Assembly (NCBI GenBank): GCA_030431255.1
Contig: JAUIJL010000038.1
Span: 1 to 56,420 of the forward strand
Length of the DNA stretch: 56,420 nt
Source of the DNA: Thermoanaerobaculia bacterium
Lineage (GTDB): Bacteria; Acidobacteriota; Thermoanaerobaculia; Multivoradales; J023
Reading direction: 5' to 3'
Position 1 is the stretch's first letter; each line of letters begins with the position of its first letter. Position numbers and translations under genes: made by a program. This document shows, in pieces, positions 1-56,420 of this stretch. The notes under the pieces were generated by a model. The model was not told the DNA's origin, did no database searches, and saw only the letters and a program-made list of their open reading frames with translations.

Positions 1-8636: not shown

Positions 8637-11546
8637 ATGGTGGAAGCTCAGAGCCAAGCTAAGCACGATCCGGAACGCTGGCAGCGTCAATGGGACCTCT
8701 TTGATCGAGCTTTGCCCCTTGAGCCCGCGGCTCGGGAGTGCCTGCTCGACGAGCACTGCGGCGACGATCCAGCCCTGCGGCGAGAGGTCGAGTCGTTGTT
8801 GGAGGCCCATGGCGACGACGACTTGATGCGAGAGCCCTGGGTCGATGTACGGTCCGCCTTCCCTTCCGGGCCGCTGCCCAAACCGGAGATCGACCGTTAC
8901 GAGCTGCTGGAATCCCTCGGCAGCGGCGGCATGGGTCAGGTGTTCTCGGCACGCCGAGCCGACGGCCTTCACGACGAGTTGGTGGCGGTCAAAGTGCTGA
9001 AGCGCGGCCTCGATACGGATACCCTCATCCAGCGCTTCACCACCGAGCGACGCATTCTCGCGCGCCTGGCCCATCCCCACATCGCCCGCTTGTTGGACGG
9101 TGGCAGCACCCATGACGGTAGGCCCTATCTGGTCATGGAGCACGTCGAAGGCTCGCCCATCGATCACTACTGCGATACCCACAGACTAACCGTTTCGGAG
9201 CGCCTGGCACTTTTCCAAAGTATCTGTAGGGCCGTGCATTTCGCCCACCAAAACCTGGTGATCCACCGAGACCTCAAACCGAGCAACATTCTGATCTCGG
9301 ACGACGGCTTGCCCAAGCTGTTGGATTTCGGAATCGCCAGGCTTTTGGTGGAGAACGACCCTGACGTCTCGGTCACCGATCCGCGATCTCGGCCGATGAC
9401 CCCTCAATTCGCCAGCCCCGAGCAAATCTTGGGGCAGACCACGACCACCGCCTGCGACATTTACTCCCTGGGCATGTTGCTCCACCTGCTGATGTGCGGT
9501 GACCTCCCCTACCGCTTGCGACCGGACAAAGCGCCCGCCGAGCAAATTCGGCAGGTCCGATTGTCGAGACCCTCTCACTACCTCACCCTCTCTCGGGCTG
9601 CGGGGACGGAGCGTCTCCAAGAGATTTGCGCCCGCCGAGACACGACCCTCGCGGTGCTGCGGAAAACTCTGAAGGGCGATCTGGACAACATCATTCTGAT
9701 GGCCCTCGCCGAGCGTCCCGAGGACCGATATGCGTCGGCGGAAGCTTTCGCCGATGACCTGGAACGCTTGATCAAAGGTCTGCCGGTGCGTGCTCGGGTC
9801 GACTCCGTGGCTTACCGGACGCGAAAATTCGTCTCCCGGCATCGCATGGCCGTGGCATTGGGCGCGGTCATTCTGGGCGCGCTCATGACCTTGATCAGCC
9901 TCTTGTGGGTCCAGAGCCGACAGCTGCTCAACGAACGAGACCGAGTGCTTTCCGAGAATCGCCGGGCGACTGCCGTCTCCGATTTTCTGGTGGAGCTTTT
10001 CGCCATTCCCGACCCCACGCGCGCCCAAGGGGAGTCCATCACCGCCCAGCGATTGCTGGAGCGGGGTATTGCCCAGATCGAAACCGACCTCGCTTCCGAG
10101 CCGGAGGTCCGCGGCTCCTTGATGCTGACCATGGGGCGGTCGCTGGCGGGGCTCGGCTTATACGAGGAGGCCACCGACCTGCTCCGTCGATCGTTGGAGC
10201 TGCGAGAGCGCCACTCACCCCGGGGGGAAGGGGTGGCGGAAGCGTGCCTGCGGCTGGGCGAGGTGCTCAGCGTCACCGGGCACTACGAGCAAGCGGAGCC
10301 CCTGCTCCGGCGGGCGTTGAGCATTCGGCAACAGGCCTCGGAGCCCGACCCCGCGGCCCTGGCCGAGGTCCATCTTCATCTCGGAGATCTGTCAGCGAAA
10401 ACGGGTCGATTCGACGCCGCCGATTCCGAGCTGACCTCCGCCGCCCAGCTCGCCCAAACCACCGAGCAGGTGGAGCTCCTGGCTCGGATCCTGGACCGTC
10501 ACGCGACCCTGCTCCAAAGCCAGGGTGATTCGGACGGGGCCCTGAGGTTCTTCGATCAGGCTCTGAGCCTCTATCGCCGATCCCCGGCGGTCGCCGGAAT
10601 GGCCACTTGCCTCAACAACATGGCATGGCTGGCCGCCGAGGGGGCGGACTTCGACCGTGCCGAGCGGCTCTATCGAGAGGCCGAAACTATCCAGCGGGAT
10701 CTCTTCGACGGCGGCCATCCCCAATTGGCCACGACCCTGGCGAATCAGGGCTTGCTCAGCTCCCAGAGGGGTGACTTCGACCGGGCGGAAGAGCTGCTGT
10801 CGCAAGCCTTGGCCATGTACCGTGAGTCGCTGGGTCTGGTTCATCCCAAGGTGGCCCTCACCCTCAACAACCTGGCCTCGATCCACACCCAGCGAGAAGC
10901 GTTCGAAGTCGCCGAGCGGCACTATCGACAGGCGCTGAGCATTCAAGAGCAAAGCCTCGGGAACGACCACGCCGACACCGCCAACACCCTCAACAATCTC
11001 GCCCAAGTGCTGGCCCTGACCAACCGTCTCGAGCAGGCGGAAGCGCTCTTCGAGCGGTCACTGGCCATCTCTCGCGGAACCCTCGGTCCACAGCACCCTC
11101 GGGTTGGAGCCGTGCTCTGCAACCTGGCGGAGGTGATCCAACAACGCGGCGATCTGGAAACCGCCCTCGGTCTATTCCACGAAGCGATCGATATCCTCCG
11201 ACAAGGCTCCGATCCGAGCCCGAACTTGGCAGCCGCACTGGCCAACTTGGCGACTCTTCAACAGCAATTGGCAGACGCAGCCGGCGCCGCGGCCAGCTAT
11301 TTGGAGGCTGTCGATGTCATGCGTGAAACCTCGGGAGCGTCTCACCCGGACGTCGCCAAGGTGTTGATCCGACTGGCCTTCCTGCACTCCGAGCTGGGGG
11401 AGCATGCCTCGGCCGCGGCGGAATCCGAAGAAGCCCTCGGCATCCTGCGTCAAAAAGCGCCGACCGCCGAGGCCTGGATCACCGCCGCTGAAAACATCCT
11501 AGCCACCAGCCGACGACAGTCCCAGCAGTCGCCACCACCACAATAA
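8637..11546 (+). CDS. Membrane-anchored Ser/Thr protein kinase with TPR repeats
   Basis: 969 aa. AGGAGG lies 5 nt before the ATG. Residues 1-85 form the N-terminal helical segment common in these kinases (ARECLLDEHCGDDPALRREVESLL). The kinase domain covers about 88-380, with Gly-loop GSGGMGQVF, K119 in VAVK, HRDLKPSN (catalytic D212), DFG (230-232) and SPE in place of APE. One membrane helix lies at about 404-425. From about 470 to 960 there are tandem TPR units of roughly 42 residues, with the NNLA/HP pattern (for example HPKVALTLNNLASIH). The kinase therefore faces the cytoplasm and the TPR array the periplasm. A sigma factor gene follows 58 bp downstream on the same strand, which suggests a functional link. 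Confidence 0.93.
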   Translation: MVEAQSQAKHDPERWQRQWDLFDRALPLEPAARECLLDEHCGDDPALRREVESLLEAHGDDDLMREPWVDVRSAFPSGPLPKPEIDRYELLESLGSGGMGQVFSARRADGLHDELVAVKVLKRGLDTDTLIQRFTTERRILARLAHPHIARLLDGGSTHDGRPYLVMEHVEGSPIDHYCDTHRLTVSERLALFQSICRAVHFAHQNLVIHRDLKPSNILISDDGLPKLLDFGIARLLVENDPDVSVTDPRSRPMTPQFASPEQILGQTTTTACDIYSLGMLLHLLMCGDLPYRLRPDKAPAEQIRQVRLSRPSHYLTLSRAAGTERLQEICARRDTTLAVLRKTLKGDLDNIILMALAERPEDRYASAEAFADDLERLIKGLPVRARVDSVAYRTRKFVSRHRMAVALGAVILGALMTLISLLWVQSRQLLNERDRVLSENRRATAVSDFLVELFAIPDPTRAQGESITAQRLLERGIAQIETDLASEPEVRGSLMLTMGRSLAGLGLYEEATDLLRRSLELRERHSPRGEGVAEACLRLGEVLSVTGHYEQAEPLLRRALSIRQQASEPDPAALAEVHLHLGDLSAKTGRFDAADSELTSAAQLAQTTEQVELLARILDRHATLLQSQGDSDGALRFFDQALSLYRRSPAVAGMATCLNNMAWLAAEGADFDRAERLYREAETIQRDLFDGGHPQLATTLANQGLLSSQRGDFDRAEELLSQALAMYRESLGLVHPKVALTLNNLASIHTQREAFEVAERHYRQALSIQEQSLGNDHADTANTLNNLAQVLALTNRLEQAEALFERSLAISRGTLGPQHPRVGAVLCNLAEVIQQRGDLETALGLFHEAIDILRQGSDPSPNLAAALANLATLQQQLADAAGAAASYLEAVDVMRETSGASHPDVAKVLIRLAFLHSELGEHASAAAESEEALGILRQKAPTAEAWITAAENILATSRRQSQQSPPPQ

Positions 11547-11604
11547 TCGTCACACTCGGAACGAGCCGAGCGCGGTCTCAACCTCGGTGATAGATTTCTC
11601 AATT

Positions 11605-12162
11605 ATGAAAGACCGCTCAGTCACCGAGCTTTTGGCAGCCTGGAATCGCGGGGAAACCGGGGCATTGAATGAGCTCTTGCCTCAAGTCACCGACGAGCTG
11701 CACAAGATCGCACGGGCTTATATGCGCGACGAGCGGCCGGATCACACCCTACAGCCCACGGCATTGATCAACGAGTGCTACTTGCGCCTGGTGGATCGGG
11801 AAGTGGTGAGCTGGCGCAACCGAGCTCATTTCTACGCTTTTGCCGCCAAAACCATGCGCCGGGTGTTGGTCGATCATGCCCGCGCTCGGCAAGCGGGCAA
11901 ACGGGGCGGAGGTTACGAGCCCGTCACCATCGAGGGAGACCTGGGCTCGACCACGCCCCGTGTGATCGACTTGATCGCCATCGACGAGGCTTTGAGACGT
12001 CTGACCGAGCTCGACGAGCGCATGGCCAAGTTGGTGGAGCTGAGGATGTTCGGCGGCCTCAACATCCGTGAGACCGCCGAGGTCCTGCAGGTCGGCGATG
12101 CCACCGTGACCCGAGATTGGGCCCGGGCTAGGGCCTGGCTGACCCGCGAGCTTCGTGGTTGA
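11605..12162 (+). CDS. ECF-type sigma factor of the kinase-associated subfamily
   Basis: 185 aa. Region 2 is LHKIARAYMRDERPDHTLQPTALINECY (in parts) followed by FYAFAAKTMRRVLVDHARAR; region 4 is LTELDERMAKLVELRMFGG with the helix-turn-helix ETAEVLQVGDATVTRDW. The LQPTALINE and RRVLVDHAR blocks identify the acidobacterial/planctomycete subfamily (TIGR02999 type), usually encoded next to kinase-TPR genes. Start: ATG 11605 gives a typical N-terminus (MKDRSVTELLAAW); a GTG at 11587 is the alternative, and neither has a clear ribosome-binding site. It lies downstream of the kinase rather than in the more usual upstream position. No anti-sigma gene is adjacent, so control through the kinase is inferred. 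Confidence 0.88.
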   Translation: MKDRSVTELLAAWNRGETGALNELLPQVTDELHKIARAYMRDERPDHTLQPTALINECYLRLVDREVVSWRNRAHFYAFAAKTMRRVLVDHARARQAGKRGGGYEPVTIEGDLGSTTPRVIDLIAIDEALRRLTELDERMAKLVELRMFGGLNIRETAEVLQVGDATVTRDWARARAWLTRELRG

Positions 12163-12173
12163 AGCTCAGCCGG

Positions 12174-13475
12174 TCAAGGACCTTTCTTCGCCTTCTTCGG
12201 CTCCGTCTCGGGCTCTTCGTAAACCAACGCCAAGCGGCTCAGGTGGCGTTCGTCTTTCACGAGCAGGCCGTCTTTCAGCCAAGCCGGCTGCGCCCAAACC
12301 GGGCTGTCGGCGATCTCGTATTCCCGGGCTTCGTGCAACGACCCGTCTTTCCAAGTGGCGATCTTGAGCTCGGCCTCGGTATTCGAAACGAATAGCCAAG
12401 GGCCGGCCATGGCCAACACCGCGTTTTCCCCGCCTCTACCTTCGTCTTCCCAGATCACCTTGCCCGTAGTCGGATCGAGCACGAAGAGCTGCCCCTTGCG
12501 CCGATTGGAAAAGCCGTAGACCCGCTGCCCGTCGGTGACCGGTGAGGACATGCGCTGGGTCAGCTCCCGGTTGTGCCAATGGTCTTCCACCACCCAGCCC
12601 TTCTCGGTTTTCTTCGGCCACAGGGACAACGTGCCGTTCTCGAAATCCGCGATCAGAATCCGCTGACCGACCACCAGGGGCGAGGGAATATTCTCTTTCC
12701 ATTTGTCGGGATACGGCCGCTCCCAAAGCAGGTCTCCCGTCTGTGGATCGAAGCTGAGCAGATGGGTGGCCGCCAGGGTCACCAACTGGCGCACGCCATC
12801 GATCTCCAACATCAGGGGGGAAGCGTAGCCGGGGCCTTGCCCCTCCCAACCCCACTTCTCGTCACCGGTCCGGAGATCCGCGGCAAATAGACGACCCGCG
12901 CGGTCGTCACCCAGGTGCACGAAGATGACTCCATCCTCGATCAGAGGGGTCATGGACGAGCCGCAGAAGGTCTCCGCGATGTCGGATTTATCGGAGAAAT
13001 CCCGCACCCAGAGCACCTTGCCACTGCCGGCATCGTGGCAGGAGAAGCGGGCGTCGACCCCGAGAAAACAAGCCACCCCTTCCGCCACCACCGGCGTGGA
13101 GCGAGGTCCCTTGCCGAACTTCATCGCCGCTTGATGAGCGGTATAAGGCGCCGGGAATTTCGACTCCCACAAGACCTTGCCCGCGTCCAGAGTGAGGGCC
13201 ATGGCCACTTCCTCGTCCCCTTGTCGGGCCATGAGGTAGATCTTGCCGTCGTACACCACCGGTGAGGCCTGACCTTCGCCCACCTCGACCTTCCACAAGG
13301 TCTTGGGGGATTCCGGCCACTTCTCCGGCACTTCCAACATGGTGATTTGGCCGTCTCGGGCCGGTCCTCGGAATTGCGACCACTCCTCGGCCATGGCCGA
13401 GGACGACGCGAGCAGAAGGGGTAGCACGAAGAACACCGAGACTCCGAGCGAGCGGCGAGCGAAACCTACAAACAT
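12174..13475 (-). CDS. Secreted PQQ-binding-like beta-propeller protein
   Basis: 433 aa. The start at ATG 13475 has AGGAGA 5 nt upstream, followed by a clear signal peptide (SVFFVLPLLLASSSAMAEEW); the longer open frame lacks support. The mature part starts with WSQFRGPARDGQ, the classical opening of outer-membrane or periplasmic PQQ-like propellers, and repeats blades such as GKVLWESKFPAPYT, GKVLWVRDFSDKSD, TGDLLWERPYP and TGKVIWEDEGRGG. No heme or dehydrogenase active-site motif is visible, so it is more likely a structural or binding propeller than a quinoprotein enzyme. The C-terminus is Lys-rich. It converges on the sigma factor gene with an 11-bp gap. Confidence 0.85.
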   Translation of the reverse strand: MFVGFARRSLGVSVFFVLPLLLASSSAMAEEWSQFRGPARDGQITMLEVPEKWPESPKTLWKVEVGEGQASPVVYDGKIYLMARQGDEEVAMALTLDAGKVLWESKFPAPYTAHQAAMKFGKGPRSTPVVAEGVACFLGVDARFSCHDAGSGKVLWVRDFSDKSDIAETFCGSSMTPLIEDGVIFVHLGDDRAGRLFAADLRTGDEKWGWEGQGPGYASPLMLEIDGVRQLVTLAATHLLSFDPQTGDLLWERPYPDKWKENIPSPLVVGQRILIADFENGTLSLWPKKTEKGWVVEDHWHNRELTQRMSSPVTDGQRVYGFSNRRKGQLFVLDPTTGKVIWEDEGRGGENAVLAMAGPWLFVSNTEAELKIATWKDGSLHEAREYEIADSPVWAQPAWLKDGLLVKDERHLSRLALVYEEPETEPKKAKKGP

Positions 13476-13613
13476 GGCGGTCTCCTGGTTGTGAACGAAC
13501 GGCGGCGGCTGTTGCCTGTGAGCAGTGGGTGCCCCTTGATACGTAGGTCGCCCCCGTAGGGTTCGAATTCTTCTCCGCCGATGTGAAACCGTGCGAAAAC
13601 GGCAATAGGCGCG

Positions 13614-13641
13614 AAAAAGCCCCTCCGGAGAGGGGCCTTTT
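13614..13641 (-). terminator. Rho-independent terminator of the TonB-receptor gene
   Basis: The stem is GCCCCTC (13619-13625) against GAGGGGC (13630-13636) with loop CGGA, extended by A/T pairs. On the minus strand it is followed by a T run (A run at 13614-13618). It lies 50 bp past the stop at 13691. Confidence 0.85.
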
Positions 13642-13690
13642 CGAGCTGGATCAGCGAGCTGGATCAGCACGGAGCCGATCGGCTGATCGA

Positions 13691-16102
13691 TTACCAGTTG
13701 AAGGTTACCGATCCGAGCGCTCTACGACCGAGAAGATCGCCACCGAAGCTTTGATAGTGCTCGTCGTCGAAGAGGTTGGAGACGTTCAAACCGAGACGAA
13801 CCCGGTCGTTGACTTGGTAGTGGGCGTTGAGGTTGACGAGATCGTAATCCTCCACCGCGCCGTTGAACGAGCCGGCGGCCCAGAGGAACCCTTCCGTCCA
13901 ACGGTATTTCACCGAGAAACCCCAATTGGCGGCATTGTAGGTAATACCGGCACTGTATTTGTTCTCCGGAGCGTTGGGCAGCAGCTCGGACTCCCGTGCG
14001 CCCGCCAGATCGGTAATCTCGAAATCGAACCAGGAGTAGCTGAAGTCGAAAAGCCATTCCGGGGTGATGTAGTAGTTGAGACCTAGGTCGATGCCTTCCG
14101 TATCCACGCTACCCGCGTTGGTGTAGGAGACCAGGGCGAAGATCGGCGAGCCGTCTACGTTGTTCGACAAGAACGGGAAGAGGCTCGGTCCCAAAGCGTT
14201 GGCGAGGGTCGACACCAAGAGACTAGGCGCCGGATGGTTGGCCGGTGCCTGATACGGACCGAAATCGGGGTTGATCGAGCCGAACGGATTCACCGAAAGA
14301 TCGGTGATGAAGTTCTCGAGCTCGTTTTGATAGTAGTCCACCGTCAGGAAAGCCTTGCTACCAAAGATACCGGTGTATCCGATTTCGTAGGAGGTGATTT
14401 CTTCCAGGTCGAGATTGGCGTTACCCAGAGCGCGGAAACCCGTCGGGGTGCCGAAGCCACAACTCACCCCGAAAGGTGCGCAGAGAGCCGCCTCGATAGC
14501 TCCGAGGTTGACCGAGGGCAGCGGTCCGGCCGGGGTCGGCAGGGCCGTCGGCGCGTCGAGGAAGAACTCACTGTAGTTAGCGACCTGGAACGCCTCGTTG
14601 TAGGAGAAGCGCAAGGTGTTGTTGGAATTGATGCTCCACACCAAAGCGGCTTTCGGTGACACTTGGCTATCGTGCAGGGAGCTCTCGTCGTAGCGACCGG
14701 CTAGCACCAGCTTCAGGCTGTCGGTGAGCAGGAAGTCCACTTGGCCGAAGACCGCCGAGGCGTCGGAGTCCACCGGTTGGAAAATCAGGGTTTGGAAACC
14801 GTTGTTGTTGGCGGTATCGATCTCGGTCTCGCGGTAGGACGCGCCGCCCACGAACCGAACCTTGCCTTCGTTGAAGTCGTAGTTGGCTTGGACCTCGATA
14901 TGAGCATTCTCGGTGTCCAAGAAGATACGTCCGCCGGAAGCCAAGGCGACTTGATCCGGGGTCTCACGGCTGTTCTGGTAGGCCAACACGTTGAAACGCG
15001 GTGTGCTGTAGTTCAAACGCAGGAAGGTGCGCTCGCTGTCTTGCACGGCCACACGACCGATACCGGTGACCGTCACGCCGTTGGAATCGGTTTCGAACAA
15101 GCCGAATTCGCCGGTGAGCAGATCTTTGTCGCCACGAAGGTATTGGTCCAAACGGACGCTGAAGTTGGTCCAATCGTATTCGTTGTCCACCGAGACCAGC
15201 TCGAAGGGAAGGCCCGCATATTCCACCTGACCGACCCGGGAGCGGTAGAAGCTCTCGCCTTCTTGGTACATGGCCGAGAGCTTCACGAAGGTGCTCTCGC
15301 CGAGACCGGTTCCGAGGCTGAAATCGCCACGGATGGAAGCGAGCTCACCGGCGGCCAAGCCGGCGCGGCCGCCGTCGATGTCCCGCGGAGCCTTGGTGAC
15401 CATGTTGAGCACGCCGTTGAAGGCATTCGCGCCGTAGAGCGCAGAGCTCGGGCCGCGCACCAGCTCGACACTGGCCGCGTTGTCCATATTTGAGAGGTAG
15501 GACCACTCGGTGGAGCCGAGGAACGGCACCGACGGATCACGACCATCGACCAGCACTTGAACCCGGCGATTCAGGGAGCTGTTGAAACCACGGGTATTGA
15601 GGTTGAAATCTGCGACACCGCTTTGGGTCACCTCGACGCCCGGGGAGAACTCGAGCACCTTGGCCAGCTGTCCCGTCGCCGATTCCTGGCTCAGATCCTC
15701 TTCGGTCACCAACGTCACCGACGCCGGGGCATCGACGATGCGCTCCCGCCGGCGGGACGCCGAGTAGACCGTGATGGTCTCGGCAAAGCTGACGTCCCAA
15801 TCCACGACCTGATCGACCGTGGTCACGCTTCCGGCCGAAACCTCGGCGGTGGTCGAGTCGGCGTTATCGCCGAGGGAGAAGCTCAGGTTGTAGCTTCCTG
15901 CCGGAACATCGAGGAAGCGAAACTCGCCGCCGTTTCCGGTGATCTCCACCCGTCCCAGCTCGCTGAGCACGACGGTCACGCCACCGACACCTTTTCCGTT
16001 GTCACGGGACACTTTTCCGTCGATACTTCCCGCCTGGGCCAAAACCGGGCTCACGCTGATCAAAATCAGCGCTGCGATGGCTAGAAACCGTGGTCCTTTC
16101 AT
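13691..16102 (-). CDS. TonB-dependent outer-membrane receptor with CarboxypepD_reg-like domain
   Basis: 803 aa. AGGAGG lies 4 nt before ATG 16102, and a signal peptide ends near VLAQAGS. Residues about 25-105 form a carboxypeptidase-regulatory-like beta domain (GSIDGKVSRDNGKGVGGVTV). The plug follows at about 115-225 (IVDAPASVTLVTEEDLSQ and NLNTRGFNSSLNRRVQVLVDG). The rest is a 22-strand-type barrel with alternating aromatic strands, ending in SVTFNW with the terminal aromatic typical of outer-membrane proteins. The receptor imports a scarce substrate, commonly a metal chelate or glycan, using TonB energy; the substrate cannot be read from the sequence. No TonB, ExbB or SusD gene is adjacent. 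The 433-bp upstream region holds palindromic repeats that may be operators. Confidence 0.92.
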   Translation of the reverse strand: MKGPRFLAIAALILISVSPVLAQAGSIDGKVSRDNGKGVGGVTVVLSELGRVEITGNGGEFRFLDVPAGSYNLSFSLGDNADSTTAEVSAGSVTTVDQVVDWDVSFAETITVYSASRRRERIVDAPASVTLVTEEDLSQESATGQLAKVLEFSPGVEVTQSGVADFNLNTRGFNSSLNRRVQVLVDGRDPSVPFLGSTEWSYLSNMDNAASVELVRGPSSALYGANAFNGVLNMVTKAPRDIDGGRAGLAAGELASIRGDFSLGTGLGESTFVKLSAMYQEGESFYRSRVGQVEYAGLPFELVSVDNEYDWTNFSVRLDQYLRGDKDLLTGEFGLFETDSNGVTVTGIGRVAVQDSERTFLRLNYSTPRFNVLAYQNSRETPDQVALASGGRIFLDTENAHIEVQANYDFNEGKVRFVGGASYRETEIDTANNNGFQTLIFQPVDSDASAVFGQVDFLLTDSLKLVLAGRYDESSLHDSQVSPKAALVWSINSNNTLRFSYNEAFQVANYSEFFLDAPTALPTPAGPLPSVNLGAIEAALCAPFGVSCGFGTPTGFRALGNANLDLEEITSYEIGYTGIFGSKAFLTVDYYQNELENFITDLSVNPFGSINPDFGPYQAPANHPAPSLLVSTLANALGPSLFPFLSNNVDGSPIFALVSYTNAGSVDTEGIDLGLNYYITPEWLFDFSYSWFDFEITDLAGARESELLPNAPENKYSAGITYNAANWGFSVKYRWTEGFLWAAGSFNGAVEDYDLVNLNAHYQVNDRVRLGLNVSNLFDDEHYQSFGGDLLGRRALGSVTFNW

Positions 16103-16535
16103 GCATCCTCCTAGCTGGGACATCCAGCGTTGCGCTGGCCATATCGGCCATTTCGACGATGAGCGACTGAGCTCAATGATTGTCTTTCCTCGGAGGCGGG
16201 CTTGCTCTTCCTCGATGTACACCCGGCTTCGAGGCGGATCCGGACAAATACCGGTAATTCAATGATTGTGACCCACGATTATCTTCACTGGGATAAGGCC
16301 TTAGCAAGCCGCAGCGCGGCAAATTCGACCTTTTTCTCGACCGGCGAAACGCTCCGGAAATCTACCTATTTGAATAGAGCTCAGGAATTTGAAATCAACG
16401 GGGTCGCCTACGCCGCGCCGCGGCTCAGGATAGGCCTACAACTGAAAGTCGATCAATGAAAAGATTCCTTTCGAGCATTGAGCTGATTCAAATCTTCGGA
16501 TCGGCTTCGGGCACAAAGTTACGGAAAGGAAGTTG
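16103..16535. promoter_or_regulatory. Divergent control region of the TonB receptor and trkA, with paired CAATGATTG sites
   Basis: There is no convincing gene here; a frame at 16202-16459 lacks domains and a ribosome-binding site. TCAATGATTGT occurs twice as an exact direct repeat (16173-16183 and 16259-16269), and its core CAATGATTG is a palindrome around a central G. A small hairpin, CCAGCG-TTG-CGCTGG, lies at 16124-16138 in the predicted leader of the receptor gene. The sites could bind a repressor of either gene; no known box was recognised. Confidence 0.4.
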
Positions 16536-17894
16536 ATGGGCGAACGATTCGCGGTCATGGGAGCCGGGGAGGTGGGCTTTCACCTGGCCCGGACCCTGTC
16601 CAGAGAAGGCCACAGCGTCATGGTGATCGACCTGGACCCCTCTCTTCGGGAGCGGGTAGAAGATGCCATGGACGTCGGCATGGTGTTGGGCAACGGCACC
16701 CACGTGCCGGTGCTCGAGGCGGCCAAGGTCCGAAATTGCGACCTCTTCATGGCCGTCTCCTCCTCGGATGAAGCCAATCTGGCGGCTTCGGTGCTGGCGA
16801 AAAGCCTGGGCGCCAAGCGCTCGGTGGTCAGGGTCGGGATTGCGGACGACGTCACCACCCACCGGCGGACCTACGAAAAGGTCTTCTCCGCTGATCTGCT
16901 GCTGTCGACCCAGCTCCTTTCCACGACGAGAATTCTCAATCACCTCTTGGGTCACAGCACCCTGGCGGTGGAGTATCTGGCCCACGGCAAGGTGCAGCTG
17001 CGCAAGATCCACCTAGAAGAAGGATCTTTGCTCACTCGCAAACCCTTGAGCGAGGTCGATCTGCCCGCCGGCAGCTTGGTGGTGGCCCTATTCCGCGACA
17101 ATGAGCTGATCATCCCGTCCGGCATCGACAAAGCCCAGGTGGGAGATCACGCGCTGATCCTCTGCCGGTCGGAATCCACCGGCAAGGTGGAGCGCATGGT
17201 GAGCTCCCAGGGCCGGCACTACGGCACGGCCATCATTGCCGGAGGCGGTATCACCGGCCACACCGTAGCCCAAGCTCTCGAAGGTCACGTCGACCAAGTG
17301 AAGATCATCGAGCGTGACTACCAACGGGCCGAAAGCCTGGCCCAACAATGCCCCAACTTCGAGGTGATCCACGGCGACGCCAACGATCTCAATCTGCTCA
17401 AAGCCGAGCGCGCCCACGAGGCGCGGTCGTTCGTCGCGTTGACGGGCAACGACGAGCAGAACCTGATGGCGAGCTTGTTGGCCCAAGAGCTGGGGGTTCA
17501 GACCGTGGTCGCCTTGGTGCAGCGCGCCGAGACCTCCCACCTGTGGAAGAAGCTCGGGCTGATGAATATCGTCTCGCCCCGCAGCATCGCGGCGGAGCGG
17601 ATCCAGAGCTACATCCGTAGCGGCTACAACGCCAATATCGCGTCGTTGAAAAGCGGCCAAGCACAGATTTTGGAACGCACCCTGGCCCCGGCCAGCCCAG
17701 CGGTAGGCTGCTCCTTGGCGGAAATCAAACCGCCTCGCGGCATTATTTTCGGAGCGGTGGTCCGCGGAGAACGCGTCTTCGTGCCCAGAGGCCCGGATCG
17801 CCTGGAAGTCGGCGATACCGTGATCATCTTCACTCAGGTGGAGCACTTGCCGACGGTGCAGCTCCTTTTCCCCGGCCGCGAGCCCGCCTCCTGA
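16536..17894 (+). CDS. trkA: Trk potassium uptake regulatory subunit TrkA
   Basis: 452 aa, close to the usual full length. The start is ATG 16536 (a TTG codon precedes it in frame), with AAGGAAG 4 nt upstream. Two tandem RCK units are visible. The first nucleotide-binding fold is VMGAGEVGFHLARTL with acidic VIDLD at the end of strand 2, followed by its C-terminal ligand-binding half. The second is IIAGGGITGHTVAQAL with KIIERD. TrkA binds NAD(H) or nucleotides on the cytoplasmic face of the membrane and gates the TrkH channel. trkH follows after 21 bp on the same strand. Confidence 0.95.
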   Translation: MGERFAVMGAGEVGFHLARTLSREGHSVMVIDLDPSLRERVEDAMDVGMVLGNGTHVPVLEAAKVRNCDLFMAVSSSDEANLAASVLAKSLGAKRSVVRVGIADDVTTHRRTYEKVFSADLLLSTQLLSTTRILNHLLGHSTLAVEYLAHGKVQLRKIHLEEGSLLTRKPLSEVDLPAGSLVVALFRDNELIIPSGIDKAQVGDHALILCRSESTGKVERMVSSQGRHYGTAIIAGGGITGHTVAQALEGHVDQVKIIERDYQRAESLAQQCPNFEVIHGDANDLNLLKAERAHEARSFVALTGNDEQNLMASLLAQELGVQTVVALVQRAETSHLWKKLGLMNIVSPRSIAAERIQSYIRSGYNANIASLKSGQAQILERTLAPASPAVGCSLAEIKPPRGIIFGAVVRGERVFVPRGPDRLEVGDTVIIFTQVEHLPTVQLLFPGREPAS

Positions 17895-17915
17895 TCCCTC
17901 GCGGAAGAGGTTGAA

Positions 17916-19367
17916 TTGAACTGGCGTCCCCCCCTTCGTTTTCTAGGTCGGTTGTTGCTGATCCTGGCCGCGGCCGAGCTGCTGCCCGGGCTCTGCTCGT
18001 TGCTCTACGGCGAGGTTTCTGACGCCGTCGCATTCGTGATCTGTGCCGCGATCACCGGCGCATCGGGCGGCCTCTTGATCGCCCTTTCACGGGGCAAGGG
18101 AGAGCTCTATCGCCGTGAGGGTTTCTTGATCGTAGTCGGCGGCTGGATGTTGGCATCGATATTCGGCGCCTTGCCGTATATGGCCACCGGCTCCTTGATC
18201 CACCCCGCCGACGCCCTCTTTGAGTCCGCCTCCGGATTCACCACCACTGGTGCCTCGGTGATGCCGGACATCCAATCCAACGGTCACGGCATTCTGTTCT
18301 GGCGCAGCTTCACCCAATGGTTGGGCGGCATGGGCATCATCGTGCTCTTCGTCGCCCTGCTTCCCGAGCTCGGCCCCGGTGCCCGTTTCCTCTACAAGTT
18401 GGAGGTTCCCGGACCCACAGCGGAAACACTGCATCCGCGGGTCCATGACACCGCCAGTCTGCTGTGGCAGATCTACCTCGGCTTGTCCGCGGTCCAAACC
18501 GTGCTCTTGATGCTCGCCGGAATGGATCTCTACGACGCCCTGACCCACACCTTCTCAACCCTCTCCACCGGCGGATTCTCACCTCGGAACGCCTCGGTAG
18601 CGGCCTTCCAATCCCCCTGGGTGGAAGTCATCATCGTCGTCTTCATGATCCTGGCGGGCGCGAATTTCTCGCTCTACTACGGCCTCCGGCAAAAGCGCGG
18701 CTGGCGCAGCTTCTTCGGTGATCCGGAGCTGCGGATCTATCTGCTGATCACCTTCGGCGTCTCCGCCCTGATCACCGGCGTGCTGATGTCGAGCGGCACT
18801 TATTCCCATAGCCCACGGGCTTTCCTGGACAGCCTCTTTCAGGTCGCCGGCATCTTGACCACCACCGGCTTCGCCACCGCCGACTATGAGCAGTGGCCCA
18901 ACACCGCGCGCATTTTGATCTTCGTGCTGATGTTCGTCGGTGGCTGTGCCGGCTCCACCGCCGGCGGGGTGAAGATCATGCGGTTTGTGATCGGCTTGAA
19001 AGCGGCGGCCAGGGAAGCCCGGCTGATGTTCAGCCCGAGCCACATCATCGCGATTTTCATCGCCGGCAAAGCGGTGCCCGAAACCGTGGTCCGCAGTGTG
19101 ATGGGTTTCTTCTTCCTATACTTTTCCGGCTGGGGAGTCGGCACTCTGCTGCTGACTATCGGTAGCCCCGACCTGGAAACCGCCGCCGGTGCCGCCATCG
19201 CGACCTTGGGCAATATCGGCCCCGGGCTGTCGGCGGTCGGTCCCTCCGGCAACTTTGCGTTCTTCGCACCGTGGCAAAAAATCGTCATGGTGGTGCTGAT
19301 GTGGCTGGGACGGCTCGAGGTCTACGCCCTGGTGGCTTTGATGACCGTCGCCTTTTGGCGCAAATAG
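17916..19367 (+). CDS. trkH: Trk potassium transporter membrane subunit TrkH
   Basis: 483 aa. It starts at TTG 17916 with AGAGG about 5 nt upstream. It is a multi-spanning protein with the pseudo-fourfold selectivity-filter motifs of the Trk/Ktr/HKT superfamily: SASGFTTTGAS, TLSTGGFSPRNAS, ILTTTGFATADY and TLGNIGPGLSAVGP, each placing a filter glycine. It also has the GGCAGSTAGGVKIMR segment characteristic of TrkH. It carries K+ uptake across the inner membrane, gated by the TrkA protein encoded just upstream. The 3' end converges on the sensor kinase gene with a 10-bp gap. Confidence 0.95.
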   Translation: MNWRPPLRFLGRLLLILAAAELLPGLCSLLYGEVSDAVAFVICAAITGASGGLLIALSRGKGELYRREGFLIVVGGWMLASIFGALPYMATGSLIHPADALFESASGFTTTGASVMPDIQSNGHGILFWRSFTQWLGGMGIIVLFVALLPELGPGARFLYKLEVPGPTAETLHPRVHDTASLLWQIYLGLSAVQTVLLMLAGMDLYDALTHTFSTLSTGGFSPRNASVAAFQSPWVEVIIVVFMILAGANFSLYYGLRQKRGWRSFFGDPELRIYLLITFGVSALITGVLMSSGTYSHSPRAFLDSLFQVAGILTTTGFATADYEQWPNTARILIFVLMFVGGCAGSTAGGVKIMRFVIGLKAAAREARLMFSPSHIIAIFIAGKAVPETVVRSVMGFFFLYFSGWGVGTLLLTIGSPDLETAAGAAIATLGNIGPGLSAVGPSGNFAFFAPWQKIVMVVLMWLGRLEVYALVALMTVAFWRK

Positions 19368-19377
19368 GACCGAATTC

Positions 19378-21516
19378 TCAGCCCTTGACGTTGCGAGTGC
19401 CGGCTCCGGCTTCGTCCTCAGCCTCGGACGATGCCCCCGCTTTCGGCACCCATATGGTCGGGGCGTCCTTGGACGACGCGGGTTTCTCCTTCTCGTCTAC
19501 TATCATCAGGTCCGAGAAGTCCGGAATCCATTGGAGATCCAGCCCGCGGCAAAGCTGCTCCAGCTCCGCGGCTACTTCCTGGGCGTCCGCGGGGCGCTGG
19601 GAGGGATCCTTCAACAACAGCCGATTCACGAGATTCGAAAACGCTTCCGGCACGTCTGGGTAGAGGTCCACGAGCGGCTCGGGATGAACGGTCATAGTCC
19701 GTCCCAGGGTGGCCCGCAGGCTGCCGCCTCGAAACGGATTGTAGCCGGCCACGCATTCCCACATCACCACCCCCAGGGCCCAAACATCGCTTCCCGGGGT
19801 ATAACCTTCGCCCTCGAAACACTCCGGCGCGAGATAGCCGGGCGTGCCGCAAATGACGTCACTCTTTTGACTGGCGGCGGTCAGCGATAGGGAGACGCCG
19901 AAATCCGTCAGCTTGATGGAGCCGTCGAAACCCAACAAAAGATTGGCCGGTTTGACGTCGTGATGCACCAAGTAGTTGCTGTGGGCTGCCGCCAAGCCGC
20001 GGGCCAGGGCCGCACCCAAGGGAATCACCTGGGCCGCGGTCAGCCGGGTCCGCTTGCGTAGGAGCCCCTGTAGGTTGACCCCTTCCACGTATTCCATGGC
20101 GATGAAAGCGGTGCTTCCCCGGTCTTCAATGTCGTAAACCGTGACGATATTCGGCTGGTGAATCCGTGCGCTGATCGCCGCCTCGTCCCGCAGGCTGCCC
20201 AGAAGCTTGCTTTGATCCACCTCTTCCGTATCGACGTGAATCGTCTTGAGCGCTACGGCCCGTTGCAGCTTCGGATCCCAACCGCGGAAGACCGAGCCCA
20301 TGGCTCCGGAGCCCACCAAATCGGTAATCTGGTAGCGCCCGAGGAAGATGTCACCCAGCTCTTGTTTGTCCTTGATCCGCTGTTGCAAAGCCTGGAACGA
20401 CGCTTCGAGCTGGGCGATTTCTGAAATACCGGCCTCCGCCGGACGACCCGTCAGCGCAGCCTGAGCGGCGACCAATCGACGCAGGGGCCGAATCACCGTG
20501 GCGAACGCGAAGCTGCTGATCAGAAGGGTCAAAAGCAGCGCCAACCCCAAGGCCAGCAGGCGTACCCGCTTCATCTCGGCCTTGGCCCGCTCGGCTTCCG
20601 AGGCGCTCTGCCGCGAGATCACTGTCCAGGGCGCATTTTGCAAATCGGCCCGACCCACCACCATATCCGTGGGTCGACCGTTTTCGTCCGGCTTGCGGAA
20701 AATGCGCGACCAAGAGCCCGCTTTATCGAGCTCGGAGGCGAAGACCTCTTCGGGAAAACGTTCTAGATCCTGGTCGGTGCCACCGACCAACACCGAACGA
20801 TTCCGGTCGATCAAAAGGGTTTCAAACGAGCTGCCCAGGGTGGGCGGGTCGATCAACGATTCCATGGGTTGAGCATCGGCGATCAACACCAAGAATCCTT
20901 GGCCGGTGCTCAAGGGGTAGCGTACCCGCAGATAGCGCTCTCCCGAGCTGCCTTTGAGCACCTCCAGGGTCGGTGCGCCGTTCTTGGGCACCTCGGCTTC
21001 CGACGCCGAGCCCGGCTCGCCGGATTCACTGCCGGATTCATCGTCCACCTCTCCGAAGACCGAGCCGATTCGCTCGGCAATGGGTAGGCGCTGGGCCAGG
21101 GCTACGGTCTCGGCCCGGGGAGTGAACAAACCCACCGCCAAGACCCCGGGCACGGAAGAAACCGTTCCGGTGAGAGCATTGCCCAGGGCTTCGTCTCGGC
21201 GACCGGCGAGCACCGCCGGGTGCTCGGCCATGGCCCGGGCCACCCCGACGAAGGTGTCGACAAAGCTCTGGAGGCGTTGAACCGCGGTTCGGGTGGCCAG
21301 GTGATGGCTGTCCTTGGCCTGGGTTTCCACCACCTGTGCCTGCCGTTGCAGTTGGAAGAAAGAAACCGCGAACGGCAGCAGACCCATCAGCACGAGCGCC
21401 ACGACCAGCTGAGCCAGCAGCGGGAAGCGCAGCCTCTTGGACGGGTCGGATTTGATGGTGTGGGTCTCGCCCGCGCCGGCCCCCTCGGCCTCTGGGTTCG
21501 GAGAGTCGGTCGCCAT
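19378..21516 (-). CDS. Receptor Ser/Thr kinase: Cache-like sensor, HAMP and C-terminal kinase
   Basis: 712 aa. Layout: cytoplasmic N-tail, TM1 at about 32-54, a periplasmic Cache-like sensor at about 60-315 (SFVDTFVGVARAMAEHPAV, then FETLLIDRNRSVLVG and NAPWTVISRQ), TM2 at about 319-341, a HAMP linker (PLRRLVAAQAALTGRP) and a kinase domain at about 395-665. Kinase residues: GSGAMGSVF, K424 in VALK, HHDVKPANLL (D520), DFG (538-540) and APE. The usual HRD arginine is His here, placing it in the non-RD class, which often does not need activation-loop phosphorylation. An acidic Ser/Gly insert (about 156-180) interrupts the sensor. This follows the plan of a chemoreceptor or histidine kinase, with a Hanks-type kinase as output. 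It lies 4 bp after the LysM-FecR gene, so the two are co-transcribed. Confidence 0.88.
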   Translation of the reverse strand: MATDSPNPEAEGAGAGETHTIKSDPSKRLRFPLLAQLVVALVLMGLLPFAVSFFQLQRQAQVVETQAKDSHHLATRTAVQRLQSFVDTFVGVARAMAEHPAVLAGRRDEALGNALTGTVSSVPGVLAVGLFTPRAETVALAQRLPIAERIGSVFGEVDDESGSESGEPGSASEAEVPKNGAPTLEVLKGSSGERYLRVRYPLSTGQGFLVLIADAQPMESLIDPPTLGSSFETLLIDRNRSVLVGGTDQDLERFPEEVFASELDKAGSWSRIFRKPDENGRPTDMVVGRADLQNAPWTVISRQSASEAERAKAEMKRVRLLALGLALLLTLLISSFAFATVIRPLRRLVAAQAALTGRPAEAGISEIAQLEASFQALQQRIKDKQELGDIFLGRYQITDLVGSGAMGSVFRGWDPKLQRAVALKTIHVDTEEVDQSKLLGSLRDEAAISARIHQPNIVTVYDIEDRGSTAFIAMEYVEGVNLQGLLRKRTRLTAAQVIPLGAALARGLAAAHSNYLVHHDVKPANLLLGFDGSIKLTDFGVSLSLTAASQKSDVICGTPGYLAPECFEGEGYTPGSDVWALGVVMWECVAGYNPFRGGSLRATLGRTMTVHPEPLVDLYPDVPEAFSNLVNRLLLKDPSQRPADAQEVAAELEQLCRGLDLQWIPDFSDLMIVDEKEKPASSKDAPTIWVPKAGASSEAEDEAGAGTRNVKG

Positions 21517-21520
21517 CAGG

Positions 21521-23359
21521 TCACTTTTCTTTGCCCAGGGTTTCCAGCTTCAACACCCCTTGGACCCGATTGTCCACCGGGTCCCGAGCTTCGATCTCAA
21601 AGCTCAAGACCGTGTTCTTCTTCCAGAATCCGCCGACCACCTCGAGGGTCGAGCGATAGTCGAGCCGCTGGATCTCCTCGCAGATGGCGTCCTCGGCCAG
21701 GATCCAAAGACCCCGCTCCGGTCCCAACACCACTTCCGACGAGCCGTTGACCGAAACGCGGACCGGCCGATTGGGTCGGATCAGGATTTGCCGGGAGTCG
21801 CGGTCAAAGGTCCAAATCTGCTTGCGCCAGAACCACCAGCTGTGCGGGTCGTTGATCGACAAGGTCTGACGGCTGGGATTCCACGGCACCCCGTCGAATA
21901 CCGACGCCGGGGCTTCCAGCGCGCCCTGGGGACCGACGTGCTCGAGCCCCCAAGTCAGGGCGGGAGCTTGGTCGTCGAAGATGAAGGGCACAGGCTCGAG
22001 CTCCGCTCGATTGTCGGCCCGATCCACCGCGATGAACGACGCCTCGTGCTCGACGCCGGTTTTCCATGGCCCGGAGCTCCAGGCCTGAGGAGACACCTCC
22101 TCGCCGTCCAATAGGGGAATCCAACGCTCCAAACCGCTTTCTCCGTCGTCCGCTTGGGCCTCGAAAAGGGCCCCTCGACCGAGCACCCAATGGCGATTGA
22201 TCCCATAGCGCGGAGCCAGATGGATGCCGTCGACTTTGAAGGCCACCGACGGTGGGGTGGTGTCTTCTTGGTCACTGGTGATCTCGAAGGGGCGGGAGGC
22301 TGAAGGATAGCCGTCCAGACCGGAAGAGCTCCTGGCGGTCACTCGCCAGAAGAGCTTTTCTATCGGCAGATTGCCGGCCGGTTTCCACTCGGTCTCCGTC
22401 ATACCCGTCATGCGACGCTCCAGCGCGCCGCAGGCAGAATCCCGGCAAATCTCCAACGTGTAATCCAGGGCACCTTCAACCGCCGACCACGAGAATCCGG
22501 GGCGAGGGGTCGCCAGTCGAGCTCCTTCCGCCGGCTGCAGAAGCTCTGGAGCGTCCAACAGCTCTTCCGGCGGAGACGGCGCCTCGCCTTGCTTGGCCAA
22601 GGAGCCCATGCCCTCGTCCACCGCCACTTTCTCACCGCCGGCTTCAAGCTCGCTGGAGCCGGTGTAGACCATCAGCTGGGCGGTGGATTTCTCCATGCGC
22701 GCCCGGGTCCGCAGCTCGCCGCCGGCCGAAGGCTGAGGCTCGGCTTTGGCATCTCCCATCACCAATTGAATCGACGCTCTCGAGCCCTGGTCGGAGCCTT
22801 CGCCCTCCAGGTCGACTTGACCGGTGACCAGCTCCACTTGTCTGCGGTCGACCGTGCCCCCGAGCCGCGCGGTGGGCTCGAGAATAATCTTCGACTCTTC
22901 GTTGAGACGCAGCAACGAGAGGTCGGGGAAAGAGATTTCCACCGATGAGCGCTTGCCCGTCTCCAGCTGATCCATGGCCCTCAGCACGTCGTAAATCGTG
23001 GAGCGCTCGCGGGACAAAGGCGGACGCCACTGCTCGACTTGATTCGACAAATTGGAGACGAACGCGCTTTCATCCGGCAGACGTCTAAAGGGCAACAGCA
23101 CCTTGTCGCCGGGATGCAGCAGATGCGGATTCTTGATCTCGGGATTGCGCTCCCAGATATCCCGCCACTGGTCGGAGGAGCCCAAATACTGTAGGGCCAG
23201 GGATTCCAATGTATCTCCGGGACGGACCACGTGAATGCCCTCGCGGGTGGTTCCGGATTGAGCAAGGGCCGTAGTCGCGATCGAGATCCCCACCAGGATC
23301 AAGACCGCACAGAGCGATCGATTTAAACGCCGGTTCGGAGACTTTGGGCTCGTATACAT
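21521..23359 (-). CDS. Secreted LysM-FecR domain protein
   Basis: 612 aa. The start at ATG 23359 is preceded by GAGGATCC; the longer open frame is unsupported. A signal peptide ends around TTALAQ. A LysM peptidoglycan-binding unit covers about 42-92 (HVVRPGDTLESLALQYLGSS). A FecR-type beta domain follows at about 100-225 (EISFPDLSLLRLNEESKIIL, QVELVTGQVDL). Next is a fibronectin-like unit around 270-360 (PRPGFSWSAVEGALDYTLEI, FWRVTARSSSG) and further Ig-like sequence. It probably sits on the cell wall. The receptor kinase gene begins 4 bp downstream, so it may be an envelope partner that presents a wall-derived signal to that kinase; this role is inferred from the coupling. Confidence 0.85.
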   Translation of the reverse strand: MYTSPKSPNRRLNRSLCAVLILVGISIATTALAQSGTTREGIHVVRPGDTLESLALQYLGSSDQWRDIWERNPEIKNPHLLHPGDKVLLPFRRLPDESAFVSNLSNQVEQWRPPLSRERSTIYDVLRAMDQLETGKRSSVEISFPDLSLLRLNEESKIILEPTARLGGTVDRRQVELVTGQVDLEGEGSDQGSRASIQLVMGDAKAEPQPSAGGELRTRARMEKSTAQLMVYTGSSELEAGGEKVAVDEGMGSLAKQGEAPSPPEELLDAPELLQPAEGARLATPRPGFSWSAVEGALDYTLEICRDSACGALERRMTGMTETEWKPAGNLPIEKLFWRVTARSSSGLDGYPSASRPFEITSDQEDTTPPSVAFKVDGIHLAPRYGINRHWVLGRGALFEAQADDGESGLERWIPLLDGEEVSPQAWSSGPWKTGVEHEASFIAVDRADNRAELEPVPFIFDDQAPALTWGLEHVGPQGALEAPASVFDGVPWNPSRQTLSINDPHSWWFWRKQIWTFDRDSRQILIRPNRPVRVSVNGSSEVVLGPERGLWILAEDAICEEIQRLDYRSTLEVVGGFWKKNTVLSFEIEARDPVDNRVQGVLKLETLGKEK

Positions 23360-23509
23360 TGGATCCTCGAGCTGACTTTGACGGATAGGATGGTGCGAGT
23401 TTAGTGGATCCCGATGCCCACCACCACCGACAAGGCCCCAACGGGCCCGGATCCAGTGTAATTGCAAAAGCCGAGCGCCTCCAACGAAGCCTCGACGATC
23501 GACTGGAGC

Positions 23510-25591
23510 CTAGGAAGCCAGATCGAGCAGGTAGAAACCACTATACGGAGAGGTGCCTTCTCCAATCACCTCGCCACGGCAGGTCAGAGCTGTCAGCCGA
23601 TGGTGACCGGGCTCGAGATCGGCGGTGACCCGAAGCCCCCGACCGAGAAACGCTTGCAGGCCGGCTTGGGTCGAAACGAGTGGCTCGCCGTCGAGCCACA
23701 GGGTCGTGGGTCCGTGGGGAGCCAGCTCCCAAGTCCGCACACCGGTCTGAGCCGGGTCGATCTGAAGATCATGGACCAACGCGACACAGGGCTGCTCCCC
23801 GAATCGGCGGGCGTCCACATAGGCTTCGAGCGAGCGAATGCTCGGGTTCGTAGCCAGGGGATAGGACGGCCAGTCGCTGGTCGGCACGTCCGCCGAAACG
23901 GGTAGCTCGAATCCCCCGGGCACCCGCCGCCAATCGAGCACAAAGCGCTCGTTGCGATTGGGGAGCACTTGAAACAACAGCGCGTGTCCCTGGTACCGCG
24001 TCACGATCCGTGGATCGTGACGCAATCGCTCGAAAAGGCTCGGGTGCTGGTGGCCCCGGGACGCGGCCAGAAACTCCGAGTCCAGGCGCTCTACCAAAAC
24101 CCTGGGGATGTCCGGCTCCAAACCCTCGAATACCTGCCGCTGAGCTTCATAGATCTCGGGGTAGGGGACGGCCATAAAGACCGGATCGAGCACGTTCAAA
24201 TAGACGGCCTGGGGGGCAAAGAAAGTATAGGTTTGGGTGTGCCCCCACCACGCGGCCACCTTGGCCCCCGGCGGCACGCTCTGGCCGAAGCGCTTCCAAT
24301 CTTCCTCCCGAGAGCCGTCCGCCGGCTCCGCGGCCAGGGCGCTCAGGAGATTGCCCGCCCGCCATCCCCCGGCCCCGAGGGCCAAGACCAGCACCAACAC
24401 CAGGGGCAGACGCCCCCGCCCGGGCAAGGGCATCCATGTCGACGGCTTGCCCGTGCAGGCAAAGATCGCCAGGGTCGCGAACGGCAGGAAATGAGTCGAA
24501 AACCTCAACATCAGGAGGTACAGCACCCCGAAGACCCCGGCTGCCAGCACCAAGGCGTCGCGGGTCGCCTCGGAGCTTTCGGGCTCGGGTCCCGGCTCTG
24601 AGTCGATGCCCGGATTGCTGTGGGCGCCCGGGTTGCCGTGAGCGCCTGGGTTGTCGTGAGAGAAGAGGCGCCCCCCCCGGCCGGCGGCCAACAAGATGCC
24701 CAACATGGCCACCAACCAGGGCAAGTTGTAGCCCAACACCACATCCGTGGGCTGAGAGGCGATCTCCTCGCCGACGTCGAGCACCGCTTTATTCTGGAAG
24801 AAGTCCAAGCTTTGGATCTTCCAGATCACTAAATTGTGGGGAAAGTGGGGATGGATCCACAGGGCCAGGATCGAGCCCAGCAGCGGATAGAGCACTATGG
24901 CGGGACGAATCCGTCCTCGCACCCAGGCGGCCTGTAGAAACCACAGCCCGCACAAACCCAGGAGGGCATGGAAGGCGGTGTAGGACAGGGTGAAGAGAAA
25001 GGCGACAAACCCCAACCATCGATACCTGCCGTGACCGACGCACAGGGCCGCCGCGATAAACAGCAGCAAGGCCGGGGTCTCGGGTCGCAGGCGAATCAGC
25101 CGGCCGAGGAAATCGAAAGAGCCCGCGTAGACCAACAGCGGAGCCAGCAGTCCCCAGGATCCGGCCAGGCGGTGGCCGACCGCCGCCAAAACCACAAAGA
25201 CCAGCGCATTCCAGAAGGCTAAGGCCCACCGCCCACCCACTTCCGGCGCATCAACGGCGGCAAAGGGTGCGAGAAAGAGATGGAACAAGACTTCCTTGTC
25301 ACCAAAGCCCTCGTGCAAAGCGGAGAAGCGCGCCCATGGAAGCTCGTCCACCAGGCCTTGCTCGGCATAGAGCCGTCCCACGCTCAGGTGGAAGTAGGAG
25401 TCCGTGTCGTAGAGCACGGGAAAGCTCAGAAAGAGCTGAGCAAAGGCCAGCCACAGAATTCCGAGAGCTCCGAGCGAAACGGCGATGGACGCCCATCGAC
25501 CGGACCTCGGGCTCAGCTGAGTCGGGCTCAGCTCAGTCGAGCCCGACTCAGCAGACGAGTCTTGGCTTTCCAGATTTCCCGGCTCGCTCAT
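23510..25591 (-). CDS. GT-C-type membrane protein (STT3/PMT-like fold), putative glycosyltransferase
   Basis: 693 aa. After a Ser-rich N-tail and the first membrane helix comes LYDTDSYFHLSVGRL, an acidic motif in the first external loop like that of oligosaccharyltransferases and other GT-C enzymes that use lipid-linked sugars. About 10-12 helices follow, then a soluble extracytoplasmic C-terminal domain from about residue 430. A low-complexity loop around residues 310-335 (GNPGAH-type units) comes from an 18-bp tandem repeat at 24609-24662, and another short repeat lies in the N-tail (about 25508-25537). Donor and acceptor are unknown. The GT2 dolichyl-phosphate-sugar-synthase-like gene at 29033 could supply a polyprenyl-sugar donor, but this is only an inference. 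Confidence 0.65.
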   Translation of the reverse strand: MSEPGNLESQDSSAESGSTELSPTQLSPRSGRWASIAVSLGALGILWLAFAQLFLSFPVLYDTDSYFHLSVGRLYAEQGLVDELPWARFSALHEGFGDKEVLFHLFLAPFAAVDAPEVGGRWALAFWNALVFVVLAAVGHRLAGSWGLLAPLLVYAGSFDFLGRLIRLRPETPALLLFIAAALCVGHGRYRWLGFVAFLFTLSYTAFHALLGLCGLWFLQAAWVRGRIRPAIVLYPLLGSILALWIHPHFPHNLVIWKIQSLDFFQNKAVLDVGEEIASQPTDVVLGYNLPWLVAMLGILLAAGRGGRLFSHDNPGAHGNPGAHSNPGIDSEPGPEPESSEATRDALVLAAGVFGVLYLLMLRFSTHFLPFATLAIFACTGKPSTWMPLPGRGRLPLVLVLVLALGAGGWRAGNLLSALAAEPADGSREEDWKRFGQSVPPGAKVAAWWGHTQTYTFFAPQAVYLNVLDPVFMAVPYPEIYEAQRQVFEGLEPDIPRVLVERLDSEFLAASRGHQHPSLFERLRHDPRIVTRYQGHALLFQVLPNRNERFVLDWRRVPGGFELPVSADVPTSDWPSYPLATNPSIRSLEAYVDARRFGEQPCVALVHDLQIDPAQTGVRTWELAPHGPTTLWLDGEPLVSTQAGLQAFLGRGLRVTADLEPGHHRLTALTCRGEVIGEGTSPYSGFYLLDLAS

Positions 25592-25631
25592 ATCCGTGTG
25601 CCCATACCGGTCTTATCAAGCCGGATTTGCA

Positions 25632-27608
25632 TCAAGCCGCGGATTCGGTCGCCTCAACGGCCGCAGTCCCTTCCTGGGGCTCGTCGTCATCCCGTTGGCG
25701 CCGTCCCAACAACAACACCACCGAGACGATGATGATGATGCCCAAGACGACGAAAACCCACGGGGAGAGACCGAGCCCGATGGAAAGGGAAGAGGCCAAG
25801 ATCGCCAAGACACCCAGGCTCAAAGCGTACGGGAGCTGGGTGCGAACGTGAGCGATGTGATCACAGCCGGACGCCATGGACGACAAAATGGTGGTGTCGG
25901 AAATCGGCGAGCAATGGTCACCCCACACGCTGCCGGTGAGCACCGAGGCGATGGTAGCGAGCATCAAGGCTTGGTAAGAGCCGCCCCAAACTTCCATACC
26001 GGCCCCTACGCAGAGCTGATGGGCAATGGGGATCACCAACGGCTCGAGAATGCCCATGGTTCCCCACGAGCTGCCGGTGGCAAAGGCCACCGCCGCCGAA
26101 AGCACAAAGGTCAATACGGGCAGGAAGGCCGGTGACAAGCTGTGCTGGGTCAAGCCCACCAAGAATTGGGCGGTGTCCAAACCACCGCACACATCCGACA
26201 ACGACCACGCCAAGGTCAGCACCATCAAGGCCATCAACATGGCCTTGATACCCGCGAACATCGACCGAATCGCCAGATCCAACGGCAAGATTCGCTGAGC
26301 GACGATCAACAGAAGGGCCACCACCATGCCCGAAAGGGAAGCCCACAGCAGAGCGTGGTAGCTGTTGGCGTTTTCGAGCACGGCCCGCAGGAATGCGTCT
26401 GTGCCCATGCCACCGGTGTCGACACCGGCCTCGGCCATGCCTTTGACGCCGGTTCGATAAATACCCACCAGGGTCATGACGACCACCGCAACGATCGGCA
26501 AGAGGGCATTCAGCGCCCGTTTCGGGGCGTCTGCAGGCGGCTCGACCTCTTCGGTGGAGTAGTCGGCGATGGGGCGGGCGTCAGGAGCCAAAACCTGTCC
26601 AGTGGTCCGGGCACGCCGCTCAGCCAAGCGCATCGGCCCGAAATCGAGCCGGGAGAGGGCCAACGTGATCACCAAGGTGATCGCGAAAATCGGGTAGAAG
26701 CGATAGGGGATCGAGCCGATGAAGGTGGTGTAGGGATCGACCTCCAAGCCGATTCCTTTGAATGCCTCGCCGATCAAGCCGAGCTCGAAGCCGACCCAAG
26801 TCGAGATCGGGAATAAGCAGACCACCGGAGCGGCCGTGGAATCCACGATATAAGCCAATTTCTCGCGGCTGATCTTCAGACGGTCGGTGATCGGGCGCAT
26901 GGTCGGGCCGACGATCAGGGTATTGGCGTAGTCGTCGAAGAAGATCAACATGCCCATGGCCGCGGTGGCCAGCTGCCCACGTCGTTGAGAGGTAGCGTAA
27001 GGGGTCAGCAGCTCGATCACCCCGTGGGTACCACCGCTCTTGGTGATCAAACCCACCATGCCACCCAGAAAACACGTGAAGATGATGATCGCCAGACGAT
27101 CCGCATCCACCAGCGCATTGACGATGTACGTGTCGGCGGTGCGACCGAAGGCGGCAAACAAGTCCCAGCCCTGGAGGATCCAGGCGCCTCCAAGAATGCC
27201 CAGGAAGAGGGAAAGCAAGACGTCTTTGAAGATCAGGGCCAGGATGATGGCGATCAGCGGCGGCATGATCGACAACCAGCCCGAGACCAGGTGGAAGTCC
27301 TCCGAGACCTCAAGACCCGCCGACTTGAGGGTGACGGTATGGCTACCGGCGCCGGGGCGGACGTCCTCGAGCAACACCGTGTGGGTGCCCGCCTTCAGCA
27401 CCACCCGACCGATGGGTTGGCCGTCGAGCAACACCTGCGCCCCGACCGTGTCCGTCGGCCGCACGTAGGACAAATTGACGTCCATCTTGAGCGGCGTGCC
27501 GGAAACCACCATGGGCACGTCGAGCTGAATCTTCGGGGTCAGAGCCGAAGCGCTCTGGGCGATTGAAAAAGCGAGGAAACACGAAAAGAGAATCAGCAGC
27601 TTACGCAT
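25632..27608 (-). CDS. NhaC-family Na+/H+ antiporter with N-terminal periplasmic beta domain
   Basis: 658 aa. From about residue 110 on it is a typical NhaC-type transporter with 11-13 helices. Recognisable blocks are FFDDYANTLIVGPTMRPI, DSTAAPVVCLFPISTW, FATGSSWGTMGILEPLV and GSVWGDHCSPISDTTILSS; the last two are the two halves of the inverted-repeat core. Unusually, the protein begins with a cleavable-looking signal peptide (residues 1-22) and an approximately 80-residue Ig-like domain (IQLDVPMVVSGTPLKMDV, VLLDGQPIGRVVLKAG) before the first transport helix. Family members normally start directly with a helix. The protein exchanges Na+ for protons at the inner membrane. It precedes no obvious partner gene; recA lies upstream on the same strand, 60 bp away. 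Confidence 0.9.
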   Translation of the reverse strand: MRKLLILFSCFLAFSIAQSASALTPKIQLDVPMVVSGTPLKMDVNLSYVRPTDTVGAQVLLDGQPIGRVVLKAGTHTVLLEDVRPGAGSHTVTLKSAGLEVSEDFHLVSGWLSIMPPLIAIILALIFKDVLLSLFLGILGGAWILQGWDLFAAFGRTADTYIVNALVDADRLAIIIFTCFLGGMVGLITKSGGTHGVIELLTPYATSQRRGQLATAAMGMLIFFDDYANTLIVGPTMRPITDRLKISREKLAYIVDSTAAPVVCLFPISTWVGFELGLIGEAFKGIGLEVDPYTTFIGSIPYRFYPIFAITLVITLALSRLDFGPMRLAERRARTTGQVLAPDARPIADYSTEEVEPPADAPKRALNALLPIVAVVVMTLVGIYRTGVKGMAEAGVDTGGMGTDAFLRAVLENANSYHALLWASLSGMVVALLLIVAQRILPLDLAIRSMFAGIKAMLMALMVLTLAWSLSDVCGGLDTAQFLVGLTQHSLSPAFLPVLTFVLSAAVAFATGSSWGTMGILEPLVIPIAHQLCVGAGMEVWGGSYQALMLATIASVLTGSVWGDHCSPISDTTILSSMASGCDHIAHVRTQLPYALSLGVLAILASSLSIGLGLSPWVFVVLGIIIIVSVVLLLGRRQRDDDEPQEGTAAVEATESAA

Positions 27609-27668
27609 GGCTCCACCAGATCGAAACGTTACAGCTTTCCGTCTCGGGGGTAGAGCCTGGGCGGAAGC

Positions 27669-28721
27669 CTAATCCTGTTCCGCCTCGCTTTGAGGCAAGT
27701 CCAGCGGTTTCAAACCCATGGCGTCGCGCAGCTTTATTTCGAGCTCGTCGGCAAGATCGTCATTATCCCGCAGGAATTGCTTGGCGTTCTCCCGACCCTG
27801 ACCGAGACGGACGTCGCCGTAAGCATACCAGGCACCACTCTTGACGACGAGCTTGTGCTCGACCCCCAAATCCACCAGCTCACCGCTGCGGGAGATGCCT
27901 TCGTTGTAGTCGATATCGAATTCCGCCTGACGGAAGGGCGCGGCAGTTTTGTTCTTGACCACCTTGATCTTGGATCGGCTACCGACGATCTCATCACCTT
28001 GTTTGAGCGAGGCGATCCGGCGGATGTCGATGCGCACGGAGGAGTAGAACTTCAAGGCACGGCCACCGGTGGTGGTTTCCGGGCTACCGAACATGACGCC
28101 GATCTTTTCGCGGATCTGGTTGATGAACACCAGGCAGGTTCTGGATTTGGCGACGATGGCGGTGAGCTTGCGCAATGCTTGGGACATCAGACGCGCTTGC
28201 AGACCGACATGAGAATCGCCCATCTCACCTTCCAGCTCCGCCCTGGGCACCAGAGCCGCCACGGAATCGACCACCACCACATCGACGGCGTTGGAGCGCA
28301 CCAACACCTCGGCGATCTCCAAGGCCTGCTCACCGCTGTCCGGCTGCGACACGAAGAGGTTGTCGATGTCGACCCCGAGCTTCTGGGCGTATTCGGCGTC
28401 GAGGGCGTGCTCGGCGTCGATGAACGCGGCGGTGCCGCCCAGTCGTTGGGCCTGCCCGACCACGGACAAGGCCAGGGTCGTCTTACCCGAAGACTCGGGA
28501 CCGTAAACCTCCACCACGCGGCCGCGGGGAAATCCGCCGATGCCGATCGCATGGTCCACGGCCAGAGAGCCCGTAGGAATCGACGGAATGCCGATGATCT
28601 CCTGCTGACCCAACCGCATGATGGCGCCTTTGCCGAATTGACGCTCAATCTGGCCGAGGGCTCCTTCGAGGGCTTTGTTCTTGTCGGCGGGCGGCGGTGC
28701 TTTGGTGCTGGTCCTGGCCAT
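27669..28721 (-). CDS. recA: Recombinase RecA
   Basis: 350 aa, full length. It contains Walker [10 protein letters not shown] (about 74-82), [21 protein letters not shown], Walker [11 protein letters not shown], the loop-1 and loop-2 region ([19 protein letters not shown] and [14 protein letters not shown]), and the C-terminal acidic tail. It catalyses homologous pairing and strand exchange and promotes self-cleavage of LexA-type repressors. GAGGAGC lies about 12 nt upstream of the ATG. No SOS box was recognised upstream, but the operator sequence differs between phyla. This is the best phylogenetic marker in the window. Confidence 0.98.
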
Positions 28722-29032
28722 CGGCTATGGAGCTCCTCAGAGGGGAATCTGCATGAATTGCGGGTTCGTCGCGCGGCGGGGTCGATCCGAGCCCGCTCGG
28801 CGCTTATACTGCGTTTCTATCGACGTCGTTTCCATCGGCGCTGCTTCCATCGACGTTTTCCTCGGCCTTGGTTTCAGCCGACCCTGGATCGACCCGATCA
28901 GCGTCGCGTCCAAGGGCTGCGTCCATGGGCGTTGAACGATGAATCCGTATTCGCAAGAGCACATTAGTGGATCTACAGGGGGCAGTCAAGAGGCGTAAGT
29001 CCTCTTCCGTCTGCGTCCCGTGAGGTGACGGT
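28722..29032. other. Divergent intergenic region between recA and the GT2 gene
   Basis: It contains an imperfect short repeat, TTTCYATCGRCGYYG-like, three times between about 28812 and 28860, and a possible -10 hexamer TATAAG for recA on the minus strand near 28806. A minus-strand frame of 75 codons crosses it but shows no gene features. Nothing else was recognised. Confidence 0.4.
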
Positions 29033-29737
29033 TTGACCCTACTGAGTATCGTCATTCCCGCATATAACGAGCTGGCCACCGCCGAGAAATTGCTGCGGCG
29101 CGTGGCCGAGGCTGAGCTACCGGCCGGCATGGACCGCGAGATCGTGGTGGTCGACGACGGCTCCACCGATGGCACCCGCGACCTGCTACGTCGACTGGAG
29201 CAGAAGGCCGATCCGCCGTTTCGTTACATCGAGCACGAAGAAAACCAGGGCAAAGGGGCCGCCCTGCGTACGGGATTCGCCCAAACCCGCGGGGACGTGG
29301 TTCTGGTGCAAGATGCCGATCTCGAATACGACCCCACCGACTACATGGTCCTGCTTCAACCGATCGTCGACGATCTCGCCGATGTCGTCTACGGCTCACG
29401 CTTCCTCGGCGGCCCGCATCGGGTGCTGTTCTTCTGGCACTACTTGGGCAATCGGGCGCTGACCACGTTGTCGAATATGTTCACGGACCTCAACCTGTCG
29501 GATATGGAGACTTGTTACAAAGTCTTTCGCGGCGACTTGCTGCGCTCCATGAAGCTGAGGTCCAACCGTTTCGGCATCGAGCCCGAGCTCACCGCCAAGA
29601 TCGCCAAGATGGAAGTGCGGATCTACGAGGTCCCCATCTCGTACCACGGTCGGACCTACGCCGAGGGCAAGAAGATCGGCTGGAAAGACGGCGTCTCGGC
29701 CATCTGGGCGATCCTTCGCTATAATCTGCTCCCTTGA
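29033..29737 (+). CDS. Family 2 glycosyltransferase, dolichyl-phosphate-sugar-synthase-like
   Basis: 234 aa. It starts at TTG 29033 with GAGGTG 5 nt upstream. The GT-A fold is complete: SIVIPAYNE at the start, [25 protein letters not shown], and DADLEYDP, the DxD motif that binds metal and the nucleotide-sugar. It ends with [18 protein letters not shown], typical of the DPM1/polyprenyl-phosphate sugar synthase branch without C-terminal membrane helices. It probably transfers a hexose from a nucleotide-sugar to a polyprenyl phosphate on the cytoplasmic side, giving donors for GT-C enzymes; two such enzymes are encoded at 23.5 and 35.0 kb. Confidence 0.9.
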
Positions 29738-29814
29738 TCGCCATTCATCCAACCCTCGGCCGACCTGCCGTCGACCCGAAGTCGTCGGTCCGTCCGACAT
29801 ATCGGAGGAGCATC

Positions 29815-30480
29815 GTGCGCCTACTGCCATCCCTTAGAAGCTCATCTCTCAAAAACGCCCCTCGTCCGCTCCAGGTCGTCGCCCTATTGGCGTCCCTGGC
29901 GGTGGTGCTCAGCCTCGTCGGTTGTGGACCCGGCAGCCCTGAAGACAAAGTCACTCAAGTCCGCGGCCAATACACCGTGAAGTTGGAAAATTGGTTCCCC
30001 AAGGTGGAGGAGCCTGAGCCCATCGAAGAGAGCGAGATGCTCGACGAGCAAGGCGCGGAGGCCGGCGACGCCACGGAGGGCGATGCCGCCGCCGAAGAGG
30101 TCGCCCAAGCCGAGGAGGCCGGCGAGCCGGCCGAAGGCGAGGGCGAGGGCGAGGGCGAAGAGATGGGGATGGAGATGGAAGCAGAGCCTGCTGGGCCGAA
30201 ATCGACCACCATTCTCTTCGACTTGGTGGTGCTCTTCTCCGGCAGTGAGCCCCTCGACGGCATCACCGTGGACGTTACCCACGCCGACGCTTCAGGCACT
30301 GAGAAGAAGACCTGGAGGCAATATCTCGAAACCGCCGGCATGGTGAAGTCGGAAACGCGCCAAATGGCCTTCGAAGCCGAGGTCGACTTCGTGGAAGGTG
30401 ACGTCTTCAGCGTTCAGCTTCTGAAATACGTCGACCCCGCCGAGTACGGCAACTACAAGGAATACGCCGGGGCCCAATAG
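29815..30480 (+). CDS. Acidic lipoprotein of unknown function
   Basis: 221 aa. The start was chosen at GTG 29815, because GGAGGAG lies 4 nt upstream and the frame then begins with a basic segment, a hydrophobic stretch and the lipobox LVGC (Cys at about residue 37). A longer frame from 29734 would hide the signal peptide. The mature protein has a low-complexity acidic linker (about residues 55-115, largely Glu/Ala/Gly) followed by a compact domain of about 90 residues (TTILFDLVVLFSGSEPLDG and VDFVEGDVFSVQLLKYVD) that was not recognised. It should be anchored to a membrane facing the periplasm. It lies between the GT2 gene and the MoxR operon and has its own terminator. Confidence 0.75.
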   Translation: MRLLPSLRSSSLKNAPRPLQVVALLASLAVVLSLVGCGPGSPEDKVTQVRGQYTVKLENWFPKVEEPEPIEESEMLDEQGAEAGDATEGDAAAEEVAQAEEAGEPAEGEGEGEGEEMGMEMEAEPAGPKSTTILFDLVVLFSGSEPLDGITVDVTHADASGTEKKTWRQYLETAGMVKSETRQMAFEAEVDFVEGDVFSVQLLKYVDPAEYGNYKEYAGAQ

Positions 30481-30530
30481 AAACAGCCACCGACTGCATC
30501 CAACCCAACCCGATCGACGAAAACCCATGA

Positions 30531-30557
30531 GACCCGGCCGCGGCCGGGTCTTCTCTT
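30531..30557 (+). terminator. Rho-independent terminator after the lipoprotein gene
   Basis: GACCCGGCCG is followed by its exact complement CGGCCGGGTC (30531-30550), a 20-nt palindrome, then TTCTCTT. It lies 51 bp after the stop at 30480 and 60 bp before the moxR start. The tight palindrome would give a small loop after the last pairs open. Confidence 0.65.
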
Positions 30558-30616
30558 AGGATTCCATCTCGCCATTGAACGAAACCCATGGTCGGTTTCA
30601 TTCGTAAACGGGACTG

Positions 30617-31603
30617 ATGAACGCCACCAATGCCATCGTGACCGAAATCCCACCCACTTCCACACCGCCCCGAACCGTTGATCTGAGCGCCATCCAAACC
30701 CTGGAGGCCGGTATCAACCGCATCGTGCGCGGCAAAGAGTCCGTCGTTCGCATGGCGGTCATCAGCTTGTTGGCCGGAGGTCACGTGCTGATCGAGGACG
30801 TGCCCGGGGTCGGTAAGACCACCTTGGCCCAAGCCATGGCCAAAGCCCTCGGGCTGGCCTTCCAGAGAATCCAATTCACCAGCGACCTCCTGCCCTCGGA
30901 CATCATCGGCGTTTCGGTCTATCGGCAGGAAAACGAGGCCTTTGAATTTGTGCCCGGGCCGATCTTCGCCAACGTGGTGCTGGCGGATGAAATCAACCGG
31001 GCCACCCCGAAGACCCAATCCGCGCTGCTCGAAGCCATGAGCGAGCGTCGGGTGTCGGTGGAACGAAAGCGCTACGTATTACCCGAGCCTTTCCTGGTGT
31101 TGGCGACCCAGAATCCCCTGGAGTTCCTGGGCACTTTCCCCTTGCCCGAATCCCAGCTCGACCGCTTCTTGATGTCCCTCTCCATGGGCTATCCGTCGCG
31201 CCAGGCGGAGCGGGAGCTCCTGCTTTCCGGTGGCGTCGACCACCTCTTGGATCAGGTCCCGGCGGCCGTGCGCATGGAAGAGATTCTCGCCCTTCAGCAC
31301 CAAGCGAAACAGGTCCAGGTGACGGAAAAGCTTGCCGACTACATGTTGAGCATGGCGGACGCCACCCGCAACAGCGGCGACTTCAGCTTGCCCGTTTCCA
31401 CCCGCGGAATCCAAGGCCTTTTCCGTGCCACCCAAGCCTTGGCCTTGTGTGAAGGTCGCGGCTACGCCATTCCCGACGACGTCCAACGTCTGGCCGTGCC
31501 GGTGCTCGCCCACCGCGTCACCCTGAAACGGGGTGGAGGACGCCTCGACGAGCAGCGGGAAGCGATCCGGCGAATCGTCGCCGACCTGCCCGTGCCCCTC
31601 TGA
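30617..31603 (+). CDS. MoxR-type AAA+ ATPase
   Basis: 328 aa. It has the full MoxR layout: Walker A EDVPGVGKTTLAQAMA, the substrate-facing loop FTSDLLPSDIIGVSVY, Walker B VVLADEINRATPKTQSALLEAM, sensor 1 LATQNPLEFLGTFPLPE with the arginine in the SQLDRF box, and the helical lid at the C-terminus. MoxR ATPases act as chaperones that help assemble or activate partner complexes. The partners are normally encoded next to them as a DUF58 protein and a membrane transglutaminase, both of which follow here in the same order and direction. Confidence 0.93.
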   Translation: MNATNAIVTEIPPTSTPPRTVDLSAIQTLEAGINRIVRGKESVVRMAVISLLAGGHVLIEDVPGVGKTTLAQAMAKALGLAFQRIQFTSDLLPSDIIGVSVYRQENEAFEFVPGPIFANVVLADEINRATPKTQSALLEAMSERRVSVERKRYVLPEPFLVLATQNPLEFLGTFPLPESQLDRFLMSLSMGYPSRQAERELLLSGGVDHLLDQVPAAVRMEEILALQHQAKQVQVTEKLADYMLSMADATRNSGDFSLPVSTRGIQGLFRATQALALCEGRGYAIPDDVQRLAVPVLAHRVTLKRGGGRLDEQREAIRRIVADLPVPL

Positions 31604-31619
31604 GGCCTGCGAGGGTTGC

Positions 31620-32822
31620 GTGTGCCGTTTCAGCACATTCCGGTCCTGGGCTTCTAGGAGCCTTTCGTCCGGCGAGTCCTTCGATCTGGCCGCTTCCGCC
31701 GATCACCCCTCATTCAGCAGCGCCCGGAGCCTCAAGTCTCGCTCCAACGGATTCCAAATCACCCGGGTCGGCATGTGGTACACGGCCGCCTGCCTGGTGG
31801 TGGGTGTGGCCGCCACCAACACCGGCAACAACGGCCTTTTCCTAGCTGTCGCCATGATGCTGGCGGCATTAGCTCTGATTCAGATCGTGGGCTGGGTAAA
31901 CGTCCACCGATTGCACCTCAAGCTGGAAAGCCACGAAGAGGTCTTCGCCAATCGCATGACTCGCTTCAATGTGCGCCTGCGCAATCGCAGCCGGTTTTTA
32001 CCCCGTTGGCTGCTGGTGGTGTCGGTCCAGCAGGACGATATGAAAACCTCCGGAAAATCCCGACGTCACCGGACCGCGCCTTGGTTGGTGCCCTACCTAC
32101 CCGCGCGCAGCCGGGACGAAGGTCTGCTGGAGATCATCATGCGTCGCCGCGGGCCGAGAAAGATCCAAGCGCTGCAAGTCTCCAGTCTGTTTCCCGTCGG
32201 AATCTTTCGCAAGGGCCGTCGGTATGAGCAGGATTTCGAGATTCTGGTCTTTCCAGAGCTTTTCTCCTCGTCCCTGAGCCGCCCCGAGGAGGTCGGCGAC
32301 TCCGGTGAGCGGTCGTCGGTGCGAGCCGGCCAAAGCCACGAGCTCTATGCCCTTCGCGACTATCAAAGCGGCGACGATCCCCGGAACATCCATTGGAAGC
32401 AATCGGCCCGTCAGGGGTCTTTGATCTTCCAGCAGCGCAGCCGCGACGAGAATCGCCGCCTGCACATCATCTTCGACAACGCCGTGGGCAAGCTCGAAAC
32501 CGATGAGCAGGAAAAACAATTCGAGCGACTGGTGAGCGAGGCCGCGACCTCCGCCGTGGATCACCTGAGCCAAGGTTACGAGGTCGCCTTGACCACCCGA
32601 GAGCTGCGGTTGGGGTACGCCTCCGGGCCGCGACAACGGTTGAATATCCTGGAGGCCTTGGCCCGCATCGAGGCGGTTGACGAGGATCACTCTCCTCTGA
32701 TCGAAGCGGAAGAGACCCACGGAGAGCTCCGGCTGGCCATGAAGTCGGGTGAGATCCCGGCTCCCTTCGTGGCCGGCCGAGCCGACGGCACCGGCTCCAT
32801 CGGAAAGGCGGGAGCAGCATGA
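31620..32822 (+). CDS. DUF58 domain membrane protein
   Basis: 400 aa. The start was set at GTG 31620 (GAGGG about 5 nt upstream), 17 bp after the moxR stop; the open frame continues 5' into moxR but those codons are antisense-like. Two membrane helices lie at about 45-90 (ACLVVGVAATNTGNNGLFLAVAM, LALIQIVGWV in parts). A beta domain follows, then the DUF58 signature ALRDYQSGDDPRNIHWKQSA and a VWA-like fold with RRLHIIFDNA. It is thought to work with MoxR and the TgpA-type transglutaminase at the inner membrane. The stop overlaps the next start by 4 nt. Confidence 0.9.
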   Translation: MCRFSTFRSWASRSLSSGESFDLAASADHPSFSSARSLKSRSNGFQITRVGMWYTAACLVVGVAATNTGNNGLFLAVAMMLAALALIQIVGWVNVHRLHLKLESHEEVFANRMTRFNVRLRNRSRFLPRWLLVVSVQQDDMKTSGKSRRHRTAPWLVPYLPARSRDEGLLEIIMRRRGPRKIQALQVSSLFPVGIFRKGRRYEQDFEILVFPELFSSSLSRPEEVGDSGERSSVRAGQSHELYALRDYQSGDDPRNIHWKQSARQGSLIFQQRSRDENRRLHIIFDNAVGKLETDEQEKQFERLVSEAATSAVDHLSQGYEVALTTRELRLGYASGPRQRLNILEALARIEAVDEDHSPLIEAEETHGELRLAMKSGEIPAPFVAGRADGTGSIGKAGAA

Positions 32823-35017
32823 CTTTCGGCAAAGAAAAGCGGATCATGTTGGGTTGGCTGGCTCTCCTAGCCCCCTTGCCCCTACCCTTGAACGACGTGC
32901 TCGAGTGGCCGGTCTTTTTCGTCTATGCCGGGCTGGTGATTCACTTCATCCAAAAGGCGGAAAAAGGCAGCGAGAATTGGCTGTCGAACCGAGCTCTCAA
33001 CGTGTTGGGCCTCGTCTACTTACCGATTCTATTCGTCGACCTACAACAAGCCTGGTTCCGCGATCAATCGGTGAAGGCCTTGATGCACCTGATCCTCTTT
33101 CTGGTGGTGGTCAAGCTCTATTCGATTCGCCGCGAAAAGGAGAAATGGCACGTCTTCGTGGCGATCTTCTTCATCTTCGTGGCCGCCATGGGCACCAGCT
33201 CCCACCTCACGATCACCTTCTACCTGATCGCCGCCTTGGTGATGGGTTTTGGGGTCATGGCCCGATTCGCCCATCTCCACATGCTGGCCGCCATGGGACG
33301 GGAGCCCAACCGCCCGGCGCCGTTCCCGCCGATGCGCTGGTCGGCGGTCCTATCGACCCTCCTGGTGGTGCTGCTGAGCATCCCCATCTTTGCCGCCATG
33401 CCCCGCCTCCGCCAGCCTTTCGTCATGGGGCAAGGGGGCAACAACCTCGGCCTGGCCCGGACCACCGGCTTCTCCGACAAGGTGGATCTCAACATCACCA
33501 GCGAGATCCGTGGCAATCGCTCCGTCGCCATGCGGGTCCAGCTCCCCGACACCGTCGGCGGCGAGAATATGCGGTTCAAGGCCGCCACCTACGACTACTA
33601 CCGCAATCGGAATTGGTATCGCGAGCTGCGCAATCCCCGTCTGATCCGAGCTGATGACGACGGCAGCATGGCCTTACCCTTGCCGCCCCTCCAGCGCGGC
33701 GCCAGGGATCCCGTCACGGGCACCATTTTCCTCGAGCCCCTCGGCAGCTCCACCGTGGTTTTGCCGACCTCGGCTCGTGGGCTGAAACCGATCGGCGTGC
33801 CCGTGCGACAGCTGAGCCTGGATCCGGGCGGCGCGGTCTTCTTCAACGGCCTGCCCCCTCGGGAGACCGTGCAATACGAGATCGAGCTCGGTGATCGGGA
33901 TTTCATCGCCGGGGTCGAGATGAGCTCCGACGGCGGCCCCGTCGGCGGCTATCCGGAAGCCCTGGATACCAATGGGGTGACGCCGCGGATCACCCAGCTG
34001 GCCCAACAGGTCATGGGCGAGGGGACCGCCAGAGAAAAAGCGGATCGCCTGGAAGGCCACCTGCTGACCGAATACTTCTACACCACGGACTTCGTCGGCA
34101 GGGACGGCCAAAACCCGCTCGAAGACTTTCTCTTCGAATATCGGAGCGGTCATTGCGAATATTTCGCTTCGGCCATGGTGTTGATGCTCAGAACCCAGGA
34201 CATCCCTGCCCGTCTGGTCACCGGTTTTCTCGGCGGGGAGCTCAATCCCATCGAGGACTACTACATCGTTCGGCAGCAAAATGCCCACGCTTGGGTCGAG
34301 GCCTGGACCGGCGACCAATGGCGGATCTACGACCCGACACCACCGGAGGGTCGACCGGCGGCGGCGCCACGGGATCTCAAGCTCGTCTTGCAACAGATGT
34401 ACGACTACGTGGCCTTCCGCTGGGATCGCTACGTGCTGACCTACGGATCCCAAGACCAGAAGAGCTTCTTCCAAGATCTGCGCGACCGCATTGCCGCCGC
34501 GTGGGCACGCTTTCGCGCATGGCAAGAGCAAGACGAAGGTCAAGGCCGACAGATCTCCGATACCTCGGGCCTCCAAACCGACATTCCGACCTTCGACGTC
34601 GAAGCCGACAAAGACGCAGAATCCATTTGGCAAGACCCCAGGTTCCGCTACGGCGGCCTGGCGGTTTTCCTGCTCAGCCTCGGTGTGATCGTGCTCTACC
34701 TACGGCGGCGCCCCCTGTCGCCGATCGAGACCTATACTCGCTTGCGGCGGGAGCTCAGCGCCATGGGCTTGGAGGTGAGCCCGAGCACCGCGCCGCTCGA
34801 GCTGCAGCGGCTGCTGGAGACCGAGCACCCAGCCGTCCGCGAGGACGTCCAGCGGCTCGTCGTCGCCTACTTGAACGCCAGCTTCGCCTCGGAGCCGCCC
34901 TCTCCCGAAGTGATTCAAGAGATGCGTCCGACCCTCGACCGCATTCTCCGGGTGGTCGCAGAGGATCTCAAGCAGCGGAGCAAAGCGGAGAAGCGGAAGA
35001 AGCGTCGGGCTGCTTGA
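32819..35017 (+). CDS. TgpA-type membrane transglutaminase
   Basis: 732 aa. Several N-terminal helices in residues about 8-200 (TgpA_N type) precede a periplasmic transglutaminase-like core with the full triad: C446 in YRSGHCEYFASA, H490 in NAHAWVE, and D505 in YDPTP. One further helix at about 615-640 is followed by a cytoplasmic DUF4129-like tail (LRRELSAMGLEVSPSTAPLEL). The ATG overlaps the DUF58 stop (ATGA), indicating translational coupling. Family members cross-link or cleave peptides or peptidoglycan-associated proteins in the envelope; the substrate is unknown. The tail ends in Lys/Arg-rich sequence. Confidence 0.9.
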   Translation: MTFGKEKRIMLGWLALLAPLPLPLNDVLEWPVFFVYAGLVIHFIQKAEKGSENWLSNRALNVLGLVYLPILFVDLQQAWFRDQSVKALMHLILFLVVVKLYSIRREKEKWHVFVAIFFIFVAAMGTSSHLTITFYLIAALVMGFGVMARFAHLHMLAAMGREPNRPAPFPPMRWSAVLSTLLVVLLSIPIFAAMPRLRQPFVMGQGGNNLGLARTTGFSDKVDLNITSEIRGNRSVAMRVQLPDTVGGENMRFKAATYDYYRNRNWYRELRNPRLIRADDDGSMALPLPPLQRGARDPVTGTIFLEPLGSSTVVLPTSARGLKPIGVPVRQLSLDPGGAVFFNGLPPRETVQYEIELGDRDFIAGVEMSSDGGPVGGYPEALDTNGVTPRITQLAQQVMGEGTAREKADRLEGHLLTEYFYTTDFVGRDGQNPLEDFLFEYRSGHCEYFASAMVLMLRTQDIPARLVTGFLGGELNPIEDYYIVRQQNAHAWVEAWTGDQWRIYDPTPPEGRPAAAPRDLKLVLQQMYDYVAFRWDRYVLTYGSQDQKSFFQDLRDRIAAAWARFRAWQEQDEGQGRQISDTSGLQTDIPTFDVEADKDAESIWQDPRFRYGGLAVFLLSLGVIVLYLRRRPLSPIETYTRLRRELSAMGLEVSPSTAPLELQRLLETEHPAVREDVQRLVVAYLNASFASEPPSPEVIQEMRPTLDRILRVVAEDLKQRSKAEKRKKRRAA

Positions 35018-35044
35018 ACGAGTCGGCCAGGAGCTCACTGTGGA

Positions 35045-36415
35045 CTAGGATTTGAGATCCTCGGTCGATGACGGCTGAGTCTGCCGGGCGAGCTGATCGA
35101 TTGCCAAGAAGGTCATCAGCCACGCCGCCGGAGCGAGATGAAACCAAAGCCTGGGAGCGCTATTTCGGATCATTGGCTCGGGATCCGGAGAAGTCAAGTA
35201 GATGAAGATGTAGAAGGCGAGCTGCACACCGAGGAGAGCCGACGCGAATCGAAATCTCTTCATGAGCAAAAGACCGGGCACGAGGAATAAACAGAATGCC
35301 ATTCCGTGCCAGGTGGTGATTCGGAAGCTGGCCATCAGCTCCGTGCCGATCACGACCCAGCGGTCCAAACCTTCGAAGGGGCTGACAAAGGTCCGCGGCC
35401 CGGAGACGAGACCGAAATATCGAATCGCGAGCTGCTGAAGACCCAGAACCACAGCCATCGGCCCAAGGGTTGCCGCCAATGTAGACTTCGCACGAAGCAT
35501 TTCGAAGGAACTGAGTCGACGCCACAAATGCACACCAATCAATGCCAAACCGAGTGGCATACCTTCCATTTTCGACGCTGCCGCAAAGGCCGCGATGACA
35601 CCCACCTCCCTATCGAGCGCAGGCCCGGCCTCTCGGCGCAGAAGCGCCCCGACGCCGGCGACCACGGCACAAGCCATCAGCCAATCCGCGCCTCCTGCCT
35701 GCAAATAGCCGACACCGAACATACAACAACATAGCGAAATGAAAGCCAGCGCGACCTTGGATAGCCAGGTCCACTCGTAGCCCTGACGAATGATCCCGCG
35801 GGCAGAGATCAGAGTCACCAAGAAGATCATTGAAGACCAACTCACCACGGCGGGAAGCGAGAACTGCCCGTCGAGAAGGGCTGAGAATCCGAAAAGGGTG
35901 GCCAGTAGGTTCGGATACTCGGGATGAAGATGCCCGCTGTTCCAAGGGCGGGAAAGGAAGTTGAAGTCAATTCCGCCCGCAGCATAGAACTTCCACCCTT
36001 TGAGCCCCCAATGGTAGATAAAGTCCGGATGCACGTTCCAAAGCAGGAACGTGCAAGTTGAGTAAACGAGCAGCGCCAAAAGCGCTACGCCGTCTCCCCA
36101 ACTACAATCTTCGAGCTTCGACGGCATCCTCAATGATGCACCTCTACGGCCCCAGAATTTCACCATCGAAACCAGAATAACTGGAGCTGCCAGCCAGGCA
36201 ATCCACTCTCCTTGGAGCTGCAACAGCGAGAGCAGAAGAACCGCTATGTACAGCATAAGACTACCCTCGAAAAACATCAGGGCCACACGCTGCTCCCATG
36301 TCCGAGTGGGGCTGGGAGGAGTCCCGGGCAGCAAGAATCCGAGGCCCCAAATCACCACTGCGGTGAGCATGAGGCCGATCACTGCGAGGCCTCCGAGCTG
36401 GGGCAGTCGAGCCAC
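35045..36415 (-). CDS. GT-C-type membrane protein, putative glycosyltransferase
   Basis: 456 aa with about 11 predicted helices. The motif FIYHWGLKGWKFYAAGG followed by HPEYPNLLATLFG matches bacterial GT-C proteins with the 'hPxYPxLxP' element that acts in the first periplasmic loops. It starts at GTG 36415 and overlaps the end of the small upstream gene by 37 bp; a later start is possible. The donor should be a polyprenyl-linked sugar; the acceptor cannot be read. The DNA here and in the next two genes is visibly less GC-rich than the flanks, with more AT-ending codons, so the block may have been acquired separately. Confidence 0.65.
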   Translation of the reverse strand: MARLPQLGGLAVIGLMLTAVVIWGLGFLLPGTPPSPTRTWEQRVALMFFEGSLMLYIAVLLLSLLQLQGEWIAWLAAPVILVSMVKFWGRRGASLRMPSKLEDCSWGDGVALLALLVYSTCTFLLWNVHPDFIYHWGLKGWKFYAAGGIDFNFLSRPWNSGHLHPEYPNLLATLFGFSALLDGQFSLPAVVSWSSMIFLVTLISARGIIRQGYEWTWLSKVALAFISLCCCMFGVGYLQAGGADWLMACAVVAGVGALLRREAGPALDREVGVIAAFAAASKMEGMPLGLALIGVHLWRRLSSFEMLRAKSTLAATLGPMAVVLGLQQLAIRYFGLVSGPRTFVSPFEGLDRWVVIGTELMASFRITTWHGMAFCLFLVPGLLLMKRFRFASALLGVQLAFYIFIYLTSPDPEPMIRNSAPRLWFHLAPAAWLMTFLAIDQLARQTQPSSTEDLKS

Positions 36416-36906
36416 CCGCCTGGAAATGAGTAGTCGGCCTGATCGCTCGGCGAGGCCTCAGGACTAAAGACGAGAAGGCATCCCGAATTGGGGGCGTCCA
36501 AAAAAGAGCCGGCAGGAACAACATCCACCTCTGCGCCCAAGAAAGCGACCCACAGAAAGAGGAATAGCTTCTCGGACTCTGGAACCGAGTGGATCTCCAC
36601 GCCGAGAGATTCTCCCTCACTCAAGTAATCGTCGATTCGAGACCAAAGACCTTCCAGGAGCTCAACCTGATGGCTGGTTACTCGCCAAGTCGAGGGCGCT
36701 CCGTCCTGCCAAGGATCCGCAACCCAGACCCAGTAGCTTCGATAGAGCTCGAGAGCCGTTGACGCAGACACCCACAGCAGCAAGGCTCCCGACAATAGAG
36801 CGCACACTTTGGTTCGGCGATCAACGCCTACGGCTTTCTGAAATAGATTCTTAAATCTAGGTTTCACCAGTTCGGATCCGGCCAGGAGCAATCGGACAGT
36901 TTCCAT
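36379..36906 (-). CDS. Small membrane-anchored protein of unknown function
   Basis: 175 aa. One membrane helix at about 33-55 (VCALLSGALLLWVSASTAL) leaves a soluble domain of about 120 residues that begins with a Trp-rich stretch (YWVWVADPWQDGAPSTW) and a predicted helix (HQVELLEGLWSRIDDYL). A second hydrophobic segment (KLFLFLWVAFLGAEVDVV) may be buried. It is not recognised. It overlaps the GT-C gene in the same direction, which suggests a joint function in surface glycan work. No ribosome-binding site is evident, so the exact start is uncertain. Confidence 0.55.
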   Translation of the reverse strand: METVRLLLAGSELVKPRFKNLFQKAVGVDRRTKVCALLSGALLLWVSASTALELYRSYWVWVADPWQDGAPSTWRVTSHQVELLEGLWSRIDDYLSEGESLGVEIHSVPESEKLFLFLWVAFLGAEVDVVPAGSFLDAPNSGCLLVFSPEASPSDQADYSFPGGWLDCPSSEASQ

Positions 36907-36934
36907 TCAGAAGAGAGATCCGGACCTCACCGAG

Positions 36935-38779
36935 CTAGTTGGACCAGCTCGATGTATCTCCAGATTCGAAATCGTCGGAGAAGATAGCCCTGGAAAACGC
37001 GCGAAGCTTTAAATCATCAAGTATCGTTTCACCCGAGATACCCGAATCGTCGAAGAAGGTGAATCCCACAAAAGAATCGACGACACCATGCGTAACCGCA
37101 GCCCACGGGAGGACAATTGTCTCGTTGATCGAAGCCTCAACTCGATTGAGAGCTGGATCATATCTCAGGCGGACTTGATTCACTCCAGGTTGAGCTATTT
37201 CGAATGTCGAGCCTGAGCCGACGGTCTCTGAGAGACCATCGGCTAGGACAGACCAAGTCTCGTTCTGGTGAAGAAGGAGCCAGATCTGGCCGGTCTGATA
37301 GAGGCCCGATGTGGCAGTGCCGTTGAATCCGACCCCCACCCAGCCACTCCCTTCGAGATCGATAGCTGATTCCAGTTCCCAATAGCCCAATCCCGAGGAT
37401 TTGGTAGGGGTAGAAAAACCGGCAGCATAGATCCCGTCTACTCCTTGATTGGTAATTCGGCCGTCTATGAGCTTGAGTCCTGGGCTTCCTTGCCACTGCT
37501 GGTCTCCGATTTCAGTGTCGGTTCCAGAAAGGGAAGTCCCACTAGGACGAGCTGCGGTTTCTGAAAAGAGATCTTCGACAATGGAATCTGAAAGAACTGT
37601 GGTCAGAATCTCGATGCCCCAAAACGTGTTTCCACCTTGGGGCCAGGCAGGCACCGTCTCACAAACTTTGTCTGTCGAGCCGGAAAACAGCACCTTGCGG
37701 CCGTCTCTATCGACTAGCAGGGACGGCTGGATCCTTCCGGTCGCATTGGCACTGGGAATCGGCCGTACATTTGACTCAAGCTCGCGGACGCTCTCCATTG
37801 AGCTAGGCGTGACCTTTCTAGAGAGGAGGGTGCTGCCGAAATTCAACTCGTCCTCCGTGCACCCGGCCACGTCTTCCGTGCTCAACCAGTCTGCCCATAG
37901 GAAGTATTCGTCGTCTACCTTAGTCAGGCCCTGAACAATTGCGAAACCCCATACATTGTCGGGGATTGAATCGAAGGTTCCATCAGTATTAACCACGACC
38001 CACTTACCCCCGGACATGATTTCGGTCCTGAAGCCATTCGGTCGACTTACGTCAGGGAAAATCCGAATTCTACCGGTCCGATTATTTAGGGTTGCCGCAG
38101 TCCCCCAATTGAAGAAACCCCACCAATGATCTTCTTCGGAGATCAGAGCCGGTGAGGTCACCGAGTAGACCCGGCAGACAGGATCACAGATCTCCGACTG
38201 GTCAATCAACGGGAACTCAAGCGAAGGCCAAGTCCAATCGATTCCGTCGTCAGAAACGCCCAGAGTCCAAGCTCGAAAGTCACCATTCGCCCAATTGGTT
38301 CCAAAACGAACCCGCTGTGCGATCAGATAAAGCTTTCCATCGTGCTTTGACTGAATGACGGTGCCCATTTCTTGAACCCAGTTATCTGGCTCTGAGCAGC
38401 CCTGCTCAGGGCATTCGCACCGTGAAACTCTTTTTTCGACGGTAAAAGGCCCCTTGATTCCATCGAGTGTAGCTGCTCCCCGGAAAAGCACGATCTGATC
38501 GTGATAGCAGTGTTCCCAGGGCAATCCAGGGGAACCCTCGGGACCAGGTGCGTCGGTTTGCAAGTACAGGAAGATTTCGTCCTCCATCAGTATCGGTGTT
38601 GTTTGATAGAAGGTCCGGGTCAGAAGATTGTTGGGTTCGTCGGGAAAGACTGTCTCGGGGCTGACGACAACCCAAGGACCCTCCGCCTCTGGCGGAATAT
38701 CGGAAGCTGAGCCAATGGAGCAAAGTCCAACGCTTAAGAGTGAGAAGAGCAGGCCGATCATGATTGATGACTTCAACAT
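36935..38779 (-). CDS. Secreted beta-rich protein with FESGDTSSW C-terminal tail
   Basis: 614 aa. GGAGG lies 7 nt upstream of ATG 38779, and a signal peptide ends near IGSASD. Residues about 30-380 have repeated blade-like units with Asp/Trp (WTLGVSDDGIDWTWPS, HWWGFFNWGTAATL, EYFLWADWLSTEDVAG), resembling a five-bladed propeller of glycoside-hydrolase type, but no catalytic set could be assigned. Residues about 420-590 look like a concanavalin-type sandwich (GYWELESAIDLEGSGWVGVG). The last residues, IFSDDFESGDTSSWSN, match a tail I associate with many secreted proteins of acidobacterial and related genomes, which may be a surface or sorting tag. It lies upstream of the GT-C pair on the same strand. 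Confidence 0.7.
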   Translation of the reverse strand: MLKSSIMIGLLFSLLSVGLCSIGSASDIPPEAEGPWVVVSPETVFPDEPNNLLTRTFYQTTPILMEDEIFLYLQTDAPGPEGSPGLPWEHCYHDQIVLFRGAATLDGIKGPFTVEKRVSRCECPEQGCSEPDNWVQEMGTVIQSKHDGKLYLIAQRVRFGTNWANGDFRAWTLGVSDDGIDWTWPSLEFPLIDQSEICDPVCRVYSVTSPALISEEDHWWGFFNWGTAATLNNRTGRIRIFPDVSRPNGFRTEIMSGGKWVVVNTDGTFDSIPDNVWGFAIVQGLTKVDDEYFLWADWLSTEDVAGCTEDELNFGSTLLSRKVTPSSMESVRELESNVRPIPSANATGRIQPSLLVDRDGRKVLFSGSTDKVCETVPAWPQGGNTFWGIEILTTVLSDSIVEDLFSETAARPSGTSLSGTDTEIGDQQWQGSPGLKLIDGRITNQGVDGIYAAGFSTPTKSSGLGYWELESAIDLEGSGWVGVGFNGTATSGLYQTGQIWLLLHQNETWSVLADGLSETVGSGSTFEIAQPGVNQVRLRYDPALNRVEASINETIVLPWAAVTHGVVDSFVGFTFFDDSGISGETILDDLKLRAFSRAIFSDDFESGDTSSWSN

Positions 38780-38906
38780 GTGTGTCCCTCCATCGATTTT
38801 ATAGTTTGTAAGGTAATACTACACAAATTGAATTAATATTTCAATATCTGAGATGTAAATTCTCACTTTGACTGCCACAGAGGAGGGGAACGGTACAGGT
38901 TAGCTT
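38780..38906 (-). promoter_or_regulatory. AT-rich promoter region of the FESGDTSSW-tail gene
   Basis: The most AT-rich stretch of the window (about 38798-38866). It contains an inverted repeat, ATTGAA (38827-38832) and TTCAAT (38839-38844), separated by 6 bp, which could be an operator or part of the promoter. A transcription start could not be fixed. Confidence 0.4.
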
Positions 38907-38942
38907 GTGGAGAGGTAGCAGCCCATGCCGTAAGATCTCTGC

Positions 38943-39648
38943 ATGCCCGATCCTGAAACTCGGCACGATTCAGAAGACTCCGACAGCCGGGCTGCTCACC
39001 GGGAGGAGCTTCGGAGGCCTGCGCCTGGATCCAGCGAGCCGGCCCAGGGGACGGCTGAATCCCGGGACTCGGTTCAGTCGAACCCCCTCGACGACACCGA
39101 TACCCGTGATCGCGGAAGAGGTCTGCCTCCTCGCCAACACCGTTCCGAGGATCCGACCACCGAGCCTTTGGCGATCGGCTCGAGCCTGGGTCGATTTCGC
39201 CTTGAGAAGTTGATCGGCCAAGGAGGCATGGGTCGCGTCTACGAAGCCAGGGATCCTCGACTACGCCGCCAGGTAGCGATCAAAACCCTCCGTCTGCAGG
39301 ATCCGGCATCGGTCCACCGCTTCGTGCGTGAGGCCCGGCTCCAAGCCAGTGTCAACCATCCGGGAATCTGCCCGGTCTTTGAGGTCGGCGAGCACAAGGC
39401 CACGCCCTACATCGTCATGCAGCTCCTGCACGGCAAACCCCTGGACGAGGCGTCGGAGGGGCTGCATCTCGAACAAAAGCTGGTGCTCGTTCGCCGGGTC
39501 GCCGAAGCGGTGCACGAAGCCCACCGGGCGGGATTGATCCACCGCGATCTGAAGCCGTCGAATATCTTGGTCGAGTCGAACGGACCACGCCGTTGCATCC
39601 GAAAGTGTTGGATTTCGGGATCGCTCGTGCCGCGGGCGAGGCAGTGGC
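38943..39648 (+). pseudogene. Broken duplicate of the large Ser/Thr kinase gene (frameshift and truncation)
   Basis: It is nearly identical to the start of the intact kinase at 43375; homology covers about 38907-39648 against 43339-44046, and over the kinase core only a few bases differ. A single C is missing at 39585-39587 (GGACCACG instead of GGACCCACG), which shifts the frame just after HRDLKPSNILVES and destroys the DFG segment. The similarity ends abruptly inside the codons for 'AAGEA', exactly where one copy of the GAAATGCCTGGCAC element begins. Everything after the break, including APE, lobe C and all tail repeats, is lost. Glycine loop, Lys and HRD are present but the product cannot be active. 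The low divergence points to a recent duplication or gene conversion. Confidence 0.9.
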
Positions 39649-39665
39649 ACAGAAATGCCTGGCAC
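39645..39665 (+). repeat. RAYT-type repeat unit at the kinase break point
   Basis: TGGCAC-AGAAATGCC-TGGCAC forms the junction between the truncated kinase copy and unrelated DNA. The core AGAAATGCCTGGCAC is shared with the array at 43157, the in-gene copies at 44977 and the copies next to the transposase at 56148. Confidence 0.85.
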
Positions 39666-39741
39666 AGCGCCAGAGGACGGCGGCCCGTCGAGCCGTGCCG
39701 GGCAAGATGCCGGCTCCAACACGACGGGCCGAGCCGTCGAA

Positions 39742-40053
39742 TCAACGGTCTTCGATCGGGAAACAAGAACAGGTCGAGGTGAAGCTGCTGCACCGACCGA
39801 AATACCTAGGTCCGCAGGACCCACACGGCAGGTCGCACTGGACGTCAGACCCACAGGACACAACTCCGATAGAGCAACCCCCGAAATCCGCGCCGGTCTC
39901 ATCCGCCCAATCCCCGTATTCCAACGGAAAAACCCAAGACGAAAAATCGACTCCCGAAGGCTGAATCTCGACGACCGGACCCTCCGACTCCAAGGCAAGG
40001 ATCGAAGACACGACAAACATCAACACAAGGGCGAGCCAAAGCGACTTCTTCAT
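39742..40053 (-). CDS. Small secreted Cys-rich protein
   Basis: 103 aa. The start at ATG 40053 has GGAGA about 5 nt upstream and opens a strong signal peptide (MKKSLWLALVLMFVVSSILA). The mature part of about 80 residues has an acidic, aromatic first half and eight cysteines in the last 50 residues, in the order GGC, VSC, VQC, LPCGSC, GRC, STC, SC, which suggests disulfides or a metal site. No family was recognised. It lies 128 bp downstream of the sigma factor-kinase pair on the same strand and may be an output of that module. Beyond its end lie about 75 bp and then the repeat unit and the broken kinase. Confidence 0.7.
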   Translation of the reverse strand: MKKSLWLALVLMFVVSSILALESEGPVVEIQPSGVDFSSWVFPLEYGDWADETGADFGGCSIGVVSCGSDVQCDLPCGSCGPRYFGRCSSFTSTCSCFPIEDR

Positions 40054-40181
40054 AACATCTCCACACGTTTTGCACCGGACGGCTCCGGCGAGGCTCAGGG
40101 ATTCCTGGGCATGGGTTGGATAGGCCACCACACTGCGTGGGGCCGTCTATCCACGCCACCGTCGTTGACCCGAAAAGAACC

Positions 40182-42353
40182 TCAACTTTTTTCAGCTCGG
40201 CCTTTTCGGGACATTCGAGACCACCGGTCACGACAATCCTCCACCTCAGGTCCGGTCGAGCCCAAGGCGTCATAGATTTGCACCGCCTCGTCTAAGGCCT
40301 TCCGGGCCGGACCGCGACGGCCGTCTTCGATCAACGCCGGACCCAGAGCACATAGAGATTCCGCTAAATGGACGTGCCCACCACCCAAAACCGCGCGACG
40401 ACGACGCACCACATCCTGCATGCGGTGAATGCCTTCCGCGCGACGGCCCTGGGCCAACAGCCTCGCCGCCAGCACGTGGGCCACATAGAGAGTCCGCGGG
40501 TCGTCTTCCCCCCACTCTTGCAGGGCCGCTCCATAGGCCTCAAGCAACCGCCCTTCCGCCTCGGCCTTCCCCCGCTCCGCCAGCAACATCCCCAACAACA
40601 TCCGAGACTCGGCAAAAAGCGAGCGCGACTCCGGGGTGTCGACCCATTCGATCTCGCTCTCGACCGCCTTCCGATACATCCTTTCAGCCTCGGCGTATCG
40701 ATTCTGTCGATGGTAGGAACGTCCCAAGGAAAGGACCACCTCGAGACGCTTCACCTCGTCAGGCGAATCTTGTAGATGAAAACGGTCCAGCGCTCGACGC
40801 AGCACGGACTCGGCTTCCCGACTTCGCCCGGCAAAGGTCAACCCGTCGCCGAGCAAGACCTCGGCATCCACCAAGCGTTGATCCGCAGGCCCCAACGCGG
40901 ATCGATAAAGCTCGTAAGCCTGTTCCAACAGCTCGAGACTCTCTTCGGCTCGCCCCCGGTTGCCGTAAAGGCGACCGAGTGACTTGAGGATGCCCGCCTT
41001 CAGCAAGGGCGCGTCATCGAGACGCAGCCGCTCCAAGCTCGTCACCAGAAGCTCCTCCAGCGTCTTAGGAGACTCCGTTCCGGCCACATAAGGATCGAGC
41101 TCGGAAAAGAGACGGGTGACGGAATCGACGATCTCGACCCCTTTGTTACGCTCGTGCTCCAAACGGCGACGGGACTGCTCGCGGTCCACCACCACCCAGC
41201 CCACGGCCGTCAACATAACCAACGCCGCCGCAACAGCGCGGTATTGGCGCCGGACCAACTTGGTCAGCCGGTAGAGCCAACCACCGGCACGAGCACGCAC
41301 CGGCCGATTTTCAAGAAAGCGCTCTAAATCCTGGTAGAAAGCCTCCGCGGACGGATACCGCTGCACCGGATCCTTGCGCAAAGACTGAAGCACGATCGCG
41401 TCCAGATCTTTGGGTAGACCCGGGCAGTGATGGGACGGTGGTGGAGGATCTTGCTCTAGAACGGCCTTGAGCAGACTAAGTGGCTCGGTCACTTCCTCGA
41501 AGGGGCGCCGAGAGGTCAACAGCTCGTAAAGCACCACGCCACAACTGTAAATGTCGACGGACGTCGAGCTTTCCGCCATGGCCAGCTCTTCTGGCGCGGC
41601 ATATTCCGGCGTCAACATACGCTTACCGTCGAGGGTGACCGTTTTCGGTCGCAACGACTCCGGATCCAGCAGCTTGGAAATGCCGAAATCGAGAATCTTG
41701 GGGCGCCCGTCGTCGCCGACTAAGATATTCTCCGGCTTCAAGTCCCTGTGCACCACCAGCTTACGGTGGGCGTAGGCTAGGCCTGCCAGGACGCGGCTCA
41801 TCAACCGCACACACTCCACAGGATCGACGCGTCCCAGACGGCAATATTCCTTGATGCTCCATCCTTCAATCAGCTCCATGACCCAATAGGGACGATTGTC
41901 CTGGCCCAGTCCACCCCCGAGAATGCGGGCAATATTCGGATGCTCCAGCCCGGCTAGAATGTCCCCCTCTCGTTGAAATCGGCGCAAGACCTCCTGGTCC
42001 TCCACGCCGTAACTGAGCAGCTTGACGGCCACCGGCGGTGCTTCATCAGAGTCCGTCCGGCGGCCTCGAAAGACCCTTGACGTGCCCCCGCACCCCAGCT
42101 CTTCCTCAAGTCGATAAGGCCCCAGCTGGGTAGGGGTAGACGTCGGCTGAGCCGGGAACAGCTCGAAGACCGTCTGCTCCGCCTTCCACAATGCAGAGGA
42201 ACGAACCGCCAAGAGGCGTTCGACCTCACGCCGTAACGGAGCATCACAGCCTATTGCTTCGAGCCACGTCTCACGCTCGGACGCCGGCAGCTCCAGACAG
42301 TGGGCGAGCAACTCGTCGACCCGTCCTTGGTCGAGGTCGTATTCCGTGCTCAA
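40182..42353 (-). CDS. Membrane-anchored Ser/Thr protein kinase with TPR-like tail
   Basis: 723 aa from TTG 42353, chosen because the TTG overlaps the sigma factor stop as TTGA and the protein then begins normally (LSTEYDLDQGRVDELLAHCL); the open frame extends 31 codons further inside the sigma gene. N-terminal helical segment to about 75; kinase domain about 80-365 with loop GCGGTSRVF, K111, HRDLKPEN (D204), DFG (222-224) and AAPEE; one membrane helix at about 388-408; then a shorter array of TPR-like helices (about 430-700; AEESLELLEQAYELYRSALG). The P-loop has Cys-Gly-Gly-Thr-Ser instead of the usual GxGGMG. Sigma factor and kinase form an operon, as is typical for this subfamily. Confidence 0.92.
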   Translation of the reverse strand: MSTEYDLDQGRVDELLAHCLELPASERETWLEAIGCDAPLRREVERLLAVRSSALWKAEQTVFELFPAQPTSTPTQLGPYRLEEELGCGGTSRVFRGRRTDSDEAPPVAVKLLSYGVEDQEVLRRFQREGDILAGLEHPNIARILGGGLGQDNRPYWVMELIEGWSIKEYCRLGRVDPVECVRLMSRVLAGLAYAHRKLVVHRDLKPENILVGDDGRPKILDFGISKLLDPESLRPKTVTLDGKRMLTPEYAAPEELAMAESSTSVDIYSCGVVLYELLTSRRPFEEVTEPLSLLKAVLEQDPPPPSHHCPGLPKDLDAIVLQSLRKDPVQRYPSAEAFYQDLERFLENRPVRARAGGWLYRLTKLVRRQYRAVAAALVMLTAVGWVVVDREQSRRRLEHERNKGVEIVDSVTRLFSELDPYVAGTESPKTLEELLVTSLERLRLDDAPLLKAGILKSLGRLYGNRGRAEESLELLEQAYELYRSALGPADQRLVDAEVLLGDGLTFAGRSREAESVLRRALDRFHLQDSPDEVKRLEVVLSLGRSYHRQNRYAEAERMYRKAVESEIEWVDTPESRSLFAESRMLLGMLLAERGKAEAEGRLLEAYGAALQEWGEDDPRTLYVAHVLAARLLAQGRRAEGIHRMQDVVRRRRAVLGGGHVHLAESLCALGPALIEDGRRGPARKALDEAVQIYDALGSTGPEVEDCRDRWSRMSRKGRAEKS

Positions 42354-42982
42354 AACCGCTTCCCGTCGGCGCAGCCGACCGGAGACTCTTCTCTGGCCGG
42401 CACAGATTCCAAAGCCGCTGCCAGACGCCGGCGAGCAACGCTCCACAAACGCTCGACAGTGGCCAAGGACAAGCCAAGAGTCGAAGCGATCTCAGAAAGC
42501 GTCATACCGGCAAAAAATTTGAGCTCGACGACACGGCTCTGGCGCGAATCGTAGGCCTCCAGCCTGCGCAACACCTGGTCGACGATCACCACGGTCTCTA
42601 GATCGATCCCTTCAGCCTTCGGGTCAGTCTCCAATGCCTCCGCGGACATTTTCTCGACCTGCCCTCCCCGCTTCTGACGTCGCTGAGCATGGGCATGGTC
42701 TACCAGTAGGTCGCGCATGAGCTTCGACGCAAACGCAAAGAAATGACCTCGGCTGTCGAAACCACGCAACTTGGCGCCGACGAGCTTGATAAAGGCTTCG
42801 TGGATCACCTCGGTCGGCTGCAACGTGGAAAATCCGCCTTGCCGCAGATGGAAGTGAGCCAGTTTTCGCAGCTCCGGCAAAACGAGCGGTGTCAGCTCGT
42901 CCACGGACCCGTCGACACCAGCGACCCAACGTCTCAACAGCCGCGTTAGATCCGTTGGCTCGGACGAGCATTCCTGCACCAT
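42350..42982 (-). CDS. ECF-type sigma factor of the kinase-associated subfamily
   Basis: 210 aa. The start at ATG 42982 has AAGGAG 9 nt upstream. Region 2: LRKLAHFHLRQGGFSTLQPT, EVIHEAFIKLVG, FFAFASKLMRDLLVDHAHAQ; region 4: SRQSRVVELKFFAGM and the helix-turn-helix LSEIASTLGLSLATVERLWSVAR. The LQPTEVIHEA and LLVDHA blocks mark the same subfamily as the protein at 11605. The stop overlaps the kinase start (TTGA), so the two are made together. This matches the ECF/kinase pairing in which the kinase phosphorylates the sigma factor or its region; that mechanism is inferred here. Confidence 0.92.
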   Translation of the reverse strand: MVQECSSEPTDLTRLLRRWVAGVDGSVDELTPLVLPELRKLAHFHLRQGGFSTLQPTEVIHEAFIKLVGAKLRGFDSRGHFFAFASKLMRDLLVDHAHAQRRQKRGGQVEKMSAEALETDPKAEGIDLETVVIVDQVLRRLEAYDSRQSRVVELKFFAGMTLSEIASTLGLSLATVERLWSVARRRLAAALESVPAREESPVGCADGKRF

Positions 42983-43047
42983 GATCGTGCACTCCTTCCC
43001 CACAAGATGACTCTGATTCGTGGCGGATGATACACAGAAGCCGGGCA

Positions 43048-43156
43048 GCTCCACCAAATCGCGATTCTTCTTTGTGCCGGCACGGCACCCGCATGGGAGA
43101 CCTCACTGGCAGACCGGCCGGTCTTGGTTTACCTGCTGAATCAATGGATCGAGCGG
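43048..43156 (+). pseudogene. Fragment of a sugar nucleotidyltransferase gene
   Basis: The DNA aligns with the first 145 bp of the nucleotidyltransferase gene at 50742: TCGCGATTCTYCTTTGTGCC, then ACGGCACCCGCATGGG, then GACCGGCCGGT-like and TACCTGCTG. The start codon is lost, one base is missing in the GTRMG signature region (so the frame shifts), and about 36 bp in the middle are deleted. It ends exactly where the 18-bp array starts. It is a relic of a second copy, not a gene. Confidence 0.75.
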
Positions 43157-43250
43157 CACCACAGAAATGCCTGGCACCACAGAAGTGCCTGGCACCACAG
43201 AAATGCCTGGCACCACAGAAGTGCCTGGCACCACAGAAGTGCCTGGCACC
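43157..43250 (+). repeat. Perfect 18-bp tandem array, five units (RAYT-type repeat)
   Basis: Five units of CACCACAGAARTGCCTGG follow each other without gaps, plus a closing CACC. The only variation is A or G at one position (A, G, A, G, G). The core GTGCCTGGCAC is a palindrome around a central T. Because 18 is a multiple of three, all reading frames through it stay open; the repeated short peptides this gives in both strands are artefacts. Confidence 0.95.
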
Positions 43251-43256
43251 GCTATT

Positions 43257-43308
43257 GGGCACTGCTAGTGCCCGCCGAAGTGCACCGCCCGAAAGTATCG
43301 GGCGGTGC
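43257..43308. repeat. Two adjacent perfect hairpins next to the 18-bp array
   Basis: GGGCACT-GCT-AGTGCCC (43257-43273) is followed after 8 bp by GCACCGCCCGA-AAGTA-TCGGGCGGTGC (43282-43308), an 11-bp stem. They share GCAC/GTGC ends with the array. Such paired hairpins are the shape recognised by Y1/RAYT transposases. There is no T run, so termination is less likely. Confidence 0.7.
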
Positions 43309-43374
43309 CGCTGTCGGGCGAAGTGTTAGACACAGGCAGTGGAGAGGCAGCAGACCATGCCGTAAGATCTCTCC

Positions 43375-46300
43375 ATGCCCGACCCTGAAACACGGCACGG
43401 TTCAGAAGGCCCCAACAGCCGGGCTCCTCACCGGGAGGAGCTTCGGCAGCCTGTGGCCGGATCCGGTGAGGCGGGCCCAGCCAATCCCCTCGACGACGAT
43501 ACCGATACCCGTGATCGCCAAAGGGGTGTGCCGCCTCGCCAACACCATTCCGAGGATCCGACCACCGAGCCATTGGCGATCGGCTCGAGCCTGGGTCGAT
43601 TTCGCCTTGAGAAGTTGATCGGCCAAGGAGGCATGGGTCGCGTCTACGAAGCCAGGGATCCTCGCCTACGCCGCCAGGTAGCGATCAAAACCCTCCGTCT
43701 GCAGGATCCGGCATCGGTCCACCGCTTCGTGCGTGAGGCCCGGCTCCAAGCCAGTGTCAACCATCCGGGAATCTGCCCGGTCTTTGAGGTCGGCGAGCAC
43801 AAGGCCACGCCCTACATCGTCATGCAGCTCCTGCACGGCAAACCCCTGGACGAGGCGTCGGAGGGGCTGCATCTCGAACAAAAGCTGGTGCTCGTTCGCC
43901 GGGTCGCCGAAGCGGTGCACGAAGCCCACCGGGCGGGATTGATCCACCGCGATCTGAAGCCGTCGAATATCTTGGTCGAGTCGAACGGACCCACGCCGTT
44001 GCATCCGAAAGTGTTGGATTTCGGGATCGCTCGTGCCGCGGGCGAGGCCGATCTGACCCGCGACGGTGAGGTGGTCGGCACTCCTGCCTATATGGCGCCC
44101 GAGCAGGTCCAAGGCAACGTCGAGCACCTCGACCGGAGGACCGACGTCTATGCCCTGGGAGCCACCCTGTATCGACTGCTCGCAGGCAGGCCGCCGTTTG
44201 CGGAAACCGGCCCCGCGGCCTTTGTGCAGGTGTTGAGCAACGAGCCGGAATCCCTGCGCAAGCATCGGGTGCCCAAAGACGTCGAAGCAATCGTCTTCAA
44301 ATGCTTGGAAAAGCAACCGCACCGGCGCTACGGCTCGGCCCGGGAGCTGGCTCGAGATATCGACGCCTACCTGGACGGCCTGGAGGTGTCGGCGCGGCCG
44401 ATCAACACCTGGTATCGGTTGCAGAAGCAGCTTCGGCGACAGAAAGTCGCCGTGCGAGTCGGGGGAGTCTCGGCCTTGCTGCTGGCCGTCGCCCTCGGTT
44501 GGGGAGCCCATACCGCTCAACAGGCCGAAACTCGCGAAATCCTCGCACGAAAGCTCACGGAGCAAGTGGAGGAAATCGAAGCCCTAGTGCGCTACTCCCA
44601 CCTGTCGCCTCCCCACGACATCCGCCCGGATAGAGCCCTGCTGCGTCGGCGGATGGATGCCATCGCCCAAGCCATGGTCGAAGCGGGCAAAGTGGGTAAC
44701 GGCCCCGGCCACTTCGCCCTCGGCCGCGGACTCCTGGCCTTGGACAAGCTCGAAGAAGCCCAAAGGCATCTTCAGATCGCCTGGCAAAGCGACTACCGAG
44801 AACCGGAAGTCGCCGCGGCCATGGCTCAGACCCTCTCGGCTCTCTACCGGGAACGATTGACCGAAGTCGAGCTGGGGGGCGACTGGCAGGCCCGACGCCA
44901 CCAAATCGCTGAGCTGCAAAAGACCTACGGTCATCCGGCCCGCACCTTTCTCGCCGCCATCGAAGAGCGCGACGTCGAAATGCCTGGCACCACGGAAGAG
45001 ACCTCTGCGGAAGTGCCTGGCACCACGGAAAAGACCCCTACGGAAGTGCCTGGCACCATGCCTGCGGAAGTGCCTGGCACCGAGCCGTCTGAAACCGAGC
45101 CGTCTCCTGAAAGTCTGCTGCTCCGCGCGCTGAGCTTGTTCCACGACGATCAATTCGACCGCGCATTGGCCGTGTTGAAACAATCCACGACCCAGCGGGC
45201 TTGGTCCTACGAGCTCCTCCGACTGGAAGGCGATATCCACCGAACCTGGGCCGTCCAACATCATGCGGAAGGTCGAAGCGACGACGCCCTCAAATCCTTT
45301 GAGCAAGCTCGAAAGGCGTACGATCGAGCGGCGGCCGTCGCTCAGAGCGATCCCGCGATCTATCGAGCCGGCGCCCAGGCCGTGTTTCAGCAACTTTCTC
45401 TCGAGCTGGAGGCCGGGGTCGACTCTGAGGCTCTGTGGCAGGAAGGCCTGGCTCGTCTCGATCAAGCCCTCGAGATTCAACCCGATCTCAGTGATGCCTG
45501 GCTGTGGAAATCCCGCTTCCATCGCGTGGCTGCACAGCTCAAGCGACGCCGCGCCGTGGATCCCGTGGAGGACTTGAAGGCGGCGATTCAAGCTGCAGAG
45601 CAGGCAAAACGAAGCGACGACTTCCGCTCGAAAGCATGGCTCGAGCTGGCGCGGGCCTATTGGAGCTGGGGCCAGTGGTCGTTGGAACGGGGGGAAGACC
45701 CCATCGCCCGGCTCGACCAAGCCGACCGAGCCTTTGAGGAGGTCGAGCCTGAAAAGCGATCGTATTCCTATTGGGTCGCTGTGGGCATGGCGCAGTCGAC
45801 CCGGGCGGAGCATCTGGTCACCCGCGGCGAGCCGGCACTGCCGAGCTTCGATCGGGCCGCGGATGCCTTCCGACGAGCCGCCGAGCAGCATTCGGCCCCG
45901 TTCGCGGCTTGGGTGAATTTAGGTATCGGCCTCTTCAAGGCCTCCTCGGCGCACGGCAGGGACGATGCTGAAACCCTGCTGAAGAAGTCGATTCACGCCC
46001 TGAAGCAAGCGGAGTCTTTACGGCACGACCACGTCGTGCCTCCGTACTATCTGGGACTCTGCCACCTCCACCTGGCTCAGGGCGGTGACCCGAGCAGCGG
46101 TCACCTCGACGCCGACGGCGTGAGCCGAGCCGTCGATCACTTCCGTCGAGCCCAGGAGCTCGCGCCCAATATGTTCCAGCTCCACGCCGCCCTGGGAGAG
46201 ACCTTTCATGCGCAGGCCATCCATCAATGGGAGCGGGGCGAGCATCCCGACGATGTTTTCGCCCGCGCCCGACGTCACCACCGTCGCGCCATGGAGTTGG

Positions 46301-46938
46301 CTCCCGATAGCCCGATCCCTCCCCTCAATCTTGCCTGGACCGCCTACTTCGAAGGAAAAGTGCTGCTGAAGGCGGGGCAGGATCCGCGATCGTCCCTCGA
46401 CGAGGCCGAGCGATTGGTGGATCAAGTCTCCCTTTCGCTGCACTCGGAAGGACAACGGGCGTGCGCCGGCAGCATTCTCCGGCTGCGCGGGGAGTGGCAG
46501 CTGCACCTCGAAAGGGATCCTGAGCCGTTTTTCGCAGACGCGGAAGAAATTTTCGTCGCTTTGGTCGAGGACAACCCGCGCTCCAGTGAAGCGCACCGCT
46601 CGCTGGGCCGTATCTGGACCCGCCGCGCCGAGCGGCTCTCTTCCCTGGGTGGCGAACCGCAAACCGCATTTGCCCGGGCACGGGATCATCTGGATCGCAG
46701 CCTGGAGCTGAGCCCCCAAAACGCCTATTACCTTTTTGCCAGCGCCCGCTGGCACCTCAGCTATGCCACCTGGCTCGGCACCGGAGCCACGGCCCCCTCC
46801 GCCCACGGATCCGATCCGTTGGCGTCCGCCCTCGCCGATGCCCGATCGGCCCTACAGCTTCGGCCGCAATGGCGAGAAGCCGCCGAGCTGGTAACCCTTA
46901 TCGAGTCACGATCCTCAGCGGCTTCTCCCGACGCCTAG
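43375..46938 (+). CDS. Large Ser/Thr protein kinase with repeat-rich tail and in-frame repeat insertions
   Basis: 1187 aa. An acidic, disordered N-tail (1-70) precedes the kinase domain at about 75-345: GQGGMGRVY, K105 in VAIK, HRDLKPSN (D193), DFG (215-217), APEQ. One membrane helix lies at about 360-380. The remaining 800 residues are helical repeats (TPR/Sel1-like, for example SLLLRALSLFHDDQFDRALAV and DHVVPPYYLGLCHLHLAQGG). Between them, residues 535-569 form a Pro/Gly/Thr linker with four (M/V)PGT units encoded by four copies of the GAARTGCCTGGCACC element. No good ribosome-binding site is visible before the ATG, although the same ATG context is kept in the broken copy at 38943. It is transcribed alone and converges on the next gene with a 7-bp gap. 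Confidence 0.92.
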   Translation: MPDPETRHGSEGPNSRAPHREELRQPVAGSGEAGPANPLDDDTDTRDRQRGVPPRQHHSEDPTTEPLAIGSSLGRFRLEKLIGQGGMGRVYEARDPRLRRQVAIKTLRLQDPASVHRFVREARLQASVNHPGICPVFEVGEHKATPYIVMQLLHGKPLDEASEGLHLEQKLVLVRRVAEAVHEAHRAGLIHRDLKPSNILVESNGPTPLHPKVLDFGIARAAGEADLTRDGEVVGTPAYMAPEQVQGNVEHLDRRTDVYALGATLYRLLAGRPPFAETGPAAFVQVLSNEPESLRKHRVPKDVEAIVFKCLEKQPHRRYGSARELARDIDAYLDGLEVSARPINTWYRLQKQLRRQKVAVRVGGVSALLLAVALGWGAHTAQQAETREILARKLTEQVEEIEALVRYSHLSPPHDIRPDRALLRRRMDAIAQAMVEAGKVGNGPGHFALGRGLLALDKLEEAQRHLQIAWQSDYREPEVAAAMAQTLSALYRERLTEVELGGDWQARRHQIAELQKTYGHPARTFLAAIEERDVEMPGTTEETSAEVPGTTEKTPTEVPGTMPAEVPGTEPSETEPSPESLLLRALSLFHDDQFDRALAVLKQSTTQRAWSYELLRLEGDIHRTWAVQHHAEGRSDDALKSFEQARKAYDRAAAVAQSDPAIYRAGAQAVFQQLSLELEAGVDSEALWQEGLARLDQALEIQPDLSDAWLWKSRFHRVAAQLKRRRAVDPVEDLKAAIQAAEQAKRSDDFRSKAWLELARAYWSWGQWSLERGEDPIARLDQADRAFEEVEPEKRSYSYWVAVGMAQSTRAEHLVTRGEPALPSFDRAADAFRRAAEQHSAPFAAWVNLGIGLFKASSAHGRDDAETLLKKSIHALKQAESLRHDHVVPPYYLGLCHLHLAQGGDPSSGHLDADGVSRAVDHFRRAQELAPNMFQLHAALGETFHAQAIHQWERGEHPDDVFARARRHHRRAMELAPDSPIPPLNLAWTAYFEGKVLLKAGQDPRSSLDEAERLVDQVSLSLHSEGQRACAGSILRLRGEWQLHLERDPEPFFADAEEIFVALVEDNPRSSEAHRSLGRIWTRRAERLSSLGGEPQTAFARARDHLDRSLELSPQNAYYLFASARWHLSYATWLGTGATAPSAHGSDPLASALADARSALQLRPQWREAAELVTLIESRSSAASPDA
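44977..45081 (+). repeat. Four in-frame RAYT-type repeats inside the kinase coding sequence
   Basis: GAAATGCCTGGCACC at 44977-44991 and GAAGTGCCTGGCACC at 45010-45024, 45043-45057 and 45067-45081. Starts are spaced 33, 33 and 24 bp, all multiples of three, so the frame is kept and reads E(M/V)PGT each time. The spacers encode Thr/Glu/Ala-rich residues. Confidence 0.95.
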
Positions 46939-46945
46939 ATGTCGA

Positions 46946-47629
46946 TCACGGCGGCGGCTCGACCAAAATGTCCGCGTGCATGGTGCCGCCGGATTGCTGG
47001 GTGTGACGGCCGGCCGCATTCATCACGATCACCGTGCCGTTCATGCCGAAAGACGTCGGTGTGAACGTCCACTCGGTGGTGGCGCGGCTGGGCACCTCGT
47101 GTCTCAGATTGGAGCCACCTTTGGAGAACTGAACGATCGCGGGCTCCGAGGAGTCGTTCCTAATCCTCAAATCTACCGGTGATCCCGTCTCTTGCTTGGC
47201 AAAGGCCTGCAGGGCCAAGATGCCCGCTTCTTCAAGGTTGAATCCCACTTTATAGGAGGGTCCGTCCGAGGAAACGGTCAACACCAAATCGGTAATCACC
47301 CCAGTGGGCGAGCTGATTTGAAAGGGGAAGGCTCCTTCCATCGTCGGATCCAGGACGGTGGTGATGGACGGGCCGCTCGAGATCTTCATCGGATTCGGCA
47401 CGTCCAACAACGGCGATCCGTTCAAGAAAAGCACTTCAAAATCCGAGACCATGCTGCCGAAGGTCACCAGGCTGCCCGGCTTGGAGTCGGCCACAAAGAT
47501 GAGCTGCTTGCCGTCTCCTTCCACCACGAGCTCAACCGTAGCGGCCGAAGACTCCGTCGTCTGAGATCCCATCTCCCCCCCTGGGTGCGCAGTTGTTTCG
47601 AGTTTTTCGTCGATCATCATCATAGACAT
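46946..47629 (-). CDS. Beta-rich protein of unknown function, predicted sigma-54 target
   Basis: 227 aa, no signal peptide and no membrane segment. GGAGCAGG ends 2-6 nt before the ATG. After a Met/Ser-rich N-tail (about 30 residues) the chain alternates short beta strands with turns (LVVEGDGKQLIFVADSKPG, GPSITTVLDPTMEGAFPF, DGPSYKVGFNLEEAG). Two similar halves are possible, but no family was recognised. The C-terminus is Pro-rich. It is divergent from the 48132 gene, sharing a 502-bp region with palindromic sites and a GG-N10-GC element 43-57 bp before this start. Confidence 0.7.
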   Translation of the reverse strand: MSMMMIDEKLETTAHPGGEMGSQTTESSAATVELVVEGDGKQLIFVADSKPGSLVTFGSMVSDFEVLFLNGSPLLDVPNPMKISSGPSITTVLDPTMEGAFPFQISSPTGVITDLVLTVSSDGPSYKVGFNLEEAGILALQAFAKQETGSPVDLRIRNDSSEPAIVQFSKGGSNLRHEVPSRATTEWTFTPTSFGMNGTVIVMNAAGRHTQQSGGTMHADILVEPPP

Positions 47630-47671
47630 TTCCTGCTCCTTTCAGCAATGAATCGGACCCTGACCTACATC

Positions 47672-47687
47672 TGCAAAGGGCATACCG
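47672..47687 (-). promoter_or_regulatory. Candidate sigma-54 promoter for the 46946-47629 gene
   Basis: On the minus strand the sequence reads CGGTATG-CCCT-TTGCA, against the consensus TGGCACG-N4-TTGCW. The GG (47686-47685) and GC (47674-47673) are exactly 10 bp apart, and the -12 part is perfect. The predicted start near 47662 leaves a leader of about 33 nt before the ATG at 47629. Confidence 0.55.
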
Positions 47688-47756
47688 CCACACCAGCCCA
47701 AGGATCAGACGGGAATCCAACCCATTCTCGAACTCGACGCCTCACCGAGCCACCGA

Positions 47757-47807
47757 CTGACGTCAGACCTCGGTGGCGCTGACGTCAGCCCGATCATCTG
47801 ACGTCAG
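47757..47807. promoter_or_regulatory. Triple palindromic site CTGACGTCAG, putative enhancer-binding cluster
   Basis: Exact copies of the 10-bp palindrome lie at 47757-47766, 47779-47788 and 47798-47807; start-to-start distances are 22 and 19 bp, about two helical turns each. The cluster centre (about 47782) is near 120 bp from the predicted minus start and 113 bp from the predicted plus start. I noticed no other exact copy in the window. Confidence 0.75.
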
Positions 47808-47868
47808 CAACCGAGACCCTTCGGCGAAAAGACCCCCAGAAATCGCCGCTTCTTCGGAATCCTCTTCC

Positions 47869-47884
47869 TGGCACGCTCCGTGCT
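47869..47884 (+). promoter_or_regulatory. Candidate sigma-54 promoter for the 48132-48860 gene
   Basis: TGGCACG-CTCC-GTGCT matches the consensus TGGCACG-N4-TTGCW at all but one of the fixed positions, with GG (47870-47871) and GC (47882-47883) 10 bp apart. The predicted start near 47895 would give a long leader of about 235 nt before the ATG at 48132, so a closer promoter may exist as well. Confidence 0.55.
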
Positions 47885-48131
47885 CTTTACGTCGGCACGA
47901 TTCGAACAAAACTCTTCTCACCGCCGAGCCTCGGTACCCGGGCTCCTGAGCATGGCCTCGCATCCCGCGAGCACAACCGAGCAGCTTCAAAGGAGCCTGC
48001 GGGCAGCCGCGGCTGAGGAGAACCGGGAAATAGGAGGATCCCGACCGAAACCTTAAATCGCAGCGTTTCCAAAACCTGTCTCCAAAACCAGTGTCAACAA
48101 ATTCCGTCCTAGACGGAGAGAAGGAACATCC

Positions 48132-48860
48132 ATGTCAAATATCGATTGGAACGACGGCCGTCTGATTACCCTCAAAGAAGGCGATACCGCCTCCAACACC
48201 GGCAATCTGAACTCGGGCCAGCTTTACTCGCTCTTCTTCTACAACGCCGCGGGCAATGACGCCTCGACCAAGGTTTCCGTGGTTTGGAGCAACTCTCAGC
48301 CGCCGGTCACGGTCACCGTACCCGGCACCACCCAAAATCTCGGCTTGGCGGCCCTTTGCTTCGTCAATGGCGACGACACCAACTCGGTCTCCGCGGCGGT
48401 GCTGAACAACCAACCGGGAGCGAACCTCCAGGCCTTCATCGGCAGCGTCAAGATGCCCACCAATACTTCGGGAATCAACAACAAACAGCTGCCCCTGGAC
48501 GGCAATCTCTATCCATTCCAAGCCTTTACGCGGTACTACGCGGTGCCGGAATCCCATTGGTACAGCGCTCAGATTCAGAGCGATGTCAACCAATTCATCT
48601 CGGTGCAGTTCTCGCAACAACAGGCGACGGTGAATATCGTCAACTCCACGTCCGACCCGTCGAGTGTGATCTCCTACACCGGAACGTCCCAGCAATATGT
48701 GACCAAGAACATCGTCAGCAACCAAACCTTGCAGTGGAATCTCCAAGGCAACGGTCAGCAAATGGTATGGATCAACGCCGACAGCATCCAGAACTCGGAG
48801 AGCGCGACCATCGTGGTCCAATCCTTAGCCGGCGCCTTCGTCGAAGGCTTGGCCAAGTAG
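48132..48860 (+). CDS. Asn/Gln/Ser-rich beta protein of unknown function, predicted sigma-54 target
   Basis: 242 aa without signal peptide or membrane helix. GAGAAGGAA lies about 5 nt upstream of the ATG. The chain is polar and beta-rich, with many Asn, Gln, Ser and Thr residues and few charged ones (NLNSGQLYSLFFYNAAGND, VTVTVPGTTQNLGLAAL, QFISVQFSQQQATVNIVNST). The composition resembles surface or self-assembling proteins and some lectins, but no family was recognised. The sigma-54 activator gene is convergent, 22 bp downstream. Its promoter region is shared with the divergent gene at 46946. Confidence 0.7.
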   Translation: MSNIDWNDGRLITLKEGDTASNTGNLNSGQLYSLFFYNAAGNDASTKVSVVWSNSQPPVTVTVPGTTQNLGLAALCFVNGDDTNSVSAAVLNNQPGANLQAFIGSVKMPTNTSGINNKQLPLDGNLYPFQAFTRYYAVPESHWYSAQIQSDVNQFISVQFSQQQATVNIVNSTSDPSSVISYTGTSQQYVTKNIVSNQTLQWNLQGNGQQMVWINADSIQNSESATIVVQSLAGAFVEGLAK

Positions 48861-48882
48861 GTCGGTCGGCGCGAATCCGTGC

Positions 48883-50502
48883 TCACTCACGGTGACGCGA
48901 CGACATGCGTCGAGCCAAGGCTCTGACGGACACCCCGAGGCGGCCCGCCGCCTCGGGGACGTCGTGCTCAGCCGCTTCCAAGGCCGCTTCGAGCTCCTTC
49001 TCAGGTACGTCCTCGGCGACCCGCAAGGTCGGATGTCGCCGAATCAAGTTATAGATCGAAGCTCGGCTGATACCGAGACGACGGGCCGCGGCGGCGGGCT
49101 CAAAGGCAGCATCGGACATAGCTTGCTCGACCTCCGAATCTGTGACCTCGGACGGTCTTCGGCCTTTCACGGTCGGTTTGTCGCTCTCCAGGGTAGCATG
49201 GGTAGATTCAGAGGCATCGTCAGTCGAGCTCGGGTCTGCACGTGAGCCCGGGTGCAAAAAGCCGCTTCCCAGCAGCTCATCGAGGCGCCTGCCGGGGCGC
49301 AGGAGCTCCTGCCCCCTGGAATCGATCACCAATTGACGCACGACATTCCTCAGCTGACGCACATTTCCGGGCCAGGAATGACGCGTCAATCGAGAGGCCA
49401 CCGAAGCCTCCATCCACGGCTCTCCCTCGGGCTCGAATCGATCGAGACGCGATCCGTCCCCCAGCTCGTCCAAAGCTTGTCCCGCGAAATGCAGAACCAG
49501 ACGGCCGATGTCGTCACGGCGGTCTCGTAGCGCGGGCAATCGAATCACATAAGCGGATAGCCGATGCAAGAGGGGCTCTTTGAAGTCTCCTCGGCTCGCT
49601 CTCGATTCCAGATCGGAATCGGTGGCGGCAATCACCCTGACGTCTACCTTCTTAGCCACGTGCGAGCCAACCGGCACCACCTCGCCCGTCTCCAAGGTCC
49701 GCAACAACATGGCCTGGACTTCCGGAGGTGCCTCACCGATTTCGTCGAGAAAGAGGGTTCCCCGATCCGCGGCGCTGAAATAACCCTCGCGAGCGCCGGC
49801 AGCACCGGTGAATGCACCCTTCACATGACCAAAAAGCTCTGATGCGGCCAACGAGGTCGGAAGCGCACCGAGGTTTACCGCCACGAACGGGCGACGCCTC
49901 CGGCGGCTTCGCCGGTGCAGCTCCCGAGCCGCCAGCTCTTTGCCCGTGCCGGATTCACCCCGGAGCAGAATCGGCACCGACAAATCCGCCACCCGCCCAA
50001 TCGCCGCCAGCACATCCGTCAACGCCTCGCCCGCTCCCACAATCGGGGAATCCGCTCGACTCTCCTCCAGAGACGCCGACGAAACCGTATGAAGCAGAAG
50101 GGTGATCCGTCCGGCCAGCTCCAGAGCCACGCCTCGATCTATGGACTTGTGGGGCAGCAGCACCGAGTGACCCACGGACTCTCCATCGACGACGAGCTCG
50201 GTCGAGGTACCTTGCCGGCTGAGCAAGACGCCATCGGCGTGTCGGCTCATGCTCCACGGCCGCCGGCTGAGATATGGATCCTCCAGGGCCCGGCCCTCCC
50301 ACACCTCACCGGGACGACTGAATTCCGGGGTGCTTCGGCCCAATTGCAAGGTGGGGGACGCGCTCAACGGCCAAAGCACTGCCCGCTCCCCTACCCGGCG
50401 AAAATCCGGGTGAGAAATCAGCGTTAGAAGGACTATCCGGCCGGGTTCTTCACCCTGCAGCGTTCCCGCGGGCCGGATCGTCGTCTCACCGAAACGGGTC
50501 AA
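48883..50502 (-). CDS. FHA-type sigma-54-dependent activator with two C-terminal Fis-like HTH units
   Basis: 539 aa from TTG 50502, with GGAG about 8 nt upstream. Residues about 45-140 form an FHA-like domain (LGRS; DPYLSRRPWSMSRHA; VVDGESV; ALELAGRITLLLH); FHA folds bind phosphothreonine peptides. The AAA+ domain (about 153-390) has Walker A GESGTGKE (182-189), the sigma-54 contact motif GAFTGA (229-234), Walker B LFLDE, and DRRDDI with HSWPGNVRQL. A disordered linker follows, then two helix-turn-helix units: ARRLGISRASIYNLIRRHP and, near the end, AGRLGVSVRALARRMS. The activator opens sigma-54 promoters by ATP hydrolysis; the predicted targets are the two genes at 46946 and 48132. The FHA input suggests control by the Ser/Thr kinases nearby. 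Confidence 0.9.
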   Translation of the reverse strand: MTRFGETTIRPAGTLQGEEPGRIVLLTLISHPDFRRVGERAVLWPLSASPTLQLGRSTPEFSRPGEVWEGRALEDPYLSRRPWSMSRHADGVLLSRQGTSTELVVDGESVGHSVLLPHKSIDRGVALELAGRITLLLHTVSSASLEESRADSPIVGAGEALTDVLAAIGRVADLSVPILLRGESGTGKELAARELHRRSRRRRRPFVAVNLGALPTSLAASELFGHVKGAFTGAAGAREGYFSAADRGTLFLDEIGEAPPEVQAMLLRTLETGEVVPVGSHVAKKVDVRVIAATDSDLESRASRGDFKEPLLHRLSAYVIRLPALRDRRDDIGRLVLHFAGQALDELGDGSRLDRFEPEGEPWMEASVASRLTRHSWPGNVRQLRNVVRQLVIDSRGQELLRPGRRLDELLGSGFLHPGSRADPSSTDDASESTHATLESDKPTVKGRRPSEVTDSEVEQAMSDAAFEPAAAARRLGISRASIYNLIRRHPTLRVAEDVPEKELEAALEAAEHDVPEAAGRLGVSVRALARRMSSRHRE

Positions 50503-50741
50503 TCTTCAAGCTCCCTCGGCAGCAATCCATCTTTGTGGCGGCCGAGCTCAACACGCCGGCGGCATCCGAGCGGTGAATGGCAGAATTCTGGGTCAGGTCA
50601 ACTCACCACGGAGGCTATCAGCTCCCGATCTCCGGCGACGAGCAGCGCCGCCGGTAGAGACAAGGTAATATCCCCCTGACGTTCAAAGCTTGAGCCGCTC
50701 CGGATCCGAAACCGTCCGCCCCAGACGCAGGAAATCTGTCT

Positions 50742-51560
50742 ATGTCCCACCGAGTCGCGATTCTCCTTTGTGCCGGTTACGGCACCCGCATGGGTGAGCT
50801 CACCCGCCACACCCCAAAGCCGCTCCTGAGGGTGGCGGATCGGCCGGTGCTGGACTACCTGCTGGACCAACTGGTCGAGCTACCAGACCTGCACGGGATC
50901 CACTTGGTCAGCAATGAGCACTATGCGGCGGAATTCGAGCTGTGGGCGGCGGGACATCGCGACCGATTGGCCCGAAAAGAGCTCGATCTCCAGGTCCACA
51001 ACGACGGTACCGTCGACAATAGCGACCGGCTCGGGGCGATCGGCGATCTCGGCTTCGTGCTCGACCGGCTGTCAGCCGAGCCTCCAGCCCTCGACGGAGC
51101 TCTGATCTGCGCCGGTGACAACATCCTCCGCTTTTCCCTAGGACCCCTGTGGCAGCGCTTCCTCGATCACGGCGAAACCACGGTGTTGGCCATGGAAGAA
51201 CGAGATCCGGGCCGTCTCAGACGCACCGGTGTGCTCGAGCTGAACGCCGAGGACCGTGTGCTCAAGCTTTGGGAAAAACCCGAAAACCCGCCTTCCACCT
51301 GGGCTTGCCCCAGCTTTTACACCCTTGGACCCAGGGCGCTGGCACGGGTTCGACGCTACCTGGACGACGGCAATGCCCCGGACGAGATCGGACGGCTCAT
51401 CGGCTATTTGGCCGAGCTGCCCGCGGAGCATCAGCGGGTTTGGGCCATCCGGACCCGAGGCGAGCGCCTGCACGTCGGCAACGCCGAGGCTTTACGCCAT
51501 GCGGACGAGCTGCTGCGGCGGGAAGACGTGCTGATCGAAGCAGCAGCGCTCGCTCACTGA
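50742..51560 (+). CDS. Sugar-1-phosphate nucleotidyltransferase
   Basis: 272 aa. It contains LCAGYGTRMGELTRHTPKPLL, the GxGTRxxxxT...PK signature of the nucleotidyltransferase fold, then NDGTVDNSDRLGAIGDL, CAGDNILRFS (metal-binding Asp of the active site), EKPENPPSTWACPSFYTL, and a late segment RTRGERLHVGNAEAL. The length and motifs fit a bacterial glucose- or mannose-1-phosphate nucleotidyltransferase; the base and sugar cannot be told apart. GCAGGAAA lies about 8 nt before the ATG. A frame-shifted fragment of a related gene is present at 43048-43156. The gene stands 48 bp before a DUF1304 gene on the same strand. Confidence 0.88.
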   Translation: MSHRVAILLCAGYGTRMGELTRHTPKPLLRVADRPVLDYLLDQLVELPDLHGIHLVSNEHYAAEFELWAAGHRDRLARKELDLQVHNDGTVDNSDRLGAIGDLGFVLDRLSAEPPALDGALICAGDNILRFSLGPLWQRFLDHGETTVLAMEERDPGRLRRTGVLELNAEDRVLKLWEKPENPPSTWACPSFYTLGPRALARVRRYLDDGNAPDEIGRLIGYLAELPAEHQRVWAIRTRGERLHVGNAEALRHADELLRREDVLIEAAALAH

Positions 51561-51608
51561 CAGAGAGCGCGGCACGCATCGGAATCACTGAATCTGAAGG
51601 AGACCTCC

Positions 51609-51980
51609 ATGAGACTTGCTGCCCAGTTTTTCGTCGGCCTCGTGGCCTTCGCCCATGTCGGCTTCATGGTGCTGGAGATGTTTTTTTGGGACCATCCGGT
51701 GGGGCGAAAAATCTTCAACATGACCCCGGAGGTATCCTCCTCGTCGGCGGTTTTGGCCATGAATCAAGGCTTGTACAACGGCTTTCTGGCCGCCGGCTTG
51801 GTGTGGGGGCTGTGGGCCGGTCGAAAAGACGTGAAGGTCTTCTTCTTGAGCTGCGTGCTGGTGGCGGGCATCTTCGGAGCGGCCACCGCCAAGATCACCA
51901 TTCTCTTCACCCAAGGTCTTCCCGCCTTGATCGCCCTGGTGCTGGTGCTCGCGAGCTCAAAGGATTCCGCTCAGAGCTAA
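51609..51980 (+). CDS. DUF1304 family membrane protein
   Basis: 123 aa with four predicted helices. The family signature is present: AHVGFMVLEMFFWDHPVGRK (in part), then NQGLYNGFLAAGLVWG and a late GLPALIALVLVLAS. DUF1304 proteins are small inner-membrane proteins of unknown role, widespread in bacteria. AAGGAGACC lies about 5 nt before the ATG. It may be co-transcribed with the nucleotidyltransferase gene. Confidence 0.9.
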   Translation: MRLAAQFFVGLVAFAHVGFMVLEMFFWDHPVGRKIFNMTPEVSSSSAVLAMNQGLYNGFLAAGLVWGLWAGRKDVKVFFLSCVLVAGIFGAATAKITILFTQGLPALIALVLVLASSKDSAQS

Positions 51981-52078
51981 ACACATCGAGCTGCCGGTCC
52001 GTTCAAATGGGCAGGACGCCGACTCCGGAGAAGATCTCCGGAGCGAGCCCGATCAAACCTCGGAGGTGAGCTCGCGGA

Positions 52079-53617
52079 ATGAATAAGAAGACCTGGATCG
52101 GTCTGGCGATAGTAGGTTTTTGGGTCCTCATGACCGCCCTTCTCTTGCAACGGGAGTGGGGCGGCACACCCGTAAGCCGCAGCGACGCATCAAACGGGCG
52201 ACAGATCCGCCAAGCCGAATCCACCTGGCTCGGCCTTTTTTTGGCCGACGGCCCTCAGGTCGGGCACATCCATCTGCGGCGCTTGCCTGAGCAGCGCCAA
52301 GGGTTACCCGGTGTGCGCTTCACCATGAACACCCAAATGGCCTTGAACCTGATGGGCCGAGATACAGATCTCCGGGTCGTCGGCGCCATGTGGCGTGCCC
52401 ACGACGAGCCTTTGGCGGAGCTCGACTTGACGGTCGAATCCATGGAACAGACCCTCCGGCTCACCGGTGAGGTTCGGGACGGCGAGCTCGACGCCGAGGT
52501 GCGCTCGGGCGGCGAGTCCATGCCCTTGCAACTCCCCATGGACCCGGAGATGCTGCTGCAGACGGGATTGGGGACCGCCTCGAGCTTTCCGGCCATGGAG
52601 GTCGGTGACGACTTCAGAATGGAAAGCTTCGATCCCCTGACCATGCGCAAAGCCACGGCCCGGGTGCGTTGCGTGGAAGAAGCGATTTTCGAGGTCGACG
52701 GGGTCGGCGTGGAAACCCGCAAGCTCGAGGTCACCACCGGCGGCTTCACCTCGACGGCCTGGGTGGACGACCGCGGCGAGGTGGTGCGCGCCGAAACCCC
52801 GTTCGGTTTGGTCCTACAACGGCTGAGCCCGGAGCGAGCCTCGGCCATGGCGGGCCGGGTTCCAGGAGCAAACGCCCCAGGGGGCACGGATCTTTTGGGT
52901 TTGACCGCCATCCGACCGGAAGGACCTAGGCCTTATCGGGGAGCCGGGGAGATCCGACTGCGGCTCAGCGGCCTGGAGCCCGGCACCGAGATCCCCGTCG
53001 ACGACCATCAGATCCTCGAAGCCGATGGCACCTTGCGAATCATCCAGGAAGCGGAGGTGTCCTCGTCGCCTCCGGATGCCGGGCAATTGGAAGCCATACT
53101 GGCCGAGGACGCCTTCGTCCAGAGCCGGCACCCGAGCATTGTCGAGCAGGCCCGGCAGATCGTCGGTGAAGCGTCGGATCCCGCGGTCCAAGCTCGGCGG
53201 ATCCACGATTGGGTTTTCGCCCGTCTGGACAAGGTGCCGGTGATGAGCATCCCATCGGCCCTGGAAGTTCTGGAAAGCCGTCAGGGAGACTGCAACGAGC
53301 ACACCGTCCTGTTCACGGCCCTTGCCCGGGCTTCGGACTTGCCGACCCGAATCGCGATCGGCCTGGTGTGGAGCGACGAGCTCGACGGTTTTTACTACCA
53401 CGCGTGGCCTGAGGTGTGGTTGGGGGATCGCTTCCAACGTTTCGACCCGACCCTGGACCAAATCCCGGCCGACGCCACCCACCTCAAACTGCTGGAAGGC
53501 GGTATCGAAAGCTGGCCCAAGCTGCTCGCCTTCCTCGGACGTATGGACATAGAAGTGATCGAGCTCCGACGTCCCGAGACTGCGGGACCCCACGACTCAC
53601 AAGGGCCGACATCATGA
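52079..53617 (+). CDS. Transglutaminase-like protein with N-terminal membrane anchor
   Basis: 512 aa. A single membrane helix (about 5-23) is followed by a large beta-rich region (about 40-320) and a transglutaminase-like core with C405 (GDCNEHTVLFTALAR), H441 (YYHAWPEVW) and D456 (FDPTLDQ), a complete triad. The protein is probably anchored in the inner membrane facing the periplasm. GGAGGTGA lies about 11 nt upstream of the ATG. The stop overlaps the start of the ABC ATPase gene (ATGA), so the protein is part of one operon with an ABC exporter; it may process or attach the exported substrate. Confidence 0.85.
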   Translation: MNKKTWIGLAIVGFWVLMTALLLQREWGGTPVSRSDASNGRQIRQAESTWLGLFLADGPQVGHIHLRRLPEQRQGLPGVRFTMNTQMALNLMGRDTDLRVVGAMWRAHDEPLAELDLTVESMEQTLRLTGEVRDGELDAEVRSGGESMPLQLPMDPEMLLQTGLGTASSFPAMEVGDDFRMESFDPLTMRKATARVRCVEEAIFEVDGVGVETRKLEVTTGGFTSTAWVDDRGEVVRAETPFGLVLQRLSPERASAMAGRVPGANAPGGTDLLGLTAIRPEGPRPYRGAGEIRLRLSGLEPGTEIPVDDHQILEADGTLRIIQEAEVSSSPPDAGQLEAILAEDAFVQSRHPSIVEQARQIVGEASDPAVQARRIHDWVFARLDKVPVMSIPSALEVLESRQGDCNEHTVLFTALARASDLPTRIAIGLVWSDELDGFYYHAWPEVWLGDRFQRFDPTLDQIPADATHLKLLEGGIESWPKLLAFLGRMDIEVIELRRPETAGPHDSQGPTS

Positions 53618-54390
53618 TCGAAACCCGCGGTTTGACCAAACGATTCGGCGACAAGCTTGCCGTGGACCGATTGAATCTGAGCATTGCCGAAGGTGAGTTC
53701 TTCTGTTTCCTCGGCCCCAACGGAGCCGGCAAGACCACCACGATCAAGATGCTCACGGGCTTGATCCAACCCACCGCGGGAAGCGCCCGTGTCGGTCCCT
53801 ACGACGTCGGTGAGCAGCCGGTCGAGGCCAAAAAGCTGCTCGGATATATTCCCGACCATCCGTTCCTCTACGACAAGCTCACAGGACGCGAATTCATGGC
53901 CTTTGTGGCCGGGCTATATCAAGTGCCCAAGGAGCGTTACGAGGCTTTGTGTGAGCCCCTGCTCGAAACCTTTGAGCTGAGCGCGGTGGCCAATCAGCTG
54001 ACCGAGAATTTCAGCCATGGCATGCGGCAAAAGCTCTCTTTCGCTTCCTGCTTCCTGCACGAGCCCAAGGTCGTGGTGGTGGACGAGCCTTGGGTCGGCC
54101 TGGATCCGAAGAATATCCGCAGCGTGAAAACCTATTTGCGCCGTCGTACCCAGGAGGACGGCCTGACGATTTTGATGTCGACCCACACCCTATCCATCGC
54201 CGAGGAGGTGGCGGATCGGATCGGCATCATCCACAGGGGCAAGCTGCTGCACGTCGGCACCGTCGGGGAAATTAAGAGCCTGGCACGCGAGCCGGGATCC
54301 CTCGAAGACGTCTTCCTCGAGCTGACCCGTCAAGCGGAGGACGAAGCAGCGCTCTCCGCGGCGGGCGTCTCGCCGGTGGGTGTCGGTTGA
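53614..54390 (+). CDS. ABC transporter ATP-binding protein
   Basis: 258 aa. ATG 53614 overlaps the previous stop. It has Walker A GPNGAGKTT (about 34-42), Q-loop region LIQPT, signature NFSHGMRQK, Walker B VVVVDEPWVGLD and the switch STHTL. The signature 'FSHGMRQK' with KMLTGLIQPTAGS places it with the multi-spanning exporter subfamily (ABC-2/CcmA-like). It energises the permease encoded next, whose start overlaps its stop by 1 nt. Confidence 0.95.
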   Translation: MIETRGLTKRFGDKLAVDRLNLSIAEGEFFCFLGPNGAGKTTTIKMLTGLIQPTAGSARVGPYDVGEQPVEAKKLLGYIPDHPFLYDKLTGREFMAFVAGLYQVPKERYEALCEPLLETFELSAVANQLTENFSHGMRQKLSFASCFLHEPKVVVVDEPWVGLDPKNIRSVKTYLRRRTQEDGLTILMSTHTLSIAEEVADRIGIIHRGKLLHVGTVGEIKSLAREPGSLEDVFLELTRQAEDEAALSAAGVSPVGVG

Positions 54391-56141
54391 TGACCCGAGA
54401 AGCGCCCATGGCATCGTCTCCGAGCCCGGGACCTCTGCGGGCCCTGCTCAAAGCAAAAAAAGAAATCGCGATCCACACCCTGAAATCGGTCCAAGGGGAG
54501 TCCAAGCTCAAAGTCGCGTTCGTCTCCATCTCCGCCGTCCTCTTACTTTTGGGCATCTACGGCGGAGCCCGCTTGGCCTTCGGCATGTTGGAAATCTTCG
54601 GCTCCGAGCTCTTGGGCAACGCCCAGCTGAGCCTGGGCGACCTGGTGATGGCGCGCTTGCTTTCGACCTTCGCCTTGACCCTCTTCGTGTTGTTGACCTT
54701 TTCCAACGTGTTGATCGCTTACGCCACCCTTTACCGCTCGCGGGAAATGCCGTTTTTGGTCCAGAGCCCCATCCCGACGAGCACGCTTTTCCTGGGTCGG
54801 TTTTATGAGTGTGTGAGCTTCAGCTCGTGGGCGACCGCTTTCCTCGGCGGACCGATCATGCTCGCCTACGGGCTCGAGGCCGGAGCGCCGTGGTTGTTCT
54901 ATCCGGCGCTGATCGCCTTCTACATCCCCTTCGTGGTGATGCCCGCGGCGCTCGGATCCATCGTCACCCTATTTGCCGTTCGCCATGTCGACCGGCTGCG
55001 TCATCGATGGATGCCCCTCGGTGTCTTGGCCGTCGCTATCGGCATCGGCCTATTCCGCTCCTTCCGCAGCCGATTCGAAACCCCGGATCTGTCGGATCCC
55101 GCGAGTATCCAGACCATTTTGGATCTTCTCTCCACCAGCCAAAACCCTCTGCTGCCCAGCCAATGGCTTTCCCAAGGGGTCCTAGCCGCCGCCACCGGCG
55201 CCCATGGCGACGCGCTCTTTGCATTCCTGCTGCTGGCGGCCAATGCCTGCCTTCTGCTGTGGCTGGCCACCCTAGCCGCCGACCTTTGGTTCACCCCCGG
55301 CTGGTCCGCCCTGATGGCCGCCGATCAACAGAAACCGCCGTCCGAGGCGAAGGGTTTGCTGACGCGCCTGGAGAGACTGCTCAAACCCCTGCCGGAGCCG
55401 GCCCGATCCTTGACCATCAAAGATCTTCGCCTCTTCTGGCGAGAACCGAGTCAATGGTCCCAATTCCTTTTGTTTTTCGGCATCATGGCCGTCTATTTCG
55501 CCAACCTGGATCCCCATCGCCAAGTCGTAGCGTCCCTCGATCCCAGAACCTGGCAAGCCTGGGGCACGATTCTGAACCTGAGCGCGTCGATGTTGATCCT
55601 GGCCTCTTTGACCACCCGCTTCATTTACCCCCTGATCAGCTTGGAGGGGCGTCGGGTCTGGATCTTGGGTCTCTCACCGGTGACCATGCGCCAGATCGTG
55701 CGTCAAAAATTCTGGCTCAGCGTGGTGACGACCTCGTTCTTCACCGTCGGCTTGACGGTGCTTTCGGCCTTCAAGCTGGACCTGAATCCCGTGGCGTTCT
55801 CCCTCTCCGTCTGCGCGGTGATCGCCACGACCCTGGCACTCTCGGGTTTGGCCGTGGGATTGGGCAGTCTCTATCCGAATTTCCAGGAAGACAATCCGTC
55901 ACGCATCGTCTCCGGAATGGGTGGCACCCTCAACTTCCTGCTCAGCTTGATCTACGTAGTCCTGGTAACCGCGGGACTCGCCGTCGTCCTGCTCTGGCAC
56001 GATCTGGAAGCCCACCTGGGGAGTGAGCGCTTTCCTTGGGTGCTGGGCGCGGTGCTGTTGTGGATCCTGGCGCTGACCGTGGCTGCGTGTCGGATCCCTT
56101 TGCGGCTTGGTCTGAGGCATCTGGAAGAAATCGAGCTCTAG
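54390..56141 (+). CDS. ABC transporter permease
   Basis: 583 aa with about 12 predicted helices in two clusters (about 45-260 and 355-565). Recognisable segments are FVLLTFSNVLIAYATLYRSREMP (in part), WLSQGVLAAATGAHGDALFA and LISLEGRRVWILGLSP, the last common in large ABC-2-type permeases of unknown substrate. It overlaps the ATPase stop by one base (TGATG). It ends 10 bp before the RAYT repeat pair, so the operon ends at the mobile element border. Confidence 0.85.
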   Translation: MTREAPMASSPSPGPLRALLKAKKEIAIHTLKSVQGESKLKVAFVSISAVLLLLGIYGGARLAFGMLEIFGSELLGNAQLSLGDLVMARLLSTFALTLFVLLTFSNVLIAYATLYRSREMPFLVQSPIPTSTLFLGRFYECVSFSSWATAFLGGPIMLAYGLEAGAPWLFYPALIAFYIPFVVMPAALGSIVTLFAVRHVDRLRHRWMPLGVLAVAIGIGLFRSFRSRFETPDLSDPASIQTILDLLSTSQNPLLPSQWLSQGVLAAATGAHGDALFAFLLLAANACLLLWLATLAADLWFTPGWSALMAADQQKPPSEAKGLLTRLERLLKPLPEPARSLTIKDLRLFWREPSQWSQFLLFFGIMAVYFANLDPHRQVVASLDPRTWQAWGTILNLSASMLILASLTTRFIYPLISLEGRRVWILGLSPVTMRQIVRQKFWLSVVTTSFFTVGLTVLSAFKLDLNPVAFSLSVCAVIATTLALSGLAVGLGSLYPNFQEDNPSRIVSGMGGTLNFLLSLIYVVLVTAGLAVVLLWHDLEAHLGSERFPWVLGAVLLWILALTVAACRIPLRLGLRHLEEIEL

Positions 56142-56143
56142 GT

Positions 56144-56186
56144 CTGAGAAATGCCAGGCACCCTGGCCTGAGAAATGCCTGGCACC
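56144..56186 (+). repeat. Two RAYT-type repeat units upstream of the transposase gene
   Basis: CTGAGAAATGCCAGGCACC (56144-56162) and CTGAGAAATGCCTGGCACC (56168-56186), 24 bp apart. They differ only in the central base of the palindrome TGCC(A/T)GGCA. They match the core of the 43157 array and the in-gene copies. Confidence 0.9.
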
Positions 56187-56327
56187 TCCCACTCCGATTT
56201 TTCTACGGAAATTTTCCCAAAGCGCAGAATTGAAGAGCATTTTTACGTCCAATCTTCTTAGGAAGGGGCAGAAGCGTAGCTTCGGAGACCGAGATCTTTC
56301 GGAAAACCCTTTCATAGGAGGATTGCC

Positions 56328-56420
56328 ATGGGTAGAGAGCTTCGATTCGTTCCCCCCAACAGCCTGCAGCACGTCACCGACGTCACCTTTCAAAACCGCC
56401 ACTTCTTGCGTCCCTCCAAG
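56328..56420 (+). CDS. REP-associated Y1 (tyrosine) transposase, 5' end only
   Basis: The window ends after 31 codons. AGGAGG lies about 6 nt before the ATG. The N-terminus, GRELRFVPPNSLQHVTDVTF followed by FLRPS, is the typical opening of Y1_Tnp/RAYT transposases, single-domain HUH-type enzymes that cut and rejoin single-stranded DNA at REP-type hairpins. The HUH motif and the catalytic Tyr lie outside the window. The conserved element GAAATGCC(T/A)GGCACC lies 140 bp upstream. Confidence 0.85.
   Translation, partial: MGRELRFVPPNSLQHVTDVTFQNRHFLRPSK

Follow-up and report, generated by a model that had tools for sequence, protein, structure and literature searches.

Tandem gene duplication is known to be accompanied by pseudogene decay and by gene conversion between the copies. 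Palindromic elements that lie within genes are known as well, as in the case of the RPE of Rickettsia. REPs have been described inside coding regions, where the clusters encode 43 to 82 residues, and GTAG repeats have been associated with RAYT (PMC3733652); RAYT genes flanked by two inverted REPs have also been described (PMC2817692).

The stretch of DNA analysed here (the window) is the whole of contig C34, 56420 bp in length, of a draft genome of 10.19 Mb in 54 contigs (G000). It contains remnants of two genes: A', which derives from the 5' part of a kinase gene (A), and NT', which derives from the 5' part of a nucleotidyltransferase gene (NT). The two remnants lie in the same order and orientation as A and NT, a repeat stands at the end of each of them, and the identity between A' and A changes in one sharp step. 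The locus resembles a tandem duplication with decay in that it has direct-repeat paralogs a few kb apart, of which one is degenerate and carries a homogenised stretch, but it differs in that nothing of the first copy would remain except its two ends, both of which stop at the same repeat subtype. Our preferred reading, to which we give a probability of about 0.45, is that a local tandem duplication took place long ago and that A' and NT' are what is left of the ends of one of its copies, which was broken at repeats and later partly converted.

As in REP/RAYT systems, the repeat is short, present in high copy number and often clustered, its adjacent units may pair as a hairpin, and it occurs close to a clade of RAYT-like transposases and in the same genomes as that clade. 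Unlike in those systems, it has no GTAG/CGTC head as a rule, more than half of the sampled clusters lie in genes, and the transposase genes are mostly not located between two inverted copies. With the intragenic palindromic elements, that is REPs in genes and the Rickettsia RPE, it shares the occurrence in reading frame within proteins; its sequence and its preferred frame are, however, different from theirs.

A truncated kinase copy with a sharp step in identity

Gene A (43375-46938, plus strand) is an intact Ser/Thr kinase-TPR gene encoding 1187 aa. A' (38907-39642, plus strand) aligns with 43339-44048, its homology starting 36 bp 5' of the ATG, and the alignment of 737 columns contains 31 mismatches and 28 gap columns, which corresponds to about 92% identity. 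Apart from A itself, no sequence in the genome matched A' at more than 72% over more than 100 bp, and shorter matches to kinase motifs reached up to 88%. The divergence is distributed very unevenly along the copy. The best single change point falls after 39167; 204 of the 234 columns to its left are identical (30 mismatches), compared with 474 of the 475 columns to its right (one mismatch), and none of 500 column shuffles reached the observed likelihood ratio. In the 5' part, divergence is 13% and four gaps (27 columns) occur, and the mismatches are spread about equally over the three codon positions (9, 8 and 10 of 66). At third positions, 10 of 66 sites differ on the left and 1 of 158 on the right, where about 24 would be expected at the left-side rate.

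Because selection on the protein would not equalise silent sites, the right part of A' was probably homogenised after the copies had diverged. Gene conversion between A' and the intact A, which the initial annotation of this locus had proposed, is well supported by the comparison of the two copies, because the identity step between these diverged paralogs is sharp and includes the silent sites. The same annotation had described the copy as nearly identical over about 700 bp and had suggested a recent event as the alternative to conversion. The former description is not confirmed, as the copies are nearly identical only to the right of 39167, and the latter is not supported in view of the 13% divergence and four gaps of the 5' part, because of which the duplication itself appears to be old, and older than the homogenised stretch.

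The loss of one C near 39586, also noted before, is borne out: the C run at 39585-39586 is one base shorter than in A and causes a frameshift. Because the missing C sits within the homogenised part, either it was lost after homogenisation or the loss was not transferred. The reading frame of A' runs from 38943 to 39782 (279 aa) and keeps the HRDLKPSN loop. As the frameshift puts the DFG stretch out of frame and the remainder of the kinase domain is absent, A' is unlikely to encode a working kinase, and we take it as a probable pseudogene; its Pfam kinase match ends at position 135 of the 263 positions of the profile.

An identical stretch of this kind could also come from the assembler. The last 127 bases of the window and those of contig C45 are the same as the first 127 bases of contig C3, and for the window the match does not extend to 128, which marks a branch of the assembly. 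The contigs look like the product of a de Bruijn graph with k=127, probably built from short reads. The mismatch-free stretch 39261-39584 is longer than 127, and in such a graph it would consist of shared nodes in which small differences could be merged. Nevertheless, it is very improbable that the assembler created either the identical stretch or the 3' end of A'. A' has sequence of its own in the 13% diverged 5' end, at the one-base loss and at the junction, and a linear path through the direct repeat permits no other order unless a free circle exists; both of these points come from reasoning and not from reads. Moreover, merging could hide a few differences but could hardly make a step from 13% to near 0%.

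Both remnants end at one repeat subtype

The homology of A' to A stops within a codon: its last base is 39642, which corresponds to the second codon position at 44048 in A. A repeat unit, TGGCACAGAAATGCCTGGCAC, designated r, occupies 39645-39665 on the plus strand and thus starts two bases beyond the homology end, which confirms the earlier observation that homology is lost inside a codon at a repeat.

The second remnant, NT' (43051-43154, plus strand, 104 bp), had not been mentioned before. It was recognised by self-comparison of the window. Its first part (43051-43106) is 88% identical to 50747-50803, and its second half (43107-43154), after a 29-base gap, is 77% identical to 50833-50880. 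Both segments belong to NT (50742-51560, plus strand), an intact nucleotidyltransferase gene with the Pfam domain PF00483, which is the source or the sister of NT'. The local alignment score was 84, compared with a maximum of 30 among 500 shuffles, and NT was the sole match besides NT' itself in the genome-wide search at E 0.001. The final base of NT' is 43154 and, directly at 43155, a tandem array of an 18-bp repeat begins, which comprises 5.3 units (43155-43250, plus strand). A hairpin-rich spacer (43251-43338; fold z -5.90) separates the array from the first base of the A homology and has no long match in the sampled part of the genome.

The 18-mer pattern CACAGAARTGCCTGGCAC occurs exactly at r and in five units of this array (43160-43249) and nowhere else in the 10.19 Mb; two further places differ from it by one base. 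The previous claim that the junction ties the loss of sequence to the repeat therefore stands as an association, both decayed fragments ending at one repeat subtype, and not as a statement of cause, and the repeat could have entered an A' junction that already existed.

In one rival explanation the repeat played no part: A' was cut by an ordinary deletion, and the repeat either arrived at the junction afterwards or had been an intergenic neighbour before. In favour of it, an array of the repeat (EMPGTTEETSAEVPGT...) lies in frame within A at 44978-45080 (plus strand), is absent from the ortholog in the related genome G003 and from the homolog in the MAG Acidobacteriota bacterium OFTM268, adds about 39 residues relative to the G003 ortholog, and entered without loss of flanking homology. 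In addition, the 1.57 Mb of the genome that were sampled showed no general tendency of genes to be truncated at repeats. What speaks against an uninvolved repeat is that both fragments of the window end within 2 bases of a repeat, and about 0.6% of the window positions are as close to a repeat cluster as the two breakpoints are, a figure that is descriptive, as the finding was chosen for its coincidence. We consider it quite unlikely that the repeat was uninvolved.

The minus-strand block between the remnants and the relatives of A

The sequence between A' and NT' begins with a hairpin-forming intergenic stretch (39666-39742), for which the fold of 39660-39745 gave a z of -3.88 and for which no long match was found in the sampled part of the genome. 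It is followed by three genes on the minus strand, convergent with A': a gene which by reading encodes a small cysteine-rich, secreted-looking protein of 103 aa (39742-40053); a second Ser/Thr kinase with TPR repeats of 754 aa (40182-42446), assigned by Pfam and no close duplicate of A; and an ECF sigma factor ORF (42350-43057; Pfam, NCBIfam TIGR02999), whose start is uncertain and which overlaps its neighbours. Searched against the whole genome at E 0.001, the region 39640-40181 matched nothing elsewhere.

Of the relatives of A, the ortholog in G003 has 68% protein identity, measured from residue 50 onwards, and shares two of its downstream neighbours with A (at 37 and 64%). With these shared neighbours, A occupies a conserved position. 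The best matches of A in the six other family genomes, two of which are 81 and 86% complete, did not exceed 68% protein identity and none of them came close to being a copy of A'. In the genus mate G001, the homologs of A are all distant, at 39-41% in protein.

These data bear on another origin of the locus, in which a circle of about 4.4 kb, with part of a kinase gene, r and the minus-strand block on it, integrated by recombination into a kinase gene already present. The result would be two hybrid genes, the first truncated and the second complete. Such an event predicts a truncated copy with its own 5' end followed, in direct repeat, by a complete copy with another 5' end, and this is the observed arrangement. 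Consistent with it, the minus-strand block does not adjoin A in G003 within the 645 bp that the G003 contig holds upstream of the ortholog. The circle would, however, leave NT' and its end at the array unexplained and would not by itself account for the long identical stretch, and family searches of the second kinase and the sigma factor gave no match to a mobility gene. We regard integration of a circle as unlikely.

Proposed origin of the two remnants by tandem duplication

In the preferred reading, a tandem duplication would have extended from 36 bp before A to inside NT. A' would be the head of the first copy and NT' its tail, and the end of NT' would be the duplication junction, marked by the array 43155-43250 and by the spacer before A. 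The interior of the first copy would have been lost, the unrelated minus-strand block now being found there, and r, as one unit of the array repeat, would mark the left breakpoint of this loss. The kinase-domain part of A' would have been made identical to A by gene conversion, either later or in the same process, and the single C would have been lost. We infer from the arrangement that a single duplication made both remnants, that the repeats were the sites of breaking or joining, and that the events took place in this order.

Several features are in favour of this reading. A' is followed by NT' as A is followed by NT, all four on the plus strand, and the remnants are collinear with their intact counterparts. 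The two are similarly diverged where they can be compared (204 of 234 columns for A', 88% over the first 57 bp for NT'); NT' is diverged to a similar or greater extent than the 5' part of A', and the duplication is taken to be old. The same repeat subtype is found at both breakpoints, and the identity step is sharp. Two further points in favour are the conserved position of A and the tandem duplication on contig C15, described below, which likewise combines repeat arrays at the copy edges with a mismatch-free stretch.

Other features are against it. The genes located between A and NT have no collinear nucleotide match in 39643-43050, where only scattered weak translated matches were found. At the left edge of A' there is neither array nor spacer, although an exact tandem copy that included them would have both. 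In the C15 duplication, both copies carry an array, whereas A and NT have no repeat at the positions homologous to the break points. Furthermore, NT' is short, and general tests gave no sign of repeats truncating genes elsewhere.

A rival to this reading is that A' and NT' came from two unrelated events, that is, from separate partial duplications of nearby genes, each ending at a repeat that was present or was inserted, with the collinearity due to chance. In its favour, no remnant of an interior gene is recognisable and A' has no array at its left edge, and with two fragments only, order and strand agree by chance fairly easily. Against separate events, A' and NT' are alike in divergence, strand and order, and they share a repeat subtype that is exact at these two ends only. 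Two independent origins seem rather unlikely, and we retain the single tandem duplication as the preferred reading.

The repeat family in the genome

The pattern AARTGCCTGGCAC was found 118 times as an exact match in the genome of 10.19 Mb, whereas the reversed control pattern was found 0 times. The fold of the single unit r was no better than shuffles (z -0.14), while the folds of two adjacent units (z -2.74) and of the array (z -3.44) both beat them. For further characterisation we used the 73 repeat clusters in a 1.57 Mb sample of the genome, which was chosen around repeats. Within 12 bases of these clusters, GTAG was found in the 5' flank of 1 of the 73 and its complement in the 3' flank of 3, and CGTC was found in 8 and 10. 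According to codon usage, 39 of the clusters lie in a confidently coding ORF and 34 outside, which differs from a mostly extragenic distribution, and 26 of the 39 intragenic clusters are read, on either strand, in the frame that gives VPGT. A full-text literature search for AAGTGCCTGGCACC, including occurrences inside words, found it in none of the papers searched, a search that would miss sequences in figures and supplements.

When the flanks of repeats were inspected by eye (for example at C5 1121 and C53 185567), short sequences often appeared doubled around a GGCACC remnant next to the repeats. The doubling suggests slippage or target duplication.

Repeats and gene ends elsewhere in the genome

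In the 1.57 Mb sample, homology to another place in the sample ended at the edge of 9 of the 73 clusters, compared with 78 of 3000 random placements. As read individually, eight of the nine cases were trivial, the repeat being present in both copies, arrays matching arrays, or the match being a contig-end duplicate. The one clean loss with the repeat in a single copy was A'; NT' was not counted by the scan. At the protein level, homology ended upstream of 16 and downstream of 13 of the 73 clusters, compared with 82 and 74 of 400, in what is a weak test, as the masked middle ends alignments randomly. As most of the edge cases were trivial and the protein-level ends showed no enrichment, general capture or truncation of genes by the repeats was dropped as an explanation; these tests cover 1.57 of the 10.19 Mb and would miss source genes located outside the sample.

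A comparable arrangement was found in the tandem duplication on C15 (L155 2483-6934, corresponding to C15 997482-1001933). Its copies are about 4.4 kb apart, each copy has a repeat array on its left border (block positions 17482 and 21864), and 900 bp with 0 mismatches stand beside windows of about 82-99% identity. The combination of duplication, repeat array and homogenised stretch is therefore not unique to the A' locus. Merging by the assembler could have contributed to the mismatch-free stretch of this pair. That stretch begins 100 to 200 bp from the array and not at it, and the idea that the repeat is a general start point of conversion was discarded.

Among the self-homology rows of at least 600 bp and at least 85% identity, 6 of 7 have a repeat no more than 21 bp from an end in one or both copies. 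This count was set aside as a test, as the rows are few, some represent one event twice, and C30/C9 is one homology split by an unequal array.

Association with RAYT-like transposases

Among the seven family genomes, transposase homologs of at least 53% identity were found in only G000 (7 homologs) and G002 (8 homologs), the homologs in the other five reaching at most 47%. The counts of the repeat follow the same distribution: 118 in G000 and 24 in G002, compared with 1, 5, 1, 1 and 1 in G001, G003, G004, G005 and G006, respectively. The reversed control gave 0, 0, 0, 1 and 2 in these five genomes, where the repeat is thus at or near the control level. The repeat and the transposase clade therefore occur together across genomes. 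In G000, 5 of the 7 RAYT-like genes examined have repeat copies within 2.5 kb, all of these copies being within about 1.1 kb; of 5000 random positions in the same sample, 644 have a repeat within 1.5 kb, a rough comparison, as the sample was chosen around repeats. The NCBIfam REP transposase model matches three of these RAYT-like proteins, below the cut-off. One of the 7 genes has copies on both sides, and there in the same orientation. The term 'RAYT-type' that was initially applied to the repeat is thus fair as an association with the transposase clade, while the repeat is at best a candidate member of the classical REPs, several of whose marks it does not carry.

A wider role of the repeat can be imagined, in which a transposase-associated repeat marks the ends of duplicated segments in this lineage because nicking at the repeat by the RAYT-like enzyme would start breakage and template switching, which in turn would give rise to tandem duplications, gene truncation and conversion of paralogs. 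We hold this to be a long shot. Taken alone, the locus represents ordinary decay of a duplicated gene with gene conversion, plus an interesting repeat at the breakpoints. It gains some weight because a single window holds two gene fragments that end at a repeat subtype exact nowhere else in the genome. The presence of the repeat and the transposase clade in 2 of the 7 family genomes provides a natural comparison for whether such repeats break or duplicate bacterial genes.

Downstream of the gene with which contig C3 begins lies an inverted copy of the repeat, and the ends of C34 and C45, which overlap the start of that gene, carry copies in its orientation; this transposase gene may be flanked by inverted copies if C34 or C45 comes before it. 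At the left end of the window, a 57-bp tandem repeat occupies positions 1-146. At the right end, 56173-56420 runs into a RAYT-like tyrosine-transposase gene, and a repeat unit (56173-56185, plus strand) is located upstream of that gene.
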